DNA from: an uncultured Pelagibacteraceae bacterium
GTDB taxonomy: Bacteria; Pseudomonadota; Alphaproteobacteria; Pelagibacterales; Pelagibacteraceae
Length of the DNA: 64,000 nt
Direction: 5' to 3'
Assembly: GCA_902617895.1 (NCBI GenBank)
Contig: CACMYJ010000004.1
Location: forward strand, 1 to 64,000
The position numbers were made by a program, and so were the translations under genes. The notes beneath the pieces were generated by a model. That model was not told the DNA's origin. It did not search any database and worked only from the letters and a program-made list of their open reading frames with translations. Positions 1 to 64,000 of the stretch are shown piece by piece. Position 1 is the first letter of the stretch. Each line of letters starts with the position of its first letter.

Positions 1-150
1 CATACTGTCTACTCCACCTGAGACAGCTACACAAAAATTGTTTGGCACATGGATAGATAATTTTTTTTTAAAATTTAAGTAAATTTTTTTTATTCTTGGA
101 TCATCTAGTTTTTTTAAATAAAAATTATGAATTATCTTTTTTACACTCAA
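1..150 (-). CDS. tilS: tRNA(Ile)-lysidine synthase TilS, N-terminal fragment (runs off the left edge), likely TTG start at 148-150
   Basis: Reverse complement reads ...KKIIHNFYLKKLDDPRIKKIYLNFKKKLSIHVPNNFCVAVSGGVDSM, with the SGGxDS PP-loop motif of TilS; overlaps the end of the ybgF fragment. Confidence 0.8.
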   Translation of the reverse strand, partial: MSVKKIIHNFYLKKLDDPRIKKIYLNFKKKLSIHVPNNFCVAVSGGVDSM

Positions 151-465
151 ATTCTTTTTCTTCATAATACTTAGCTTTTTGAAGTACAGATTGAGTTGCT
201 TCTGGATATTGTTTTTTAACTCCAGCGATCATCAAACATCCTTGATCTTTTTCTCCCATCTGAACCAATGACACTCCTAATTTCAATAAATTTTCAGGAG
301 CAATTTTGCTTTTTGGATACTTTTGATAACCTTCTAAATATGCAGTTGCAGCATCAGTGTACATTTGCCTTATTCTATATGTTTCCGCATACCAATATTG
401 TGCATTACCTGACAATTCATTATCAGGATTAATCAATACAAATTCTCGAAATGCTTTTTCAGCAC
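125..465 (-). CDS. CpoB/YbgF-like TPR protein, C-terminal part only (truncated at an inverted junction near 459-466)
   Basis: AEKAFREFVLINPDNELSGNAQYWYAETYRIRQMYTDAATAYLEGYQKYPKSKIAPENLLKLGVSLVQMGEKDQGC is typical of the YbgF C-terminal TPR repeats; residues beyond AEKAF are antisense tilS. Confidence 0.8.
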
Positions 466-1085
466 ATAGTACAGATGATTTGATTGAAAACTTTTTTATA
501 AGATTATTAAGAGGTTCGGGTTTAAAAGGTTTAATTTCATTTAGTAAGATTAAATCCAAAGTAATATTTGATGATAAAATTTTTATTTTGAGACCTTTAC
601 TGGATACACCTAAAAAAGATCTTATCTATATCTCAAAAAATACATTTAATTTCAATGTCAATGATCCTTCAAATTTAGACGATAAATTTTTAAGAGTAAA
701 AGTAAGGAAATTAATTTTAAATTTAGAAAAGGACGGGTTAACATTTAATAAATTCAAATTATCGCTAAACAATCTGAGTAAAAGCAATAATGCCATAGAT
801 TATTATGTTCAGAAAAATATTAATAATAATTCTAATTACTTAAAATTAAATAATTCGATTATTTTAAAAGACGATTTTCTTAAACAACCAGATGAAATAG
901 TCTTTAGATCATTTTCAGAATTGATTCAAAAAATTGGAAAAAAAGATACTTTTGCTCGAGGCGTAAAGGTTGCAAACTTACTTAAATTTTTAAAATCTAC
1001 TAATAATTACTCAAAAAAAACACTTTCAGGATGTATAATTCAGAAACTTGAGAATTCAGTCATTATTTCTAAAGAAAATAGATAG
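460..1085 (+). CDS. tilS: tRNA(Ile)-lysidine synthase TilS, C-terminal part (5' part missing on this strand)
   Basis: AHSTDDLIENFFIRLLRGSGLKGL... matches the conserved D(D/Q)xIENFxxRLxRGSG segment of TilS; directly upstream of ftsH. Confidence 0.8.
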
Positions 1086-1148
1086 AATACCTAAAAATTG
1101 GCACAAATTGACACTTGTTAAATTGATAATAATTCTTAATTTATACTA

Positions 1149-3041
1149 ATGAATTTTAAAAATCTAGCTATGTGGGCAGTAATAGTAATCCTGACTATTG
1201 GCCTTTACAATATGTTTAAGAATCCGCAAGGATCAGTTAATCAAAAAAATAATATTATATTTTCAGAATTTTTAACACAAGTAGATAATGGAAGAGTTGT
1301 TCAAGTAGAAATTCAAGGAAAAAACATCAAAGGTGTAATGTCTAATGGAGAATTGTTTAATACTTATGCACCCGATGATCCAAATTTAATTCAAAAATTA
1401 AGCGATAAAGGCGTTAGTATTTCAGCGAGTCCCTTAGAAGAAAAAATGCCTTCATTATTTGGAGTACTTTTGTCATGGTTTCCTATGCTACTTTTAATTG
1501 CTGTATGGATATTTTTCATGAGACAGATGCAGGGTGGTAAAGGTGGAGCAATGGGTTTTGGAAAATCAAAAGCTAAAATGATGAATGAAATCAAAGGTAA
1601 GGTTACCTTCAATGATGTGGCTGGGGTTGAGGAAGCTAAAGAAGAAGTAGAGGAGGTAGTAGAATTTTTAAAAGATCCTAAAAAATTTAGTAGGCTAGGT
1701 GGAAAAATACCCCGTGGATGTCTGTTAGTTGGACCACCAGGAACTGGTAAAACTTTATTAGCAAGAGCAATAGCAGGAGAAGCAGGAGTACCATTCTTCA
1801 CAATTTCTGGGTCAGACTTCGTAGAAATGTTTGTTGGTGTTGGAGCTTCAAGAGTTCGAGATATGTTTGAGCAAGGTAAAAAACATTCACCATGCATAAT
1901 ATTCATTGATGAGATTGACGCTGTTGGAAGAAGTAGAGGCGCAGGTTTAGGGGGTGGTAATGATGAAAGAGAGCAAACACTAAATCAATTACTCGTAGAG
2001 ATGGATGGTTTTGATACTAATGAAGGTGTGATAATAATTGCAGCCACTAATAGACCGGACGTGCTTGATCCTGCTTTATTAAGACCAGGAAGATTTGATA
2101 GACAAGTTGTAGTATCTAACCCTGATTTGCTTGGAAGAGAAAAAATTTTAAAAGTTCATGCTAAGAAAATATCAATGGCACCAGATGTAAATTTAAGAAC
2201 GATAGCAAGAGGAACTCCAGGATTTTCTGGCGCTGATCTAGCGAATTTAGTAAATGAGGCTGCATTACTAGCTGCAAGAAAAAATAAAAGAATTGTTACC
2301 TATATGGAATTCGAAGAAGCAAAAGATAAAGTAATGATGGGGTCAGAGAGAAGATCAATGGTAATGAGTGAGGAAGAGAAAAAACTTACTGCTTATCATG
2401 AAGCTGGCCATGCGATAGTTACCATAAATGAAAAAGCAGCATATCCGATACATAAAGCAACAATTATTCCAAGAGGAAGAGCATTGGGAATGGTAATGCA
2501 ACTTCCTGAAAGAGATGAAGTATCTCAAACAAGAGAACAATTACATGCCCAAATGGCAATTGCAATGGGAGGAAGAGTTGCAGAGGAGATAATATTTGGA
2601 GACGACAAAGTGACTACAGGTGCTGCTAGTGACATAGAGCAGGCGACAAAAAGAGCAAGAGCAATGGTGATGAGGGCAGGATTAAGTAAGGAGCTTGGTC
2701 CAGTTGCCTATGGTGAAAATGAAGAAGAAGTTTTCCTTGGAAGATCAGTTGCAAGACAACAAAATATGTCTGAGGAAACCGCAAGAAAAGTAGATACTGA
2801 GATAAGAAAATTTGTTGATCAAGGTTATGACAGAGCAAAAAAAGTTTTGACTGATAAAATTGATGATTTGCATAAATTAGCCAAAGCTCTACTTACTTAT
2901 GAAACATTAACAGGTCAGGAAATTGAGGACATAGTGAACAAAAATTTATATCCAAAAAATAAAGAAGATTTAAAAGTGGAAGAAGATGATCAAAGTTCTG
3001 CTTTAGGTTCAATGGGCTTAAAACCAAAAATTGTTCATTAA
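1149..3041 (+). CDS. ftsH: ATP-dependent zinc metalloprotease FtsH
   Basis: Two N-terminal TM segments, GPPGTGKT Walker [11 protein letters not shown] Walker B, HEAGH zinc motif. Confidence 0.98.
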
Positions 3042-3047
3042 AATTTA

Positions 3048-4100
3048 ATGCAGAAATATTACACAAGAGCGTGTAATTTTTATTATAATAAAAAATCTAA
3101 GGATAACGTAAAAAAAAAAACGTCAATTCCTATTGGTGGTAATAAATCACTATCTTTTGATACAATTGAAATAATTACCAGGACAAATAAAAAAAAAATA
3201 AATATAAAAAATATTAATAATCTTCCACTAAAGATTAAAAAAAAAGTTTTAATTGATATAAATAATATATCTAAGGCTAAAAAAATTCCAAAATTAAAAT
3301 TTGATAATTTACCAATCTTAATGGGTATCATAAATATTACACCAGATAGCTTTTCAGATGGTGGTAAATTTAATAAAAAAGTTTCTGCGATAAAACAGAT
3401 TAACAAGTTAATAGTTGATGGAGCAAAGATTATTGATGTAGGAGGTGAGTCTACAAGACCTGGCTCTAAAGAAATTCTTGAAACGGAAGAGTGGCTTAGA
3501 GTAAATAAAGTTATGAACTATTTTAAATCTAAAAAGATTTTTGTTTCTTTGGACACTAGAAAAAGTTTTGTAATGAAAAAAGCTTTCAAGTATAAATTAG
3601 ACTTAATTAATGATGTTTCTGGTCTAAGTTATGACAAGGAAACAATTAATTTTTTAAAAAATAGTAAATTACCTTTTGTCGTCCATCATATGAAAGGTGT
3701 CCCAGAAATTATGCAAAAAAAACCAAGTTATAAAAATGTTTTGCTGGATATTTACGACTATTTTGAAGATAAATTGAAATTAATAAGAAAAAAAGGAATT
3801 AAACATAATCACATTATTTTAGATCCAGGAATAGGATTTGGTAAAAATATGAAACATAATATTACATTAATTAATAATATTTCTATTTTTCATTCCTTAG
3901 GATTGCCAGTAATGTTGGGAATTTCAAGAAAGAGATTTATAAAAGATATATCTGGACATAATGATAGCCCAGAGAGAATAGGCGGGACTGTATCCTCAAG
4001 TATCTTTAGTATGCTACAAGGAGTACAAATACTTAGAATTCATGATGTTAATGAAGTTAACCAGGGAATTAAAGTTTTTAAAAAATTAAATTTTAACTAA
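3048..4100 (+). CDS. folP: Dihydropteroate synthase
   Basis: LMGIINITPDSFSDGG, DVGGESTRPGS, DPGIGFGK motifs. Confidence 0.95.
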   Translation: MQKYYTRACNFYYNKKSKDNVKKKTSIPIGGNKSLSFDTIEIITRTNKKKINIKNINNLPLKIKKKVLIDINNISKAKKIPKLKFDNLPILMGIINITPDSFSDGGKFNKKVSAIKQINKLIVDGAKIIDVGGESTRPGSKEILETEEWLRVNKVMNYFKSKKIFVSLDTRKSFVMKKAFKYKLDLINDVSGLSYDKETINFLKNSKLPFVVHHMKGVPEIMQKKPSYKNVLLDIYDYFEDKLKLIRKKGIKHNHIILDPGIGFGKNMKHNITLINNISIFHSLGLPVMLGISRKRFIKDISGHNDSPERIGGTVSSSIFSMLQGVQILRIHDVNEVNQGIKVFKKLNFN

Positions 4101-5431
4101 TGATAAAAAAATATTTTGGTACTGATGGAATAAGAGGAAAAGTAAATGGAGATAAAATAAATGGTGATATGTTTTTTAAGTTTGGTTTGGCTGCTGGAAC
4201 ATATTTTAAAAACCTAAAAAAAACTAAGCAGATAGCAATAATTGCAAAAGATACAAGATTATCTGGATATGCGCTAGAACCGGCATTAGTTTCTGGTTTA
4301 ACATCAGCTGGAATGCACGTTTTCACTTTTGGGCCATTGCCAACAAATGGTCTTGCAATGCTTACAAAAAAAATGAGAGCTAATATGGGAATTATGATTA
4401 CTGCATCTCACAATCCATATGATGATAATGGTTTAAAACTATTTGGACCAGACGGACTAAAATTGTCTGACAAAATAGAAAAGAAAATAGAAAAACTAAT
4501 TGACTCTAAGATATCTAAAAAATTATCAAAACCTGAAATATTAGGTAGAGTTAAAAGATTGGAAAATGGATCAAAAAAATACATAGAAATAATAAAAAAA
4601 AATTTTCCTAAACAATTTAATTTAAGAGGTTTGAGAATTACAATTGATTGTGCTAATGGTGCTGCATATAAAGTAGGACCGCAATTATTTAGATCATTGG
4701 GTGCTGTAGTTTACGAAATAGGAACCTCCCCAAATGGATTTAATATTAATCATAAATGTGGATCTACATACCCAAATAAAATTAAATATCATACTAAAAA
4801 AAATAAATCTCATATTGGAATTTCTTTAGATGGAGATGCAGACAGAATAATTATTTGTGATGAAAGGGGTGATATTATAGATGGTGATAAAATTATAGCA
4901 ATGCTAGGAGAAAGGTGGAATAGAAAAAAAATTTTAAAAGGAGGCGTTGTAGGTACTTTAATGTCCAATTATGGATTACAAAATTTTTTTAAAAAAAAAA
5001 AAATAAAGTTCTTAAGATCTAAAGTTGGCGATAGATATGTAAAAGAATTAATGCAGAAAAGTAATTTTAACTTAGGGGGCGAGCAATCTGGTCATATTAT
5101 CCTTGGTAAATTTGCAACTACTGGTGATGGTTTATTAGTAGCATTAGAAATACTCTTTTCTATGAGGAAAGGCAAAAAAGCGAGTGATATATTTAAAAAT
5201 TTTATACCAACTCCTCAAATGTTAGAAAATGTTGAAGTAAAAGATAAATCAATAATCAATAATCTGAAGTGCAAAAATGCAATTAAAAAAGCAAATAGTT
5301 TAATAAAGGGAAAAGGCAGAATGTTAGTAAGAAAGTCTGGAACAGAGCCGGTAGTAAGAATAATGTGTGAAACTGTAGATAGAACTATGCTTTCAAAATG
5401 TATTAATATTGTAAAAAAATCAATTATCTAA
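4100..5431 (+). CDS. glmM: Phosphoglucosamine mutase
   Basis: YFGTDGIRG, TASHNPYDDNG, DGDADR, RKSGTEPVVR motifs. Confidence 0.97.
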   Translation: MIKKYFGTDGIRGKVNGDKINGDMFFKFGLAAGTYFKNLKKTKQIAIIAKDTRLSGYALEPALVSGLTSAGMHVFTFGPLPTNGLAMLTKKMRANMGIMITASHNPYDDNGLKLFGPDGLKLSDKIEKKIEKLIDSKISKKLSKPEILGRVKRLENGSKKYIEIIKKNFPKQFNLRGLRITIDCANGAAYKVGPQLFRSLGAVVYEIGTSPNGFNINHKCGSTYPNKIKYHTKKNKSHIGISLDGDADRIIICDERGDIIDGDKIIAMLGERWNRKKILKGGVVGTLMSNYGLQNFFKKKKIKFLRSKVGDRYVKELMQKSNFNLGGEQSGHIILGKFATTGDGLLVALEILFSMRKGKKASDIFKNFIPTPQMLENVEVKDKSIINNLKCKNAIKKANSLIKGKGRMLVRKSGTEPVVRIMCETVDRTMLSKCINIVKKSII

Positions 5432-5432
5432 C

Positions 5433-6245
5433 TTGAAAATAAAATCTAAAATTTTAATTATCGCCGGCTCAGATTCTTCTGGAGGTGCAGGTATACAAGC
5501 AGATATTAAAACGGTTACATCGCTTGGTTCATATGCCATGACAGCTATAACTGCAATAACATCTCAAAATACAACTGGTGTTAAGTCAATTGTTCCGTTA
5601 AATAGTAAAGAAATTTCTAATCAGATTGAATATACAGCAAGAGATATAAAGCCAGATGCTATTAAAATAGGAATGCTTCATTCAAAAGATGTTATAAATT
5701 CAGTAATAAAATCTCTAAAAAAGATAAAAGCAAAAAAAATAATATTGGATCCTGTGATGGTGGCAAAGGGCGGAAAAAAATTAATTAATGACCAAGCTAT
5801 TAAAATTTTAAAAAACAAACTTTTATCCAAGGTGGACTTAGTTACACCAAATATACCTGAAGCTGAAGTTTTAACCAATTTAAAGATATCAACTATCCAG
5901 GATGTAATTTCAGCAGGCAACAATCTTTTAGAATTAGGTGCAAAAAATGTCCTAATTAAAGGTGGTCATTTAAATTATAAAAATATTCAAGACGTATTTA
6001 TTAATAAAAAAGAAATTTCAATCTTTAAAAATAAGAAAATAAATACAAAAAATAGCCATGGAACTGGTTGTACTCTTTCCAGTGCCATAACTGCATATTT
6101 TTCATGTGGAAAAACTTTAAAGAAATCTTGTGAAATGGCTATTAAATATGTAAATCATTCATTAAGAACACAACCAAACTTTGGGAAAGGTCACGGTCCT
6201 GTAAACCATTTAAATAGTATTCAAATTAAAAAAAATTTTAGATGA
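5433..6245 (+). CDS. thiD: Hydroxymethylpyrimidine/phosphomethylpyrimidine kinase
   Basis: [42 protein letters not shown] start. Confidence 0.93.
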
Positions 6246-7534
6246 AAAATGTAGTTGTAGTCGGTTCGCAATGGGGAGATGAAGGAAAAGGTAAAATTGT
6301 TGATTGGCTATCAAGCGAGGCTGATGTAATAGTAAGATTTCAAGGTGGTCATAATGCTGGCCATACACTTGTTATAGATGGAGTAGTTTATAAATTAAGA
6401 CTGTTGCCATCAGGAATAGTCAGAAAAAATAAAATATCTATAATTGGAAACGGAGTAGTGGTTGATCCATGGGCGTTATTAGAAGAGATTGATGAAATTA
6501 AATCTAAAAGTGTAGAAGTTAATTCTGGCAATTTAATTTTATCTGAAGCAGCTACTCTTATTTTGCCATTTCACAAAGAAATGGATGAAATTAGAGAAGA
6601 TGCAGCAGGAAAATCAAAGATTGGGACTACAAGAAGAGGAATAGGACCAGCATATGAAGATAAGATTGGTAGAAGGTCAATAAGAGTAATGGATCTTGCA
6701 TCAGAAAATAATTTGGATAAAAGACTGGATGTAGTATTAAACCATCATAATGCTATAAGAAAAGGTTTAGGAAAACCTGAATTTAAAAAAGAACAATTAA
6801 AAAAAGATCTATTAAATATTGCGCCGCATATACTTAAATTTTCGCAGCCAGTATGGAAAAAAATAGATGAATTTAAATCTGTAAATAAAAAAATATTATT
6901 TGAAGGAGCTCAAGGAGTTCTTTTAGATGTTGATCATGGTACCTACCCATTTGTAACCTCTTCTAATACTGTCGCCTCGTCTGCAGCAACTGGTTCAGGC
7001 TGTGGTATTAATTCTATTAATTATGTTTTAGGTATTACAAAAGCATATACGACAAGAGTTGGTGAAGGTCCATTCCCAACAGAACTAACAGATGAGATTG
7101 GTGAATTACTTGGAACAAGAGGAAAAGAATTTGGAACTGTCACAAGTCGAAAGAGAAGATGTGGTTGGTTTGACGGTGTCCTTGTAAGACAAACTTTAAA
7201 AATTTCAGGGATTGATGGAATTGCACTAACTAAGCTAGATGTATTAGATGAACTTGATGAAATTAAAATGTGCATTGCTTACGAGATAAATGGTAAAAAA
7301 TTTGATTACCTCCCAGCTTCTGTTGATGACCAATTTATGGCCAAACCCGTATATAAATCCTTTAAAGGTTGGAAATCTTCAACAGTAGGTATAAAAAAAT
7401 TTGAGGAATTACCGGAAAATGCAAAAAATTATATAAAAGAATTAGAAAAGTTTGTTGAGACAAGAATTTCAAGTATTTCCACTAGTCCAGAGAGAAATGA
7501 TACAATCTTAATTCAAGACCCTTTTAATCTCTAA
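6242..7534 (+). CDS. purA: Adenylosuccinate synthetase
   Basis: [41 protein letters not shown]. Confidence 0.98.
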
Positions 7535-8421
7535 TTTGCTGGCAATAAGTTTTTTGATTTAGCAGAATTAAGCATATGCTTTTGTAGTTTCTCAAAAGCT
7601 TTATTTTCTATTTGTCTTACCCTTTCCCTACTTATCTTATACTTTTTACTCAACTCATCTAAAGTTATTGGATCATCCGTTAATCTTCTTGAGTATAAAA
7701 TCTTTTTTTCTCTTTCATTTAATATTTTAATTGAGTCTTGAAGTAGATCTTTTCTTTGTTCCATTTCATCACTTTGAGCAATTTTTAATTCATGGTCCAT
7801 CTCATTATCAACAACCCAGTCTTGCCACTCATCTCCATCTTCACCTATTGGAGCATTTAAAGATTGTTCTTTACCCGAAAGTCTTCTATTCATAGAAACA
7901 ACCTCGCTTTCACTCACAGAAAGTCTTTTAGCTATATCTTCAACGTGATCTTTTCTCAGATCTCCTTCTGACTGAGGTGCTATTTGGTTTTTAATTTTTT
8001 TTAAATTAAAAAAGAGTTTTTTCTGTGCTGTAGTTGTTCCTATTTTAACTAAACTCCATGACCGTAATATGTATTCTTGTATTGAAGCTTTGATCCACCA
8101 CATTGCATAAGTTGCAAGTCTAAAGCCTTTTTCTGGCTCAAATTTTTTAACTGCCTGCATTAATCCTACATTACCTTCAGATATCATCTCGTTAAGAGGT
8201 AAGCCGTAACCTTTGTAACCCATTGCTATCTTAGCAACCAGTCTCAAATGGCTAGTTACAAGTTTTTCAGCTGATTTAACATTTCCAGTTGCTTGCCAAT
8301 TTTTGGCTAACATATATTCTTCTTCAGCAGCAAGCATTGGAAATTTCTTGATCTGAGCAAGATATGCAGCTAGCCCACCTTCATTAGAAATTGCTGGTAA
8401 ATTATATGTATTTTTATTCAT
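7531..8421 (-). CDS. rpoH: RNA polymerase sigma-32-type factor RpoH
   Basis: Region 2 [43 protein letters not shown] plus region 4 [20 protein letters not shown]. Confidence 0.93.
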
Positions 8422-8467
8422 TTGGAATATTTATTTAATAAATTAATAAATTTTTACAATACTTTTA

Positions 8468-9445
8468 TTACTTGATATTTCTTAGTTTTTTTAAAATCTG
8501 TTCTAAATCTAATGGTAATTTTGATGTAAACTCAAGTCTTGCATTATTATTTGGATGATCAAAACCAATAGTTTTTGCGTGTAAAAATTGTCTATTAAGT
8601 GCAGTTAAACTTTCTTCAAGCTCAATATCAATATTAACAAATTTTTTATATTTTTTTTTATATTTTTTATCACCTAAAATATTATTACCTTTGTAAGACA
8701 AATGAACTCTTATTTGATGTGTTCTTCCTGTTTCTAGTTTACATTCAACTAGACTAAATGTTGGAATTTTTTTATTCTCAAATATTTCTAAAGTTTTATA
8801 ATTTGTGACAGCCCTTTTACCTTTCTTAAATGAAACCTCCATCATTTGTCTGTTTCTTGAACTTCGTGTAATAAACGTTTCTATTTTTCCATTTTGAGGT
8901 CTTATTTTACCCCAGACTAAAGCTTGGTAAACTCTCGTAATTGAATGATCCGAAAATTGTTTCGATAAATTTTCGTGTGAAATATTATTTTTAGCAATAA
9001 CTATTAGTCCAGATGTATCTTTGTCTATCCTATGTACAATTCCAGGTCTTAATTCGTCTCCAATATTTGATAAATTTTTGTTATCATAGTTTATCAAAGC
9101 ATTTACAATAGTATTATTATAATTTCCTGGTCCAGGATGCATGGAAATTCCTGCAGATTTATTGATAACTATTAAATCCTCATCCTCATGAACAATATCA
9201 AGAGGATATTTAAATGGTTCTAGTGTCTCTTTTTTTTGTTCTGAGATCTCAAAATAAATTTCATCATTAAATTTAATTTTCTTAGAAGGATCAGTAATTA
9301 CAATATTATTTATTTTTAATTTATTTTCTAAAATTAAACTTTTTACTCTTGACCTGCTTAATTTATTATCCTGATTGGATAATAGAATATCTATTCTTAA
9401 ATTTTTTTCTTTATTTTTAACTTTTATATTTATAATACTTTTCAT
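8468..9445 (-). CDS. rluD: 23S rRNA pseudouridine synthase, RluD family (likely start at internal Met so as not to overlap the tRNA)
   Basis: S4-like N-terminus, HRIDKDTSGLIVIAKN catalytic motif, ETGRTHQIRVHL. Confidence 0.88.
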   Translation of the reverse strand: MKSIINIKVKNKEKNLRIDILLSNQDNKLSRSRVKSLILENKLKINNIVITDPSKKIKFNDEIYFEISEQKKETLEPFKYPLDIVHEDEDLIVINKSAGISMHPGPGNYNNTIVNALINYDNKNLSNIGDELRPGIVHRIDKDTSGLIVIAKNNISHENLSKQFSDHSITRVYQALVWGKIRPQNGKIETFITRSSRNRQMMEVSFKKGKRAVTNYKTLEIFENKKIPTFSLVECKLETGRTHQIRVHLSYKGNNILGDKKYKKKYKKFVNIDIELEESLTALNRQFLHAKTIGFDHPNNNARLEFTSKLPLDLEQILKKLRNIK

Positions 9446-9466
9446 ATTGATATAATTATATAATAT

Positions 9467-9543
9467 GCGCTTGTAGCTCAACTGGATAGAGCGCCAGATT
9501 TCGGCTCTGGAGGTTCAGGGTTCGACTCCTTGCGGGCGCACCA
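9467..9543 (+). tRNA. tRNA-Arg (anticodon TCG), CCA encoded
   Basis: Cloverleaf folds by hand: acceptor GCGCTTG/CGGGCGC, anticodon stem CCAGA-TTTCGGC-TCTGG, T arm CAGGG-TTCGACT-CCTTG. Confidence 0.95.
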
Positions 9544-10335
9544 TTATTCACCCATATTAATCAAAGTCCCCTTATTTTTTGCGGCATTGAAAGAATAATA
9601 AAATAAAGTGATCGAAAGAGAAAAATAAAAAGCGTTCCAAATAAATGCGTAGTAAACATTTTCGATATTCACTGTTTGATTAATCAAAATATTTCTAGCC
9701 TCTTCAAATATGTAAACCAATGGAAGTACATAAGCTATCTTTTGAAATATTTCTGGTAGAGTTTCTATTGGATAATATATACATCCAAAAGGTGCTAGTA
9801 AAAACATTGTTGACCATGCTATATTTTCAAATGATGGACCAAATCTAAGTAAACCTGAAGAAACTAAAATACCAAGTGTGATTCCAAAAATATAAAGACT
9901 TAAAAAAAGAAAAAATAAAAATATTCCTAAATCTAAAATTGAAATTCCAAACAATGGTGATGTAAGTAAAATTGCCGGAACAAGGCCAATTAGAGATCTA
10001 ATTAAAGCAGTTATAACAAGTGAGGTTAAAATCTCACCAATTCTCATTGGTGCTATGAAAAGATTAGTAAAATTTCTACTCCAAATTTCTTCTAAAAAAA
10101 GCATATTAAAACCAATACTTGTCCTAAACAAAAAATCATAGAGAATTGCACAAGTAAGGATTACACCAACTGCATTATTATAATAAGTTGTATGTGTTGC
10201 AAAAAAATTAGATATAAATCCCCATAATGTAATTTGAATCGATGGCCAGTAAACTAGATCTAATATTCTAGGAAATGATCTAGTGATTAGATAAAAATGC
10301 CTTAAAAATAAACCATATATTCTAGTTAAACTCAC
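9544..10335 (-). CDS. ABC-2 type transporter permease
   Basis: Six hydrophobic segments; WSRNFTNLFIAPM and LAPFGCIYYPIETLP typical of ABC-2 exporters; pairs with downstream-encoded ATPase. Confidence 0.85.
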   Translation of the reverse strand: MSLTRIYGLFLRHFYLITRSFPRILDLVYWPSIQITLWGFISNFFATHTTYYNNAVGVILTCAILYDFLFRTSIGFNMLFLEEIWSRNFTNLFIAPMRIGEILTSLVITALIRSLIGLVPAILLTSPLFGISILDLGIFLFFLFLSLYIFGITLGILVSSGLLRFGPSFENIAWSTMFLLAPFGCIYYPIETLPEIFQKIAYVLPLVYIFEEARNILINQTVNIENVYYAFIWNAFYFSLSITLFYYSFNAAKNKGTLINMGE

Positions 10336-11059
10336 TTTTACTCCTTGATAGTTTTAAAAAGACTTCCTCTAGATTTGTTCTTCCATGTTTTGTAATTAAA
10401 TCTTCAGGTTTACCTTGGTCTATTATTTCTCCATTTTTCATCATTAATACAGATTTGCACAAACGTGTGACTTCATTCATATTGTGAGAAGCTAAAAGTA
10501 TCGAAATTTTTTTTTCTTTTTTATATTCTTCTAAAAATGTTCTAACAAAATCTCCTACTTCTGGATCTAAAGACGCAGTTGGTTCGTCAAGCAGTAGAAC
10601 TTTTGGTTCATTGACTAAAGCCTTGGCCAAACTTACTCTATTTTTTTGACCTGATGAAAGCTCCCCAGTAATACTGTTTAATAGCTCTTCTATTCTCAGC
10701 TTTTCCGACAAATACTCAATTCGTTCCTTAATATTTTTAACTTTGTAAAGTTTGGAGTAAACATATAAATTTTGTTTCACAGTAAGTTTTTTAGGTAGTT
10801 CAATATATGGAGATATAAAATTTATCATTTCAAGAATTTCAATTCTATTTTCTTCAAGTTTAAGATGATTGATAAATATTTGACCACTTGTAGGTTTAAG
10901 TAAGCCTAGCAACATTCCAATGGTTGTCGTTTTTCCCGATCCATTAGGACCAAGCAAACCTAAAATTTCATCTTCCTCAACATTAAATGATATACCTTTT
11001 ACTGCTTCTTTTTTTCCATAATTTTTTTTTATATTTTTTACTTCAATTAAATTTTTCAT
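10322..11059 (-). CDS. ABC transporter ATP-binding protein
   Basis: GPNGSGKTTT Walker A, LSSGQKNRVSLAKAL signature, LLLDEPTASLDP Walker B. Confidence 0.93.
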   Translation of the reverse strand: MKNLIEVKNIKKNYGKKEAVKGISFNVEEDEILGLLGPNGSGKTTTIGMLLGLLKPTSGQIFINHLKLEENRIEILEMINFISPYIELPKKLTVKQNLYVYSKLYKVKNIKERIEYLSEKLRIEELLNSITGELSSGQKNRVSLAKALVNEPKVLLLDEPTASLDPEVGDFVRTFLEEYKKEKKISILLASHNMNEVTRLCKSVLMMKNGEIIDQGKPEDLITKHGRTNLEEVFLKLSRSKSEFN

Positions 11060-11988
11060 TTTTTTGATGCTCTTAGAATTCTATCATTGATAGCTTCACC
11101 AATATTAATATTTGGTATTTTTTCAATAGCAATTTTTTTGTACCCATTTTTTTTAATCTTTCTTAACGTTCTATATAGATTTTTTGCAGCTTCATTCAAA
11201 TTACTTGTCTTACTGATATAAAAATAGTTTTTATTAATTTTTACTCTTTTTTTTATCAAGATATAAGCTTCATTTTGAAAATTTTTTTTGGCATTTAGTC
11301 TCACTGGTATTCCGGGTGAATAATGCAATTTGCTAGTACCAGGAACTTTTATTTTAATCTTTTTTTTATTCTTATTTTCTAAAGTATTAATTAATTTATG
11401 GATTAATTTACTGTTTATTCCTCCTGATCTTAAAATATGAGGTTTTCCAATAAGATTTAAAATCGTTGATTCTAAACCTATTTTTGAAAAACCACCATCT
11501 AAGATAAATTTTACTTTTTGACCAAATTCATCAACCACGTCTTGTTTTGAAATAGGACTTATACCTGTTGAAATGTTTGCACTAGGTGCCGCAAGTGGAT
11601 AATTTATTTTTTTTAGAAGTTTTCTAGTCAAAGGATGGCTTGGAAATCGAACCGCTAATGAATTTGAATTATTTGTAATGATTTTTGAAATCCTACTTTT
11701 CTTTTTCAATTTTAAAACAAACGATATCGGCCCTGGGCAAAATTTTTTGTAAAGTTTAATAAAATTATTATCAATTTCACAATCTTTTTTTAAGTCGCTA
11801 ATACTATAATAGTGAGTAATTAAAGGATTATTTCTAGGTCTTTTTTTTAATTTATATATTCTAGAAACTGCTGTATCCGAATACGCATTTCCTGCCAGTC
11901 CATAGACTGTCTCAGTAGGAATCGCTATACATTCATTATTATTCAAGTATTTTATTGCTTTTTTAATATTTGAATCATTCTTTTTCAT
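11056..11988 (-). CDS. Threonylcarbamoyl-AMP synthase, Sua5/YrdC family
   Basis: PTETVYGLAGNA, KKRPRNNPL, APSANISTGISP, plus C-terminal Sua5-type domain (PGTSKLHYSPGIPV). Confidence 0.93.
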   Translation of the reverse strand: MKKNDSNIKKAIKYLNNNECIAIPTETVYGLAGNAYSDTAVSRIYKLKKRPRNNPLITHYYSISDLKKDCEIDNNFIKLYKKFCPGPISFVLKLKKKSRISKIITNNSNSLAVRFPSHPLTRKLLKKINYPLAAPSANISTGISPISKQDVVDEFGQKVKFILDGGFSKIGLESTILNLIGKPHILRSGGINSKLIHKLINTLENKNKKKIKIKVPGTSKLHYSPGIPVRLNAKKNFQNEAYILIKKRVKINKNYFYISKTSNLNEAAKNLYRTLRKIKKNGYKKIAIEKIPNINIGEAINDRILRASKK

Positions 11989-12008
11989 ATAATATTACCA
12001 ACTAATAT

Positions 12009-12263
12009 ATGAATGAAAAAAATTTGCCAGATGATATTGCGTCAAAATCATTAAATGAGCTTACTGATTTAGCTAGCGAAATTATTAAAAATTTAGAAAA
12101 CGAAAATAATCTAGAAAATACATCTGAAGATTACTCAAATTTATTAAAAATTAATAGATTGATAGAAAAAAAATTCCAAAAAGATTTTAAAGAAATATCA
12201 CGTAAAACAAATTTTAAAATTAAAGACATAAAATCAAACAAAAATGCAAAAAAAGTTAAATAA
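12009..12263 (+). CDS. xseB: Exodeoxyribonuclease VII small subunit (divergent)
   Basis: 84 aa, acidic helical protein with SLNELTDLASEIIKNLEN; immediately upstream of ispA-dxs, a common gene order. Confidence 0.7.
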   Translation: MNEKNLPDDIASKSLNELTDLASEIIKNLENENNLENTSEDYSNLLKINRLIEKKFQKDFKEISRKTNFKIKDIKSNKNAKKVK

Positions 12264-13113
12264 AATAGTTAATATAACTAATAATTATCTTTATAAATAT
12301 TTTTCCAAACAAAAAAAAACTGAGCTTATCAAACCTATGTTATATGGACTTTTACCTGGAGGTAAAAAAGTAAGATCAAAAATACTCTTTGATATTGGGT
12401 CTATATTCAAGGTAGATAAAAAAAAAATTTTGCAAGTTGCAGCAGCAGTTGAATGTATACATGCTTATTCACTTATACATGATGATTTGCCATGCATGGA
12501 TAATGATAATTTGAGAAGAGGAAAATTGACCACGCACAAAAAATTTAGTGAATCAACAGCAATACTTGCTGGTAATTCTTTACTCACTATTGCATTTCAA
12601 ATTTTAAGCGAAAAAAGATTAAATTTAAATGAACAAAAAAAAATAAAATTAATAAACTTGCTTTCTGAAAGTTCGGGACATACAGGAATAGCTGGGGGAC
12701 AGTTTTTAGACTTAAGTTATGAAAAAATTAAAAAAACGAAAAAACAAATTATAGATATGCAAATTAAAAAAACTGGAAAGTTATTTAGTTTTTGCTGTGT
12801 TGCTCCTGTTATAATGTCTGGTAAAACAAAATATCTGAATAAGTTTAATAAAATAGGTAACGAAATAGGATTATTATTTCAAATTGCTGATGATTTAATA
12901 GATTTAAGAGGCAAAACATCTAGTGCAGGTAAGAAAACCAAAAAAGATTTTAAAATGGGAAAAGCTACTTTAATAAGTTTACTAGGCCCTGATAATACTA
13001 TTAAATATGCAAATAACCTAAAACTAAAAATATTTAAAAGTTTAAAAATTTTTGGCAAAAAAGGTGACGATTTTAGAGAAACAATAAATTATATTTTAAA
13101 TAGAACAAAATGA
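12244..13113 (+). CDS. ispA: Farnesyl/geranyl diphosphate synthase
   Basis: [23 protein letters not shown] first Asp-rich motif, QIADDLIDL second motif. Confidence 0.93.
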
Positions 13114-15023
13114 ACAATAATTATAAATTTCTAAATAATATTAATTTCCCTGATGATGTAAGAAAATTATCACAATCTGATATTAAAATTTTGGCAAACG
13201 AGGTTCGACAAGAGTTAATAGATGTTGTTTCTGAAACAGGAGGGCATTTAGGTGCCGGGTTAGGAGTTGTAGAATTGACTGTTGTCTTACACTATATATT
13301 TAACACTCCTCATGATAAATTAATTTGGGATGTGGGACATCAAACCTATCCACATAAAATATTAACTGGTAGAAAAAAACAAATAAGAACTCTTAGAAAA
13401 GGTGAGGGATTATCAGGTTTTACAAAAAGATCAGAAAGTGAGTATGATCCATTTGGTGCCGCTCATAGTTCAACTTCTATTTCATCTGCATTAGGAATAG
13501 CAGTAGCTAATAAGTTATCAAATAAATCAGGCAATGTAATTGCAGTCATAGGTGACGGGGCGATTAGTGCTGGTATGGCTTATGAGGCTATGAATAATGC
13601 AGGTGGAAGCAAAACAAAGATGATTGTTGTTTTAAATGATAACGATATGTCAATTTCAAAACCTGTTGGTGCTATGAGAAAATATCTAGCAAAAATTTTA
13701 TCTGGTAAAGTTTACTTTAGTTTTAGAGAAACATTAAAATTAATTATATCTGCTTTTTCAAAAAGATTTAAAAATCAAGCTGGAAAAGCTGAAGATTTTT
13801 TAAGATCTGCAGTAACTGGTGGAACATTATTTAATTCTATGGGATTTTACTATATTGGACCAATTGATGGACACGATATTGATTCAATGGTCTCAGTATT
13901 TAATAATGTAAAGGATATTAATTATGATGGACCAATTTTAATCCATGTTAAAACTGAAAAAGGAAAAGGTTATTCGTTTGCTGAAAAATCGGATGATAAA
14001 TTTCATGGTGTTTCAAAATTTAATGTAAAAACAGGAGAACAAGAAAAGTCTAAATCTAATACTCCTTCTTATACAAAAGTATTCGCAAATTCATTAATTA
14101 AACATGCTGAAAAAGATAGCAAGGTTGTTGGTATAACTGCAGCTATGCCATCAGGAACTGGGATGGATTTATTTGGAAAAAAATTTCCAGAAAGAATGTT
14201 TGATGTTGGGATAGCCGAACAACATGCTGTTACTTTTGCTGCGGGTATGGCTACTGAAGGGTATAAACCTTACGCTGCAATATATTCAACATTTCTTCAA
14301 AGAGCTTATGATCAGGTCGTCCACGATGTTGCCATACAATCTTTGCCTGTTAGATTTGCAATTGACAGAGCGGGGTTAGTTGGTGCTGATGGCCCAACAC
14401 ATGCTGGATCTTTTGATATAACATACCTTTCAACATTACCAAATTTTGTGGTAATGGCTGCAAGTGATGAGGCTGAGCTTGTAAGAATGATAAATACATC
14501 AATGGATATAAACGATAGACCATCAGCTTTTAGATATCCAAGGGGCAATGGTGTGGGAGTACAATTACCTGAAATAACAGAGAAAATTGAGTTGGGTAAA
14601 GCAAAAATAATTAAAGAAGGAAAAAAAGTTGCAATTTTAAATTTTGGAGCAAGATTACAGGAGTGTATTTTGGCTTCCGAAAATTTAATAAAAAAAGGAG
14701 TTGATATCTCTATTATTGATGCAAGATTTGCAAAACCGTTAGATGAAAACCTAATATGGCAAATTGCAACAGAACATGAGGTTTTGATTACAATAGAAGA
14801 AGGTTCAATAGGAGGATTTGGATCTCACGTGAGCCAATTTTTAAGTGAAAAAAATTTATTAGACAGTAATCTTAAATTTAGATCAATGATATTGCCTGAT
14901 AGATTTATTGATCATGATAAACCAGAGCTAATGTATAAGTTTGCTAATTTAGACTCTATAGGTATTGAAAATAAAATATTAGATACTTTGAATTCAAAAG
15001 TTTTAATTAAAAAATCTAATTAA
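13110..15023 (+). CDS. dxs: 1-deoxy-D-xylulose-5-phosphate synthase
   Basis: [66 protein letters not shown]. Confidence 0.98.
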
Positions 15024-16105
15024 ATTTTATTTTGAGCTGCATTCATTAAATAGTGATCAAGAATTACACAATGCATCATCGCCTCTCCTATTGGAACCGC
15101 TCTAATTCCAACACACGGGTCGTGTCTTCCTTTTACAGATATTGTCGTATTCTTCCCAAATCTATCGATTGTTTGTCTCGATGACAAAATAGATGATGTT
15201 GGTTTTACTGCAAATGAAACATTTATTTCTTGTCCAGTAGATATTCCTCCAAGAATTCCTCCTGCATTATTTGATTTGAAACTAGTTTTACCTTTTTTTT
15301 TCAAAATTTCATCAGAGTTTTCCTCACCTGTTAACATTGCAGAGTTCATTCCTGATCCAATATTTACACCCTTTACAGCATTAATGCTCATCATTGCTGC
15401 CGCAAGATCCATATCTAATTTTGAGTATATTGGCGCTCCAAGTCCCAAAGGAACTCCTCTTGCTCTAACTTCAATTATTGCTCCACAAGATGATCCAGCT
15501 TTTCTTATCCCAAGTAAATATTTTTCCCAAAGTTTAATCACAGTTTTGTCAGGACAAAAAAATGGGTTACTAGAAATTGTTTTGTCTTTCCATTTTTTTA
15601 AGTCACATCCTAATATCCCCAATTGTGTAACAGCACCAACAGCTTGATACTTCTTTCCAATTTTGCTTTTCAAAACAACTTTTGCTATAGCACCCGCCGC
15701 AACTCTAGCCGCAGTCTCGCGAGCAGATTGTCTTCCACCACCTCTGTAATCCCGGATACCGTATTTTTTAAAATAAGTATAATCTGCATGTCCTGGTCTA
15801 AATTTATTCTTTATTGTCTCATAGTCTCTAGATCTCATATCTTTATTATAAATTATTAGGGAAATTGGAGTTCCAGTTGTTCTACCTTCAAAAACACCAG
15901 ATAAAATATTAATTTTGTCGTCCTCTTTTCTTTGAGTTGTAAATTTAGATTGTCCTGGTTTTCTTTTATTAAGTTCTTTTTGTATATCACTTTCTTTTAT
16001 TGGAATATTTGGAGGGCAGCCATCTACAACGCATCCGATAGCAGGACCATGTGACTCTCCCCAAGTGGTAAACCTAAATAACTTTCCAAAAGTATTAAAT
16101 GACAT
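15020..16105 (-). CDS. aroC: Chorismate synthase
   Basis: [50 protein letters not shown]. Confidence 0.98.
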
Positions 16106-16137
16106 TATTTTAATGTATAAATTATTTTTTTAAATTT

Positions 16138-16761
16138 ATGAACGAAAAAAACTCACTTGGACTAAATCTTTGCTTTAAAGAACATAATAACCCAATAAAG
16201 CTTTTTGAAGAGTGGTTCAATAAAGCAAAAAAAACTGAAATTAATGATCCAAACGCATTTGCGGTTGGAACTGTAAACAAAAATGGTTTTCCAACAGTTA
16301 GAATGGTGCTTCTTAAAGATTTTGATAAAAATGGATTTGTTTTCTACACAAATCTTAATAGTGATAAAAGCAAGGCTATCAAAAATTCCTCAAAAATTTC
16401 TATGTGCTTCCACTGGAAAAGTTTACAAAGACAAATTAGAATAATTGGTATTGCAACTAAAGTAACAAAAAAAGAAGCTGATGCTTATTACAATTCAAGA
16501 GCCTATGGAAGTAGAATAGGTGCTTGGGCCTCAAAGCAAAGTTCTATTTTAAAAAAAAGACAAGATTTATATAGGTCCATTGAGGAATTTAAGAAAAAAT
16601 ATCCAAATAAAAATAATATACCACGTCCTGAACATTGGTCTGGTTGGAGAATTAAACCAAAGGAAATTGAATTTTGGTTAGATGGAAAGAATCGAATTCA
16701 TGAAAGGTTAAAATATATTAGATTTACCAAAAAATGGAAAAAAATATTATTAAGCCCTTAA
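16138..16761 (+). CDS. pdxH: Pyridoxamine 5'-phosphate oxidase
   Basis: RMVLLKDFDKNGFVFYTNLNSDKSKA, WSGWRIKPKEIEFWLDGKNRIHER. Confidence 0.96.
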   Translation: MNEKNSLGLNLCFKEHNNPIKLFEEWFNKAKKTEINDPNAFAVGTVNKNGFPTVRMVLLKDFDKNGFVFYTNLNSDKSKAIKNSSKISMCFHWKSLQRQIRIIGIATKVTKKEADAYYNSRAYGSRIGAWASKQSSILKKRQDLYRSIEEFKKKYPNKNNIPRPEHWSGWRIKPKEIEFWLDGKNRIHERLKYIRFTKKWKKILLSP

Positions 16762-17771
16762 AAATTTCTTTCAATACTAAAAGAAGTTAATTTTTTTAAT
16801 ATATTTTTTTCTTCAGACTCTTCAAATACACTTAAAGAATTAGAAGCTAAATTAATATAATGTTCTGCTTTTTTATAACACTCATTAATAATATTATTTT
16901 TTTTTATTAGAACTAGGACATGTTCTAAATCTTGCTTTTCACGAATATCTTTTTCAAAAAAAGATTTTAATTTTTCTTTTTCAAACCTATCAACTTTTTG
17001 ATAAAGTAAAATTATAGGCAAAGTCACTTTTCCTTCGTAAAAGTCATTACCAATATTTTTTCCAAATAATTTTAATTCAGAATTATAGTCTAATGTGTCA
17101 TCTGCTATCTGAAATGTAAGCCCTAAGTTTTTTCCATAAAATTCCAAAGCATTTTTATATTTTAAATCTTTTTCAGCAATAATTGCACCAACTTTAGTAG
17201 CCGCTGCAAATAAAGAAGCTGTTTTTGATGAAATAATATTTAGATATGTTTCTTCCAAGATATCTATTTCTTTATTATGTTGTAACTGAAGAACTTCACC
17301 TTGGGCAATTTCAGATGATGTAGTTGCTAAAAGTTTTAATAGTTCTAAATTCCCGTCCTCTACCATCATTTCAAAACATTTACTAAGTAAATAATCACCT
17401 ACCAAAATTGATGAATGATTTCCCCAAATTATATTAAGTGTTTTTTTACCTCGTCTAATGTCAGCACTATCTATTACATCGTCATGCATTAAAGTAGCTG
17501 CATGTATAAGTTCTACACAAGCTGCAAGATTTACATCTCTTAATCCTTTTTGATATTCACAAATTTTAGCACATTGCAAGGTTAAGAGTGCTCTTAGTCT
17601 TTTTCCACCAGTTTTTAAATGATACTTGGTCATCTTTTGAACCAATTCAACTTTACTTGCTAGTTTAGAATTGATTTTTTCTTCAACTAGAATCAATTTA
17701 TCATCGACCGAATTTTTTAAATCTGCATATGAATTATTAATTTGTTTTTTTAGCTGTATTACAGTTCCCAT
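16758..17771 (-). CDS. ispB: Polyprenyl diphosphate synthase (octaprenyl-type)
   Basis: GGKRLRALLTL, LMHDDVIDSADIRRG, QIADDTLDY. Confidence 0.9.
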   Translation of the reverse strand: MGTVIQLKKQINNSYADLKNSVDDKLILVEEKINSKLASKVELVQKMTKYHLKTGGKRLRALLTLQCAKICEYQKGLRDVNLAACVELIHAATLMHDDVIDSADIRRGKKTLNIIWGNHSSILVGDYLLSKCFEMMVEDGNLELLKLLATTSSEIAQGEVLQLQHNKEIDILEETYLNIISSKTASLFAAATKVGAIIAEKDLKYKNALEFYGKNLGLTFQIADDTLDYNSELKLFGKNIGNDFYEGKVTLPIILLYQKVDRFEKEKLKSFFEKDIREKQDLEHVLVLIKKNNIINECYKKAEHYINLASNSLSVFEESEEKNILKKLTSFSIERNF

Positions 17772-17881
17772 TAATTAAAACTATTATATCCAATTTATTA
17801 ATATACTTATCAATTGACGCACCTTATTCTTTAATTATAAGTAGGGTTTATAAAATATTTAAAAAACTTATAACAATTCTA

Positions 17882-18691
17882 ATGTTCTCATTTTTTAAAA
17901 AAAAAAAGATAATAAGTCACCTAAAATTATCAGGGGTTATAGGAAATGTTGGAAGGTTCAGGCAAGGAATAGAATATTCAAGTGAAGAAGAAAACATAAA
18001 AAAGGCTTTTTCAGTAAAGAAAGCATTAGCCGTTGCAATTACAATTAATTCACCTGGTGGATCCCCAGTACAATCTCATTTGATATGTAAATTAATAAAA
18101 GAACAATCTAAGAAAACAAAAAAGAAAGTAATTATTTTTGCTGAAGATGTGGCAGCATCTGGAGGATATCTTATTGCATGTGCTGGTGATGAAATTTATG
18201 CTAACTCAAGCTCAATCATAGGATCTATCGGTGTTATTTCTGCTTCATTTGGTTTTAAAAATTTAATTGAAAAAATTGGAATTGAAAGAAGAGTTTACAC
18301 CGCTGGAAAAAATAAAAGTACTTTAGATCCTTTTTTGGATGAAAAAGAAGAAGATATTAATCGTTTAAAAAATATCCAATTAGAAATTCATCAAGATTTT
18401 ATAGATGTTGTTGAAGAAAGCAGAAAAGAAAAACTAAACAAAAATTCTGGTATTGAACTTTTCTCTGGAGAATTTTGGGCAGGAAAAAAAGCAAAAGAAT
18501 TAGGTCTAATCGATGGAATAGGAAATTCAGACCAAATATTAAGAGAGAAATACGGAGATGATTTGGAAATTAAGAAATTTGGAAAAAGTAAAGGATGGTT
18601 ATCAAAAAAGCTATCATCTTCTGAAAATTATACTGATAAAGTAATTAGTGTATTAGAGGAAAGATCAATCTGGCAAAGGTATGGTCTTTAA
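17882..18691 (+). CDS. S49 family serine protease (SppA/SohB-like)
   Basis: [41 protein letters not shown]. Confidence 0.9.
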
Positions 18692-19553
18692 AATAAAAAA
18701 AAAAACTTTATCTTTTCAAGATACAATCTTTAACTTACAAAAGTACTGGTCTAAAAAAGGTTGTATAATTTTACAACCGTACGATCTAGAGGTCGGTGCT
18801 GGGACATTTCATCCAGCAACAACTTTAAGATCGCTTGGTCCAAAACCATGGAAAACTGCATATGTTCAACCATCACGCCGCCCGACTGATGGAAGATATG
18901 CTGACAACCCTAATAGATTGCAACATTACTATCAATTCCAAGTTTTAATTAAACCTTCACCAAAAGAAATAAAAAAGATGTATTTAAATAGCTTGTCATC
19001 AATAGGTATTAATCATGAGGAACACGATATAAGGTTTGTTGAAGACGACTGGGAAAGTCCTACATTAGGAGCGGCAGGTCTTGGATGGGAAGTTTGGTGT
19101 GATGGAATGGAAGTTACACAATTTACTTATTTCCAACAAATGGCTGGAGTTGAATGTAAACCTGTATCTGTTGAAATTACATATGGATTAGAGAGATTGT
19201 GCATGTTTATTCAAAACAAAAAAAGTGTTTTTGATTTAATTTGGAATGATGAAGGAATTACTTACAAAGATGTTTTTCATCAGTCAGAGAAAGAATTTTC
19301 AGCATATAATTTTGAATATGCCAATACTGATAATTTATTTAAAATATTTATTATGCTTGAAGAAGAAACAAAATTGTTAGTTGAAAAAAAGATTTCTCTT
19401 CCAGCTTATGATCAATGTTTAAAATGTAGTCATGTCTTCAATATTTTAGATGCAAGAGGGGTGATTAGTGTAGCACAAAGGGCTGAATATATTGCAAGAA
19501 TAAGGGAACTAACTAAATCAATTGGGAAAGTTTGGATTGAAAGCCAAAGTTAA
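18681..19553 (+). CDS. glyQ: Glycyl-tRNA synthetase alpha subunit
   Basis: [52 protein letters not shown]. Confidence 0.98.
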
Positions 19554-21616
19554 TGTCAGAATTATTTGTAGAGCTATTTAGTGAGGAAATTCCTGCAAGG
19601 CTTCAAATAAACGCAAGGAATGAATTAAAAAAAAATATTAAAAATTTTTTTATTAATAACCAAATCAAATTCAATGAAAATTTTAATGTTTATTCAACAC
19701 CAAATAGATTAGTTCTACATGTTGATAAAATCCCTAATGAAATCAAATTAAGCTCAGAGGAAATTAAAGGCCCAAATGTCAATGCTCCTGAAAAAGCATT
19801 AGAGGGATTTATCAGATCAAACAATACAACAATAGAAAAAATCTTTAAAAAAAATACTGAAAAAGGTGAATTTTATTTTTTTAATAAAGAGTCTAGAAAA
19901 ATAAAAGTTTCAGATTTACTAGAAAAAAATTTAAGTGAAATCTTAAAAAAGATTGCTTGGAGTAAATCAATGAAATGGGCAAATTATGATCTTTATTGGG
20001 GAAGACCTCTTAAATCTATTTTAGCAATATTTAATAAAAAACCTCTAAATTTTGATTTTAACCACATAAATAGCTCCAACAAAACTTTTATAGATAAATC
20101 ACTTGAAGAAGGTATGAAAATTTTTAACGACTTTCATTCGTATTTAAAATTTTTTAAACAAAAAGGTATTTTAATTGATCAAGATTTAAGAAAAAAAATT
20201 ATACAGAATAAGATTAATGAAATAATTAATAAAAAAAATTTAAAAATTGAACAGAATGATAGGCTAATAGATGAAATAGTAAATATAGTTGAAAAACCGG
20301 TGGTAATTGTTTGTGATTTTGACAAAAAATTTTTAAATATCCCAAGTGAAATATTGATCACGACTATGCAGAGTCATCAAAAATATTTACCAACTTTTGA
20401 TAAAAAAAATAATCTTACAAATAATTTTTTTGTAATTTCAGATATAAAAGACACAAAAGGATTTGTTAAATTAGGAAATGAGAGAGTAATTGAAGCAAGA
20501 TTAAGTGATGCTGAGTTTTTTTGGGAAAAAAATAAAACCCAAAATTTAGTTAAACAAGTAGATAAATTAAAAAATATAAATTATTTTAAAGGTTTAGGAT
20601 CTTACTTTGACAAAATTCAGCGTATGAGAAAATTATCATCATTAATTTCTGATAATTTTTTAATTAGTAAAGAGAAAATTGAAATAGCTTCATCAATTTG
20701 TAAAGTTGATTTAATGTCTGATCTTGTTGGAGAGTTTCCAGAACTCCAAGGTATTGTTGGTGGTCATTTTGCAAGGTTTCAAGGGTTTGATAAAGAAGTT
20801 TGGCTTGCAGTATCTGAACAATATTTGCCTAACGGGATGGAAAGTAAATTACCAAAAAAAATGTACAGTGTCGCTTTATCCTTAAGTGATAAACTAGATT
20901 CATTAGTTGGTTTTTTTGGAATTAATCTGAAACCTACTAGTTCAAAAGACCCATATGCCATAAGAAGAATGGCAATAAGTCTTGTCAGATTAATCGTTGA
21001 AAATGAAATAAAAATTAAACTAAAAGATTTAATTGTTTACACCTGTTCAGTGTATAGAGATCAGGGCTATGAATTTGATATTAAAAAGATACAAAATGAA
21101 TTAAGTGATTTTATAATAGAAAGATTAAAAAATTATTTAAAAGAAAAAAAAATAAGACAAGATATAATTGAAAGCTCAACATTTTTGCTTGGATTAGATG
21201 ATATATTAAAGGCTTATAAAAAATCTTTATGTTTAAATAAAAATATTAAAAAAGAAATTGGCTTTGAAACTATTGCAGTATACAAAAGATCTTCAAATAT
21301 ATTAAATACTGAAGAAAAAATGTCTACTGAATCCCTTGGTTTTGCGGATCCAGGTTTATTTAAAAATGATTACGAGAAAAAATTATATAAAAAAATAAAT
21401 GATATAAGAAAATATTTTTTGAGTATTGGAAAAGACGAAAATTACGAGGAGAGTTTAAAAATCTTATCAAGTGTTAAGATCGAGGTGAACGATTTTTTTG
21501 ATAATGTTATTGTTAATGATGAAGATATAATAATTAAAAAAAATAGATTAGAATTATTAAATATGTTGTGTAAAACTTTTGATAACTATTTTAATTTTTC
21601 AAAAATAGAAGCCTAG
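19553..21616 (+). CDS. glyS: Glycyl-tRNA synthetase beta subunit
   Basis: ELFSEEIPARLQ, SMKWANYDLYWGRPLKSI, CKVDLMSDLVGEFPELQGIVGGHFA. Confidence 0.97.
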   Translation: MSELFVELFSEEIPARLQINARNELKKNIKNFFINNQIKFNENFNVYSTPNRLVLHVDKIPNEIKLSSEEIKGPNVNAPEKALEGFIRSNNTTIEKIFKKNTEKGEFYFFNKESRKIKVSDLLEKNLSEILKKIAWSKSMKWANYDLYWGRPLKSILAIFNKKPLNFDFNHINSSNKTFIDKSLEEGMKIFNDFHSYLKFFKQKGILIDQDLRKKIIQNKINEIINKKNLKIEQNDRLIDEIVNIVEKPVVIVCDFDKKFLNIPSEILITTMQSHQKYLPTFDKKNNLTNNFFVISDIKDTKGFVKLGNERVIEARLSDAEFFWEKNKTQNLVKQVDKLKNINYFKGLGSYFDKIQRMRKLSSLISDNFLISKEKIEIASSICKVDLMSDLVGEFPELQGIVGGHFARFQGFDKEVWLAVSEQYLPNGMESKLPKKMYSVALSLSDKLDSLVGFFGINLKPTSSKDPYAIRRMAISLVRLIVENEIKIKLKDLIVYTCSVYRDQGYEFDIKKIQNELSDFIIERLKNYLKEKKIRQDIIESSTFLLGLDDILKAYKKSLCLNKNIKKEIGFETIAVYKRSSNILNTEEKMSTESLGFADPGLFKNDYEKKLYKKINDIRKYFLSIGKDENYEESLKILSSVKIEVNDFFDNVIVNDEDIIIKKNRLELLNMLCKTFDNYFNFSKIEA

Positions 21617-21617
21617 A

Positions 21618-24278
21618 ATGAGAAAATTTATATTTAATTTTAAATCAAATAAAATAAAAAAAATTAAACTACCAAAAAATATTCTTGGTGGCAAAGGTGC
21701 AAATCTTTCTGAAATGGGAAGAATGGGGCTACCCGTACCCCCTGGTTTTACAATATCAACAGGGGTATGTGATTTATTTTATAAGAATAAAAAAAAATTA
21801 AATAAAAAAATACTTAATGAAATAAATAAAGAATTAAAGTTTATTGAAAAAGACTCAGGAAAAAAATTTGGAGATTTAAAAAATCCTCTTCTAGTTTCTG
21901 TAAGATCTGGAGCTAGGGTTTCTATGCCTGGTATGATGGATACAATTTTAAATCTAGGTCTAAATGATAATACAGTAATAGCACTTGCAAAAAAAACTTC
22001 AAATTTAAGATTTGCAAATGATAGCTATAGGCGTTTTATTCAAATGTATTCTAGTGTTGTATTGGGAATAGAAAGTTATCACTTTGAGGATGTAATCGAG
22101 AACTATAAGTTAACAAAAGGAGTGTTATTAGACACAGAATTAGATGAGTATGACTGGCAAGCTTTAATAAAAGATTTTAAAAACATCGTAAAAGAAAAAA
22201 CAAAAAAAGATTTTCCTCAAAATGTCAATGAACAACTGATAGGAGCTATAAGTGCTGTTTTTTTATCTTGGGAAAGCCACAGAGCAAAAGTCTATAGAAA
22301 ATTAAATCAAATACCGTCTAATTGGGGTACAGCAGTTAATGTACAATCAATGGTTTTTGGAAATATGGGTAATGATTGTGCAACTGGTGTAGTCTTTACT
22401 AGAAATCCATCAGATGGATCAAAAAATATTTATGGAGAATATTTAATAAATGCTCAAGGAGAGGATGTTGTTGCTGGAACCAGAACACCACAACATATTA
22501 CCAAAAAAGCTAGAGTTGAATCAAAAGAAACTCTTAAGTCAATGGAGGAGGCAATGCCAAAGACATACAATCAACTAAAAAATATATTAATCAAATTAGA
22601 AAAACATTACAAAGATATGCAGGATGTTGAGTTTACAGTTGAAAATAAAAAACTTTGGATGCTTCAAACACGCTCTGGAAAACGAACAGCTAAATCTGCT
22701 GTAAAAATAGCTGTAGATATGGTTAATGAAAAGTTGATTACTAAAAAAGATGCAATATTACGAATAGAACCAAGTTCTTTAGACAATTTGCTTCATCCAA
22801 CTTTAGATGAGAAAGCAAACTTAGAAGTAATTGGGACAGGCTTACCTGCATCACCTGGTGCTGCAAGTGGAAAAGTTGTTTTTACGTCCGAGGAGGCTGA
22901 AAGACTAAATAGTATGATGCAAAGTACAATATTAGTTCGTGTAGAAACTTCGCCGGAAGATATACATGGTATGCATGCAGCAAAAGGAATACTTACCTCA
23001 AGAGGAGGTATGACAAGTCATGCTGCAGTAGTTGCTAGAGGGATGGGACGACCATGTGTATCTGGATCTAGTGAAATAGAAATTGATTATGAAAACAAAT
23101 TATTCAAAACAAACAATAAAGTAATTAAAGAGGGAGAAATAATTACAATTGATGGTTCAACAGGCAGAATAATTATTGGCGAGATAAAAACAGTTAAACC
23201 AGAAATATCAGGTGATTTCTCAAAAATAATGAGCTGGTCTGATGATTTCAGAAAATTAAAAATTAGAACTAATTCGGAGACACCATCAGATAGTAAAACT
23301 GCTAGAGAATTTGGTGCAGAGGGTATTGGTTTATGTAGAACTGAACATATGTTTTTTGATGAGGAAAGAATTCTATCAGTAAGAGAAATGATATTATCAA
23401 AAACAATTGAAGATCGATCTAATGCACTTAAAAAGTTATTACCACATCAAAAAAAGGATTTTATTGAAATATTTAAAATAATGAGAGGTTTACCAGTAAC
23501 AGTAAGGTTACTTGACCCACCACTACATGAATTTTTGCCAAAAAGTAATAACGAAATTAATGATGTTGCAGTTTCATTAAATATTTCCATTAAAGAACTT
23601 GAAGTTAGAATTTCAGAACTTCATGAACAAAATCCAATGCTAGGTCATAGAGGTTGTAGATTGGCAATTTCATTCCCTGAAATTTATGAGATGCAGTGTA
23701 CTGCAATTTTTGAAGCTTTAGTGGAATGTAAAAAACAAAAAATTCAATCAACTATGCCTGAAATCATGATCCCTTTAGTTTCAACAGAAGCAGAAATAAA
23801 AATTATGAAAGATTTAGTCATTAGGATTGCAAAAAAAGTTCAAGATGAGAATAAAATTAAAATTGATTTTTTAGTTGGAACAATGATTGAATTGCCAAGA
23901 GCAGCAATAAAGGCAAAAGATATCGCTAAACACGCTGAATTTTTTAGTTTTGGAACAAATGATTTAACTCAAACTACATTTGGAATTAGTAGAGATGATA
24001 GTGGTAAATTCCTTAATGATTATATCGAGAATAAAATTTTTGATATTGATCCTTTTGTATCAATTGATGAAGGAGTTGGAGACTTAATAAAAATTGCAAC
24101 TGATAAAGGTAGAAAACAAAACAAAAAAATTAAACTTGGAATTTGTGGAGAGCATGGTGGAGATCCTAAAAGTATAGAATTTTGTGCAAAAACTGGATTA
24201 GACTACGTGTCTTGTTCACCTTACAGAGTTCCAGTTGCAAGATTAGCAGCAGCGCAAGCACAAATAAGAAAAAATTAA
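21618..24278 (+). CDS. ppdK: Pyruvate, phosphate dikinase
   Basis: GGKGANLSEMGRMGLPVPPGFTIST, GGMTSHAAVVARGMGRPCV, SFGTNDLTQTTFGISRDD. Confidence 0.97.
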   Translation: MRKFIFNFKSNKIKKIKLPKNILGGKGANLSEMGRMGLPVPPGFTISTGVCDLFYKNKKKLNKKILNEINKELKFIEKDSGKKFGDLKNPLLVSVRSGARVSMPGMMDTILNLGLNDNTVIALAKKTSNLRFANDSYRRFIQMYSSVVLGIESYHFEDVIENYKLTKGVLLDTELDEYDWQALIKDFKNIVKEKTKKDFPQNVNEQLIGAISAVFLSWESHRAKVYRKLNQIPSNWGTAVNVQSMVFGNMGNDCATGVVFTRNPSDGSKNIYGEYLINAQGEDVVAGTRTPQHITKKARVESKETLKSMEEAMPKTYNQLKNILIKLEKHYKDMQDVEFTVENKKLWMLQTRSGKRTAKSAVKIAVDMVNEKLITKKDAILRIEPSSLDNLLHPTLDEKANLEVIGTGLPASPGAASGKVVFTSEEAERLNSMMQSTILVRVETSPEDIHGMHAAKGILTSRGGMTSHAAVVARGMGRPCVSGSSEIEIDYENKLFKTNNKVIKEGEIITIDGSTGRIIIGEIKTVKPEISGDFSKIMSWSDDFRKLKIRTNSETPSDSKTAREFGAEGIGLCRTEHMFFDEERILSVREMILSKTIEDRSNALKKLLPHQKKDFIEIFKIMRGLPVTVRLLDPPLHEFLPKSNNEINDVAVSLNISIKELEVRISELHEQNPMLGHRGCRLAISFPEIYEMQCTAIFEALVECKKQKIQSTMPEIMIPLVSTEAEIKIMKDLVIRIAKKVQDENKIKIDFLVGTMIELPRAAIKAKDIAKHAEFFSFGTNDLTQTTFGISRDDSGKFLNDYIENKIFDIDPFVSIDEGVGDLIKIATDKGRKQNKKIKLGICGEHGGDPKSIEFCAKTGLDYVSCSPYRVPVARLAAAQAQIRKN

Positions 24279-25111
24279 ATCTCTAATTTTAAATCCAAAG
24301 CTTGAATACTATGTGTTAACTCACCTACTGATATTCTATCAACGTTTGTTGCAGCTAGATTTTTTACATTTTTCAAAGTTATTCCTCCAGAGGCTTCAGT
24401 TTCATATTTCCCTTTTGCATATTTAATAGCCAACCCTAGAGTTTTAGGATTCATATTATCAAACAGAACTGTATTAAAATTAAGTCCATTAATTCTTTTA
24501 AATTGTTTCAAAGTGTCTACCTCGACAGTAATTTTTCTTTTTTTTTTATTTTTAATTGCTTTTTTCACTATTTCTTCAAATTTCTTTAATGAGGCTAGAT
24601 GATTGTCTTTAATTAAAAATTCATCACTTAAATTAAATCTGTGATTAGTTCCACCTCCTAGTTTTACGGCATATTTTTGAATAACTCTTAGATTAGGAAT
24701 TGTTTTTCTAGTGCAACAAATTTTTGTTTTCTTGCCTGCCTTTTTTACAAATTTATTGGTTTTAGTTGCAATGCCAGAGATATGAGAGAGAAAATTCAGA
24801 GCAACTCTTTCTCCAATTAATATATTTTTAATTTTACCTTCAATTAAAGCAATTACAGACCCTTTGCTGATTTTTGATCCTTCTTTTTTTTTTATGTGAA
24901 ATTTAATATTTCTATCTAGTAAATTAAATGTTTGTTTAGCAAATTCTAATCCACCTATAATACCTTTTTCATTGCTTATTAGTTTAACTTTTGAAATTGA
25001 ATTATTATTTAATAAATTTGTTGTAATATCTCCTGAAGGATATAAATCCTCATTAAGAGCTAGCTTACAGGTTGATCTGATAAAATTTTTACTTAATTGA
25101 ATTTTTGGCAC
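24275..25111 (-). CDS. nadC: Nicotinate-nucleotide pyrophosphorylase (carboxylating)
   Basis: DLYPSGDITTNLL, LNFLSHISGIAT, CCTRKTIPNLRVIQKYAVKLGGGTNHRFNLSDEFLIKDNH. Confidence 0.96.
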   Translation of the reverse strand: MPKIQLSKNFIRSTCKLALNEDLYPSGDITTNLLNNNSISKVKLISNEKGIIGGLEFAKQTFNLLDRNIKFHIKKKEGSKISKGSVIALIEGKIKNILIGERVALNFLSHISGIATKTNKFVKKAGKKTKICCTRKTIPNLRVIQKYAVKLGGGTNHRFNLSDEFLIKDNHLASLKKFEEIVKKAIKNKKKRKITVEVDTLKQFKRINGLNFNTVLFDNMNPKTLGLAIKYAKGKYETEASGGITLKNVKNLAATNVDRISVGELTHSIQALDLKLEI

Positions 25112-25116
25112 AGAAT

Positions 25117-26106
25117 TTATCTGCCTATTTCAGCCATTCTCTCTACTGATTTCCTAGCTCTCTCAATTGTTTCGTGGTCCATTATTAATTCGTTGGTTTC
25201 ATTTTCTAAACAATCAAGTATTTTTGGCAGTGTAATTCTTTTCATGTGAGGACATAAGTTGCAAGGTCTTATAAATTCTACATTAGGATTATCAATTTGA
25301 ACATTATCACTCATCGAGCATTCTGTAACCATCATAACTTTTTTAGGTTGATTATCTCTTACATACTTAATCATTCCACTTGTTGATCCTGCAAAATCAC
25401 TCGCTTTTATTACATCAGGAGGACATTCAGGATGAGCAATAATTTTAATTCCAGGATTATTTTTTCTTATTTCATTAATCTCTTCATCATTAAATTGCTC
25501 GTGAACCTCACAAGTTCCTTTCCATGAAATAATTTCTACATCAGTCTGAGAAGCAACATATTTTGCTAAGTAGTCATCAGGTAAGAAAATTACTTTTTTT
25601 ACACCTAAAGAGTTTACAATTTTAACAGCATTTGCTGATGTACAACAAACGTCAGTTTCAGCCTTAACATCTGCAGAAGTGTTAACATACGAGACAACAG
25701 GCACACCAGGATATTGTTTTTTTAAGTTTCTTACATCTTCACCAGTTATAGACGAGGACAAAGAGCAACCAGCTTTCATATCTGGCAATAAAACTTTTTT
25801 ATTGGGACTCATTAATTTGGCAGTCTCCGCCATAAAATGTACACCACACATAACAATTATATCAGCCTCTGTTTTTGCAGCTTCAATTGCTAAGGCTAAC
25901 GAATCTGCTGAAAAATCTGATATGCCATGATATATTTCAGGAGTTTGGTAATTATGAGCAAGAATTACTGCGTTCTTCTCTTTTTTAAGTTTATTTATTT
26001 TATAAATGTAAGGTGCATGAGTGGCCCACTCTATTTCAGGAATGGATTTAGAAACCTTTTGATAAATAGGATCTGTTGCAATCTTTACCTGAGTTGTGAA
26101 TTCCAT
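25117..26106 (-). CDS. nadA: Quinolinate synthase (start taken at internal MEFTTQ)
   Basis: AVILAHNYQTPEIY, MCGVHFMAETAKLMSPNKKVLLPD, HPECPPDV, PCNLCPHMKRI. Confidence 0.96.
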   Translation of the reverse strand: MEFTTQVKIATDPIYQKVSKSIPEIEWATHAPYIYKINKLKKEKNAVILAHNYQTPEIYHGISDFSADSLALAIEAAKTEADIIVMCGVHFMAETAKLMSPNKKVLLPDMKAGCSLSSSITGEDVRNLKKQYPGVPVVSYVNTSADVKAETDVCCTSANAVKIVNSLGVKKVIFLPDDYLAKYVASQTDVEIISWKGTCEVHEQFNDEEINEIRKNNPGIKIIAHPECPPDVIKASDFAGSTSGMIKYVRDNQPKKVMMVTECSMSDNVQIDNPNVEFIRPCNLCPHMKRITLPKILDCLENETNELIMDHETIERARKSVERMAEIGR

Positions 26107-26165
26107 AATAAAAAACTTATCAACTTGAAATAGAATTGTCATTCATTTAATCTGACGCATGATTT

Positions 26166-26251
26166 GCGGCCATGCTGAAATTGGTAGACAGGCACGGTTG
26201 AGGGCCGTGTGAGCCTAGCTCATGAGAGTTCGATTCTCTCTGGCCGCACCA
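26166..26251 (+). tRNA. tRNA-Leu (anticodon GAG), CCA encoded
   Basis: Acceptor GCGGCCA/TGGCCGC, anticodon stem CACGG-TTGAGGG-CCGTG, long variable arm, T loop TTCGATT. Confidence 0.95.
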
Positions 26252-26275
26252 TAAATTAATATTATATTGAAAAAA

Positions 26276-26304
26276 GGGGCGTTCTGTTGCTAGGTGCCCC
26301 GAAC
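26276..26304 (-). repeat. Displaced copy of the 3' end of the tmRNA coding piece; on the minus strand it is a GGGGC/GCCCC hairpin followed by TTTTTT (terminator-like)
   Basis: GGGGCGTTCTGTTGCTAGGTGCCCCGAAC matches 30832-30860 at 27 of 29 positions in the same orientation. Confidence 0.85.
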
Positions 26305-26320
26305 TGTTTATCTAGATCCA

Positions 26321-26539
26321 CTAATAAACACTCATAAATACTACCATTAATAGAACACCAATCAAGGAACTTGTGACGCCACCATGACGCCAAATATTGG
26401 AAGAGGGGTCCCAGACAAAGTCCAAGATAGATTTAATTAAAGTTACCCACATATCAATAACTACATAAAGGGGTCCCACTGCTTTAGGTGTATAGCAAGT
26501 CGAATAAAGACAGGACAATTGAAAACTTTTTGGTACCAT
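26321..26539 (-). CDS. Hypothetical small protein with a hydrophobic C-terminus (uncertain)
   Basis: 72 aa ORF; no recognised family; could be non-coding. Confidence 0.25.
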   Translation of the reverse strand: MVPKSFQLSCLYSTCYTPKAVGPLYVVIDMWVTLIKSILDFVWDPSSNIWRHGGVTSSLIGVLLMVVFMSVY

Positions 26540-26549
26540 AAATAATTCA

Positions 26550-26753
26550 ATGGCTTGGTATAATATAAATTCTCAGGATAGCGTAACTGCGGAAACTTTA
26601 GAAAAAATCAGAACCGAAAGGTGTGGTTTCTGTGGACAAGAAAAACCAGTCAGAAAGAGAATGAAAATATATTTTTCAGAATTTGAAATAGCAGAAAAAC
26701 CAGTATGTCGAGATTGCTATGTTCAGAACTCTATGAAGGCTATAGCTACTTAA
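26550..26753 (+). CDS. Small zinc-ribbon-like protein
   Basis: 67 aa with CGFCGQ...CRDCY (two CxxC knuckles). Confidence 0.65.
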   Translation: MAWYNINSQDSVTAETLEKIRTERCGFCGQEKPVRKRMKIYFSEFEIAEKPVCRDCYVQNSMKAIAT

Positions 26754-26784
26754 TTTTAAGGGATACAACACTATAAATAGAGGC

Positions 26785-26805
26785 AGACTCATGGTTCAGG
26801 ATTTG
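26785..26805 (+). promoter_or_regulatory. Leader motif copy 1: AGACTC-ATG-GTTCAGGATTTG, 13 nt before the start codon of the next ORF
   Basis: 18 of 21 nt identical to 27928-27948 with the same 13-nt spacing to the start; flanked by the 8-bp inverted repeat CAACACTA/TAGTGTTG (26766-26773 / 26807-26814). Confidence 0.65.
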
Positions 26806-26818
26806 GTAGTGTTGAATT

Positions 26819-27169
26819 GTGAAAAAGCTTTTAATGATCGTGGTTCTGGGTTTGCTAATAAGTGAGAATGTGTATGCAAATGATTTTAATTTTATATGCC
26901 GAGAAGAAATAAAAACTGACAAATTATCAAACGATAGACTTTTTTATGAATTAAAAAAAAAAAAATTTTTTATTGATGGTGTTGAATACTTGTTAAAAGA
27001 AAATCCAAAAATATTAGATAATTCTATAACTTTGACGTGGCGTGATGATGACGGTTGGATTTTTGAATCAATTTTTAACAAAAAAAATGGAAAAATGGTT
27101 GAAAAGGGATTTAACAGTCCAGAAGATAAAAATCCAGTAATTTGGTATTATCAATGCGATATATTTTAA
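26819..27169 (+). CDS. Small exported protein, unknown function (GTG start)
   Basis: Signal peptide MKKLLMIVVLGLLISENVYAND; single Cys near each end of the mature domain. Confidence 0.7.
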   Translation: MKKLLMIVVLGLLISENVYANDFNFICREEIKTDKLSNDRLFYELKKKKFFIDGVEYLLKENPKILDNSITLTWRDDDGWIFESIFNKKNGKMVEKGFNSPEDKNPVIWYYQCDIF

Positions 27170-27179
27170 AAATTTTAAT

Positions 27180-27866
27180 ATGAAAAAACTTCCAGGGATC
27201 TCAAATATTGAAGAAGATGAGAGCAAATTTATAATTTTTTTTGATTGTGGTGATTTAGGAAAAAGAAAAAAAGTAGAAAATTTTGGAGATTATGTAGATT
27301 GTAATCACTTATTTTATAAAAAATTTGATGAATATTGCGACTATTATGGAGTTGGGTATGAACAGTTAGAAGATTTAGCTTTTAGTATGAATTATTCAAT
27401 TCCTGATGCATCACAATTTAACGAATTTTGCAAAAATGGAAAATATGATAAAAATTATCCTTATGATTTCAATTTACATTACTATTTTCCCTTAATTTAT
27501 AGATTTAAATACAAAACTTTAGATGTTGACCCTTTTTTTATTGCACTTGGGAATCAGGACTTAATTTCTGTATATGTTGATTTTCTGAAATCAGTAAAAG
27601 TCATAAATATATGGACTGGTGTGAGCTTGGAAGGTGAATTGGCTGATCAGTTTGAAGAAAATAAAAAACTAAATACCCCAATAGAAAAATATTTACAAAA
27701 CTATTTACATCATGAAGGATTTGTGTACCCACACCTTACATTAAAACAAAATGATATCAGAAATTTAAAAGAATTAAGAAAAAGTTTAAAATCTGATATA
27801 AAAATTGCTTTCCCAGATGCTTCAAAAGAGGAAAAAAATATTTTAAAAAAAGCTAAGTTGATATAA
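27180..27866 (+). CDS. Hypothetical protein
   Basis: 228 aa ORF with plausible codon usage; no recognised domain. Confidence 0.65.
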   Translation: MKKLPGISNIEEDESKFIIFFDCGDLGKRKKVENFGDYVDCNHLFYKKFDEYCDYYGVGYEQLEDLAFSMNYSIPDASQFNEFCKNGKYDKNYPYDFNLHYYFPLIYRFKYKTLDVDPFFIALGNQDLISVYVDFLKSVKVINIWTGVSLEGELADQFEENKKLNTPIEKYLQNYLHHEGFVYPHLTLKQNDIRNLKELRKSLKSDIKIAFPDASKEEKNILKKAKLI

Positions 27867-27927
27867 CAAACTATGCCACAGACTAGGCCATATTTAGATA
27901 AATCAAATAGCCATTTTTAAAGCAAAT

Positions 27928-27948
27928 AGACTCTCTGTTCAGGATTTG
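27928..27948 (+). promoter_or_regulatory. Leader motif copy 2: AGACTC-TCT-GTTCAGGATTTG, 13 nt before the ATG at 27962
   Basis: See copy 1 at 26785-26805. Confidence 0.65.
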
Positions 27949-27961
27949 TTAATCTTGGGTT

Positions 27962-28384
27962 ATGGATAAATCACTATTTGCAAACTTTAAAAATTGGTTT
28001 TTAAAACTTAAAAAATCTAAGAAATATTGGAATTCAGAATGTGATATCCTATTCATGAATGCCGAAAAAGAATTTAAAACATTACTTAAATCTAATGAAA
28101 AAAAAATATACCTAAATATAGATAAAGAAGTTTCTTCAAAAAAACATGATCGAGCCATTATGATGAAAGCAATAAGACTATCAAAAAATAAAAATGCAGA
28201 CTCAAAGTATATTGACCTGAGATTTGAAGAAATGTGGGAAGAGGCTACTGAAAATGAATTTGAGCCTTATATTGGAACTATGATGAGACATATACTAAAT
28301 ATGTCAGATCAATATGAAAGACAAAAGATTAAGCAAAAAGAAGAGGAAACAATCGGTGGAGACTCTCTTTTTGATAAAGATTAG
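27962..28384 (+). CDS. Hypothetical protein
   Basis: 140 aa charged, helical ORF; preceded by leader motif. Confidence 0.65.
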   Translation: MDKSLFANFKNWFLKLKKSKKYWNSECDILFMNAEKEFKTLLKSNEKKIYLNIDKEVSSKKHDRAIMMKAIRLSKNKNADSKYIDLRFEEMWEEATENEFEPYIGTMMRHILNMSDQYERQKIKQKEEETIGGDSLFDKD

Positions 28385-28387
28385 ATA

Positions 28388-29554
28388 ATGAAAATAATTT
28401 TGTTTTTTATTTTTTTAATTTTACCAACGTTTGCCAACAGTTTTGATGATCATTATAAGTTTGATCACTGGGCTTATGAAAGAATTATGTTTGGAAAAAC
28501 TGAAAGTAGTGAAGAAGCAAAAAAACTTTTAGACAGTTATAAACTTAATAATCTTGAGGTAAGAGATACAAATAAACCTTATTTAGGACCTATAATAGAT
28601 GGTCATGCACATCCTAGAAAATCCACCGGAAGAGCTTTAGATATAGGTACTGAGTATTTTATAGAAGATTTGCCAATGTTAACAAATAAGGCAAATGTTT
28701 TTATGTCTGTAATTATGGGAACTCCAAATACTTACAAATCAGAAGATAATTGGAATTATTATTATGATTTTGCTGCAGAGCATCAGAATGTTTTAACTAA
28801 TTGTCATTCCAATTTTATTGGAATGGCAGCAAATAAAAAAAAATATAAGAACTCAGAAGTTAATAAAGAGTTTAAAGAAACTATTAAAAGATTTAAAAAA
28901 GGACAATGTTATGGATTGGGAGAAGCTGGACTGGTTCACTATAATAAAAAGAAAAAAAATCCCCCTTATGGTGGGTATCAACCCCAATTAGATTTAGATC
29001 TTAAAAACCCAATTATTGATAAGGCGTTCAAATTTGTCAATGAACACCGTATGCCGATTAATTTACACCTGGAGCCTTTTCATGAAATAGATGGGATAGA
29101 TAGATTAACAGAGTTTAAAAATTTTTATAAAAAAAAATGTGAAAAATACCCCAACGCAAAAATTGTGATAGCTCATACAGGAATGATGCCAACAAAAGAC
29201 CTTGAAGAAATTTTTGATTATTGTCCTAATACATATACTGACTGGAAAATAGCATTTCATTGGTCTTCTCTTTGGGGCTTTGAGGATTTGCATATCCCAA
29301 ATGATTATAGATTTAAATTACATGAGGTTTGGGCAAAATCGATGGAAAAATATTCCGATAGATATTTTTTTGGTTCTGATCATAAATTAGGTAAAAGCCC
29401 AGCACATGATGTTTTTGTTGAACACTATATGAAGCATGTTCGTTTGATGATTGGATCTTTAAGCCCAGATGTACAAGAAAAGATTGCATATAAAAATGCA
29501 GCTAAACTTTTTAAAATTAATCTTAATCAACCTTTAATTGTTGGCAAACAATAA
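28388..29554 (+). CDS. Exported amidohydrolase-like (TIM-barrel metal-dependent hydrolase) protein
   Basis: Signal peptide MKIILFFIFLILPTFANS; metal-ligand-like motifs IIDGHAHP, NLHLEP, VIAHTGM, FFGSDH. Confidence 0.75.
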   Translation: MKIILFFIFLILPTFANSFDDHYKFDHWAYERIMFGKTESSEEAKKLLDSYKLNNLEVRDTNKPYLGPIIDGHAHPRKSTGRALDIGTEYFIEDLPMLTNKANVFMSVIMGTPNTYKSEDNWNYYYDFAAEHQNVLTNCHSNFIGMAANKKKYKNSEVNKEFKETIKRFKKGQCYGLGEAGLVHYNKKKKNPPYGGYQPQLDLDLKNPIIDKAFKFVNEHRMPINLHLEPFHEIDGIDRLTEFKNFYKKKCEKYPNAKIVIAHTGMMPTKDLEEIFDYCPNTYTDWKIAFHWSSLWGFEDLHIPNDYRFKLHEVWAKSMEKYSDRYFFGSDHKLGKSPAHDVFVEHYMKHVRLMIGSLSPDVQEKIAYKNAAKLFKINLNQPLIVGKQ

Positions 29555-29557
29555 AAA

Positions 29558-29905
29558 ACGAAAAAAATTCTATCGATCCTTGTTCTTAGTTTGTTATTTT
29601 GTGGGAGTGCTTATACTGAAACTTGGACTTGTGATAATTTCAGACATGGAAAAGCTATGTATGAAGTTAAAGATACAGAAATTATATTAAGCTTTACAAA
29701 TAATGATGGCATAACCTTTAAAATAACAAAAGATCAACGACAATACAAAATTAGTGTCTACGGAGAGTTCAGCGATAATCAAAGTGATTTTGATTTTGAT
29801 ATTTATATGGATTATGGAGGCAAGTATGTCATTAATAGAACCCAAGATGCTTTGTCTGGATATTCAAAATCATATACAGATAAGAATTGTGTAATATTTC
29901 ATTAA
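29558..29905 (+). CDS. Small exported protein, unknown function; apparent ACG start (ORF track starts at 29591)
   Basis: In-frame extension from ACG 29558 reads (M)KKILSILVLSLLFCGSAYTETWTC..., a complete signal peptide. Confidence 0.55.
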   Translation, partial: TKKILSILVLSLLFCGSAYTETWTCDNFRHGKAMYEVKDTEIILSFTNNDGITFKITKDQRQYKISVYGEFSDNQSDFDFDIYMDYGGKYVINRTQDALSGYSKSYTDKNCVIFH

Positions 29906-29923
29906 TATGAAAAAACTTCTTAG

Positions 29924-30091
29924 ATGATGGATCAACTAATACCTGTAGTATATATGATAGGAGTTCTATTGTTGGTTCTACCTGCTTTTTTACAGTCTAA
30001 TTCTAAATTAAAACAATTGTTAACTAATTTTACTATTTGGATTATCATAGTGCTTATAATTTTAACTTTTATTTATTTATTTAAGAATTAA
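29924..30091 (+). CDS. Small membrane protein (55 aa)
   Basis: MMDQLIPVVYMIGVLLLVLPAFLQSNSKLKQLLTNFTIWIIIVLIILTFIYLFKN; stop overlaps the next start (TAATG); below the ORF-track length cutoff. Confidence 0.5.
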   Translation: MMDQLIPVVYMIGVLLLVLPAFLQSNSKLKQLLTNFTIWIIIVLIILTFIYLFKN

Positions 30092-30273
30092 TGAAAAAGA
30101 AACTACGACATAATCCAATGTGGTTGGGTGGGATTGCCGTGATTATTTTTTCAATGTTATTGCCTATAATTTTAGCACTTACATATGACATTGAGTTACC
30201 TGGATGGTTTACACCTGCTGGTGTTTTTATAGGTGCATTTTTAATGATAAATCACGATGGTATTAATCATTAA
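30091..30273 (+). CDS. Small membrane protein (60 aa)
   Basis: Hydrophobic segment IAVIIFSMLLPIILALTYDI; translationally coupled start. Confidence 0.5.
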   Translation: MKKKLRHNPMWLGGIAVIIFSMLLPIILALTYDIELPGWFTPAGVFIGAFLMINHDGINH

Positions 30274-30317
30274 ATCTTGATTAGAACAAAATTAAGACCC
30301 AAAAAAAACAATCAATA

Positions 30318-30701
30318 GTGCCAATATTAATAATGCGTTTATTAATACCTTTCTTATTAATGTGCTCGACCTCATTTGCTGATCAAGGTTTAAGAATTTC
30401 CTGTCTTAATATGTTAACTGCTATTGGTGAAAAACATGAGCCTGAAAATTATAGTTTAGACTCATCTGAACTTAAGTTTTTTGATAAAAAAAATAACGTA
30501 TTAAAAAAGATTAAAACTGAGGATTTAGAAATAGGAAACAATTATTTCACTGCAAAATTAACAAATTATCAACTCACTTTTGAAAACATGTTATTTAAGG
30601 ACGAGCAAAAAGAGAGAATGGTTTTATCTAAATATGATTATAAAAATCAAAAGTACTCAGATCTTTATTTTTGTGATTATTCGTTTGCAGATATAAAATA
30701 A
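30318..30701 (+). CDS. Small exported protein, unknown function
   Basis: Signal peptide MRLLIPFLLMCSTSFAD then a ~105 aa domain with terminal cysteines (RISC...YFCDYS). Confidence 0.6.
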   Translation: MPILIMRLLIPFLLMCSTSFADQGLRISCLNMLTAIGEKHEPENYSLDSSELKFFDKKNNVLKKIKTEDLEIGNNYFTAKLTNYQLTFENMLFKDEQKERMVLSKYDYKNQKYSDLYFCDYSFADIK

Positions 30702-30743
30702 ATATTCAGTCGTCCTATAGTCGTCCAAACGACTTGGTTGATT

Positions 30744-30807
30744 AAATAAACACTTTTTCCTTTCTTGTGACGCCACCCTGTATTTATTTTCTAAAAAGTG
30801 TTTATTT
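30744..30807. repeat. 15-bp perfect inverted repeat AAATAAACACTTTTT / AAAAAGTGTTTATTT with a 34-nt loop
   Basis: Read directly (30744-30758 and 30793-30807); the loop contains one copy of CTTGTGACGCCACC. Confidence 0.9.
30764..30777 (+). repeat. CTTGTGACGCCACC, 14-bp perfect direct repeat with 26370-26383
   Basis: Identical string at both ends of the island. Confidence 0.9.
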
Positions 30808-30831
30808 TTCTAGCGAACCGAGAATCAGGAA

Positions 30832-31080
30832 GGGGCGTTCTGTTGCCAGGTGCCCCAAACCCCGTGACTTAATTAGTAAACTAATTAAGCTGCAAGTGCG
30901 TAACTTTCGTTAGCATTTATAAATTAGCCCATCACGGCGGAACAATACCGAACGAAAGAACAACTTTTAGACACTCGTCGATCCTAATTCACCCCCTTAA
31001 GTTGTAAATGGTGGAGGTGGTGGGTACTGCCCCCACGTCCGTAATGGTTATTACGAAATTCGTTTATCGTCATAGTTGGA
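30832..31080 (-). ncRNA. ssrA: Transfer-messenger RNA, circularly permuted two-piece alphaproteobacterial form (acceptor piece ~31080-31009, spacer 31008-30997, coding piece 30996-30832)
   Basis: Minus strand encodes tag ANESYALAA* (30914-30885); acceptor strand CACCTCC-A-CCA pairs with GGGGGTG, including the G3-U70-type wobble expected for alanine identity; permuted order. Confidence 0.92.
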
Positions 31081-31132
31081 AAACCAACACTATTAATATA
31101 AAACCAAATACGAGAGATTCAATAATTTATTC

Positions 31133-32080
31133 ATGAAACTTACAAAAGAACAAATAAATGACATAAAAGATCAACAATCTCAAGAGAATGTAACTAAAAG
31201 AGTTATCGCTCCTGAATTAGAAAAAGTATTATATGAAGCGATGCCAGCTTTAGATCACGGCTTTATAAGAGTTATTGACTACATGGGAGATGATAGCTCA
31301 ATAGTTCAGTCTGCAAGAGTTTCTTATGGTAAAGGAACTAAAAAAGTTTCAACAGATAGCGGTTTAATAAAATATCTAATGCGTCATTGGCATAGCACTC
31401 CATTCGAAATGTGTGAAATTAAATATCATGTTAAATTACCAATATTTATCGCAAGACAATGGATTAGACATCGTACTGCAAACGTCAACGAATACTCAGC
31501 AAGATACTCAATTTTAGATAAAGAATTTTATTTACCTGATCCACAAAATTTAGCAGCTCAATCAATTGCAAACAGACAAGGTAGAGGTGATGTGATTGAG
31601 GGAGAGCAAGCAAAGGAAGTTTTAGAACTATTAAAAAATGATGCTGAAAGAACATATGATAATTATGAAACTATGCTTAATCAGAAATTTGATGGGTCCA
31701 CAATTGACGAAAATAAAAAAGGATTAGCTAGAGAGTTAGCTAGAATGAACCTAACTTTGAATACTTATACTCAGTGGTATTGGAAAACTGATCTTTTAAA
31801 CTTAATGAATTTTTTAAGATTACGTGCTGACCATCATGCTCAATATGAAATTAGAGTTTATGCGGATATAATGTTAGATACACTTAAGAGATGGGTTCCT
31901 ATTACATACGATGCATTCATGGATTATAGAGTAGGTGGTACAGAGGTCTCTACTAAAGGAAAAGCAATAATACAAAAATTATTGAAAGGTGAGGACATAA
32001 ATTTAGAACAATCTGGACTTTCAAAAAGAGAATGGAATGAACTTATGGAAGCTTTTGAAATTACAGATAAGATTGTTTGA
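31133..32080 (+). CDS. thyX: Flavin-dependent thymidylate synthase
   Basis: [19 protein letters not shown] (RHRxxSxxxxS-like ThyX motif). Confidence 0.95.
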
Positions 32081-32885
32081 TTTCCTCAGCAAATTTTAAA
32101 TAAATTTTTGTAATTTCATGATCTTGGTCTTTTTCGACTATAGGAATTCCCATGTCCCCATATTTTCCAACATCAGAGTTTATTGGTATTTGTCCTAAAA
32201 ATTTCTTCTTAAATTCTTGTGCAGTTCTCTCAACACCATTCTCTCCAAAAATTGCATATTTTTTTCCATCATCTCCAATAAAGTGACTCATATTGTCAAT
32301 TAATCCAATAATATTTACTTTCAATTTTTCAAACATTCTAATTCCTCTTTTTACATCTTGGAGTGCTATCTCTTGAGGAGTTGATACTATGATTGCACCA
32401 TCTACACTAATCTCTTGTGCAAAAGTTAATTGTGTATCACCTGTACCTGGAGGCATATCAACAATAATGAAGTCTAAATCTTTCCAACCAACTTTTTGAG
32501 TAAAGGTTTTGATAGCACTTGTTACCATTGGTCCTCTCCAGATCATCGGTGTTTGCTCGTCTGTTAAAAAACCAATGGACATACATTGAACATCATACTT
32601 TACAATTGGTTTTAAGGTTTGACCGTCGCTATCTGGCTTTTCATTTATAGAGAATAGTTTTGGCAAAGATGGGCCGTAAATATCTGCATCTAAAATTCCT
32701 ACTTTACATCCAACTTTTTTTAACGCTAAAGCTAAATTCGTGGCAAATGTAGATTTCCCTACACCACCTTTTGCACTAGATATTGCAATTGTAAATTTAG
32801 TTCCTCGAATTGGGTTTCTTTTAAAGGTTTTTGGCTCAGTTTTTGCCTTCATTGTGTCACTTAGACCTACTTTTTTATCATTCAT
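32061..32885 (-). CDS. Mrp/ApbC-family P-loop iron-sulfur carrier ATPase
   Basis: [32 protein letters not shown]. Confidence 0.94.
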
Positions 32886-32917
32886 AAAAATATACTTATC
32901 TTGTTTTTGAATATAAA

Positions 32918-32935
32918 GACACTATATAGAGTGTC
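32918..32935. promoter_or_regulatory. Inverted repeat GACACT-ATATAG-AGTGTC in the divergent mrp/hflK intergenic region, 3 nt before the hflK ATG
   Basis: Perfect 6-bp arms. Confidence 0.45.
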
Positions 32936-32938
32936 ATA

Positions 32939-34036
32939 ATGACGATTTATAAAAATCAAAGTCCATGGGGTAGTCCTCCAGGAGGCGGTGGAAGTGGAAA
33001 TGGTGGAGGTTTCAGAAGAGGTCCAACACCTCCAAATCTGGATGAAGCAATTAAAAAATTACAGGACACTATAAATAAGTTTACTGGAAGCGGTGCAGGG
33101 GGTAAAAAACCAATTGTACTTGGATTAATCATATTAGTAGTAATATGGGCATTAAGTGGTTTGTATAGAGTTTTACCTGATGAGCAGGGTGTAGTCTTAA
33201 GATTTGGAAAGTTTGTAAATACTACTCAGCCAGGATTAAATTATCATTTTCCATTCCCAATTGAGAGTGTGTTAACTCCTAAGGTTACTAAAGTAAACAG
33301 AATGGACATTGGCTTTAGATCAGAAAGAGATAGCGGATTCGGTCAAGGTGGTGGTGTTGCGGATGTTCCAGAGGAAAGCTTGATGCTAACAGGTGATGAA
33401 AATATTGTTAACATTGACTTTTCAGTATTTTGGGTAATAAAAGATGCTGGAAACTTTCTTTTTAAAATTCAAGATCCAGAGGGTACAGTAAAAGCAGCAG
33501 CAGAAACTGCTATGAGAGAAGTTATAGCAAGATCAGATATTCAACCAATTCTTACAGAAGGAAGAGCGGTTATTGAAAGAGATACTCAAGATATCATTCA
33601 AGGAATACTTGATGAATATGAAAGTGGCGTACAAATTACACAAGTTCAAACTCAAAAAGCTGACCCACCAGACCAGGTCATTGATGCTTTTAGAGATGTG
33701 CAAGCTGCTAGAGCTGATATGGAGAGATCAAAAAATGAAGCAGAGGCTTACGCTAATGATGTAATTCCAAGAGCTCGAGGAGAAGCTGCTAAAATTTTAC
33801 AAGCTGCTGAAGCTTATAAAAAAGAAGTTGTTGCAAAAGCAGAGGGTGAAGCAAGTAGATTTTTATCAATTTACACTGAGTATGCGAAAGCAAAAGAGGT
33901 TACTCAAGAAAGAATGTATTTGGAGACAATGGAGCAGGTTCTTGCTGATATCAATAAAATTATAATTGATAAAGACTCAGGCTCAGGTGTTGTACCATAT
34001 CTTCCATTACAAGAATTAAAATCAGGGACAAACTAA
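32939..34036 (+). CDS. hflK: FtsH protease regulator HflK
   Basis: Gly-rich N-terminus, single TM, SPFH domain; followed by hflC. Confidence 0.95.
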   Translation: MTIYKNQSPWGSPPGGGGSGNGGGFRRGPTPPNLDEAIKKLQDTINKFTGSGAGGKKPIVLGLIILVVIWALSGLYRVLPDEQGVVLRFGKFVNTTQPGLNYHFPFPIESVLTPKVTKVNRMDIGFRSERDSGFGQGGGVADVPEESLMLTGDENIVNIDFSVFWVIKDAGNFLFKIQDPEGTVKAAAETAMREVIARSDIQPILTEGRAVIERDTQDIIQGILDEYESGVQITQVQTQKADPPDQVIDAFRDVQAARADMERSKNEAEAYANDVIPRARGEAAKILQAAEAYKKEVVAKAEGEASRFLSIYTEYAKAKEVTQERMYLETMEQVLADINKIIIDKDSGSGVVPYLPLQELKSGTN

Positions 34037-34896
34037 TGAAAGCTGGAAAATTTATATTACCGATAATCATCCTAATAGGAGCAACTTTATTCTTTTCAAT
34101 ATTTATAGTTAAAGAAGTAAATCAAGCTATAGTTCTACAATTTGGTGATCCCAAAAGAATTATTTTAAAGCCAGGTTTAAACTTTAAGCTACCTTTTATT
34201 CAAAACGTAGTGTTTTTAGATAAAAGAGTTTTAAATTTAGATACTCCACCAGAAGAAGTTATTGCATCTGATCAAAAACGTCTAATAGTTGATGCATTTG
34301 CAAGATTTCAAATTATTGATCCATTGAAATTTTATATTTCCGTAGGAAACGAAAGAGTTGCGAGATCAAGACTAGCAACGATTATTAACTCAAGAATAAG
34401 AAACGTACTAGGTCAACAAAAGTTACAAACATTATTATCTGAAGATAGATCAAAGCAAATGGCTTTAATTCAACAAGGTGTTAACAATGAAGCTGAAAAT
34501 TTTGGTATTAAGATAGTTGACGTAAGAATTAAAAGAGCTGATCTACCTCAAGCAAATAGTGATGCGATCTTTAGAAGAATGCAAACTGAGAGGGAAAGAG
34601 AAGCTAAAGAATTTAGAGCAAAAGGTGCTGAGATGGCGGTCACTATAACATCAACAGCAGATAAAGAAGTTACAGTTATTCTAGCTGACGCTCAAAAAAA
34701 ATCAGAAATTATGAAAGGGGAAGGAGATGGTCAAAAAAATAAAATTTTTGCTGATGCATTTGGACAAGACCCTGAATTTTTTGGTTTTTACAGAGCAATG
34801 CAAGCTTACCAAAATGCTTTAATTGGTGGAGAAACATCAATGATATTATCTCCTGATAGTGAATTTTTTAAGTTTTTTGGAAATAAAGAAAAATAA
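34036..34896 (+). CDS. hflC: FtsH protease regulator HflC
   Basis: SPFH domain, KRADLPQANSDAIFRRMQTEREREAKEFRAKGAE. Confidence 0.95.
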   Translation: MKAGKFILPIIILIGATLFFSIFIVKEVNQAIVLQFGDPKRIILKPGLNFKLPFIQNVVFLDKRVLNLDTPPEEVIASDQKRLIVDAFARFQIIDPLKFYISVGNERVARSRLATIINSRIRNVLGQQKLQTLLSEDRSKQMALIQQGVNNEAENFGIKIVDVRIKRADLPQANSDAIFRRMQTEREREAKEFRAKGAEMAVTITSTADKEVTVILADAQKKSEIMKGEGDGQKNKIFADAFGQDPEFFGFYRAMQAYQNALIGGETSMILSPDSEFFKFFGNKEK

Positions 34897-34910
34897 CAAC
34901 TTTTGTTAAC

Positions 34911-35096
34911 ATGAAAGAATTGATCATAGCATTTGGTCTTTTCTTATTTATTGAAGGTGTTTTATATGCCTTATTTCCATCAAAAATGAAAAATATGTTA
35001 AAAAAACTCGATGCTGTAGCTGACAAACAATTAAGAGCAGGTGGATTAGTATTTGCAATTATAGGATTTATAATTATTTGGTATTCAAAGTCATGA
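34911..35096 (+). CDS. DUF2065-like small membrane protein
   Basis: MKELIIAFGLFLFIEGVLYALFPSKMKNML...; common between hflC and degP. Confidence 0.8.
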   Translation: MKELIIAFGLFLFIEGVLYALFPSKMKNMLKKLDAVADKQLRAGGLVFAIIGFIIIWYSKS

Positions 35097-36490
35097 AAAA
35101 TATGTACAAAATTTTATCAATATTAATAATTTCAATAAGTTATTTTTCGATTTCCAAAGCTCAGGAAATTCCATCATCATTTGCAGATTTAGCAGAAAGA
35201 TTAATGCCATCAGTTGTAAATATTTCAACCACCACTACTGTAACAACTAGATCAAATCCTTTGCCATTTGAATTTCCACCAGGTTCACCATTTGAAGATA
35301 TGTTTGGCTCTCCTCAACAAAGACAAACAAGTGCGCTAGGATCAGGTTTTATAATTGATGAGGAGGGAATTGTAATAACAAACAACCATGTTATTCAAGG
35401 AGCATCAGATATATTTGTCAGAGTAAATGGAGATCAAAATTATAAAGCTGAGGTTCTTGGTGCTGACGCAGGTATGGATATCGCAGTATTAAAAATAAAG
35501 TCTGACGAAAAATTTAAGCCAGTAAAATTTGGCAATTCAGATAAAGCTAGAATTGGAGATTGGGTTATTGCAATAGGTAATCCATTTGGTCTTGGAGGCA
35601 CAGTAACAGCAGGAATAATTTCTGCTAGAAATAGAAGCATAGGACTTTCAAGATATGAGGATTACATTCAAACTGATGCTTCAATAAATCAAGGAAATTC
35701 AGGTGGTCCACTGTTTAATATGAATGGAGATGTCATTGGAATAAATACAGCTATACTTGGACAGTCTGGATCAATTGGAATAGGATTTGCTATCCCATCT
35801 AATAGTGCTCAAAAAGTTATTGATCAATTAATTGAATTTGGAGAAACAAAAAGAGGATGGCTTGGTGTTAGAATTCAAGTAGTAGATCAAGGAATAGCAG
35901 ATGCAGAAAAGCTAGATAAACCTAGAGGTGCTCTGGTTGCTAGTGTTGCTGATAATAGTCCATCAGATAAAGGAGGAATTAAACCTGGCGATATAATTTT
36001 AGAGTTTGATGGAAAACCAATAAATGAAATGAAAGAACTACCTAAAATTGTTGCTGAAACAGATGTTGGAAAAAAAGTAACTGTAAAAGTTTGGAGAAAT
36101 AAAAGAGAAATTACAAAAGAAATAATTCTTGGAAGATTAGAAACATCTGAGGACTTTAAAGCACAAAAACCTGTAATTGAAAAACCAAAGGTGAGGAGAA
36201 TTGAAGGTTTAAAAATCGATGTTCGTTTATTAAGTAAAGATGATATTGAATCTAGAAACCTTCCAAAGAGTACAAGTGGAGTAGTAATTACAAAAATAGA
36301 TAAAGATAGTCCAATTAATTATCTCCAAGTGAATAATGTTATTGTTGAAGCAAATAGAAAAAAAATTAACACAATAGGTGATCTTGATAATGTGGTAAAA
36401 TTGAAATTAAGAAGTGATGAAAATAACTTACTGATTGCAATATATAATAACCAAAATCAAAGAACATATGTTGGTGTTAAATTAAAATAA
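35093..36490 (+). CDS. Periplasmic serine protease, DegP/HtrA (Do) family
   Basis: NHVIQGA, DMDIAVLK-like, QGNSGGPL catalytic motif, PDZ domains; start taken at MKNMYK. Confidence 0.95.
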   Translation: MKNMYKILSILIISISYFSISKAQEIPSSFADLAERLMPSVVNISTTTTVTTRSNPLPFEFPPGSPFEDMFGSPQQRQTSALGSGFIIDEEGIVITNNHVIQGASDIFVRVNGDQNYKAEVLGADAGMDIAVLKIKSDEKFKPVKFGNSDKARIGDWVIAIGNPFGLGGTVTAGIISARNRSIGLSRYEDYIQTDASINQGNSGGPLFNMNGDVIGINTAILGQSGSIGIGFAIPSNSAQKVIDQLIEFGETKRGWLGVRIQVVDQGIADAEKLDKPRGALVASVADNSPSDKGGIKPGDIILEFDGKPINEMKELPKIVAETDVGKKVTVKVWRNKREITKEIILGRLETSEDFKAQKPVIEKPKVRRIEGLKIDVRLLSKDDIESRNLPKSTSGVVITKIDKDSPINYLQVNNVIVEANRKKINTIGDLDNVVKLKLRSDENNLLIAIYNNQNQRTYVGVKLK

Positions 36491-36494
36491 CCAA

Positions 36495-37403
36495 ATGGAC
36501 CTTAAGTCCAAAATAATATTAATTTCAGGTCCTACAGCATCTGGCAAATCTAAACTTGCATTAAAAATTGCTAAAAAAATAAATGGGGAAATTATAAATG
36601 CAGATAGTATGCAGGTTTATAAAGAATTAAAGATATTGACTGCTCGACCTTCGGAAATTGATTTAAAAAAAATAGAACATCACTTATATGGTTTTAGAAC
36701 TGTTAAAAAAGATTTTTCATCTGGCGAATGGTTAAAATTAGCAAAAAAAAATATAAAAAAAATTAGAGATAAAAATAAAATACCAGTTTTAGTTGGTGGT
36801 ACCGGTCTTTATTTCAAAGCATTGACTGATGGCTTGGTTAAAATTCCAAATATACCAATTTCTTTTCGTAATAAAATAAGACGATTGCAAATTAGTTTAG
36901 GTCAAAAAAAATTTTATTCAAAACTTTTAAAAAATGATACATTAGTAAAAAACAGGATTGATCCTACTGATCTTCAAAGATCTATTAGAGCTTATGAGGT
37001 TATTTCATTTACAAAAAAATCAATTTTTGAATGGTATAAGAAAACAAAACCTTCTTTTCGAAATGATCAATTTATTAAAATTTATATTGATTACCCCAGA
37101 GATGAACTAATTAGTAAAATTTCTAAAAGAGTAGATCAAATGATGAAAAATGGAGCTATTCAAGAAGTTAAGGATTTTTTAAAGCTTAACTTGAAGAGTG
37201 ATAGTAACATCTTCAAAGTTATAGGAATAAGAGAGATTAAAGAATTTATTGATAAAAAAACTTCTATGCATGATTTAAAACTTAATATTGTTATAAAAAC
37301 TAGACAATACGCTAAAAGGCAGAGAACTTGGTCTAGAGGTCAAATGAGAGATTGGCAAAAATTTGATGCTGAGTCTCTTTCAAAATTTATAAAAAAATTA
37401 TAA
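36495..37403 (+). CDS. miaA: tRNA dimethylallyltransferase
   Basis: ISGPTASGKSKLA, NADSMQVYKEL, GGTGLYFKALTDGL. Confidence 0.96.
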   Translation: MDLKSKIILISGPTASGKSKLALKIAKKINGEIINADSMQVYKELKILTARPSEIDLKKIEHHLYGFRTVKKDFSSGEWLKLAKKNIKKIRDKNKIPVLVGGTGLYFKALTDGLVKIPNIPISFRNKIRRLQISLGQKKFYSKLLKNDTLVKNRIDPTDLQRSIRAYEVISFTKKSIFEWYKKTKPSFRNDQFIKIYIDYPRDELISKISKRVDQMMKNGAIQEVKDFLKLNLKSDSNIFKVIGIREIKEFIDKKTSMHDLKLNIVIKTRQYAKRQRTWSRGQMRDWQKFDAESLSKFIKKL

Positions 37404-37437
37404 AAATCCTCACAATAACTTGACCAATGAGTACAAC

Positions 37438-37456
37438 TTCAGCTAGATTGGCTGAA
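37438..37456 (+). promoter_or_regulatory. Hairpin TTCAGC-TAGATTG-GCTGAA directly abutting the ilvB start codon
   Basis: Perfect 6-bp stem; also covered by a 19-codon overlapping uORF from ATG 37426. Confidence 0.4.
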
Positions 37457-39222
37457 TGCCAAAATTTTATTCAGGAGCTGAGATAGTATTCAAATGTTTG
37501 GAAGATCAAAATGTTAGTCACATATTTGGTTATCCGGGAGGAGCAGTCCTTCCAATATATGATGAATTAAAAAATTTTAACTCAATAAAACATATTTTAG
37601 TAAGACATGAACAGGGCGCAGGACATGCTGCAGAAGGCTATGCAAGATCAACTGGAAAACCAGGTGTATTGTTAGTAACTTCAGGCCCTGGAGCCACCAA
37701 TGCTGTTACTGCCTTAACAGACGCTTACATGGACTCTGTCCCATTAGTTTGTATAACTGGACAAGTTCCAACGCATTTAATTGGTACCGATGCATTTCAA
37801 GAATGTGACACAACTGGAATTACTAGACCTTGTACTAAACATAATTGGTTAGTCAAAGATGTTAATGACTTAGCTGAAATAATGCATAAAGCTTTTGAAG
37901 TAGCAACAACAGGCAGACCAGGACCTGTTTTAGTCGATATACCAAAAGATATTCAATTTCAAAAATCTAAATACAAAAATTTTAAAAATAATAAAAAATT
38001 AAATGGCAAATCTCATAATAACTATTCACAAAAGAATATTGATGAATTAATTAATTTAATTAGCAAAGCAAAAAAACCAATTTTTTATACTGGAGGTGGA
38101 GTAATAAATTCAGGTACAAAAGCTAGTGAGCTCTTAAGAGAACTTGTATATACAACAGGTTTTCCAATAACTTCAACTTTGCAGGGTCTGGGTTGTTTTC
38201 CTGCTGATGATAATCAATTTTTAGGAATGTTAGGTATGCATGGTACTTATGAAGCAAACAACGCTATGTATAGTTGTGACTTAATGATAAACGTTGGCGC
38301 AAGATTTGACGATAGAATTACAGGCAAAATTGATGAGTTCTCTCCCAAATCTAAAAAAGTTCATATTGATATAGATCCATCATCTATAAATAAAAATGTA
38401 AAAGTAGATCTAGCAATTGTAGGAGATATTAAATCAGTTTTAACAACAACATTAAAAACTTTTAAAAAATCAAAAAAAAATTTTTCTAAGTCAAATAAGT
38501 CTCAAATATCTAATTGGTGGGAACAAATTCAGAAATGGAGATCTAAAAGATCATTAGATTATATTGGTAGTGAAGAGACAATAAAACCACAGTATGCAAT
38601 TGAAAGATTATACGAGCTGACTAAAGATAAAGATACATATATAACAACTGAGGTAGGCCAACATCAAATGTGGGCTGCTCAACATTATAAGTTCAATAAA
38701 CCAAATAGATGGATGACTTCAGGGGGTCTTGGTACAATGGGATATGGCTTACCTGCAGCTGTTGGAGTTCAGATTGCACATCCTAAAAAATTAGTTATTG
38801 ATATTGCTGGAGAAGCCTCTGTTTTAATGACTATGCAAGAAATGTCTACAGCAGTGCAATACAATTTACCCATTAAAATATTTATTTTAAATAATGAATA
38901 CATGGGAATGGTAAGACAGTGGCAGGAATTACTCCATGATAAAAACTATTCTGAAAGTTACACTGCTGCATTACCAGATTTTGTTAAAATGGCTGAGGCC
39001 TATGGTTGTGTTGGCATAAGAGCAAAAACACCTGAAGAATTAGATGATAAGATCATTGAAATGTTAAACACAGATCGACCAGTAATATTTGATTGCCTTG
39101 TAGATAAACAAGAAAACTGTTTTCCAATGATACCTTCTGGAAAACCTCATAATCAAATGTTACTTGGTCCTAAAGATCAAAAAGAAAAAAAGATTACTGG
39201 AAAGGGTAGAACATTGGTTTAA
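37456..39222 (+). CDS. ilvB: Acetolactate synthase large subunit
   Basis: HIFGYPGGAVLPIYDEL, VRHEQGAGHAAEGYARSTGKPG, TSGPGATNAVT. Confidence 0.97.
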   Translation: MPKFYSGAEIVFKCLEDQNVSHIFGYPGGAVLPIYDELKNFNSIKHILVRHEQGAGHAAEGYARSTGKPGVLLVTSGPGATNAVTALTDAYMDSVPLVCITGQVPTHLIGTDAFQECDTTGITRPCTKHNWLVKDVNDLAEIMHKAFEVATTGRPGPVLVDIPKDIQFQKSKYKNFKNNKKLNGKSHNNYSQKNIDELINLISKAKKPIFYTGGGVINSGTKASELLRELVYTTGFPITSTLQGLGCFPADDNQFLGMLGMHGTYEANNAMYSCDLMINVGARFDDRITGKIDEFSPKSKKVHIDIDPSSINKNVKVDLAIVGDIKSVLTTTLKTFKKSKKNFSKSNKSQISNWWEQIQKWRSKRSLDYIGSEETIKPQYAIERLYELTKDKDTYITTEVGQHQMWAAQHYKFNKPNRWMTSGGLGTMGYGLPAAVGVQIAHPKKLVIDIAGEASVLMTMQEMSTAVQYNLPIKIFILNNEYMGMVRQWQELLHDKNYSESYTAALPDFVKMAEAYGCVGIRAKTPEELDDKIIEMLNTDRPVIFDCLVDKQENCFPMIPSGKPHNQMLLGPKDQKEKKITGKGRTLV

Positions 39223-39770
39223 TGGCTAACTCAAAATCAGCATATAGTTTTGCGGGAAAAAAGCAGAAGCCCGATACTCATATTATAGTTGTATGGGTAG
39301 ATAATGAGGCTGGAGTTTTAGCTCGTGTAGTTGGTTTATTTTCCGGAAGAGGCTACAATATCGAATCTCTTGCAGTAGCTGAGGTCGATCAGAAGCAAAA
39401 TATTTCAAGAATAACAATTGTAACAACGGGGACACCACAAGTAGTTAATCAGATTAAACTTCAATTAAAAAAATTAGTTCCAGTCCATAAAGTAGCAGAT
39501 TTTAAGAGAGAAGATAAAAATGTTATTTTTAAAGAAATGGCATTGTTTAAATTTGTTGCAAACAATGGTAAATTAAATAAAGCCTTTGAAGCTTGTAAAA
39601 ATTTTAATCCAGTAATATTAGATAAAACAAATAAATCAAATGTTATACAAATTACAGCTTTAAGAAGAGAAATAGACAGTATGTCAAAAAATTTAAAAAA
39701 ATTTGGTTTGGTAAGTGTTTCAAGAACAGGTGCAGTTGCCATGACTAGAGGGTCAGAAATATTTAAATAA
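39222..39770 (+). CDS. ilvH: Acetolactate synthase small subunit
   Basis: ACT domain VDNEAGVLARVVGLFSGRGYNIESLAV. Confidence 0.96.
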   Translation: MANSKSAYSFAGKKQKPDTHIIVVWVDNEAGVLARVVGLFSGRGYNIESLAVAEVDQKQNISRITIVTTGTPQVVNQIKLQLKKLVPVHKVADFKREDKNVIFKEMALFKFVANNGKLNKAFEACKNFNPVILDKTNKSNVIQITALRREIDSMSKNLKKFGLVSVSRTGAVAMTRGSEIFK

Positions 39771-39781
39771 ATAAAAATTAA

Positions 39782-40816
<1,035 letters not shown>

Positions 40817-40906
40817 ATAAATTATTGTTTTATCTGGTCTAAAATAGCCATTTTATTTTGCAATCTGAGCGTGAGCATGTATGATACCTATGCTTAAATT
40901 AATAAA

Positions 40907-43530
<2,624 letters not shown>

Positions 43531-43535
43531 TCAAA

Positions 43536-44378
43536 ATGTCTAGAGAAATGGGCAGAGATGATTTGGTTATATCTGCTCGTTCAATTTTTTTGAATAAAGG
43601 TAATAGACGAAAATTTTCACTTTTAACTTTAATTGTAGTATCAATAATTGTTTTATCATTAGAATATTTTAAAACAGGACCTATTAATCAGTTTAGGTCA
43701 GTAGCTAAAGATGCTGTTTTTAAAACTTCATATATTATATCATTACCATTTTTATCTTTAAAAAATGCTTATTACGGTGCTAGTGATCTTTTAAATATAC
43801 ATGAAGAAAATAAAAAACTTAAGATTATTGATTTAAATATTGAAGAGTTAAAACTTGAAAATCAATTTTTAAAAGAAGAAAATTTAAGGCTTAATGCACT
43901 GATTGAAGAAAAAAACCTCTTTTCAGATAATTATCATTTAACTAAAACTTTACTGGATCAGGAGAGTCCGTATTTAAGATCAATTGTGATTAATAAAGGT
44001 TTCAAACATGATATTAAAATAGGCTCAGGTGTGAGAAGTGGATCATATTTTATAGGGAAGGTAGTTGCTGTTAATTACTTAACTTCGAGAGTTTTATTAA
44101 TAAATGATCTTAATAGTAAGATACCAGTAATAATTGAGCCTAATGGAATTAGTGCAATAGTTTCAGGGAATGGAAGTAAATTAAATGGTGATATTGAGTA
44201 TTTGCCTGAAAAAAATCAAGTCGAAGAGGGTCATATTGTTTATACTTCAGGAGCTGATGGGATAATTTCCTCTGGAATACCCATAGGCAAAATAATTATT
44301 ATAAATTCCAAAAAATTTGTGAAATTTTTTGCAGATTTTGATCAAATTAATTTTGTTAAGGTTTATTTTAAAAAGTGA
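43536..44378 (+). CDS. mreC: Rod shape-determining protein MreC
   Basis: N-terminal TM plus coiled coil and MreC beta domain; between mreB and mreD. Confidence 0.92.
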   Translation: MSREMGRDDLVISARSIFLNKGNRRKFSLLTLIVVSIIVLSLEYFKTGPINQFRSVAKDAVFKTSYIISLPFLSLKNAYYGASDLLNIHEENKKLKIIDLNIEELKLENQFLKEENLRLNALIEEKNLFSDNYHLTKTLLDQESPYLRSIVINKGFKHDIKIGSGVRSGSYFIGKVVAVNYLTSRVLLINDLNSKIPVIIEPNGISAIVSGNGSKLNGDIEYLPEKNQVEEGHIVYTSGADGIISSGIPIGKIIIINSKKFVKFFADFDQINFVKVYFKK

Positions 44379-44905
44379 GTTTATTTGCTAACAGAATTTA
44401 TTCTAAGACAATTACAAGTTTACCCACTTTAATTTTATTTTTAGTAGTAATTTTAGGTTTAAATATTAATATTATTTATAAAAATTATGATTTTATCATA
44501 AACTTTAGCTACATAATTGTATTCTTCTGGAGTTTAAAAAAACCAGAGCATCTAGGTTATGGATTAATTTTTTTTGCAGGTATTATAAATGATGTAGTTC
44601 AAAGTTTACCAATTGGAATATCTTCCCTAGATTATTTATTATTATCTGCGATTGGAGCATTTATAAGAAATAGAACAATCATATACAATTTAATTTATGA
44701 TTGGATATCATTTTTCATAGCAATTTTAATTGTAGGATCAGTAAATTACATTATATTAATATCAATATTTAAAATTCCAATTGTCTATGAAAGTTTAATA
44801 TTGGGTTTATTTGTTACATTTTTAATTTACCCTATATTTTTCAAAATATTTGTTTGGATAGATAATATGGTGCTATTTAAAAAAAATGATAAAAAAAACA
44901 GATAA
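44375..44905 (+). CDS. mreD: Rod shape-determining protein MreD
   Basis: ~170 aa polytopic membrane protein between mreC and mrdA; GTG start. Confidence 0.8.
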   Translation: MSLFANRIYSKTITSLPTLILFLVVILGLNINIIYKNYDFIINFSYIIVFFWSLKKPEHLGYGLIFFAGIINDVVQSLPIGISSLDYLLLSAIGAFIRNRTIIYNLIYDWISFFIAILIVGSVNYIILISIFKIPIVYESLILGLFVTFLIYPIFFKIFVWIDNMVLFKKNDKKNR

Positions 44906-46832
44906 TTTAAATAAAAATAAAATTATAAGTAGAAGACTTTTTGTTTTAGTTGCTGCAAAAATTGGGTTACTTGGGATTGTTACTTCAAGATTATATAATC
45001 TTCAAATTTCTCAAAAGCAAAAATATGAAGTTTTATCTGACAAAAATAGAATTAGAGAATGGAAAACTCCACCTCAAAGAGGAATAATAACTGATTATTT
45101 TAATAATGTTATTGCAGATAATCAAAGAGTTTATCAAGTTCATTTATCTCTTGAAGAAGTTTCCAATTTTAATAATTCAATTTTTAAACTTAAAAATATT
45201 ATTAGTCTTAAAGAGGATGAAATAAAAAAAATATATGATAAGAAAGAAAAGTCTAAGCCGTGGGATACTTTAATAATTTCTGAAAATTTATCATGGAACG
45301 AATTTTCTAAATTAAATTTGTACTTGCATGAATTGGATGGAGCCAAGCCAGTTTTGTCTACTTCAAGATATTATCCTTACTCCAATGATTTAGTACATGT
45401 TGTTGGTTATGTTGGTGATGCAACAACTCAAGATATTCAAAATAAAAAAAAAATAGAGGAAAACTTTGTACCGGGTTTAAAAGTTGGAAAAATTGGTATT
45501 GAAAATTCAAAAGATACTGACCTAATAGGAAATCATGGAACTAAAAGATATGAAGTAAATGCATCAGGAAAAAAAATAAGTGAAATTAGTTATAATAAAG
45601 AAACTCAAGGTGAAAATTTAAGAACAACCATAGACTTAGAAATTCAGCAATTGGCTCAAGGGTTATTAAAAAATCAAGCTGGCTCAATATGTGTTATGGA
45701 TATATACACAGGTGAAGTAATTACCATGGCATCGTCCCCAACATATGATCCAAATAAGTTTACGAATGGAATAAGTACTAAAGATTGGAATGAAATTAAA
45801 AATAATAAGTTAAGACCTTTATTAAATAAATCATTAGCTGGACTATATTCCCCTGGATCAACTATAAAACCCTTGGTTGCACTTGCTGCTCTAGAATATG
45901 GAATAATAGACAAAAAATTTAAAGTAAACTGTAAAGGCCATGATCATCCATATGAATTGTATGGAGAGAGATATCATTGTTGGAAAAAAAATGGTCATGG
46001 ATGGATGAGTATGAGAAATGCCATTAAACAGTCATGTGATATTTATTTTTATGAAGTCGCAAGGCTTTTAGGCGTAGATAAGCTATCATTAATTGCAAAA
46101 AGATATGGCCTAGGTTCAAAAGTCTTAGAAGATTTTTTTTCAGAAGAAAAAAAAGGAATTGTCCCCTCAACTAAATGGAAAAAACAAGTTTTAGAGCAGT
46201 CTTGGTATCTTGGCGAAACTGTAATTACTGGGATAGGACAGGGTTACATTCAGACTACCCCACTTCAATTATGTTTAATGACAGCGCAGTTGGCTAATGG
46301 AGGCTTCAAAATTAAACCAAATTTAATTTATGATAAAGAAATAGATTTAGATATTATTAAATCAAAAATTGAAAGCGAAAAAAAAAAATCTGTAAGTCAA
46401 AATATTTTAGAAGATCAAGAATTTAAATATTATGAAAGACTTTACAGAAATCCAAATAATTTAAAGTTAGTTCTGGATGCAATGTATGGGTCAACCAATG
46501 AACAATTTGGAACCTCCTTCAGATCTAGACACAAAGAAGATAAATACAAGTTTGCTGGAAAAACTGGAACTTCTCAAGTTAAAAGAATTACTGATCAAGA
46601 TAGAGAGCTTGATTTAGACCTTGAAGAGATAGAATATAAAAGTAGAGATCATGCTTTATTTATTGCATTTGCGCCTTATGATAAACCAAGATATTCCCTT
46701 AGTGTTTTGATAGAGCATGGAGGCTCTGGGAGTAAAGCAGCCGCTCCAATAGCAAACAAATTAATAAAAAAAATTTTAGATAGGCATGAATTAAGAGAAA
46801 AAATTAGAAAAGATTTAAAAAATATTGCATGA
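44886..46832 (+). CDS. mrdA: Penicillin-binding protein 2
   Basis: YSPGSTIKPLVAL (SxxK), KTGTSQ (KTG), N-terminal dimerisation domain. Confidence 0.96.
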   Translation: MIKKTDNLNKNKIISRRLFVLVAAKIGLLGIVTSRLYNLQISQKQKYEVLSDKNRIREWKTPPQRGIITDYFNNVIADNQRVYQVHLSLEEVSNFNNSIFKLKNIISLKEDEIKKIYDKKEKSKPWDTLIISENLSWNEFSKLNLYLHELDGAKPVLSTSRYYPYSNDLVHVVGYVGDATTQDIQNKKKIEENFVPGLKVGKIGIENSKDTDLIGNHGTKRYEVNASGKKISEISYNKETQGENLRTTIDLEIQQLAQGLLKNQAGSICVMDIYTGEVITMASSPTYDPNKFTNGISTKDWNEIKNNKLRPLLNKSLAGLYSPGSTIKPLVALAALEYGIIDKKFKVNCKGHDHPYELYGERYHCWKKNGHGWMSMRNAIKQSCDIYFYEVARLLGVDKLSLIAKRYGLGSKVLEDFFSEEKKGIVPSTKWKKQVLEQSWYLGETVITGIGQGYIQTTPLQLCLMTAQLANGGFKIKPNLIYDKEIDLDIIKSKIESEKKKSVSQNILEDQEFKYYERLYRNPNNLKLVLDAMYGSTNEQFGTSFRSRHKEDKYKFAGKTGTSQVKRITDQDRELDLDLEEIEYKSRDHALFIAFAPYDKPRYSLSVLIEHGGSGSKAAAPIANKLIKKILDRHELREKIRKDLKNIA

Positions 46833-47959
46833 TACTTTCAACGTCTCTAAACTCTACCAGTTATTCATTTATTGATAAACTGAAGGCAGTTGACTATTTT
46901 TTAATAATAATCGTTGCCATAATAGGTTCATTAAGTGTATTTTCAATATATTCTACTGAGAGTGGGAACTTTTCTTTTTATACTAAAAATCATCTTACTA
47001 GATTTCTAGTATTTTTTTCTATGTTTTTAGTTCTGTCATTTGTAAGAGTTTCATTTTGGTATAGACAGGCATATATTTTTTATATTCTAGGAACTTTACT
47101 TCTATTACTTGTAATTTTTTTTGGAATTTCAGCATCAGGATCTAAACGATGGATAAATCTTTTCATAATGAACCTTCAGCCTTCAGAACTAATGAAAATT
47201 GCAATAATAGTTTGTTTTGCAAGATATTACCATCGAATTCAAAGCTCAGATATTCAAAGTTATAAATATTTATTACAACCAATTATACTTTTGTTGATAC
47301 CTTGCTATTTAGTTATAACTCAACCTGATTTAGGAACAGCAATTTTAATAGCAGGAAGTGGGTTGGCTATTATTTGGTTAGCAGGACTTAATTTGAAATA
47401 TTTTATATATTCAGGATTAATATTGTTAGTCTCATTACCTTTTGTAATTTCAATTTTAAAACCATATCAAAAATCTAGAATATTAACTTTTTTTAATCCA
47501 GACAGAGACCCTTTGGGTGCAGGTTATCAAATAATTCAATCTAAAATAGCAATTGGTTCAGGAGGATTATTAGGTAAAGGTTTCTTGCAGGGTACACAAA
47601 GTTATCTTGAATTCTTACCTGAAAAACACACTGACTTTATTTTTACTCTTTTTTCTGAAGAATTTGGCTTTGTTGGTTCAATGCTTCTAATTTTATTATA
47701 CGCTTTATTAATTTATAGAATAATAAGGATTGGTTTTTCTAGTAGATCATTTTTTGCAAAACTATACTGTTATGGTTTTGCATCTGCTTTATTCTTATAT
47801 ATTTTTGTAAATATAGCCATGGTAGTAGGTTTGTTGCCAATCGTTGGAGCACCACTACCTATCATGTCATACGGAGGATCATCTATGTTATCAATAATGC
47901 TAGGTTTAAGTATTGTAATGAGCTGCAAAATTTACAGTCGAGATCCGATCGGCAATTAA
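46829..47959 (+). CDS. rodA: Peptidoglycan glycosyltransferase RodA
   Basis: SEDS family: QPSELMKIAI, QPDLGTAIL, GFLQGTQSYLEFLPEKHTDFIF. Confidence 0.96.
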   Translation: MILSTSLNSTSYSFIDKLKAVDYFLIIIVAIIGSLSVFSIYSTESGNFSFYTKNHLTRFLVFFSMFLVLSFVRVSFWYRQAYIFYILGTLLLLLVIFFGISASGSKRWINLFIMNLQPSELMKIAIIVCFARYYHRIQSSDIQSYKYLLQPIILLLIPCYLVITQPDLGTAILIAGSGLAIIWLAGLNLKYFIYSGLILLVSLPFVISILKPYQKSRILTFFNPDRDPLGAGYQIIQSKIAIGSGGLLGKGFLQGTQSYLEFLPEKHTDFIFTLFSEEFGFVGSMLLILLYALLIYRIIRIGFSSRSFFAKLYCYGFASALFLYIFVNIAMVVGLLPIVGAPLPIMSYGGSSMLSIMLGLSIVMSCKIYSRDPIGN

Positions 47960-48032
47960 GATAATGTAAACAGTTATCCACCGCGATCAAATAACATCTA
48001 TAATAATTTAACCCACCAACTATATTTTTCCT

Positions 48033-49274
48033 GTGTCAGAAAAAATTTTAAAAGTTGGTATAATAGGAGCAGGAATCCAAGGAGTATGTAATGCTCTTTT
48101 TCTTCAAAAAAAAGGCTATCAAGTAATTTTGTTCGATAGAGATGAACCTGGAAATGCAGCCTCTTATGGTAATGCAGGTCATTTTTCTCCTTATGCATCA
48201 GTTCCTTTAAACAGGCCAGATATTGTAAGTGATGTTCCATCAATGCTTATGAGCTCAAGAGGACCTTTGGCACTTAAATGGAATTATGTTCCAAAAATGA
48301 TCTCTTGGTTTTCAAAATTTTTAATGAATTGTACTAATGATAAAATGATGCATACCGCAAAAAATATGCATCAAATTTTAGATCAATCATTACTGGCTTA
48401 TGATGAATTATTCGAAGAGATAGATCTAGAGGGTTTAGTTGAAAATAATGGAATTTTATATGTCTGGAATGAAAAAAATTTAAAAAGTAGAGAATTAGAA
48501 ATAAAAATTAGAGACGATCTAGGTGTTAAACAACAGGTGGTAAATAAAAAAGATATACATGATCTAGAGCCAAATTTAAAACCATTTTATCATGGAGGGG
48601 TTTTCTATGATTATGCAAGACATGCAAGAAATCCAAAAAAAATATTAATAAAGCTATTTGAAAATTTTATTAAAAAAGGTGGAAAGTTTTTAAAACTAAA
48701 TATTCAAGATTTGAATTTTGATGAGGAAAAACCTGTTTTAAGATCAGAAACCCAGAGATTTGTTTTTGATAAATTAGTTATTGCATGTGGTGCGTTTTCA
48801 AAAAAACTCACTGATAAACTTCATGAAAATATTCCACTGGATACCGAAAGAGGGTATCACGTTCATTTTAAAAATTTTGATCATTTAATTTCTAGACCAG
48901 TGGTTTATTCTAATAGAGGGTTTGGAATGTCACCAATGGATCAAGGGTTAAGAGTAGTTGGCACTGTGGAGTTTGGTGGTTTAGAAAATGCTTTATCAAA
49001 ATCCAGGATCAAAAACTTAATTTTAAATGCAAAGGATATGCTTGACGGTTTGCCTGAGCACAAAGATGAGTGGTTAGGATTTCGGCCTACACTGCCAGAT
49101 TTTTTACCAATAATTGGACCATCAAAAAATTATAAAAATGTATTTTACTCATTTGGTCATCATCATTTAGGATGGACTTTAGGTGCAATTTCTGGAAAAA
49201 TAGTGTCTGGTATGATTGCAAATGAAAAAACTAATATGGATTTAAAGCCTTACAGTTCAGTTAGATTTGCTTAA
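48033..49274 (+). CDS. D-amino acid dehydrogenase-like FAD oxidoreductase (DadA family)
   Basis: VGIIGAGIQGVCNALFLQKKGYQVILFDRDEPGNAASYGNAG. Confidence 0.88.
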   Translation: MSEKILKVGIIGAGIQGVCNALFLQKKGYQVILFDRDEPGNAASYGNAGHFSPYASVPLNRPDIVSDVPSMLMSSRGPLALKWNYVPKMISWFSKFLMNCTNDKMMHTAKNMHQILDQSLLAYDELFEEIDLEGLVENNGILYVWNEKNLKSRELEIKIRDDLGVKQQVVNKKDIHDLEPNLKPFYHGGVFYDYARHARNPKKILIKLFENFIKKGGKFLKLNIQDLNFDEEKPVLRSETQRFVFDKLVIACGAFSKKLTDKLHENIPLDTERGYHVHFKNFDHLISRPVVYSNRGFGMSPMDQGLRVVGTVEFGGLENALSKSRIKNLILNAKDMLDGLPEHKDEWLGFRPTLPDFLPIIGPSKNYKNVFYSFGHHHLGWTLGAISGKIVSGMIANEKTNMDLKPYSSVRFA

Positions 49275-49288
49275 AAAGGTTAAATAGT

Positions 49289-52200
49289 GTGGAAATTAAA
49301 CTTGAAGACAAATATAAATTAAGTAAAGGCACTAGATTTTTAACTGGTGCCCAAGCTCTTGTTCGAGTTCCAATTGTTCAAGCAAGAAGAGATAAACAAA
49401 AAAACTTAAATACTGCATGTTACATCTCTGGCTATAGAGGATCTCCTCTAGGTGGCTACGATCAGCAGATTTTAAAAAACAAAAAATATTTGAATGAAAA
49501 CAATATTTATTTTCAACCAGGAATAAATGAGGAACTCGCCGCAACTTCTTTATGGGGAACACAGCAAGTAAATCTTAGAAAACAAGATAAATACGATGGT
49601 GTTTTTGGCATATGGTATGGTAAAGGGCCAGGAGTAGATAGAGCAGGAGATGCATTAAAACATGTAAATCTGGCAGGTACCTCAAAGTTTGGAGGCGTCA
49701 TTGCTTTAATGGGAGATGACCATATATGTGAGTCCTCAACAACCTCTCATCAAAGTGAATTTGCAATGATTGATGCGATGATACCTTTTTTTAATCCAAG
49801 TGGAGTTCAAGAAATACTAGATTATGGAATAATAGGAATCGAATTATCAAGAAAAAGCGGATGTTGGGTAGGGATAAAGTGTGTTCATGATAACGTAAGC
49901 TCAGGAGCAACAGTTGATTTAGATGAAAATAGGTTAAATCTCTTAGATATTTCAAGTAAAAACTATCCATCTGAAGGTTTAAATATAAGACTTAAAGATA
50001 CCGCTCAAGAAAAAGAATATCGACTACACCATCATAAAATAAAATATGTAAAAGAATTTTGTAAAATAAATAATTTGAATAAAATTATTTTCGACTCAGA
50101 AAATCCAAAAGTTGGAATAATTAGCACTGGAAAATCTTTTTTAGATACAAAATTAGGGCTAGAAAAAATAGGAATAAATGACGATGTTGCAAACCAAATA
50201 GGAATTAAATTTCTTAAAATTGCTATGCCTTGGCCGTTGGAGGAAACAATAATTGAAAAATTTTCGGAAAATTTAGAAAAAATCATTGTTGTTGAAGAAA
50301 AAAGATCAATTATTGAAACACAAGTTAAAGAAATATTATTTAATAAAAATCTAAATATAAAAGTAGTTGGAAAAAATGATGAAAATAATAATGATTTATT
50401 TGTTTCTTCTGGAGCTTTAGACCCAGGAGAAATCGGTTTAAAAATATCTGAAATAATTAATTACCTTAACTTACCGGATGAAGTACATAATCTTTCAAAA
50501 AAGTTAAAGTCTTTGAAAGAAAAAACTAATTCAAATATCTCCTTAAAAAGAGTTCCACATTTCTGCTCTGGGTGCCCTCACAATACTTCAACTAGAATAC
50601 CGGAAGGTAGTCGAGCAATTACAGGTATCAGTTGTGCATACCTTGTGGAACATATGGAAAGAGATAATGAAGGCTTTTCACAAATGGGATCAGAGGGTGC
50701 AACTTGGGTTGGTGAGTCTGTTTTTAGCAATACTGACCATGTTTTTCAAAATATGGGAGATGGGACTTATATTCATTCAGGAATTCTATCTATAAGACAT
50801 GCAGTTGCAGCAAAAACTAAAATGACATTTAAGATTTTGTATAACGATGCTGTTGCGTTGACAGGAGGTCAAGCATTAGACGGATTACCAACAGTTGCGC
50901 AAATGTCTAAACAGCTTGAAGCAGAAGGTGTTGAAGAAATTGCAATAATCACAGATGAAATTGAAAAATATAGTGATAGAGGAGGTTTTGCAAAAAATTC
51001 AAAAGTTTATGACAGAAAAAATATTATAGATGTTCAAATTGAATTAAGCAAAATTAATGGAACAACTGTTATTATTTATGATCAAACCTGCGCGGCTGAG
51101 AAAAGAAGGAGAAGAAAAAAAGGCATTTTAGAAGAGCCTAAGAAAAAGATTTTTATTAATAAAGACCTATGCGAAGGTTGTGGAGATTGTGGAATACAAT
51201 CTAATTGTGTTTCTATTGCACCTATTGAAACTGAGTATGGAAGAAAAAGACAAATTGACCAATCTTCTTGTAACAAAGATTACACATGTGTAGATGGGTT
51301 TTGTCCTAGTTTTGTAAGTCTTGAGGGAGATATAAGACTTAAGAAAAATTATGACGATAATTTAATTAATAAAATAAATTCAAAGATAGAAGATCCAATA
51401 TTGCCTGAAATTACTAAGTCTTTTGGAATAATGATTGCCGGAATTGGTGGTACAGGAGTTGTTACAATTGGAGCTGTGTTAGCAACCGCTGCCCAAATAG
51501 ATGGAAAAGGATCAGGGGTTTTAGATATGACTGGGTTAGCTCAAAAAGGTGGAGCTGTTAAAAGTTTCTTAAGAATTTTTGAAAAACCAGAGGATGTAGG
51601 GGCAATAAGATTATCTTATGGTGATACAAACTTACTTCTGGGGTTTGATTTACTTGTATCAAATGATTTAGAAATAATAAAAACCTTAGATAAAAAAATT
51701 TCAAAATTAATAGTTAATACGGATGAAGTTATGCCTGGAGACTTTACTAGAGACAAAAATTTTTACTTACCTTTCGATGAAATGAGAGATAATTTAATTA
51801 ATATAGCAGGTCAAGAAAATATAAAATTTATATCTTCAAATAAAATTACATCCAAGATTTTAGGAAATTCAATATTATCTAATATGTTTAATGTTGGAGT
51901 TGCATATCAATCAGGCCTGATACCTATTTCAGCTTCATCGATTGAAAAAGCAATTGAATTAAATGGTGCAAGTGTAAAAGATAATATAAACGCATTTAGA
52001 TTTGGCAGACATTATGAAAATTTAAAAGATGAGGTTTTAGATATAATTAAAGATGAGCCTGAAATATTAGAAGGTTTTGAGTCAAAATATCAGAATCGAT
52101 TTAAATTTTTAGAAGATTACCAAAATATAAAATATGCTGAAAAATTTGAAGAACTTGTTAGTTACGCAAGAAAGATAGATAAAAATATAGGAAATGGAAG

Positions 52201-52708
52201 TCAATTCTCAACAGCAGTCTTAAAAAATTATTTCAAATTAATGGCATACAAAGATGAGTATGAGGTATCAAGATTAATGACAAATAAAAAATTCGTAGAT
52301 GATATAAATAAAAACTTTGAAGGTGACTTTAATTACAACTTTTATTTAGCTCCACCAATCTTCAGTAAAAAAAGCAAAGTAGATGGTAAATTACTAAAAA
52401 TAAAATTTGGTGGATGGTTATTTAATGTATTCAAATTACTTTCAAAATTTAAATTTTTAAGAGGTACAAAACTTGATCCATTTGGCTATCTAAATGAAAG
52501 AAAAAAAGAAAGAGAATTAATAAGAGATTACAAGCAAACAATTACTGACATAGGAACAAAAATAAATAAATCAAACTATGAAACGGCAGTTAAAATAGCA
52601 TCAGTACCTGATCAAATCAGAGGTTTTGGACATGTTAAGGAAAAGAATATAAAAGAAGCTATAAACTATAGAACAGATTTACTAAATTCTTTTCATGAAA
52701 ACGCTTAA
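49289..52708 (+). CDS. Indolepyruvate ferredoxin oxidoreductase, fused alpha/beta (1139 aa)
   Basis: TPP-enzyme domains, CEGCGDCGIQSNC Fe-S cluster motif, C-terminal pyruvate-ferredoxin gamma-type domain GIGGTGVVTIGAVL. Confidence 0.92.
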   Translation: MEIKLEDKYKLSKGTRFLTGAQALVRVPIVQARRDKQKNLNTACYISGYRGSPLGGYDQQILKNKKYLNENNIYFQPGINEELAATSLWGTQQVNLRKQDKYDGVFGIWYGKGPGVDRAGDALKHVNLAGTSKFGGVIALMGDDHICESSTTSHQSEFAMIDAMIPFFNPSGVQEILDYGIIGIELSRKSGCWVGIKCVHDNVSSGATVDLDENRLNLLDISSKNYPSEGLNIRLKDTAQEKEYRLHHHKIKYVKEFCKINNLNKIIFDSENPKVGIISTGKSFLDTKLGLEKIGINDDVANQIGIKFLKIAMPWPLEETIIEKFSENLEKIIVVEEKRSIIETQVKEILFNKNLNIKVVGKNDENNNDLFVSSGALDPGEIGLKISEIINYLNLPDEVHNLSKKLKSLKEKTNSNISLKRVPHFCSGCPHNTSTRIPEGSRAITGISCAYLVEHMERDNEGFSQMGSEGATWVGESVFSNTDHVFQNMGDGTYIHSGILSIRHAVAAKTKMTFKILYNDAVALTGGQALDGLPTVAQMSKQLEAEGVEEIAIITDEIEKYSDRGGFAKNSKVYDRKNIIDVQIELSKINGTTVIIYDQTCAAEKRRRRKKGILEEPKKKIFINKDLCEGCGDCGIQSNCVSIAPIETEYGRKRQIDQSSCNKDYTCVDGFCPSFVSLEGDIRLKKNYDDNLINKINSKIEDPILPEITKSFGIMIAGIGGTGVVTIGAVLATAAQIDGKGSGVLDMTGLAQKGGAVKSFLRIFEKPEDVGAIRLSYGDTNLLLGFDLLVSNDLEIIKTLDKKISKLIVNTDEVMPGDFTRDKNFYLPFDEMRDNLINIAGQENIKFISSNKITSKILGNSILSNMFNVGVAYQSGLIPISASSIEKAIELNGASVKDNINAFRFGRHYENLKDEVLDIIKDEPEILEGFESKYQNRFKFLEDYQNIKYAEKFEELVSYARKIDKNIGNGSQFSTAVLKNYFKLMAYKDEYEVSRLMTNKKFVDDINKNFEGDFNYNFYLAPPIFSKKSKVDGKLLKIKFGGWLFNVFKLLSKFKFLRGTKLDPFGYLNERKKERELIRDYKQTITDIGTKINKSNYETAVKIASVPDQIRGFGHVKEKNIKEAINYRTDLLNSFHENA

Positions 52709-53600
52709 CCCTTTATATTTAGCCACTTTTTATTTGGTTTTAGCTTGTTTATTTTGGGCAGGCAACTTTATAGTAGGAAAAGCTGCAAGCATTATTGATA
52801 TTCCTCCAATATCATTAAATTTTTACAGATGGTTTTTGGCCTGGTTAGTTTTACTTCCATTCACTTATAAAGAATTATTAAATAACCAAAAAATTATAAT
52901 AGATAATTTTTTTTTATTTTCATTATTGGGAATTTTGGCTGTGACAGTTTTTAATTCAGCTCTTTTTTACTCACTTAGACATACACAAGTTATAACTGGA
53001 GTACTTATGATTTCAACAGTACCAGTTATGATTATATTATTTTCATTCTTACTTAAAATTGAGAAAACAAATTTATTTCAATTAATAGGAGTATTTCTAT
53101 CACTTACAGGCGTTTTGTTTATAATAACAAAAGCAAATTTAAACAATTTATTAAATTTATCATTTAACAAAGGAGATATTTTTGCATTAATTGCAATGTT
53201 CGCATGGTCTCTTTATTCAGCGCTTTTAAAAAAAAAGGAATTCAATCTATCTCCAATTTCTCTATTACAGGTCGTTATAACTTTTGGAGTAATTTTCCTA
53301 ATTCCTATGTATTTTATTGATTATAGTTTGGGCAGTGTAATCAAATTACAATCCTCTTTTTATTTAGTTTTATTCTATGTTGTTTTTTTCCCTGGTCTAA
53401 TCTCTTTTCTGTTTTGGATAAAAGGTGTAAAACTCATTGGTGCAAATAGATCTGGAGTTTTTCTTCATTTGATGCCAATTCTAGGTGCAATAATGGCCAT
53501 GATAATTTTTAATGAAAAAATTTTATTTTATCATTTCTTAGGTGCAATTTTCATAATTGCTGGTATTACAATCTCGAATAAAAAAACTCAAAATGCTTAA
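52695..53600 (+). CDS. DMT/EamA-family transporter
   Basis: Ten-TM pattern, WAGNFIVGK and C-terminal GAIMAMIIFNEKI repeat. Confidence 0.88.
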   Translation: MKTLNPLYLATFYLVLACLFWAGNFIVGKAASIIDIPPISLNFYRWFLAWLVLLPFTYKELLNNQKIIIDNFFLFSLLGILAVTVFNSALFYSLRHTQVITGVLMISTVPVMIILFSFLLKIEKTNLFQLIGVFLSLTGVLFIITKANLNNLLNLSFNKGDIFALIAMFAWSLYSALLKKKEFNLSPISLLQVVITFGVIFLIPMYFIDYSLGSVIKLQSSFYLVLFYVVFFPGLISFLFWIKGVKLIGANRSGVFLHLMPILGAIMAMIIFNEKILFYHFLGAIFIIAGITISNKKTQNA

Positions 53601-54543
53601 GGTAGCCATTTTAGACGACTATCAAAACGTTGCTCAAGAATTCATAGATTTGAAAAACCTTTCATCAAAGTTTGATATTGAGATTTTTAGCGAACCTTTT
53701 GAAAATGAAGATAATGCTATTGAAAAATTAAAAGAATTCGATGCCTTACTTATTATGAGAGAAAGAACTTTAATAAGTTCAAATCTCATTAAAAATTTAA
53801 AAAAACTAAAATATATTTCAACAAGTGGAATGAGAAATAAAGCAATAGATCTAGACGCAGCAAAAAAGGCAAAAATTATTGTTACTGGAACTGAAATCAA
53901 TTCTAATCCAACTTGTGAGTTAACATGGGCGTTAATTTTAGGGCTAGCTAGAAATATTAAGGTGGAAGTTGATAATATGTACCAAGGCTATTGGCAGACA
54001 ACAGTTGGAGTTGAATTAAAAGGTAAAATATTAGGACTTATTGGTTTAGGAAAAGTTGGATCTCAAGTTGCTAAAATAGGAAAAGCTTTTGGCATGCAAG
54101 TTATGGCATGGAGTGAAAATTTAAGTCTAGATAAGTGTAAGGAACTTGATGTTTTACCATCAAGTAAAGAGGATCTTATTCAAAACTCTGACTTTATATC
54201 TATTCATGTCCAAGGAGGAGAAAGATACAAGGATTGTATAAAGCTTGCTGAATTTGATAAAATGAAAAAATCTGCTTTTCTAATTAATACTTCAAGGGGT
54301 CCAATTGTAAACGAGGACGATTTAATTATAGCTCTATCAACTAACGTAATCGCTGGTGCTGGTATCGATGTTTATGATAAAGAACCTTTGCCTAGTGGTC
54401 ACAAATTAAGATTTGTCCCTAACGCACTTTTGCTTCCACATGTAGGCTATGTTACCGCTGAAAATTATTCTATTTTCTATACACAAATGATTGAAAATTT
54501 AGAGGCTTGTGTTGCTGGTAAGCCTATTCGAGAAATTAAGTAA
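53593..54543 (+). CDS. D-2-hydroxyacid dehydrogenase family protein
   Basis: LGLIGLGKVGSQVAKIGKAFGM Rossmann motif, INTSRGPIVNEDDLI, LLLPHVGYVT; start taken at MLKVAIL. Confidence 0.9.
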   Translation: MLKVAILDDYQNVAQEFIDLKNLSSKFDIEIFSEPFENEDNAIEKLKEFDALLIMRERTLISSNLIKNLKKLKYISTSGMRNKAIDLDAAKKAKIIVTGTEINSNPTCELTWALILGLARNIKVEVDNMYQGYWQTTVGVELKGKILGLIGLGKVGSQVAKIGKAFGMQVMAWSENLSLDKCKELDVLPSSKEDLIQNSDFISIHVQGGERYKDCIKLAEFDKMKKSAFLINTSRGPIVNEDDLIIALSTNVIAGAGIDVYDKEPLPSGHKLRFVPNALLLPHVGYVTAENYSIFYTQMIENLEACVAGKPIREIK

Positions 54544-54544
54544 A

Positions 54545-55450
54545 GTGGAATTCCCAGTTGTAAATCATCCTGATTATGAAGCTAAAATTGGAGATGATCA
54601 TAAGTTTCCAATTAAAAAATTCGGTGAATTGGCAAAATTTCTTAAAAAACAAAAAATCGTTAAAGAATTTCATGTTCCTAAAGAATGTTCTGTCGATACT
54701 TTAACTCAAGTTCATTCAATGGATTATGTTAATAAAATTAAAAATAAAACTTTAGAGACAGAAAAAGTTAAAAAAATTGGATTTCCATTAGTTGATAGTG
54801 TTGTTAGAAGATCTTTAGTTGCAACTGGAGGAACTGTGCTTGCTTCAAAACTCGCATTAAACTTCGGTATTGCTTGCAATACTGCCGGCGGCAGTCATCA
54901 TGCAAACTATGACGAAGGTGCAGGGTTTTGTGTTTTTAATGATGTGGCAGTTGCTGCAAAATATTTAACATCAAGAGGTTTAGCGCAAAAAATTTTAATT
55001 GTTGATTTAGATGTGCATCAAGGAAATGGAAGCTCAGATATTTTTAAAAATGATAGTAATGTTTTTACTTTCAGTATGCATTCAAAGGTTAATTATCCAC
55101 CTATAAAATCTACTAGTGATCTAGATGTTGAGCTAGAACAAAATATGGAGGATAACGAATATTTAGATATTCTTGAAGATAATTTAGAAAATTTAATTAA
55201 TTATGAGTTTGACTTTGTATTTTATATAGCTGGAGTTGATATTCACAAAAATGATAGATTAGGAAAACTACATATATCTGACCAAGGTATAGAAAAAAGA
55301 GATCAACTAGTCATTAGAAGTTTTTATCAAAAAAAAATACCAATTTGTGGTGTTTTGGGAGGTGGATATAATAAAGATTTTGATAAACTTATTGAATTAC
55401 ACTCAAGTTTACATAAAAATTGTAAAAAAATTCTTAATGAAAAAAATTAA
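54545..55450 (+). CDS. Histone deacetylase/acetylpolyamine amidohydrolase family protein
   Basis: GGSHHANYDEGAGFCVFNDVAVAAKYL, DLDVHQGNGSSDIF; probable GTG start at 54545. Confidence 0.9.
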   Translation: MEFPVVNHPDYEAKIGDDHKFPIKKFGELAKFLKKQKIVKEFHVPKECSVDTLTQVHSMDYVNKIKNKTLETEKVKKIGFPLVDSVVRRSLVATGGTVLASKLALNFGIACNTAGGSHHANYDEGAGFCVFNDVAVAAKYLTSRGLAQKILIVDLDVHQGNGSSDIFKNDSNVFTFSMHSKVNYPPIKSTSDLDVELEQNMEDNEYLDILEDNLENLINYEFDFVFYIAGVDIHKNDRLGKLHISDQGIEKRDQLVIRSFYQKKIPICGVLGGGYNKDFDKLIELHSSLHKNCKKILNEKN

Positions 55451-55811
55451 TCCAAATTTATCTAATACACAGAACAAAATTTTATTTGAAGAGGGCACTG
55501 AGCCACCAGGATCAAGTGAATTAAATAATGAAAAAAGAGAAGGTTCCTATCACTGTGCTAACTGTGGAGTAAAATTATTTGAGTCTAATGCTAAATACGA
55601 AAGTGGATCAGGCTGGCCTTCATTTTACGAGTCTTTACCTGATGCGTTTGAAACTACAACTGATTATCATATTGGTTATGCTAGAACCGAGTATCATTGT
55701 AAGAACTGCGGAGGTCATCATGGCCATATATTTGATGATGGCCCACAACCTACAGGGAAGAGATATTGCAACAATGGAGTATGTCTAATTTTCAAGCAAA
55801 AAAATGTATAG
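55437..55811 (+). CDS. msrB: Peptide-methionine (R)-S-oxide reductase
   Basis: CANCGVKLF, SGSGWPSFYES, CKNCGGHHGHIFDDGP, KRYCNNGVCLIF; start at MKKINP. Confidence 0.94.
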   Translation: MKKINPNLSNTQNKILFEEGTEPPGSSELNNEKREGSYHCANCGVKLFESNAKYESGSGWPSFYESLPDAFETTTDYHIGYARTEYHCKNCGGHHGHIFDDGPQPTGKRYCNNGVCLIFKQKNV

Positions 55812-55857
55812 TTAAAAAAAACTTGTCCAAAATGGGTTTATTTTGTAAAAAGTTTTT

Positions 55858-56694
55858 ATGAAGAAGTTTTTAATTTTTTTGACGGTTATGCTATTTGCGA
55901 CTGGATTAAAAGCCGATGTTTCAGAAAATATTTCAGCGTATTTATCCAATCTTGTCCCAGGTGAGGGTGATACAGAAGTAAGTATTGATTTACGTGAGAA
56001 CTATAAACCTGATTACAGTATTCTTGCTGTTAGAGAAATTGAAAAAACAGATAATGGAAATTATTTTACTCAACTTTCATTATTCAATACTGAAAAAGAT
56101 AATGATGAAAGAATAGTTGCAAATTTAGGAATTGGTAAAAGAATTTTAAGCGAAGATAAAACATTGCTTACAGGATTTAATGCTTTTATTGATTATGACG
56201 ATAACGACAACGCAAGAACAAGTATAGGATTTGAAATGAGAAGTGCAGTCCTAGAATTAACATATAACAAATACATCAGACTAGATGATGGAGATAAAGA
56301 AAAAGTTTTAGATGGATATGATCTAAGACTAGACTCTCAAATACCATATATGCACTGGGCAAAAGTATTTGTTAATTCATATGAATGGGATGGAAGAGAT
56401 AGAGCCGATATTAAAGGTAGGCAGATTGGATCAGATCTTACATTATCTCCTAGTTTACAATTTGAGTTTTCTCATGATGACAAAGATTTATCAGGATTAG
56501 AAGATGAATGGTCAGCGCAGTTAACTTTTGTGCATCCTCCTAGAAAAGGACCATCATTACAAGACGGTTTGTTGAGTACCTCAGCCTTTAGTGAAAGTAG
56601 AGATATGTCTGACAGTCTACTTACAAAAGTTAAGAGAGATAACAAAATTTTTGTAGAATTTTCTGGAAAAACAACCATATCGAGGGCTGATTAA
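55858..56694 (+). CDS. Inverse-autotransporter-type beta-barrel protein without passenger domains
   Basis: Signal peptide; GFNAFIDYDDNDNARTSIGFEMRS and DGYDLRLDSQIPYMHW resemble intimin/invasin-type beta domain motifs; post-barrel KVKRDNKIFVEF resembles the conserved VxRxNxIxxEy segment. Confidence 0.7.
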   Translation: MKKFLIFLTVMLFATGLKADVSENISAYLSNLVPGEGDTEVSIDLRENYKPDYSILAVREIEKTDNGNYFTQLSLFNTEKDNDERIVANLGIGKRILSEDKTLLTGFNAFIDYDDNDNARTSIGFEMRSAVLELTYNKYIRLDDGDKEKVLDGYDLRLDSQIPYMHWAKVFVNSYEWDGRDRADIKGRQIGSDLTLSPSLQFEFSHDDKDLSGLEDEWSAQLTFVHPPRKGPSLQDGLLSTSAFSESRDMSDSLLTKVKRDNKIFVEFSGKTTISRAD

Positions 56695-56696
56695 TA

Positions 56697-57455
56697 ATGT
56701 TTAAAATTTTTAAATATATAATAACTTTATCGTTGATAGGTTTTCATTACAGCTCTTTACAAGCAGCAAATTTTACTCCAAGCACATACATTGTAACGAT
56801 CCAACAAGTAGAAATGTGTACAGGTACAGATGGTTCAGGTTCATGCGAAAATGCAAAAATAGTTGGAAACGCAACAGAAGAAATGGATATTGCAAGTGTT
56901 GATATATTGGAAGTGGTGTCTGAATATGGTTCTACGGCTATTTTAGAAGTTGGAACTACTTATACACATATGAAAACAACCATGTTACGAACTATTCAAA
57001 TGACAGGCACTGCAGATGTTGGAGGCGTAACTTGTAATACAGCAGCAGTCACAGATGATAATTATGCAGGAACTGAAGCCGATCAAAAATATTCTCATAT
57101 TCCTGTAATAAATAATGGTCAAACTATGGCTCTCACTGAAGTTAGAATGCAAAATGAATCTGTAACAAAATGCTTAAACGACGATTGTACCACAACTGAA
57201 ACAGATAGTTCATGGATGAGTTATGGAGCAAAAGATCAAGGAGCTTTATATGCAATACATAATGCTATATCAGGAGACTCTATGATACTAATTCATGCAT
57301 TAACAAAACCTTGGACAGTAACATTAGATACGCCAACATTAGATATGGCTTTTGGTACAGAAAATGTAGGGCAGGTGTTTGCAATAGATACGGGCGGAAC
57401 GAAATATTGTAGATTTGATGCATTAGAGCCAACAGTGTCAATTACGATTGAATAA
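56697..57455 (+). CDS. Exported Cys-rich protein of unknown function, in tandem with the barrel gene
   Basis: Signal peptide MFKIFKYIITLSLIGFHYSSLQAA; six cysteines in the mature part; 2 nt after the barrel stop codon. Confidence 0.7.
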   Translation: MFKIFKYIITLSLIGFHYSSLQAANFTPSTYIVTIQQVEMCTGTDGSGSCENAKIVGNATEEMDIASVDILEVVSEYGSTAILEVGTTYTHMKTTMLRTIQMTGTADVGGVTCNTAAVTDDNYAGTEADQKYSHIPVINNGQTMALTEVRMQNESVTKCLNDDCTTTETDSSWMSYGAKDQGALYAIHNAISGDSMILIHALTKPWTVTLDTPTLDMAFGTENVGQVFAIDTGGTKYCRFDALEPTVSITIE

Positions 57456-57504
57456 AAAAATATTTTTTCTCTCATTTTTCTAGTTTAATATCTTATAATT
57501 AGAT

Positions 57505-58728
57505 ATGGACAAAATTATTCAAGTAAAAGAAATTTTAAGAAAAAAATCTAAAAACTATAATAATAATTTTCAAAATATTGAAGATTTTATAAAAAAAGAA
57601 ATTTATGAAATTAAAAAATTAAAACAAAATTCAGAGAATATTATCCCTGAAATTAGCTTTGATAAATTATCTAATGACACCCATTCTATTGTAAAATTAA
57701 TTAAAAAAAGAGGCTGTGTAATTATTAGAGATGTCTTTGATGATAATAGAGTATTGGAATTAGATAAAAGTCTAGAAAATTATATAATTCAAAATAATTA
57801 TTATGAACACCAAAAGAAAAAAGTGGGACTTGATAATTATTTTAGCGATTTGAAATCGGGAAAGCCACAAATATATGGATTATACTGGTCTAATTCACAA
57901 TCTGAGATAAGACATTCTGAGGAAATGCAAACAGTAAAGGCTTTTCTCAATAATTTGTGGATCTATGAAAATGATGAATATAAAGTTTTTGATCCTAATC
58001 GAGAGCTTTGTTACGCAGATAGAGTTCGAAGAAGAGAACCTGGTGACAATAGTTTGGGATTATCTCCTCATTGTGATGCAGGATCTGTAGAAAGATGGAC
58101 AGATCCCTCATATCAAATAATTTATAATAATATTTTTTCAGACAATTTTAATAATTATGACCCATTTAATGCAAAATATAGAGATAGAACTATTGAATTC
58201 GAGTCACCTGCGGTGGCGCATGTATTTAGAACATTTCAAGGATGGACTGCTTTAACAGAACAAGGCCCTAAAGATGGAACATTACAGTTGATTCCAATTG
58301 CAAAAGCAATGGCATATGTTTTAACCAGAGCATTGTTAGATGATGTTCCAGAAAATGAACTCTGTGGTTCAAAAGTTGGAAAAGCTTTATCGGTAAATGA
58401 AACTTATCATAGCTTACTTTTAGAAGGATTGATTTCAATTCCTAAAATGTATCCAGGGGATACAATTTGGTGGCACCCTGATGTTATTCATGCGGTTGAA
58501 GACATACATTTAGGAAAAAATTATTCTAATGTTATTTATGTAGGATCAACTCCATATTGTAAAAAAAATCTAGATTATATTAAAAATCAATCAAAAAAGT
58601 TTTTAGATGGAAAAAGTCCACCAGATTTTGCAGCAGAAGACTTTGAAGTTAATTATAAAGGAAGGGTAACTGAAAAAGATTTAAGTCTTCTTGCAAAAAA
58701 ACAGTTAGGCCTAATTGATTGGAATTAA
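57505..58728 (+). CDS. DUF1479 family protein (YbiU-like, 2OG-Fe(II) oxygenase fold)
   Basis: RGCVIIRDVFDDNRVLELDKSL, LSPHCDAGSVERWTDPSY, PGDTIWWHPDVIHAVE. Confidence 0.85.
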   Translation: MDKIIQVKEILRKKSKNYNNNFQNIEDFIKKEIYEIKKLKQNSENIIPEISFDKLSNDTHSIVKLIKKRGCVIIRDVFDDNRVLELDKSLENYIIQNNYYEHQKKKVGLDNYFSDLKSGKPQIYGLYWSNSQSEIRHSEEMQTVKAFLNNLWIYENDEYKVFDPNRELCYADRVRRREPGDNSLGLSPHCDAGSVERWTDPSYQIIYNNIFSDNFNNYDPFNAKYRDRTIEFESPAVAHVFRTFQGWTALTEQGPKDGTLQLIPIAKAMAYVLTRALLDDVPENELCGSKVGKALSVNETYHSLLLEGLISIPKMYPGDTIWWHPDVIHAVEDIHLGKNYSNVIYVGSTPYCKKNLDYIKNQSKKFLDGKSPPDFAAEDFEVNYKGRVTEKDLSLLAKKQLGLIDWN

Positions 58729-58730
58729 AT

Positions 58731-58985
58731 TTACTTTAACGATGCTTCTAATGTACCATTTTTTTCAAGTTCTCTTAGTTCTTGATAACCACCAATATGC
58801 TCATCGTTAAAAAAGATTTGTGGAATTGTTCTTTTCCCGTTTGCTTTTTTAATCATTTCATCCCTTAATTCTGGTCCTGTAGATACATCAATCACTTTAT
58901 ATTCAAGATTATTTCTACTTAATAATCTTTTCGCTGCATCACAAAAAGCACACATTGGTCCTGAATACATAATAATATTTTTCAT
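58731..58985 (-). CDS. grxC: Glutaredoxin 3
   Basis: YSGPMCAFCDAAKRLL, RTIPQIFFNDEHIGGYQEL. Confidence 0.92.
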   Translation of the reverse strand: MKNIIMYSGPMCAFCDAAKRLLSRNNLEYKVIDVSTGPELRDEMIKKANGKRTIPQIFFNDEHIGGYQELRELEKNGTLEASLK

Positions 58986-59013
58986 ACTTTAGATATAATT
59001 ATATTTTATAAAT

Positions 59014-59313
59014 TTACCAGTTAAGAATTTCATTTTTCTTTATTTTTACTCTTATTTGTTTTCTTGAATATTCAAATTTTTTTCTATGCTTAATACTTTG
59101 TGAATTTACTCTTTTTCTCCATAATCTAAAAGATGAAGGTTTAAGACTTCTTCTCATTATCTTAATTACATCAGATTCAGTTTTGCCTGTTTTTTTTTCT
59201 ATCTCCTCAAATGTTATTCGATCAGCCCAAGCTGCCCAGATAACCCAGTCTGGACTTCCTGGTTTTGGCTCAGGATTTTTGACTTTGGTTGTAGGCCTGT
59301 GACTTTTTTTCAT
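59014..59313 (-). CDS. TIGR03643-like conserved small protein
   Basis: PGSPDWVIWAAWADRITFEEIEKKTGKTESDVIKIMRRSLKPSSFRLWRKRV. Confidence 0.75.
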   Translation of the reverse strand: MKKSHRPTTKVKNPEPKPGSPDWVIWAAWADRITFEEIEKKTGKTESDVIKIMRRSLKPSSFRLWRKRVNSQSIKHRKKFEYSRKQIRVKIKKNEILNW

Positions 59314-59381
59314 AGATTTTTCAGCAAAACTCTAAATAAATTTTAATGCAAATTTTAATGCCTATGATATTATCACTTTTA

Positions 59382-59431
59382 GATAGTCCTATCTAGCCAT
59401 CTTTAGCTCCCGGTTTTTTAGGACTATCCTA
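59382..59431. promoter_or_regulatory. Inverted operator or RNA element upstream of the LysE-family gene: GATAGTCCTA (59382-59391) ... TAGGACTATC (59419-59428)
   Basis: 10-bp perfect arms, 27-nt loop; each arm is itself near-palindromic (AGATAG-TC-CTATCT; TAGGA-CTA-TCCTA). Confidence 0.65.
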
Positions 59432-59433
59432 AA

Positions 59434-60048
59434 ATGCTCCCATTAAACTATTTCCTTTTTCTACAAATTATTCTCTTTATGTTTATTACTCCTGGAACAC
59501 CAAGGATTGTAATCATTTCATATTCAATGAATTATGGAGTAAAGAAATGTGTATGGACAGCATTAGGAGATGTTACTGCAAATATTATTCAAGCAACTCT
59601 TGTTATATTTGTTATTGGCTCATTTATTTCTGATAACCCTAAGTTGCTTAATACAATTAAGTGGATAGGAATAATTTATATTCTATATCTTGCTTATGAT
59701 ATTTATAAATCTCGACCAAAAAGTATAAACTCTGATAAAAAATCAGAAAAAACTTTTTTATCTTTTTATAAAGATGGTTTTTTAGTTGCTGGAACAAGCC
59801 CTAAAGCTTGGATGTTTTTTCCTTTTATTTTTCCACAATTTATTGATTTCAACTCTAATTATGTTGCTCAATTCATTATTTTAATAACTACATATGTAAT
59901 TTTAGATTTTTTATCTTTAATCGGTTACGCCATTCTAGCAAATAAAATGATTACCTGGGTTAAAGCTAATGCAAAGATTATAAACACAATTTCTGCGTGC
60001 GTTTTAATTGTAATTGCAGCAATAATTGCATTTATGCAACAATATTAG
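59434..60048 (+). CDS. LysE family amino acid exporter
   Basis: TPGTPRIVIISYSMNYGVKKCVWTALGDVTANI, SPKAWMFF, six-TM pattern. Confidence 0.88.
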   Translation: MLPLNYFLFLQIILFMFITPGTPRIVIISYSMNYGVKKCVWTALGDVTANIIQATLVIFVIGSFISDNPKLLNTIKWIGIIYILYLAYDIYKSRPKSINSDKKSEKTFLSFYKDGFLVAGTSPKAWMFFPFIFPQFIDFNSNYVAQFIILITTYVILDFLSLIGYAILANKMITWVKANAKIINTISACVLIVIAAIIAFMQQY

Positions 60049-60140
60049 TCTTTAATGCGATACTACTGTTACTTGCAAAAAAATTAATTTCTTAGTTTAA
60101 TAAGGTTTAAATTAATTAATTAATAATAAAGAGGAGATAA

Positions 60141-61379
60141 ATGAAAATTAAAAACATTATAATTACATTTGTTTCTGCAATAGCAATTTTATTTTCAACT
60201 TCAGTTGTTTCTTTAGCAAAAGTTGTTGGAGATAAAATTATTTTAGGTGCTGCAATTTCTTTAACTGGAAAATATTCATCTAATGGAGTTCATACTCAAA
60301 ATGGTTACAATATGGCCGTTGACAGAATTAACGACATGGGTGGTATTAAAGTTGGAGGAAAAACTTATAAGTTTGATATTATCTATTATGATGATGAGTC
60401 AAATCCTAAAAGAGCAGCGCAACTTGCAGAAAGATTAATTTCACAAGATGGTGTTGAGTTTATGCTTGGACCTTACAGTTCAGGATTAACTAAAGCGATT
60501 GCACCTGTAACAGAGAAATATGGTGTTCCAATGGTTGAAGCTAATGGTGCATCAAGATCTTTGTTTACAAAAGGTTATAAATATTTATTCGCAGTGCTTG
60601 CCCCAGCGAACTTATATTTAGATGTTGCGATTGAAACAGCTGTGGAGTTAAACGGTGGAAAAGGCGTAAGAATAGCACAAGCTTTTGAGCAAGATGCATT
60701 CTCACAAGACGTTAGATTAGGTATTTTAGATGCTGCAGAGAGAACTGGATCTAAAATTATAATCGATGATAAACTTCCAAAAGAGCTAAACGACATGGCT
60801 GCAACTTTAGCAAAAGTTAAAGCTGTTAAACCAGATGTTTTAGTTGTATCTGGACACACAAAAGGTGCATTAACGGCTATTAGACAAATTGCTGAAATGA
60901 AAGTTGACGTTCCAATGTTAGCAATGACACACTGTGATGCTGCTAAATTATCTAAGCAACATGGTAAGAACTCACAGTACGCTTTATGTGCATCTCAATG
61001 GCATAAAACATTAACTTATAAAGATGATTTCTTCAAAGATGGCATGACATACGCTGCAGACTTTGAAAAATTATTTGGTTATGATCCGCCATATCAATCA
61101 GCAGAGTCTTCAGCTGCTTTGTTAGTTTTTAAAGATGCATTTGAAAGAGCAAATTCTTTTGATCAAAAGAAAGTAAGAGATGCACTTGCTGATACTAATA
61201 TGCAAACATTCTATGGAAATATCAAATTTGCAGAAGGTGGTCAAAATGTTGACAAACCAATGGTATTGTTCCAAGTTATGTGTGACGATGCAGGAAAATG
61301 TGAAAATAAAGTTGTAGCTCCATTAAAATGGGCTTCAGCAGAATTAATTCACCCAATTCCTAAGTGGTCTGAAAGATAA
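60141..61379 (+). CDS. ABC transporter substrate-binding protein, branched-chain amino acid type
   Basis: Signal peptide; IILGAAISLTGKYSSNGVHTQNGYNMAVDRIN; AGGAG ribosome-binding site. Confidence 0.92.
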   Translation: MKIKNIIITFVSAIAILFSTSVVSLAKVVGDKIILGAAISLTGKYSSNGVHTQNGYNMAVDRINDMGGIKVGGKTYKFDIIYYDDESNPKRAAQLAERLISQDGVEFMLGPYSSGLTKAIAPVTEKYGVPMVEANGASRSLFTKGYKYLFAVLAPANLYLDVAIETAVELNGGKGVRIAQAFEQDAFSQDVRLGILDAAERTGSKIIIDDKLPKELNDMAATLAKVKAVKPDVLVVSGHTKGALTAIRQIAEMKVDVPMLAMTHCDAAKLSKQHGKNSQYALCASQWHKTLTYKDDFFKDGMTYAADFEKLFGYDPPYQSAESSAALLVFKDAFERANSFDQKKVRDALADTNMQTFYGNIKFAEGGQNVDKPMVLFQVMCDDAGKCENKVVAPLKWASAELIHPIPKWSER

Positions 61380-61394
61380 TTAAAAATAATGTTA

Positions 61395-61422
61395 GCCCCC
61401 TAGTAATAGGGGGCTTTTTTTT
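61395..61422 (+). terminator. Intrinsic terminator GCCCCCTA-GTAA-TAGGGGGC + T8
   Basis: Perfect 8-bp GC-rich stem followed by a T run. Confidence 0.93.
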
Positions 61423-61440
61423 ATATAGCATTTAGAAATT

Positions 61441-62334
61441 ATGGATTTTTTAATTTTCCAAGTTCCGATGTTAACTTTACAAGCTGTACTAGATGGTTTG
61501 TTACTTGGAGTTTTATTTGCTTTAATCGCCTACGGAATGGCTCTCCAGTGGGGAGTAATGAATATTATTAACATTGCGCAAGGTGATTTAGTTATATTAG
61601 GAGGATACATTGCATACTTTATGTATCTGTATGGAATTCATCCAGCGTGGGGAGTAATAGTTTCACCAATAATAATGTATTTTGTTGGAGTTATTATTTA
61701 CAAATTAGTTATTAACAAAGTTGTTGATAGAGACTTATTCATTTCGATTTTAGCAACGTTTGGAATAAGCATTTTATTTATGCAATTAATGAATTTTGCA
61801 TTTGGTGCAGATGTAGTTCTTGCAAACTCTGGATATGGAACAACGATGTTGTTTGATAATTCAGTTACATTGCCAAATTCAAAGATTTTTTCAGCATTTA
61901 TAAGTATTGTTTTTGCTATCGGACTTGTGATTTATATGAAAAAATCAAAGCTTGGAAGGGCTATTAGAGCTACAGCTCAAAATGCTAGAGCCGCAAAAAT
62001 ATTAGGCGTAGATACTGAAAAAGTTTATGCAGCAACTTTTGGAATAAATGCTGCTCTTTGTGGAGTAGCTGGAGCACTTATTTCTATTACATTTACTATA
62101 CACCCTTATATGGGCTTACCTTACACAATTAGATCTTTTATGATTGTAATTGTTGCTGGACTTGGAAATTTACCTGGTGTTGCAATGTCAGGTATGGGAC
62201 TGGGTGTATTTGAGGAGTTTGCAGATTATATTTTAGGAACAGAATTTAGAATTGGATCAGTATTTTTACTATTGGTTTTAATACTTGTTTATAGAAGATT
62301 TAAACTTTCAAGAAAAAGAGAATATCTAAAATAA
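61441..62334 (+). CDS. Branched-chain amino acid ABC transporter permease (LivH-type)
   Basis: LLGVLFALIAYGMALQWGVMNIINIAQGD, RAIRATAQNARAAKILGVDTEKVYAATFGI. Confidence 0.93.
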   Translation: MDFLIFQVPMLTLQAVLDGLLLGVLFALIAYGMALQWGVMNIINIAQGDLVILGGYIAYFMYLYGIHPAWGVIVSPIIMYFVGVIIYKLVINKVVDRDLFISILATFGISILFMQLMNFAFGADVVLANSGYGTTMLFDNSVTLPNSKIFSAFISIVFAIGLVIYMKKSKLGRAIRATAQNARAAKILGVDTEKVYAATFGINAALCGVAGALISITFTIHPYMGLPYTIRSFMIVIVAGLGNLPGVAMSGMGLGVFEEFADYILGTEFRIGSVFLLLVLILVYRRFKLSRKREYLK

Positions 62335-63383
62335 TGAACAAAAATATTATTTTATATAGTGCTATTTTAATATTTGGTATTGCAGCCCCTTTTATTTTTC
62401 CAGCATTTAAAGTTCAATTATCAATTCTTTGTATATTAATAATTCTAGCTATCACTTGGAACGTACAAGGTGGTGAAATGGGTTATAATACTTTTGGAAA
62501 TATTTTATTTTATGGACTGGGAATGTATTTATGTGCCTCAGTTCAAGTTGGAATGTTTTTTCCTCTAGGAGAGTGGACTGAGGGTGGCGGAGAAAAAACT
62601 TTTGTTCATACTCCCGCTCAATTCTTTCAAGGGTTTGCAGTTGGTTTGGCAGTTGCAGCAGTAGTTCCAGCAATTATTGCAGGTTTAATTGGTTATTCAA
62701 TTTTAGGTTTAAGAGGACATTACTTTGCAATTTGCACATTAGGTTTAGGGGTTGCAGCCGGAGAAATTTCTGGTGGAATAGAAATCATTGGAGCAGGACA
62801 AGGTTTTACAACACCTCCATTTCCTAATGTCGATAGGTTAGAAGCAAGAGGTGAGTTTTTCTACTTTTGCAGTTTTGTAGTTTTGGTATTCACCTTTCTT
62901 GCAGTTAAAGCAATTTATTCAACAAGATTTAAACTTGTTCTTAATGCAATTAGAGATAATGAGGATAAAGCAGAAGCAATGGGTATTCAAACAATGAAAT
63001 ATAAAATTATTGGTTGGATGATTTCTGCGTTTTTCTGTGGATTGGCTGGAGGTATTATGGGTGGATTAGTTGGATATATAGACTCAACTGATGTTGCATT
63101 TGATGGAAGAGAAATGGGAGTATTCATGGTCTTGATGGCTATACTTGGAGGAAAAGGAACCTTGTGGGGCCCAGTAATTGGTGCAACTTTATTTCATATA
63201 TTTAAAGAAGGTTTTTGGACTTTCTTCTTAGGTTGGCAGTATGTTGCTCTTGGAGTTTTGATTGTTGTAATTGTTATCTATTTCCCAGAGGGGATTATGG
63301 GTTGGTTGAGAGAAAAGTATCCAGAGAGATTTGGTGAAGTTGTGGATGAAGCAGATCGGAAAGCACAGGTTACACTTAAATGA
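62334..63383 (+). CDS. Branched-chain amino acid ABC transporter permease (LivM-type)
   Basis: GLRGHYFAICTLGLGVAAGE, FKLVLNAIRDNEDKAEAMGI. Confidence 0.93.
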   Translation: MNKNIILYSAILIFGIAAPFIFPAFKVQLSILCILIILAITWNVQGGEMGYNTFGNILFYGLGMYLCASVQVGMFFPLGEWTEGGGEKTFVHTPAQFFQGFAVGLAVAAVVPAIIAGLIGYSILGLRGHYFAICTLGLGVAAGEISGGIEIIGAGQGFTTPPFPNVDRLEARGEFFYFCSFVVLVFTFLAVKAIYSTRFKLVLNAIRDNEDKAEAMGIQTMKYKIIGWMISAFFCGLAGGIMGGLVGYIDSTDVAFDGREMGVFMVLMAILGGKGTLWGPVIGATLFHIFKEGFWTFFLGWQYVALGVLIVVIVIYFPEGIMGWLREKYPERFGEVVDEADRKAQVTLK

Positions 63384-64000
63384 GTATTTTAGAGGTAAGC
63401 AATGTCAGTAAGTCATTTGGTGGGGTTAAAGCCAATGTTGATATATCTATGTCAGTTGAAAAAGGAAAAATCGTAGGTTTAATTGGGCCAAATGGATCTG
63501 GAAAAACTACATTGTTTAATTCTATAGTTGGAACGTATCCTATTGACCAAGGATCAATTAAATTTAATGGTAAAGAAGTATCTGAATTACCAGTTCCAGT
63601 AATAGCTAAACTTGGTTTGCTTAGAACTTTCCAGCAAACAAGAATTTATGGAAAATTGAATTGCGTAGATAATATGCTTATAAGTCACAAAGCGAGCGAT
63701 GAAAGTTTAGTTTCTATATTTTCCCAGATACCACAAAATCTTACAGAAAAAGCTGAAAATTTATTAAATTTTGTTGGATTATATCAAAAAAGAAAACTAA
63801 GAGCGGGAGATTTATCATTTGGTCAGCAGAAGTTATTAGAATTAGCAATGGCATTAATGAATGAGCCTGAGATGTTATTACTGGACGAGCCAACTGCAGG
63901 TATCAACCCTACATTAATAAATGGAATTATTGATAGATTGATAAAAGTAAATCAAGATTTTGGAATTACTCTGCTTGTTATTGAACATAATATGAGAGTA
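63380..64000 (+). CDS. Branched-chain amino acid ABC transporter ATP-binding protein (LivG-type), truncated by the window end
   Basis: MSILEVSNVSKSFGGVKAN...GLIGPNGSGKTTLFN...LSFGQQKLLELAMAL...LLLDEPTAGINP. Confidence 0.92.
   Translation, partial: MSILEVSNVSKSFGGVKANVDISMSVEKGKIVGLIGPNGSGKTTLFNSIVGTYPIDQGSIKFNGKEVSELPVPVIAKLGLLRTFQQTRIYGKLNCVDNMLISHKASDESLVSIFSQIPQNLTEKAENLLNFVGLYQKRKLRAGDLSFGQQKLLELAMALMNEPEMLLLDEPTAGINPTLINGIIDRLIKVNQDFGITLLVIEHNMRV

Follow-up and report, generated by a model that had tools for sequence, protein, structure and literature searches.

The window analysed here, 64,000 nt of DNA from an uncultured Pelagibacteraceae bacterium, carries an island of 4.5 kb that was inserted at the exact end of the ssrA gene. 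The island is a member of a large, apparently undescribed family of small mobile cassettes without integrase. The cassettes are likely to be cis-acting integrative elements that are mobilised in trans by lambda-type integrases; excision, the class of enzyme, a helper that supplies it and the means of transfer between cells are inferences.

The ssrA gene has the circularly permuted (two-piece) form. The Rfam model alpha_tmRNA (RF01849) matched over its full length (1-355) with 228.9 bits, and ARAGORN placed the tmRNA at 30794-31104. Since the gene is permuted, the duplicated segment is its 3'-terminal hairpin and not a tRNA-like acceptor end. This hairpin of 25 nt recurs with one mismatch at the displaced position, within a direct repeat of 31 nt (26274-26304 and 30830-30860, 94% identity, same orientation), and the distance from core to core is 4,556 bp. 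In dinucleotide shuffles 0.00 matches to the hairpin were expected, even with up to 3 mismatches allowed. When the whole genome was searched with its own ssrA, two places only were found, the displaced copy with E = 1.3e-6. The T run GCCCCTTTTTT is present only at the displaced copy; the copy attached to ssrA is followed by TTCCTGATTC instead. The original prediction, made from sequence alone, had described an intact minus-strand tmRNA and a displaced copy of its 3' end in the same orientation (26276-26304, 27/29 identical) that alone kept the T run. All these claims held in the Rfam, ARAGORN and repeat analyses.

Three close relatives (L057, L059, L063), with flanks 96-97% identical to the window, showed an empty site with a single hairpin and T run adjoining tRNA-Leu. 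The island was absent from L057 and L059, and L063 gave just a 38-nt match at chance level. Among 28 loci with the nadA/tRNA-Leu context, 16 were empty and 12 were filled with different genes. Integration at the ssrA 3' end by a site-specific recombinase had been predicted, together with an empty site bearing one ssrA 3' end and T run beside tRNA-Leu, and a look for other cargo at the same site had been proposed. Both checks were positive, and the refuting outcome, the same genes and both copies in all relatives, was not met. The empty sites support the integration; the enzyme class remains inferred. Two criteria for Islander-type tmRNA-gene islands are fulfilled (target gene restored with a displaced fragment at the far end, and an uninterrupted site in relatives). 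The third, an integrase gene inside the island, is not, and we classed the element as integrase-less.

Table 1. Features of the ssrA island and its flanks in the window.
Feature	Position	Strand	Evidence
nadA, distal conserved flank	25117..26142	minus	named from sequence and conserved neighbourhood, no profile search
tRNA-Leu(gag), distal flank; directly adjoins ssrA in empty genomes	26166..26251	plus	gene calls, neighbourhood comparison
Displaced core (attR), 24/25; original T run and tRNA-Leu flank come next	26276..26300	minus	repeat, shuffle and empty-site comparisons
Inserted element (cargo), absent from empty-site relatives	26301..30831		flank comparison
Left-end arm-type sites TGACGCC at 26374 and 26385, 11-bp period, ~70-92 nt inside displaced core	26370..26391	plus	
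67-aa Cys-rich (zinc-ribbon-like) protein, unknown	26550..26753	plus	ORF list, profile search
116-aa protein, N-terminus signal-peptide-like, unknown	26819..27169	plus	ORF list, profile search
228-aa protein, unknown	27180..27866	plus	ORF list, profile search
140-aa protein; homologue within core-bounded cassette of sister genus (L244)	27962..28384	plus	homologue comparison
Amidohydrolase-2 family protein, likely exported (inferred)	28388..29554	plus	PF04909, E 2.3e-9
104-aa ORF; in-frame signal peptide upstream, ACG in place of expected ATG	29591..29905	plus	ORF list
Two small membrane-like proteins, 55 and 60 aa	29924..30273	plus	ORF list
127-aa protein, N-terminus signal-peptide-like; homologue near core of type-B element (L194)	30318..30701	plus	homologue comparison
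AGTCGTCC twice, 11-bp period, second arm-like pair, no left-end partner	30708..30726	plus	
Right-end arm-type site CTTGTGACGCCACC (minus strand GGTGGCGTCACAAG), 54-55 nt inside core	30764..30777	plus	14-mer common to both element ends
ssrA, circularly permuted tmRNA gene, intact, tag ANESYALAA	30828..31126	minus	Rfam alpha_tmRNA RF01849, ARAGORN
Core attached to ssrA (attL), GGGGCACCTGGCAACAGAACGCCCC	30832..30856	minus	repeat, shuffle and empty-site comparisons
thyX, proximal conserved flank	31133..32080	plus	neighbourhood comparison

The island proteins were compared to Pfam, PHROGs and PADLOC. Only the amidohydrolase was matched, all other hits were below threshold, and no integrase-like protein was found, as had been predicted. 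Genes of phage satellites of the PICI or PICMI type (integrase, replication, packaging interference) had no PHROGs or PADLOC match in the island either. A Pfam Resolvase match in the 140-aa protein was dismissed because its E-value of 0.025 failed the cut-off, and the interpretation of an internal 42-nt repeat (26785-26826 and 27928-27969) as an integron attC site was not supported. Copies of the amidohydrolase gene with 99.2-99.7% nucleotide identity were present in two other genomes, at different loci.

The same core delimits 168 core-to-core units that we extracted across the Pelagibacteraceae. The 80 listed loci contain 152 core copies, all from this family, with a few conserved left and right ends; AACAGAACGCCCC occurred in 330 of 399 genomes of the genus, while the reversed control was essentially absent in the rows listed. 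The sequence is found in 13 of the 14 genera of the family. Short, weak alpha_tmRNA matches across the genus were rejected as second tmRNA genes, as they were displaced hairpins where checked. The units, the shortest of 0.4 kb, form tandem arrays at ssrA and are also present at the 3' end of rnhA and elsewhere, and their genes lie on both strands. Units with 97-99.8% identity were found in different genomes or at different sites. One was 99.8% identical over 625 bp between ssrA (L070) and another locus in a sister genus (L127/L253), a second, located at different sites in L154 and L247, showed 99.8% identity over 1,026 bp, and a third 97.7% over 682 bp where the thyX genes were only 82% identical. 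Identical units occurred at loci without flank similarity, and the identity ended exactly at the cores. These data show that the cassettes are delimited by the cores and that whole units have moved between genomes.

The units also carry an anatomy like that of attP, a feature that the original prediction did not cover, as was the case for the tandem arrays and the second target rnhA. Tandem repeats with an 11-bp period lie inward of the cores, at 40-60 nt from one and at 70-90 nt from the other. At these fixed distances they were present at 62 and 67 of 135 ends, compared to 4.5 in interiors, that is, in about half of the elements versus 3% of interior controls. The other half had no detectable tandem arm pair, which weighs against the arm model. 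Both ends of a unit tend to share a motif specific to that unit: the RE/LE shared-motif score was 1165 versus 382 +/- 41 after permutation (z about 19), and motifs of at least 10 nt were shared by 54 of 168 own end pairs but by only 2.4% of cross pairs. About ten arm types were found on the one core across the family. In the window the shared arm motif is TGGCGTCA; the first left-end TGACGCC copy falls within the shared 14-mer, and the right end carries a single matching arm copy instead of a pair, a further point against the arm model. The unpartnered AGTCGTCC pair could possibly derive from another element type. A lambda-type attP requires arm-type direct repeats on either side of its core, and the family and the window's island both fulfil this criterion. 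The arm anatomy is shown; binding of an integrase to core and arms is inferred.

We did not find an integrase in ~170 core-flanking loci, although the search recovered its positive control, or near ssrA in 151 genomes. A helper integrase with matching arms was not found either, which counts against the proposed mechanism. Arm and core patterns yielded no SAR11 phage attP in IMG/VR: queries with the exact core, its displaced form, the right end and the arms returned nothing beyond viral contigs with a complete tmRNA gene, one tRNA-rich contig (L096) and a match by chance within a gene for a structural phage protein (L265). A 34-nt query against INPHARED returned only unrelated Gordonia phages. 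Prophage-type integrases of the genus, several of them near tRNA genes, were rejected as helpers; their neighbourhoods had scattered single copies of arm motifs only, and no tandem copies were present at the integrase loci of the genus. The proposed check for an integrase elsewhere that recognises the 29-mer gave no helper in any of these sets. For one arm type, TGGCACA, 5 of 17 unrelated viral contigs had a tyrosine integrase ORF at a distance of no more than about 0.3 kb.

Since full attachment sites are present but never an integrase gene, the cassettes probably move with borrowed machinery. In the proposed mechanism, each cassette would keep the cis half of a lambda-type recombination system, the common core and, at either end, arm-type sites of its own. 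A phage or other helper would provide, in trans, a heterobivalent tyrosine integrase whose N-terminal domain reads the cassette's arm motif, and this enzyme would excise and insert the cassette. Insertion would have occurred by conservative site-specific recombination between the element's own attP and the hairpin at the ssrA 3' end; it restored the ssrA end and left the original end, T run included, at a distance of 4.5 kb. Cassettes of the family stack in tandem at ssrA and also use secondary sites, among them the rnhA 3' end. The predicted circle junction consists of left end, core and right end, ...GATAAACAGTTC-GGGGCACCT(A/G)GCAACAGAACGCCCC-TTCCTGATTCTC...; neither excision nor a circular form was observed.

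Four other explanations were considered. The island may be a dead remnant of an integrase-bearing ssrA element whose integrase gene was deleted once it had inserted, so that the island can no longer move and is passed on vertically. The missing integrase and the mismatch in the displaced core fit this view, and such loss is plausible because 16 of 31 ssrA islands of Dehalococcoides have an integration module and 15 do not (PMC3146451). But none of the 168 units has an integrase, yet their ends are preserved, and near-identical units at different sites and genera indicate movement of integrase-less forms. We consider a remnant unlikely. The original prediction had left a remnant and mobilisation in trans side by side; the latter is favoured because no integrase was found in ~170 loci, the end architecture is preserved and whole units are near-identical between genomes.

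It is also unlikely that the cassettes are moved by the single conserved tyrosine recombinase resident in the Pelagibacteraceae, in the way that XerCD acts on IMEX elements and IntI on integron cassettes. This protein of about 301-318 aa, whose gene borders a variable region of surface-polysaccharide genes, is present as a single copy in nearly all high-quality genomes and in 13 of 14 genera, which matches the range of the arrays, and a palindromic site lies upstream of its start. However, only about 20 residues precede its core-binding domain, which leaves no room for an arm-binding domain, whereas the arm motifs differ by element. Moreover, the palindrome is unlike the core, and no core was found in the loci around the recombinase gene.

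Very unlikely as the main route is homologous recombination, by which strains would exchange islands via conserved flanks (thyX, nadA or shared cassettes), with the duplicated core as an old relic. Homologous exchange at genes for structural RNAs has been suggested for the variable regions of SAR11 (PMC2217521), and the amidohydrolase gene moved alone, with breakpoints within similar signal-peptide starts. The identical units at loci without flank similarity, with ends exactly at the cores, argue against this route. That the second hairpin is a reused terminator or a vertically old duplication without any insertion is all but excluded: a hairpin with T run does resemble a terminator, but at the empty sites there is just one copy, and its T-run flank is exactly that of the displaced copy.

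SAR11 bacteria belong to the most numerous cells of the ocean and are regarded as streamlined, and their ways of acquiring accessory genes are largely open. An earlier search for integron attC sites in SAR11 variable regions found none (PMC2217521), and we found no description of this cassette family in the literature searched, which left out preprints and the majority of subscription journals. Cassettes with exact boundaries and with arm sites specific to each element, spread across the family, represent a concrete, testable route of gene gain in SAR11 and pose a sharp question, which integrase reads which arms. Core and arms can serve as markers to follow gene flow in metagenomes. A bolder reading, which we offer tentatively and at present lean slightly against, is that SAR11 has a decentralised cassette system. 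Hundreds of small cassettes would have one universal core and different arm "addresses", each read only by a matching integrase from passing phages or other helpers. The ssrA and rnhA 3' ends would act as shared docking arrays, and genes would be exchanged across genera without a resident element encoding the machinery.

Among known systems, the ssrA islands of Dehalococcoides (McMurdie et al. 2011, PMC3146451) are similar in their tandem position downstream of ssrA, bounding 3'-end repeats, diverse cargo and streamlined host; 15 of the 31 have no integration module, and these have been proposed to be cis-mobilizable elements. The Dehalococcoides islands differ in a 20-bp repeat and in having integrase-bearing members (CcrB-like serine recombinases), while the SAR11 units never have an integrase and show lambda-type arm repeats at their ends, a permuted ssrA, sizes from 0.4 kb and rnhA as a second target. 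Tycheposons (Prochlorococcus; reported in Methylophilaceae, PMC10872708) are likewise cargo islands at a structural RNA gene of streamlined ocean bacteria, but are described with a tyrosine recombinase, at tRNA genes and with 4-200 kb; the window island does not meet the criterion of tyrosine recombinase and tRNA target. The attP of temperate phages of the lambda type likewise has a core plus arm-type direct repeats at fixed distances, and TGGCACA arms occur also beside phage integrases, but the SAR11 units have no integrase, excisionase or structural phage genes.

Integron cassettes resemble the units as small genes between repeated recombination sites, in arrays and with the same cassettes reshuffled between positions. 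In contrast to integrons, no IntI or attC was seen, SAR11 genes lie on both strands, and the sites, made up of core and arms, have the anatomy of a duplex attP and are anchored not at attI but at ssrA or rnhA. The resident recombinase reached 27.6 bits with the IntI profile TIGR02249 (cut-off 265), no IntI was found near the arrays, and the core and end sequences, read by eye without an attC search program, had no RYYYAAC...GTTRRRY layout. The concept of CIMEs, from ICESt1-type elements (Pavlovic et al. 2004, cited in PMC3146451), fits in that attL and attR are kept, recombinase and transfer genes are lacking and accretion is in tandem. Known CIMEs derive from and adjoin an ICE or IME, a criterion that is not met: no parent or integrase-bearing relative was found in ~170 core loci, tandem accretion was seen with other integrase-less units only, and the units are family-wide with about ten arm types. 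We concluded that they are best described as a CIME-like element family with the behaviour of cassette arrays.

The genome assembly containing the window (Pelagibacteraceae, SAR11) comprises 1.17 Mb in 22 contigs. Its ssrA gene is complete and has the circularly permuted alphaproteobacterial form, and the end of the ssrA hairpin was found again at the far end of the island (see the table below). No match to this 25-nt core occurred by chance in shuffled sequence, and a search of the whole genome revealed no third copy besides the ssrA copy and the displaced copy. The coordinates and orientation of the repeat and the T run, as described in the original prediction, were all correct.

Features of the window and of one contig from another genome
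Feature	Position	Strand or orientation	Remark
ssrA-linked core	30832-30856	minus	final 25 nt of the ssrA 3' hairpin, GGGGCACCTGGCAACAGAACGCCCC
Displaced core	26276-26300	same as ssrA copy	1 mismatch to the 25-nt hairpin
Amidohydrolase gene	28381-29571
ORF after amidohydrolase gene	29555-29905
Repeated leader, first copy	26785-26826
Repeated leader, second copy	27928-27969
Repeated leader in contig L242	1307-1376
Rfam rhtB sRNA match	59364-59439		76.3 bits

The ssrA neighbourhoods were retrieved from 60 genomes of the same genus. The nadC-nadA-tRNA-Leu context was present at 28 loci including the window; tRNA-Leu adjoined ssrA in 16, and the other 12 contained 1-6 kb of differing genes between tRNA-Leu and ssrA. 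At three loci (L057, L059, and L063), both flanks were 96-97% identical to the window, the island DNA was absent, and a single core was followed by a T run of the same kind as that after the window's displaced copy. These empty sites in close relatives demonstrate that the window arrangement is an insertion, and the predicted integration at the ssrA 3' end held. Insertion occurred by recombination within the core: the ssrA-linked core arrived with the element, and the distal core is the original ssrA end. The empty-site and array counts are minimum figures, as many of the genomes were assembled incompletely from single cells or metagenomes.

In the window, unlike in the empty relatives, no T run follows the hairpin of ssrA (position 30832). 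Since the insertion removes it, the tmRNA of filled strains may lack an intrinsic terminator.

The island is not a single case and belongs to a family of units. A scan of GTDB contigs for the displaced core variant yielded 96 stretches; all 80 listed were from Pelagibacteraceae/Pelagibacterales, mostly single-cell genomes. The listed loci comprised 41 ssrA ends and 111 displaced cores. A small set of conserved left ends preceded the displaced cores, and matching right ends came after the first cores. Of 399 genomes belonging to the genus, 330 contained a 13-nt part of the core, AACAGAACGCCCC, and some of them had several copies; the reversed control was nearly absent in this search. The 13-nt sequence was also present in 13 of the 14 genera of the family. 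Many core copies formed same-strand tandem arrays with short spacing, as in the loci L215 and L244, where the small genes lay on either strand and numbered from one to a few per cassette.

We compared the regions inside both ends of 168 core-to-core units. Motif sharing between the two ends of one unit reached a score of 1165, compared to 382 +/- 41 in permuted pairs, and a motif of at least 10 nt was common to both ends in 54 of the 168 units, versus 2.4% of cross pairs. Tandem repeats with an 11-bp period occurred in 62/135 and 67/135 units versus 4.5/135 interior control windows; their distance inward was 40-60 nt from the right core and 70-90 nt from the left core. The repeated word was element-specific (TGGCACA, TGTCCGCA, TGTACGGGAT, ACATTGAAGTT, CACGAAGTTT, TCGGAAT, ACTCGTCC, and others). 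A core with tandem repeats in such a layout is characteristic of the arm-type sites of lambda-type integrases. The window carries GGTGGCGTCACAAG at both island ends: 54 nt inward from the ssrA-side core, and about 80-92 nt inward from the displaced core, where it belongs to a tandem pair with an 11-bp period. Arm sites are matched within units, and the window island fits this layout. A detectable arm pair was missing in half of the units, due to decay, other arm types, or wrong core pairing. The TGGCACA pair was also searched in viral contigs as an external check; in 5 of 17 matches, a tyrosine integrase ORF lay no more than about 0.3 kb away.

All-against-all comparison revealed units that are conserved over their full length and occupy unrelated positions. 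The unit of L070 (at ssrA) was 99.8% identical over 625 bp to that of L127/L253 (another locus, in a sister-genus genome). The units of loci L154 and L247 were 99.8% identical over 1,026 bp and those of L102 and L131 97.7% over 682 bp, with thyX 82% identical in the latter pair. A two-gene cassette of 1.6-1.7 kb occupied differing array positions in five loci (L245, L251, L253, L256, L073). The cores delimit the units and their movement. Relatives of the window's 140-aa and 127-aa proteins were found inside an L244 cassette and beside a core in locus L194, respectively.

Only the amidohydrolase among the window cargo could be assigned at the family level. Two other genomes had copies with 99.7% and 99.2% identity at loci other than ssrA, and in one of these genomes the ssrA site is empty; therefore, this DNA moved recently. 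The breakpoints of this exchange were inside the island, not at the cores. The single-gene block (window, contigs L242 and L243; three genomes, three loci) was bounded by the start codon and by the point where the signal peptide of the next gene begins (ATGAAAAAAATTCT vs ACGAAAAAAATTCT in the window). The ORF after the amidohydrolase gene reads through a signal peptide; it may have lost its start, as the ATG of the homologous junction is replaced by ACG. A repeated leader of 42-70 nt (with AGACTC and GTTCAGGATTTG) directly preceded island genes, and the amidohydrolase gene in L242, from another genome. Other ssrA elements carried type I restriction-modification-like genes (L043, L051; read from the sequence without a profile search) or a GIY-YIG-like endonuclease gene immediately after ssrA (L084).

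Units were also present at the rnhA 3' end, the second target (L209-L212, L249, L279-L304), and at other gene ends. At many rnhA ends, a variant hairpin remained on its own (e.g., GTACACCTGGCAACAGAACTGCCC); other rnhA ends had none. Cores also followed the stop codons of genes for a 68-aa secreted-looking protein (L182, L213, L247) and for proteins ending in VKLSMKQAAE (L133) or NDKDWPDMNL (L109, L168). In the variant cores that flank secondary targets, the differences were confined to the left side of GGCAACAG and the right side of GAAC, from which strand exchange is inferred to take place within about GGCAACAGAAC.

No PF00589 match was found near ssrA in 151 genomes. A profile built from 11 integrases of this genus, which recovered its positive control, detected no integrase in any retrieved core locus. 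The units lack an integrase; the original prediction had seen none in the island, and this held and now extends to all retrieved core loci. Just one tyrosine recombinase was detected in the genome of the window; this single-copy protein of 317 aa is present in 13 of the 14 genera of the family, scored 72 bits against an XerD cut-off of 330, and adjoins variable genes resembling surface-polysaccharide genes. This resident protein could be proposed as the mobiliser. It has only about 20 residues ahead of the core-binding domain and no space for an arm-binding domain, which makes an external helper the better candidate. Searches for a helper integrase in IMG/VR and INPHARED and among the prophage-type loci of this genus yielded none.

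The one conserved Pelagibacteraceae recombinase (contigs L198, L218-L237) does not qualify as XerC or XerD under the NCBIfam cut-offs. A palindrome, ACTAATGATAATTAATTGTTATCAATAGTAAT, precedes its start, and variable genes lie on the opposite side. In another family of the order, most genomes had two weaker matches. The SAR11 variable region HVR2 is known to contain an integrase gene (PMC2217521). Viral contigs (L093-L095, L097-L101) harbored complete two-piece tmRNA genes whose 25-nt hairpin is identical to that of SAR11 hosts.

We favor the external helper. By inference, a phage or another helper would supply a lambda-type integrase that binds the common core together with the arms specific to the element, and that excises and inserts the element. 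Insertion would rebuild the ssrA hairpin, so that the tmRNA would survive. Transfer between cells would presumably occur by phage or DNA uptake. We did not find a description of such units in SAR11 in the literature searched, which had limited coverage. The units work like a cis-mobilizable element (CIME), with no parent ICE known for them. Their arrays behave like integron cassettes, yet they are not an integron. The closest described case is the ssrA islands of Dehalococcoides (PMC3146451).
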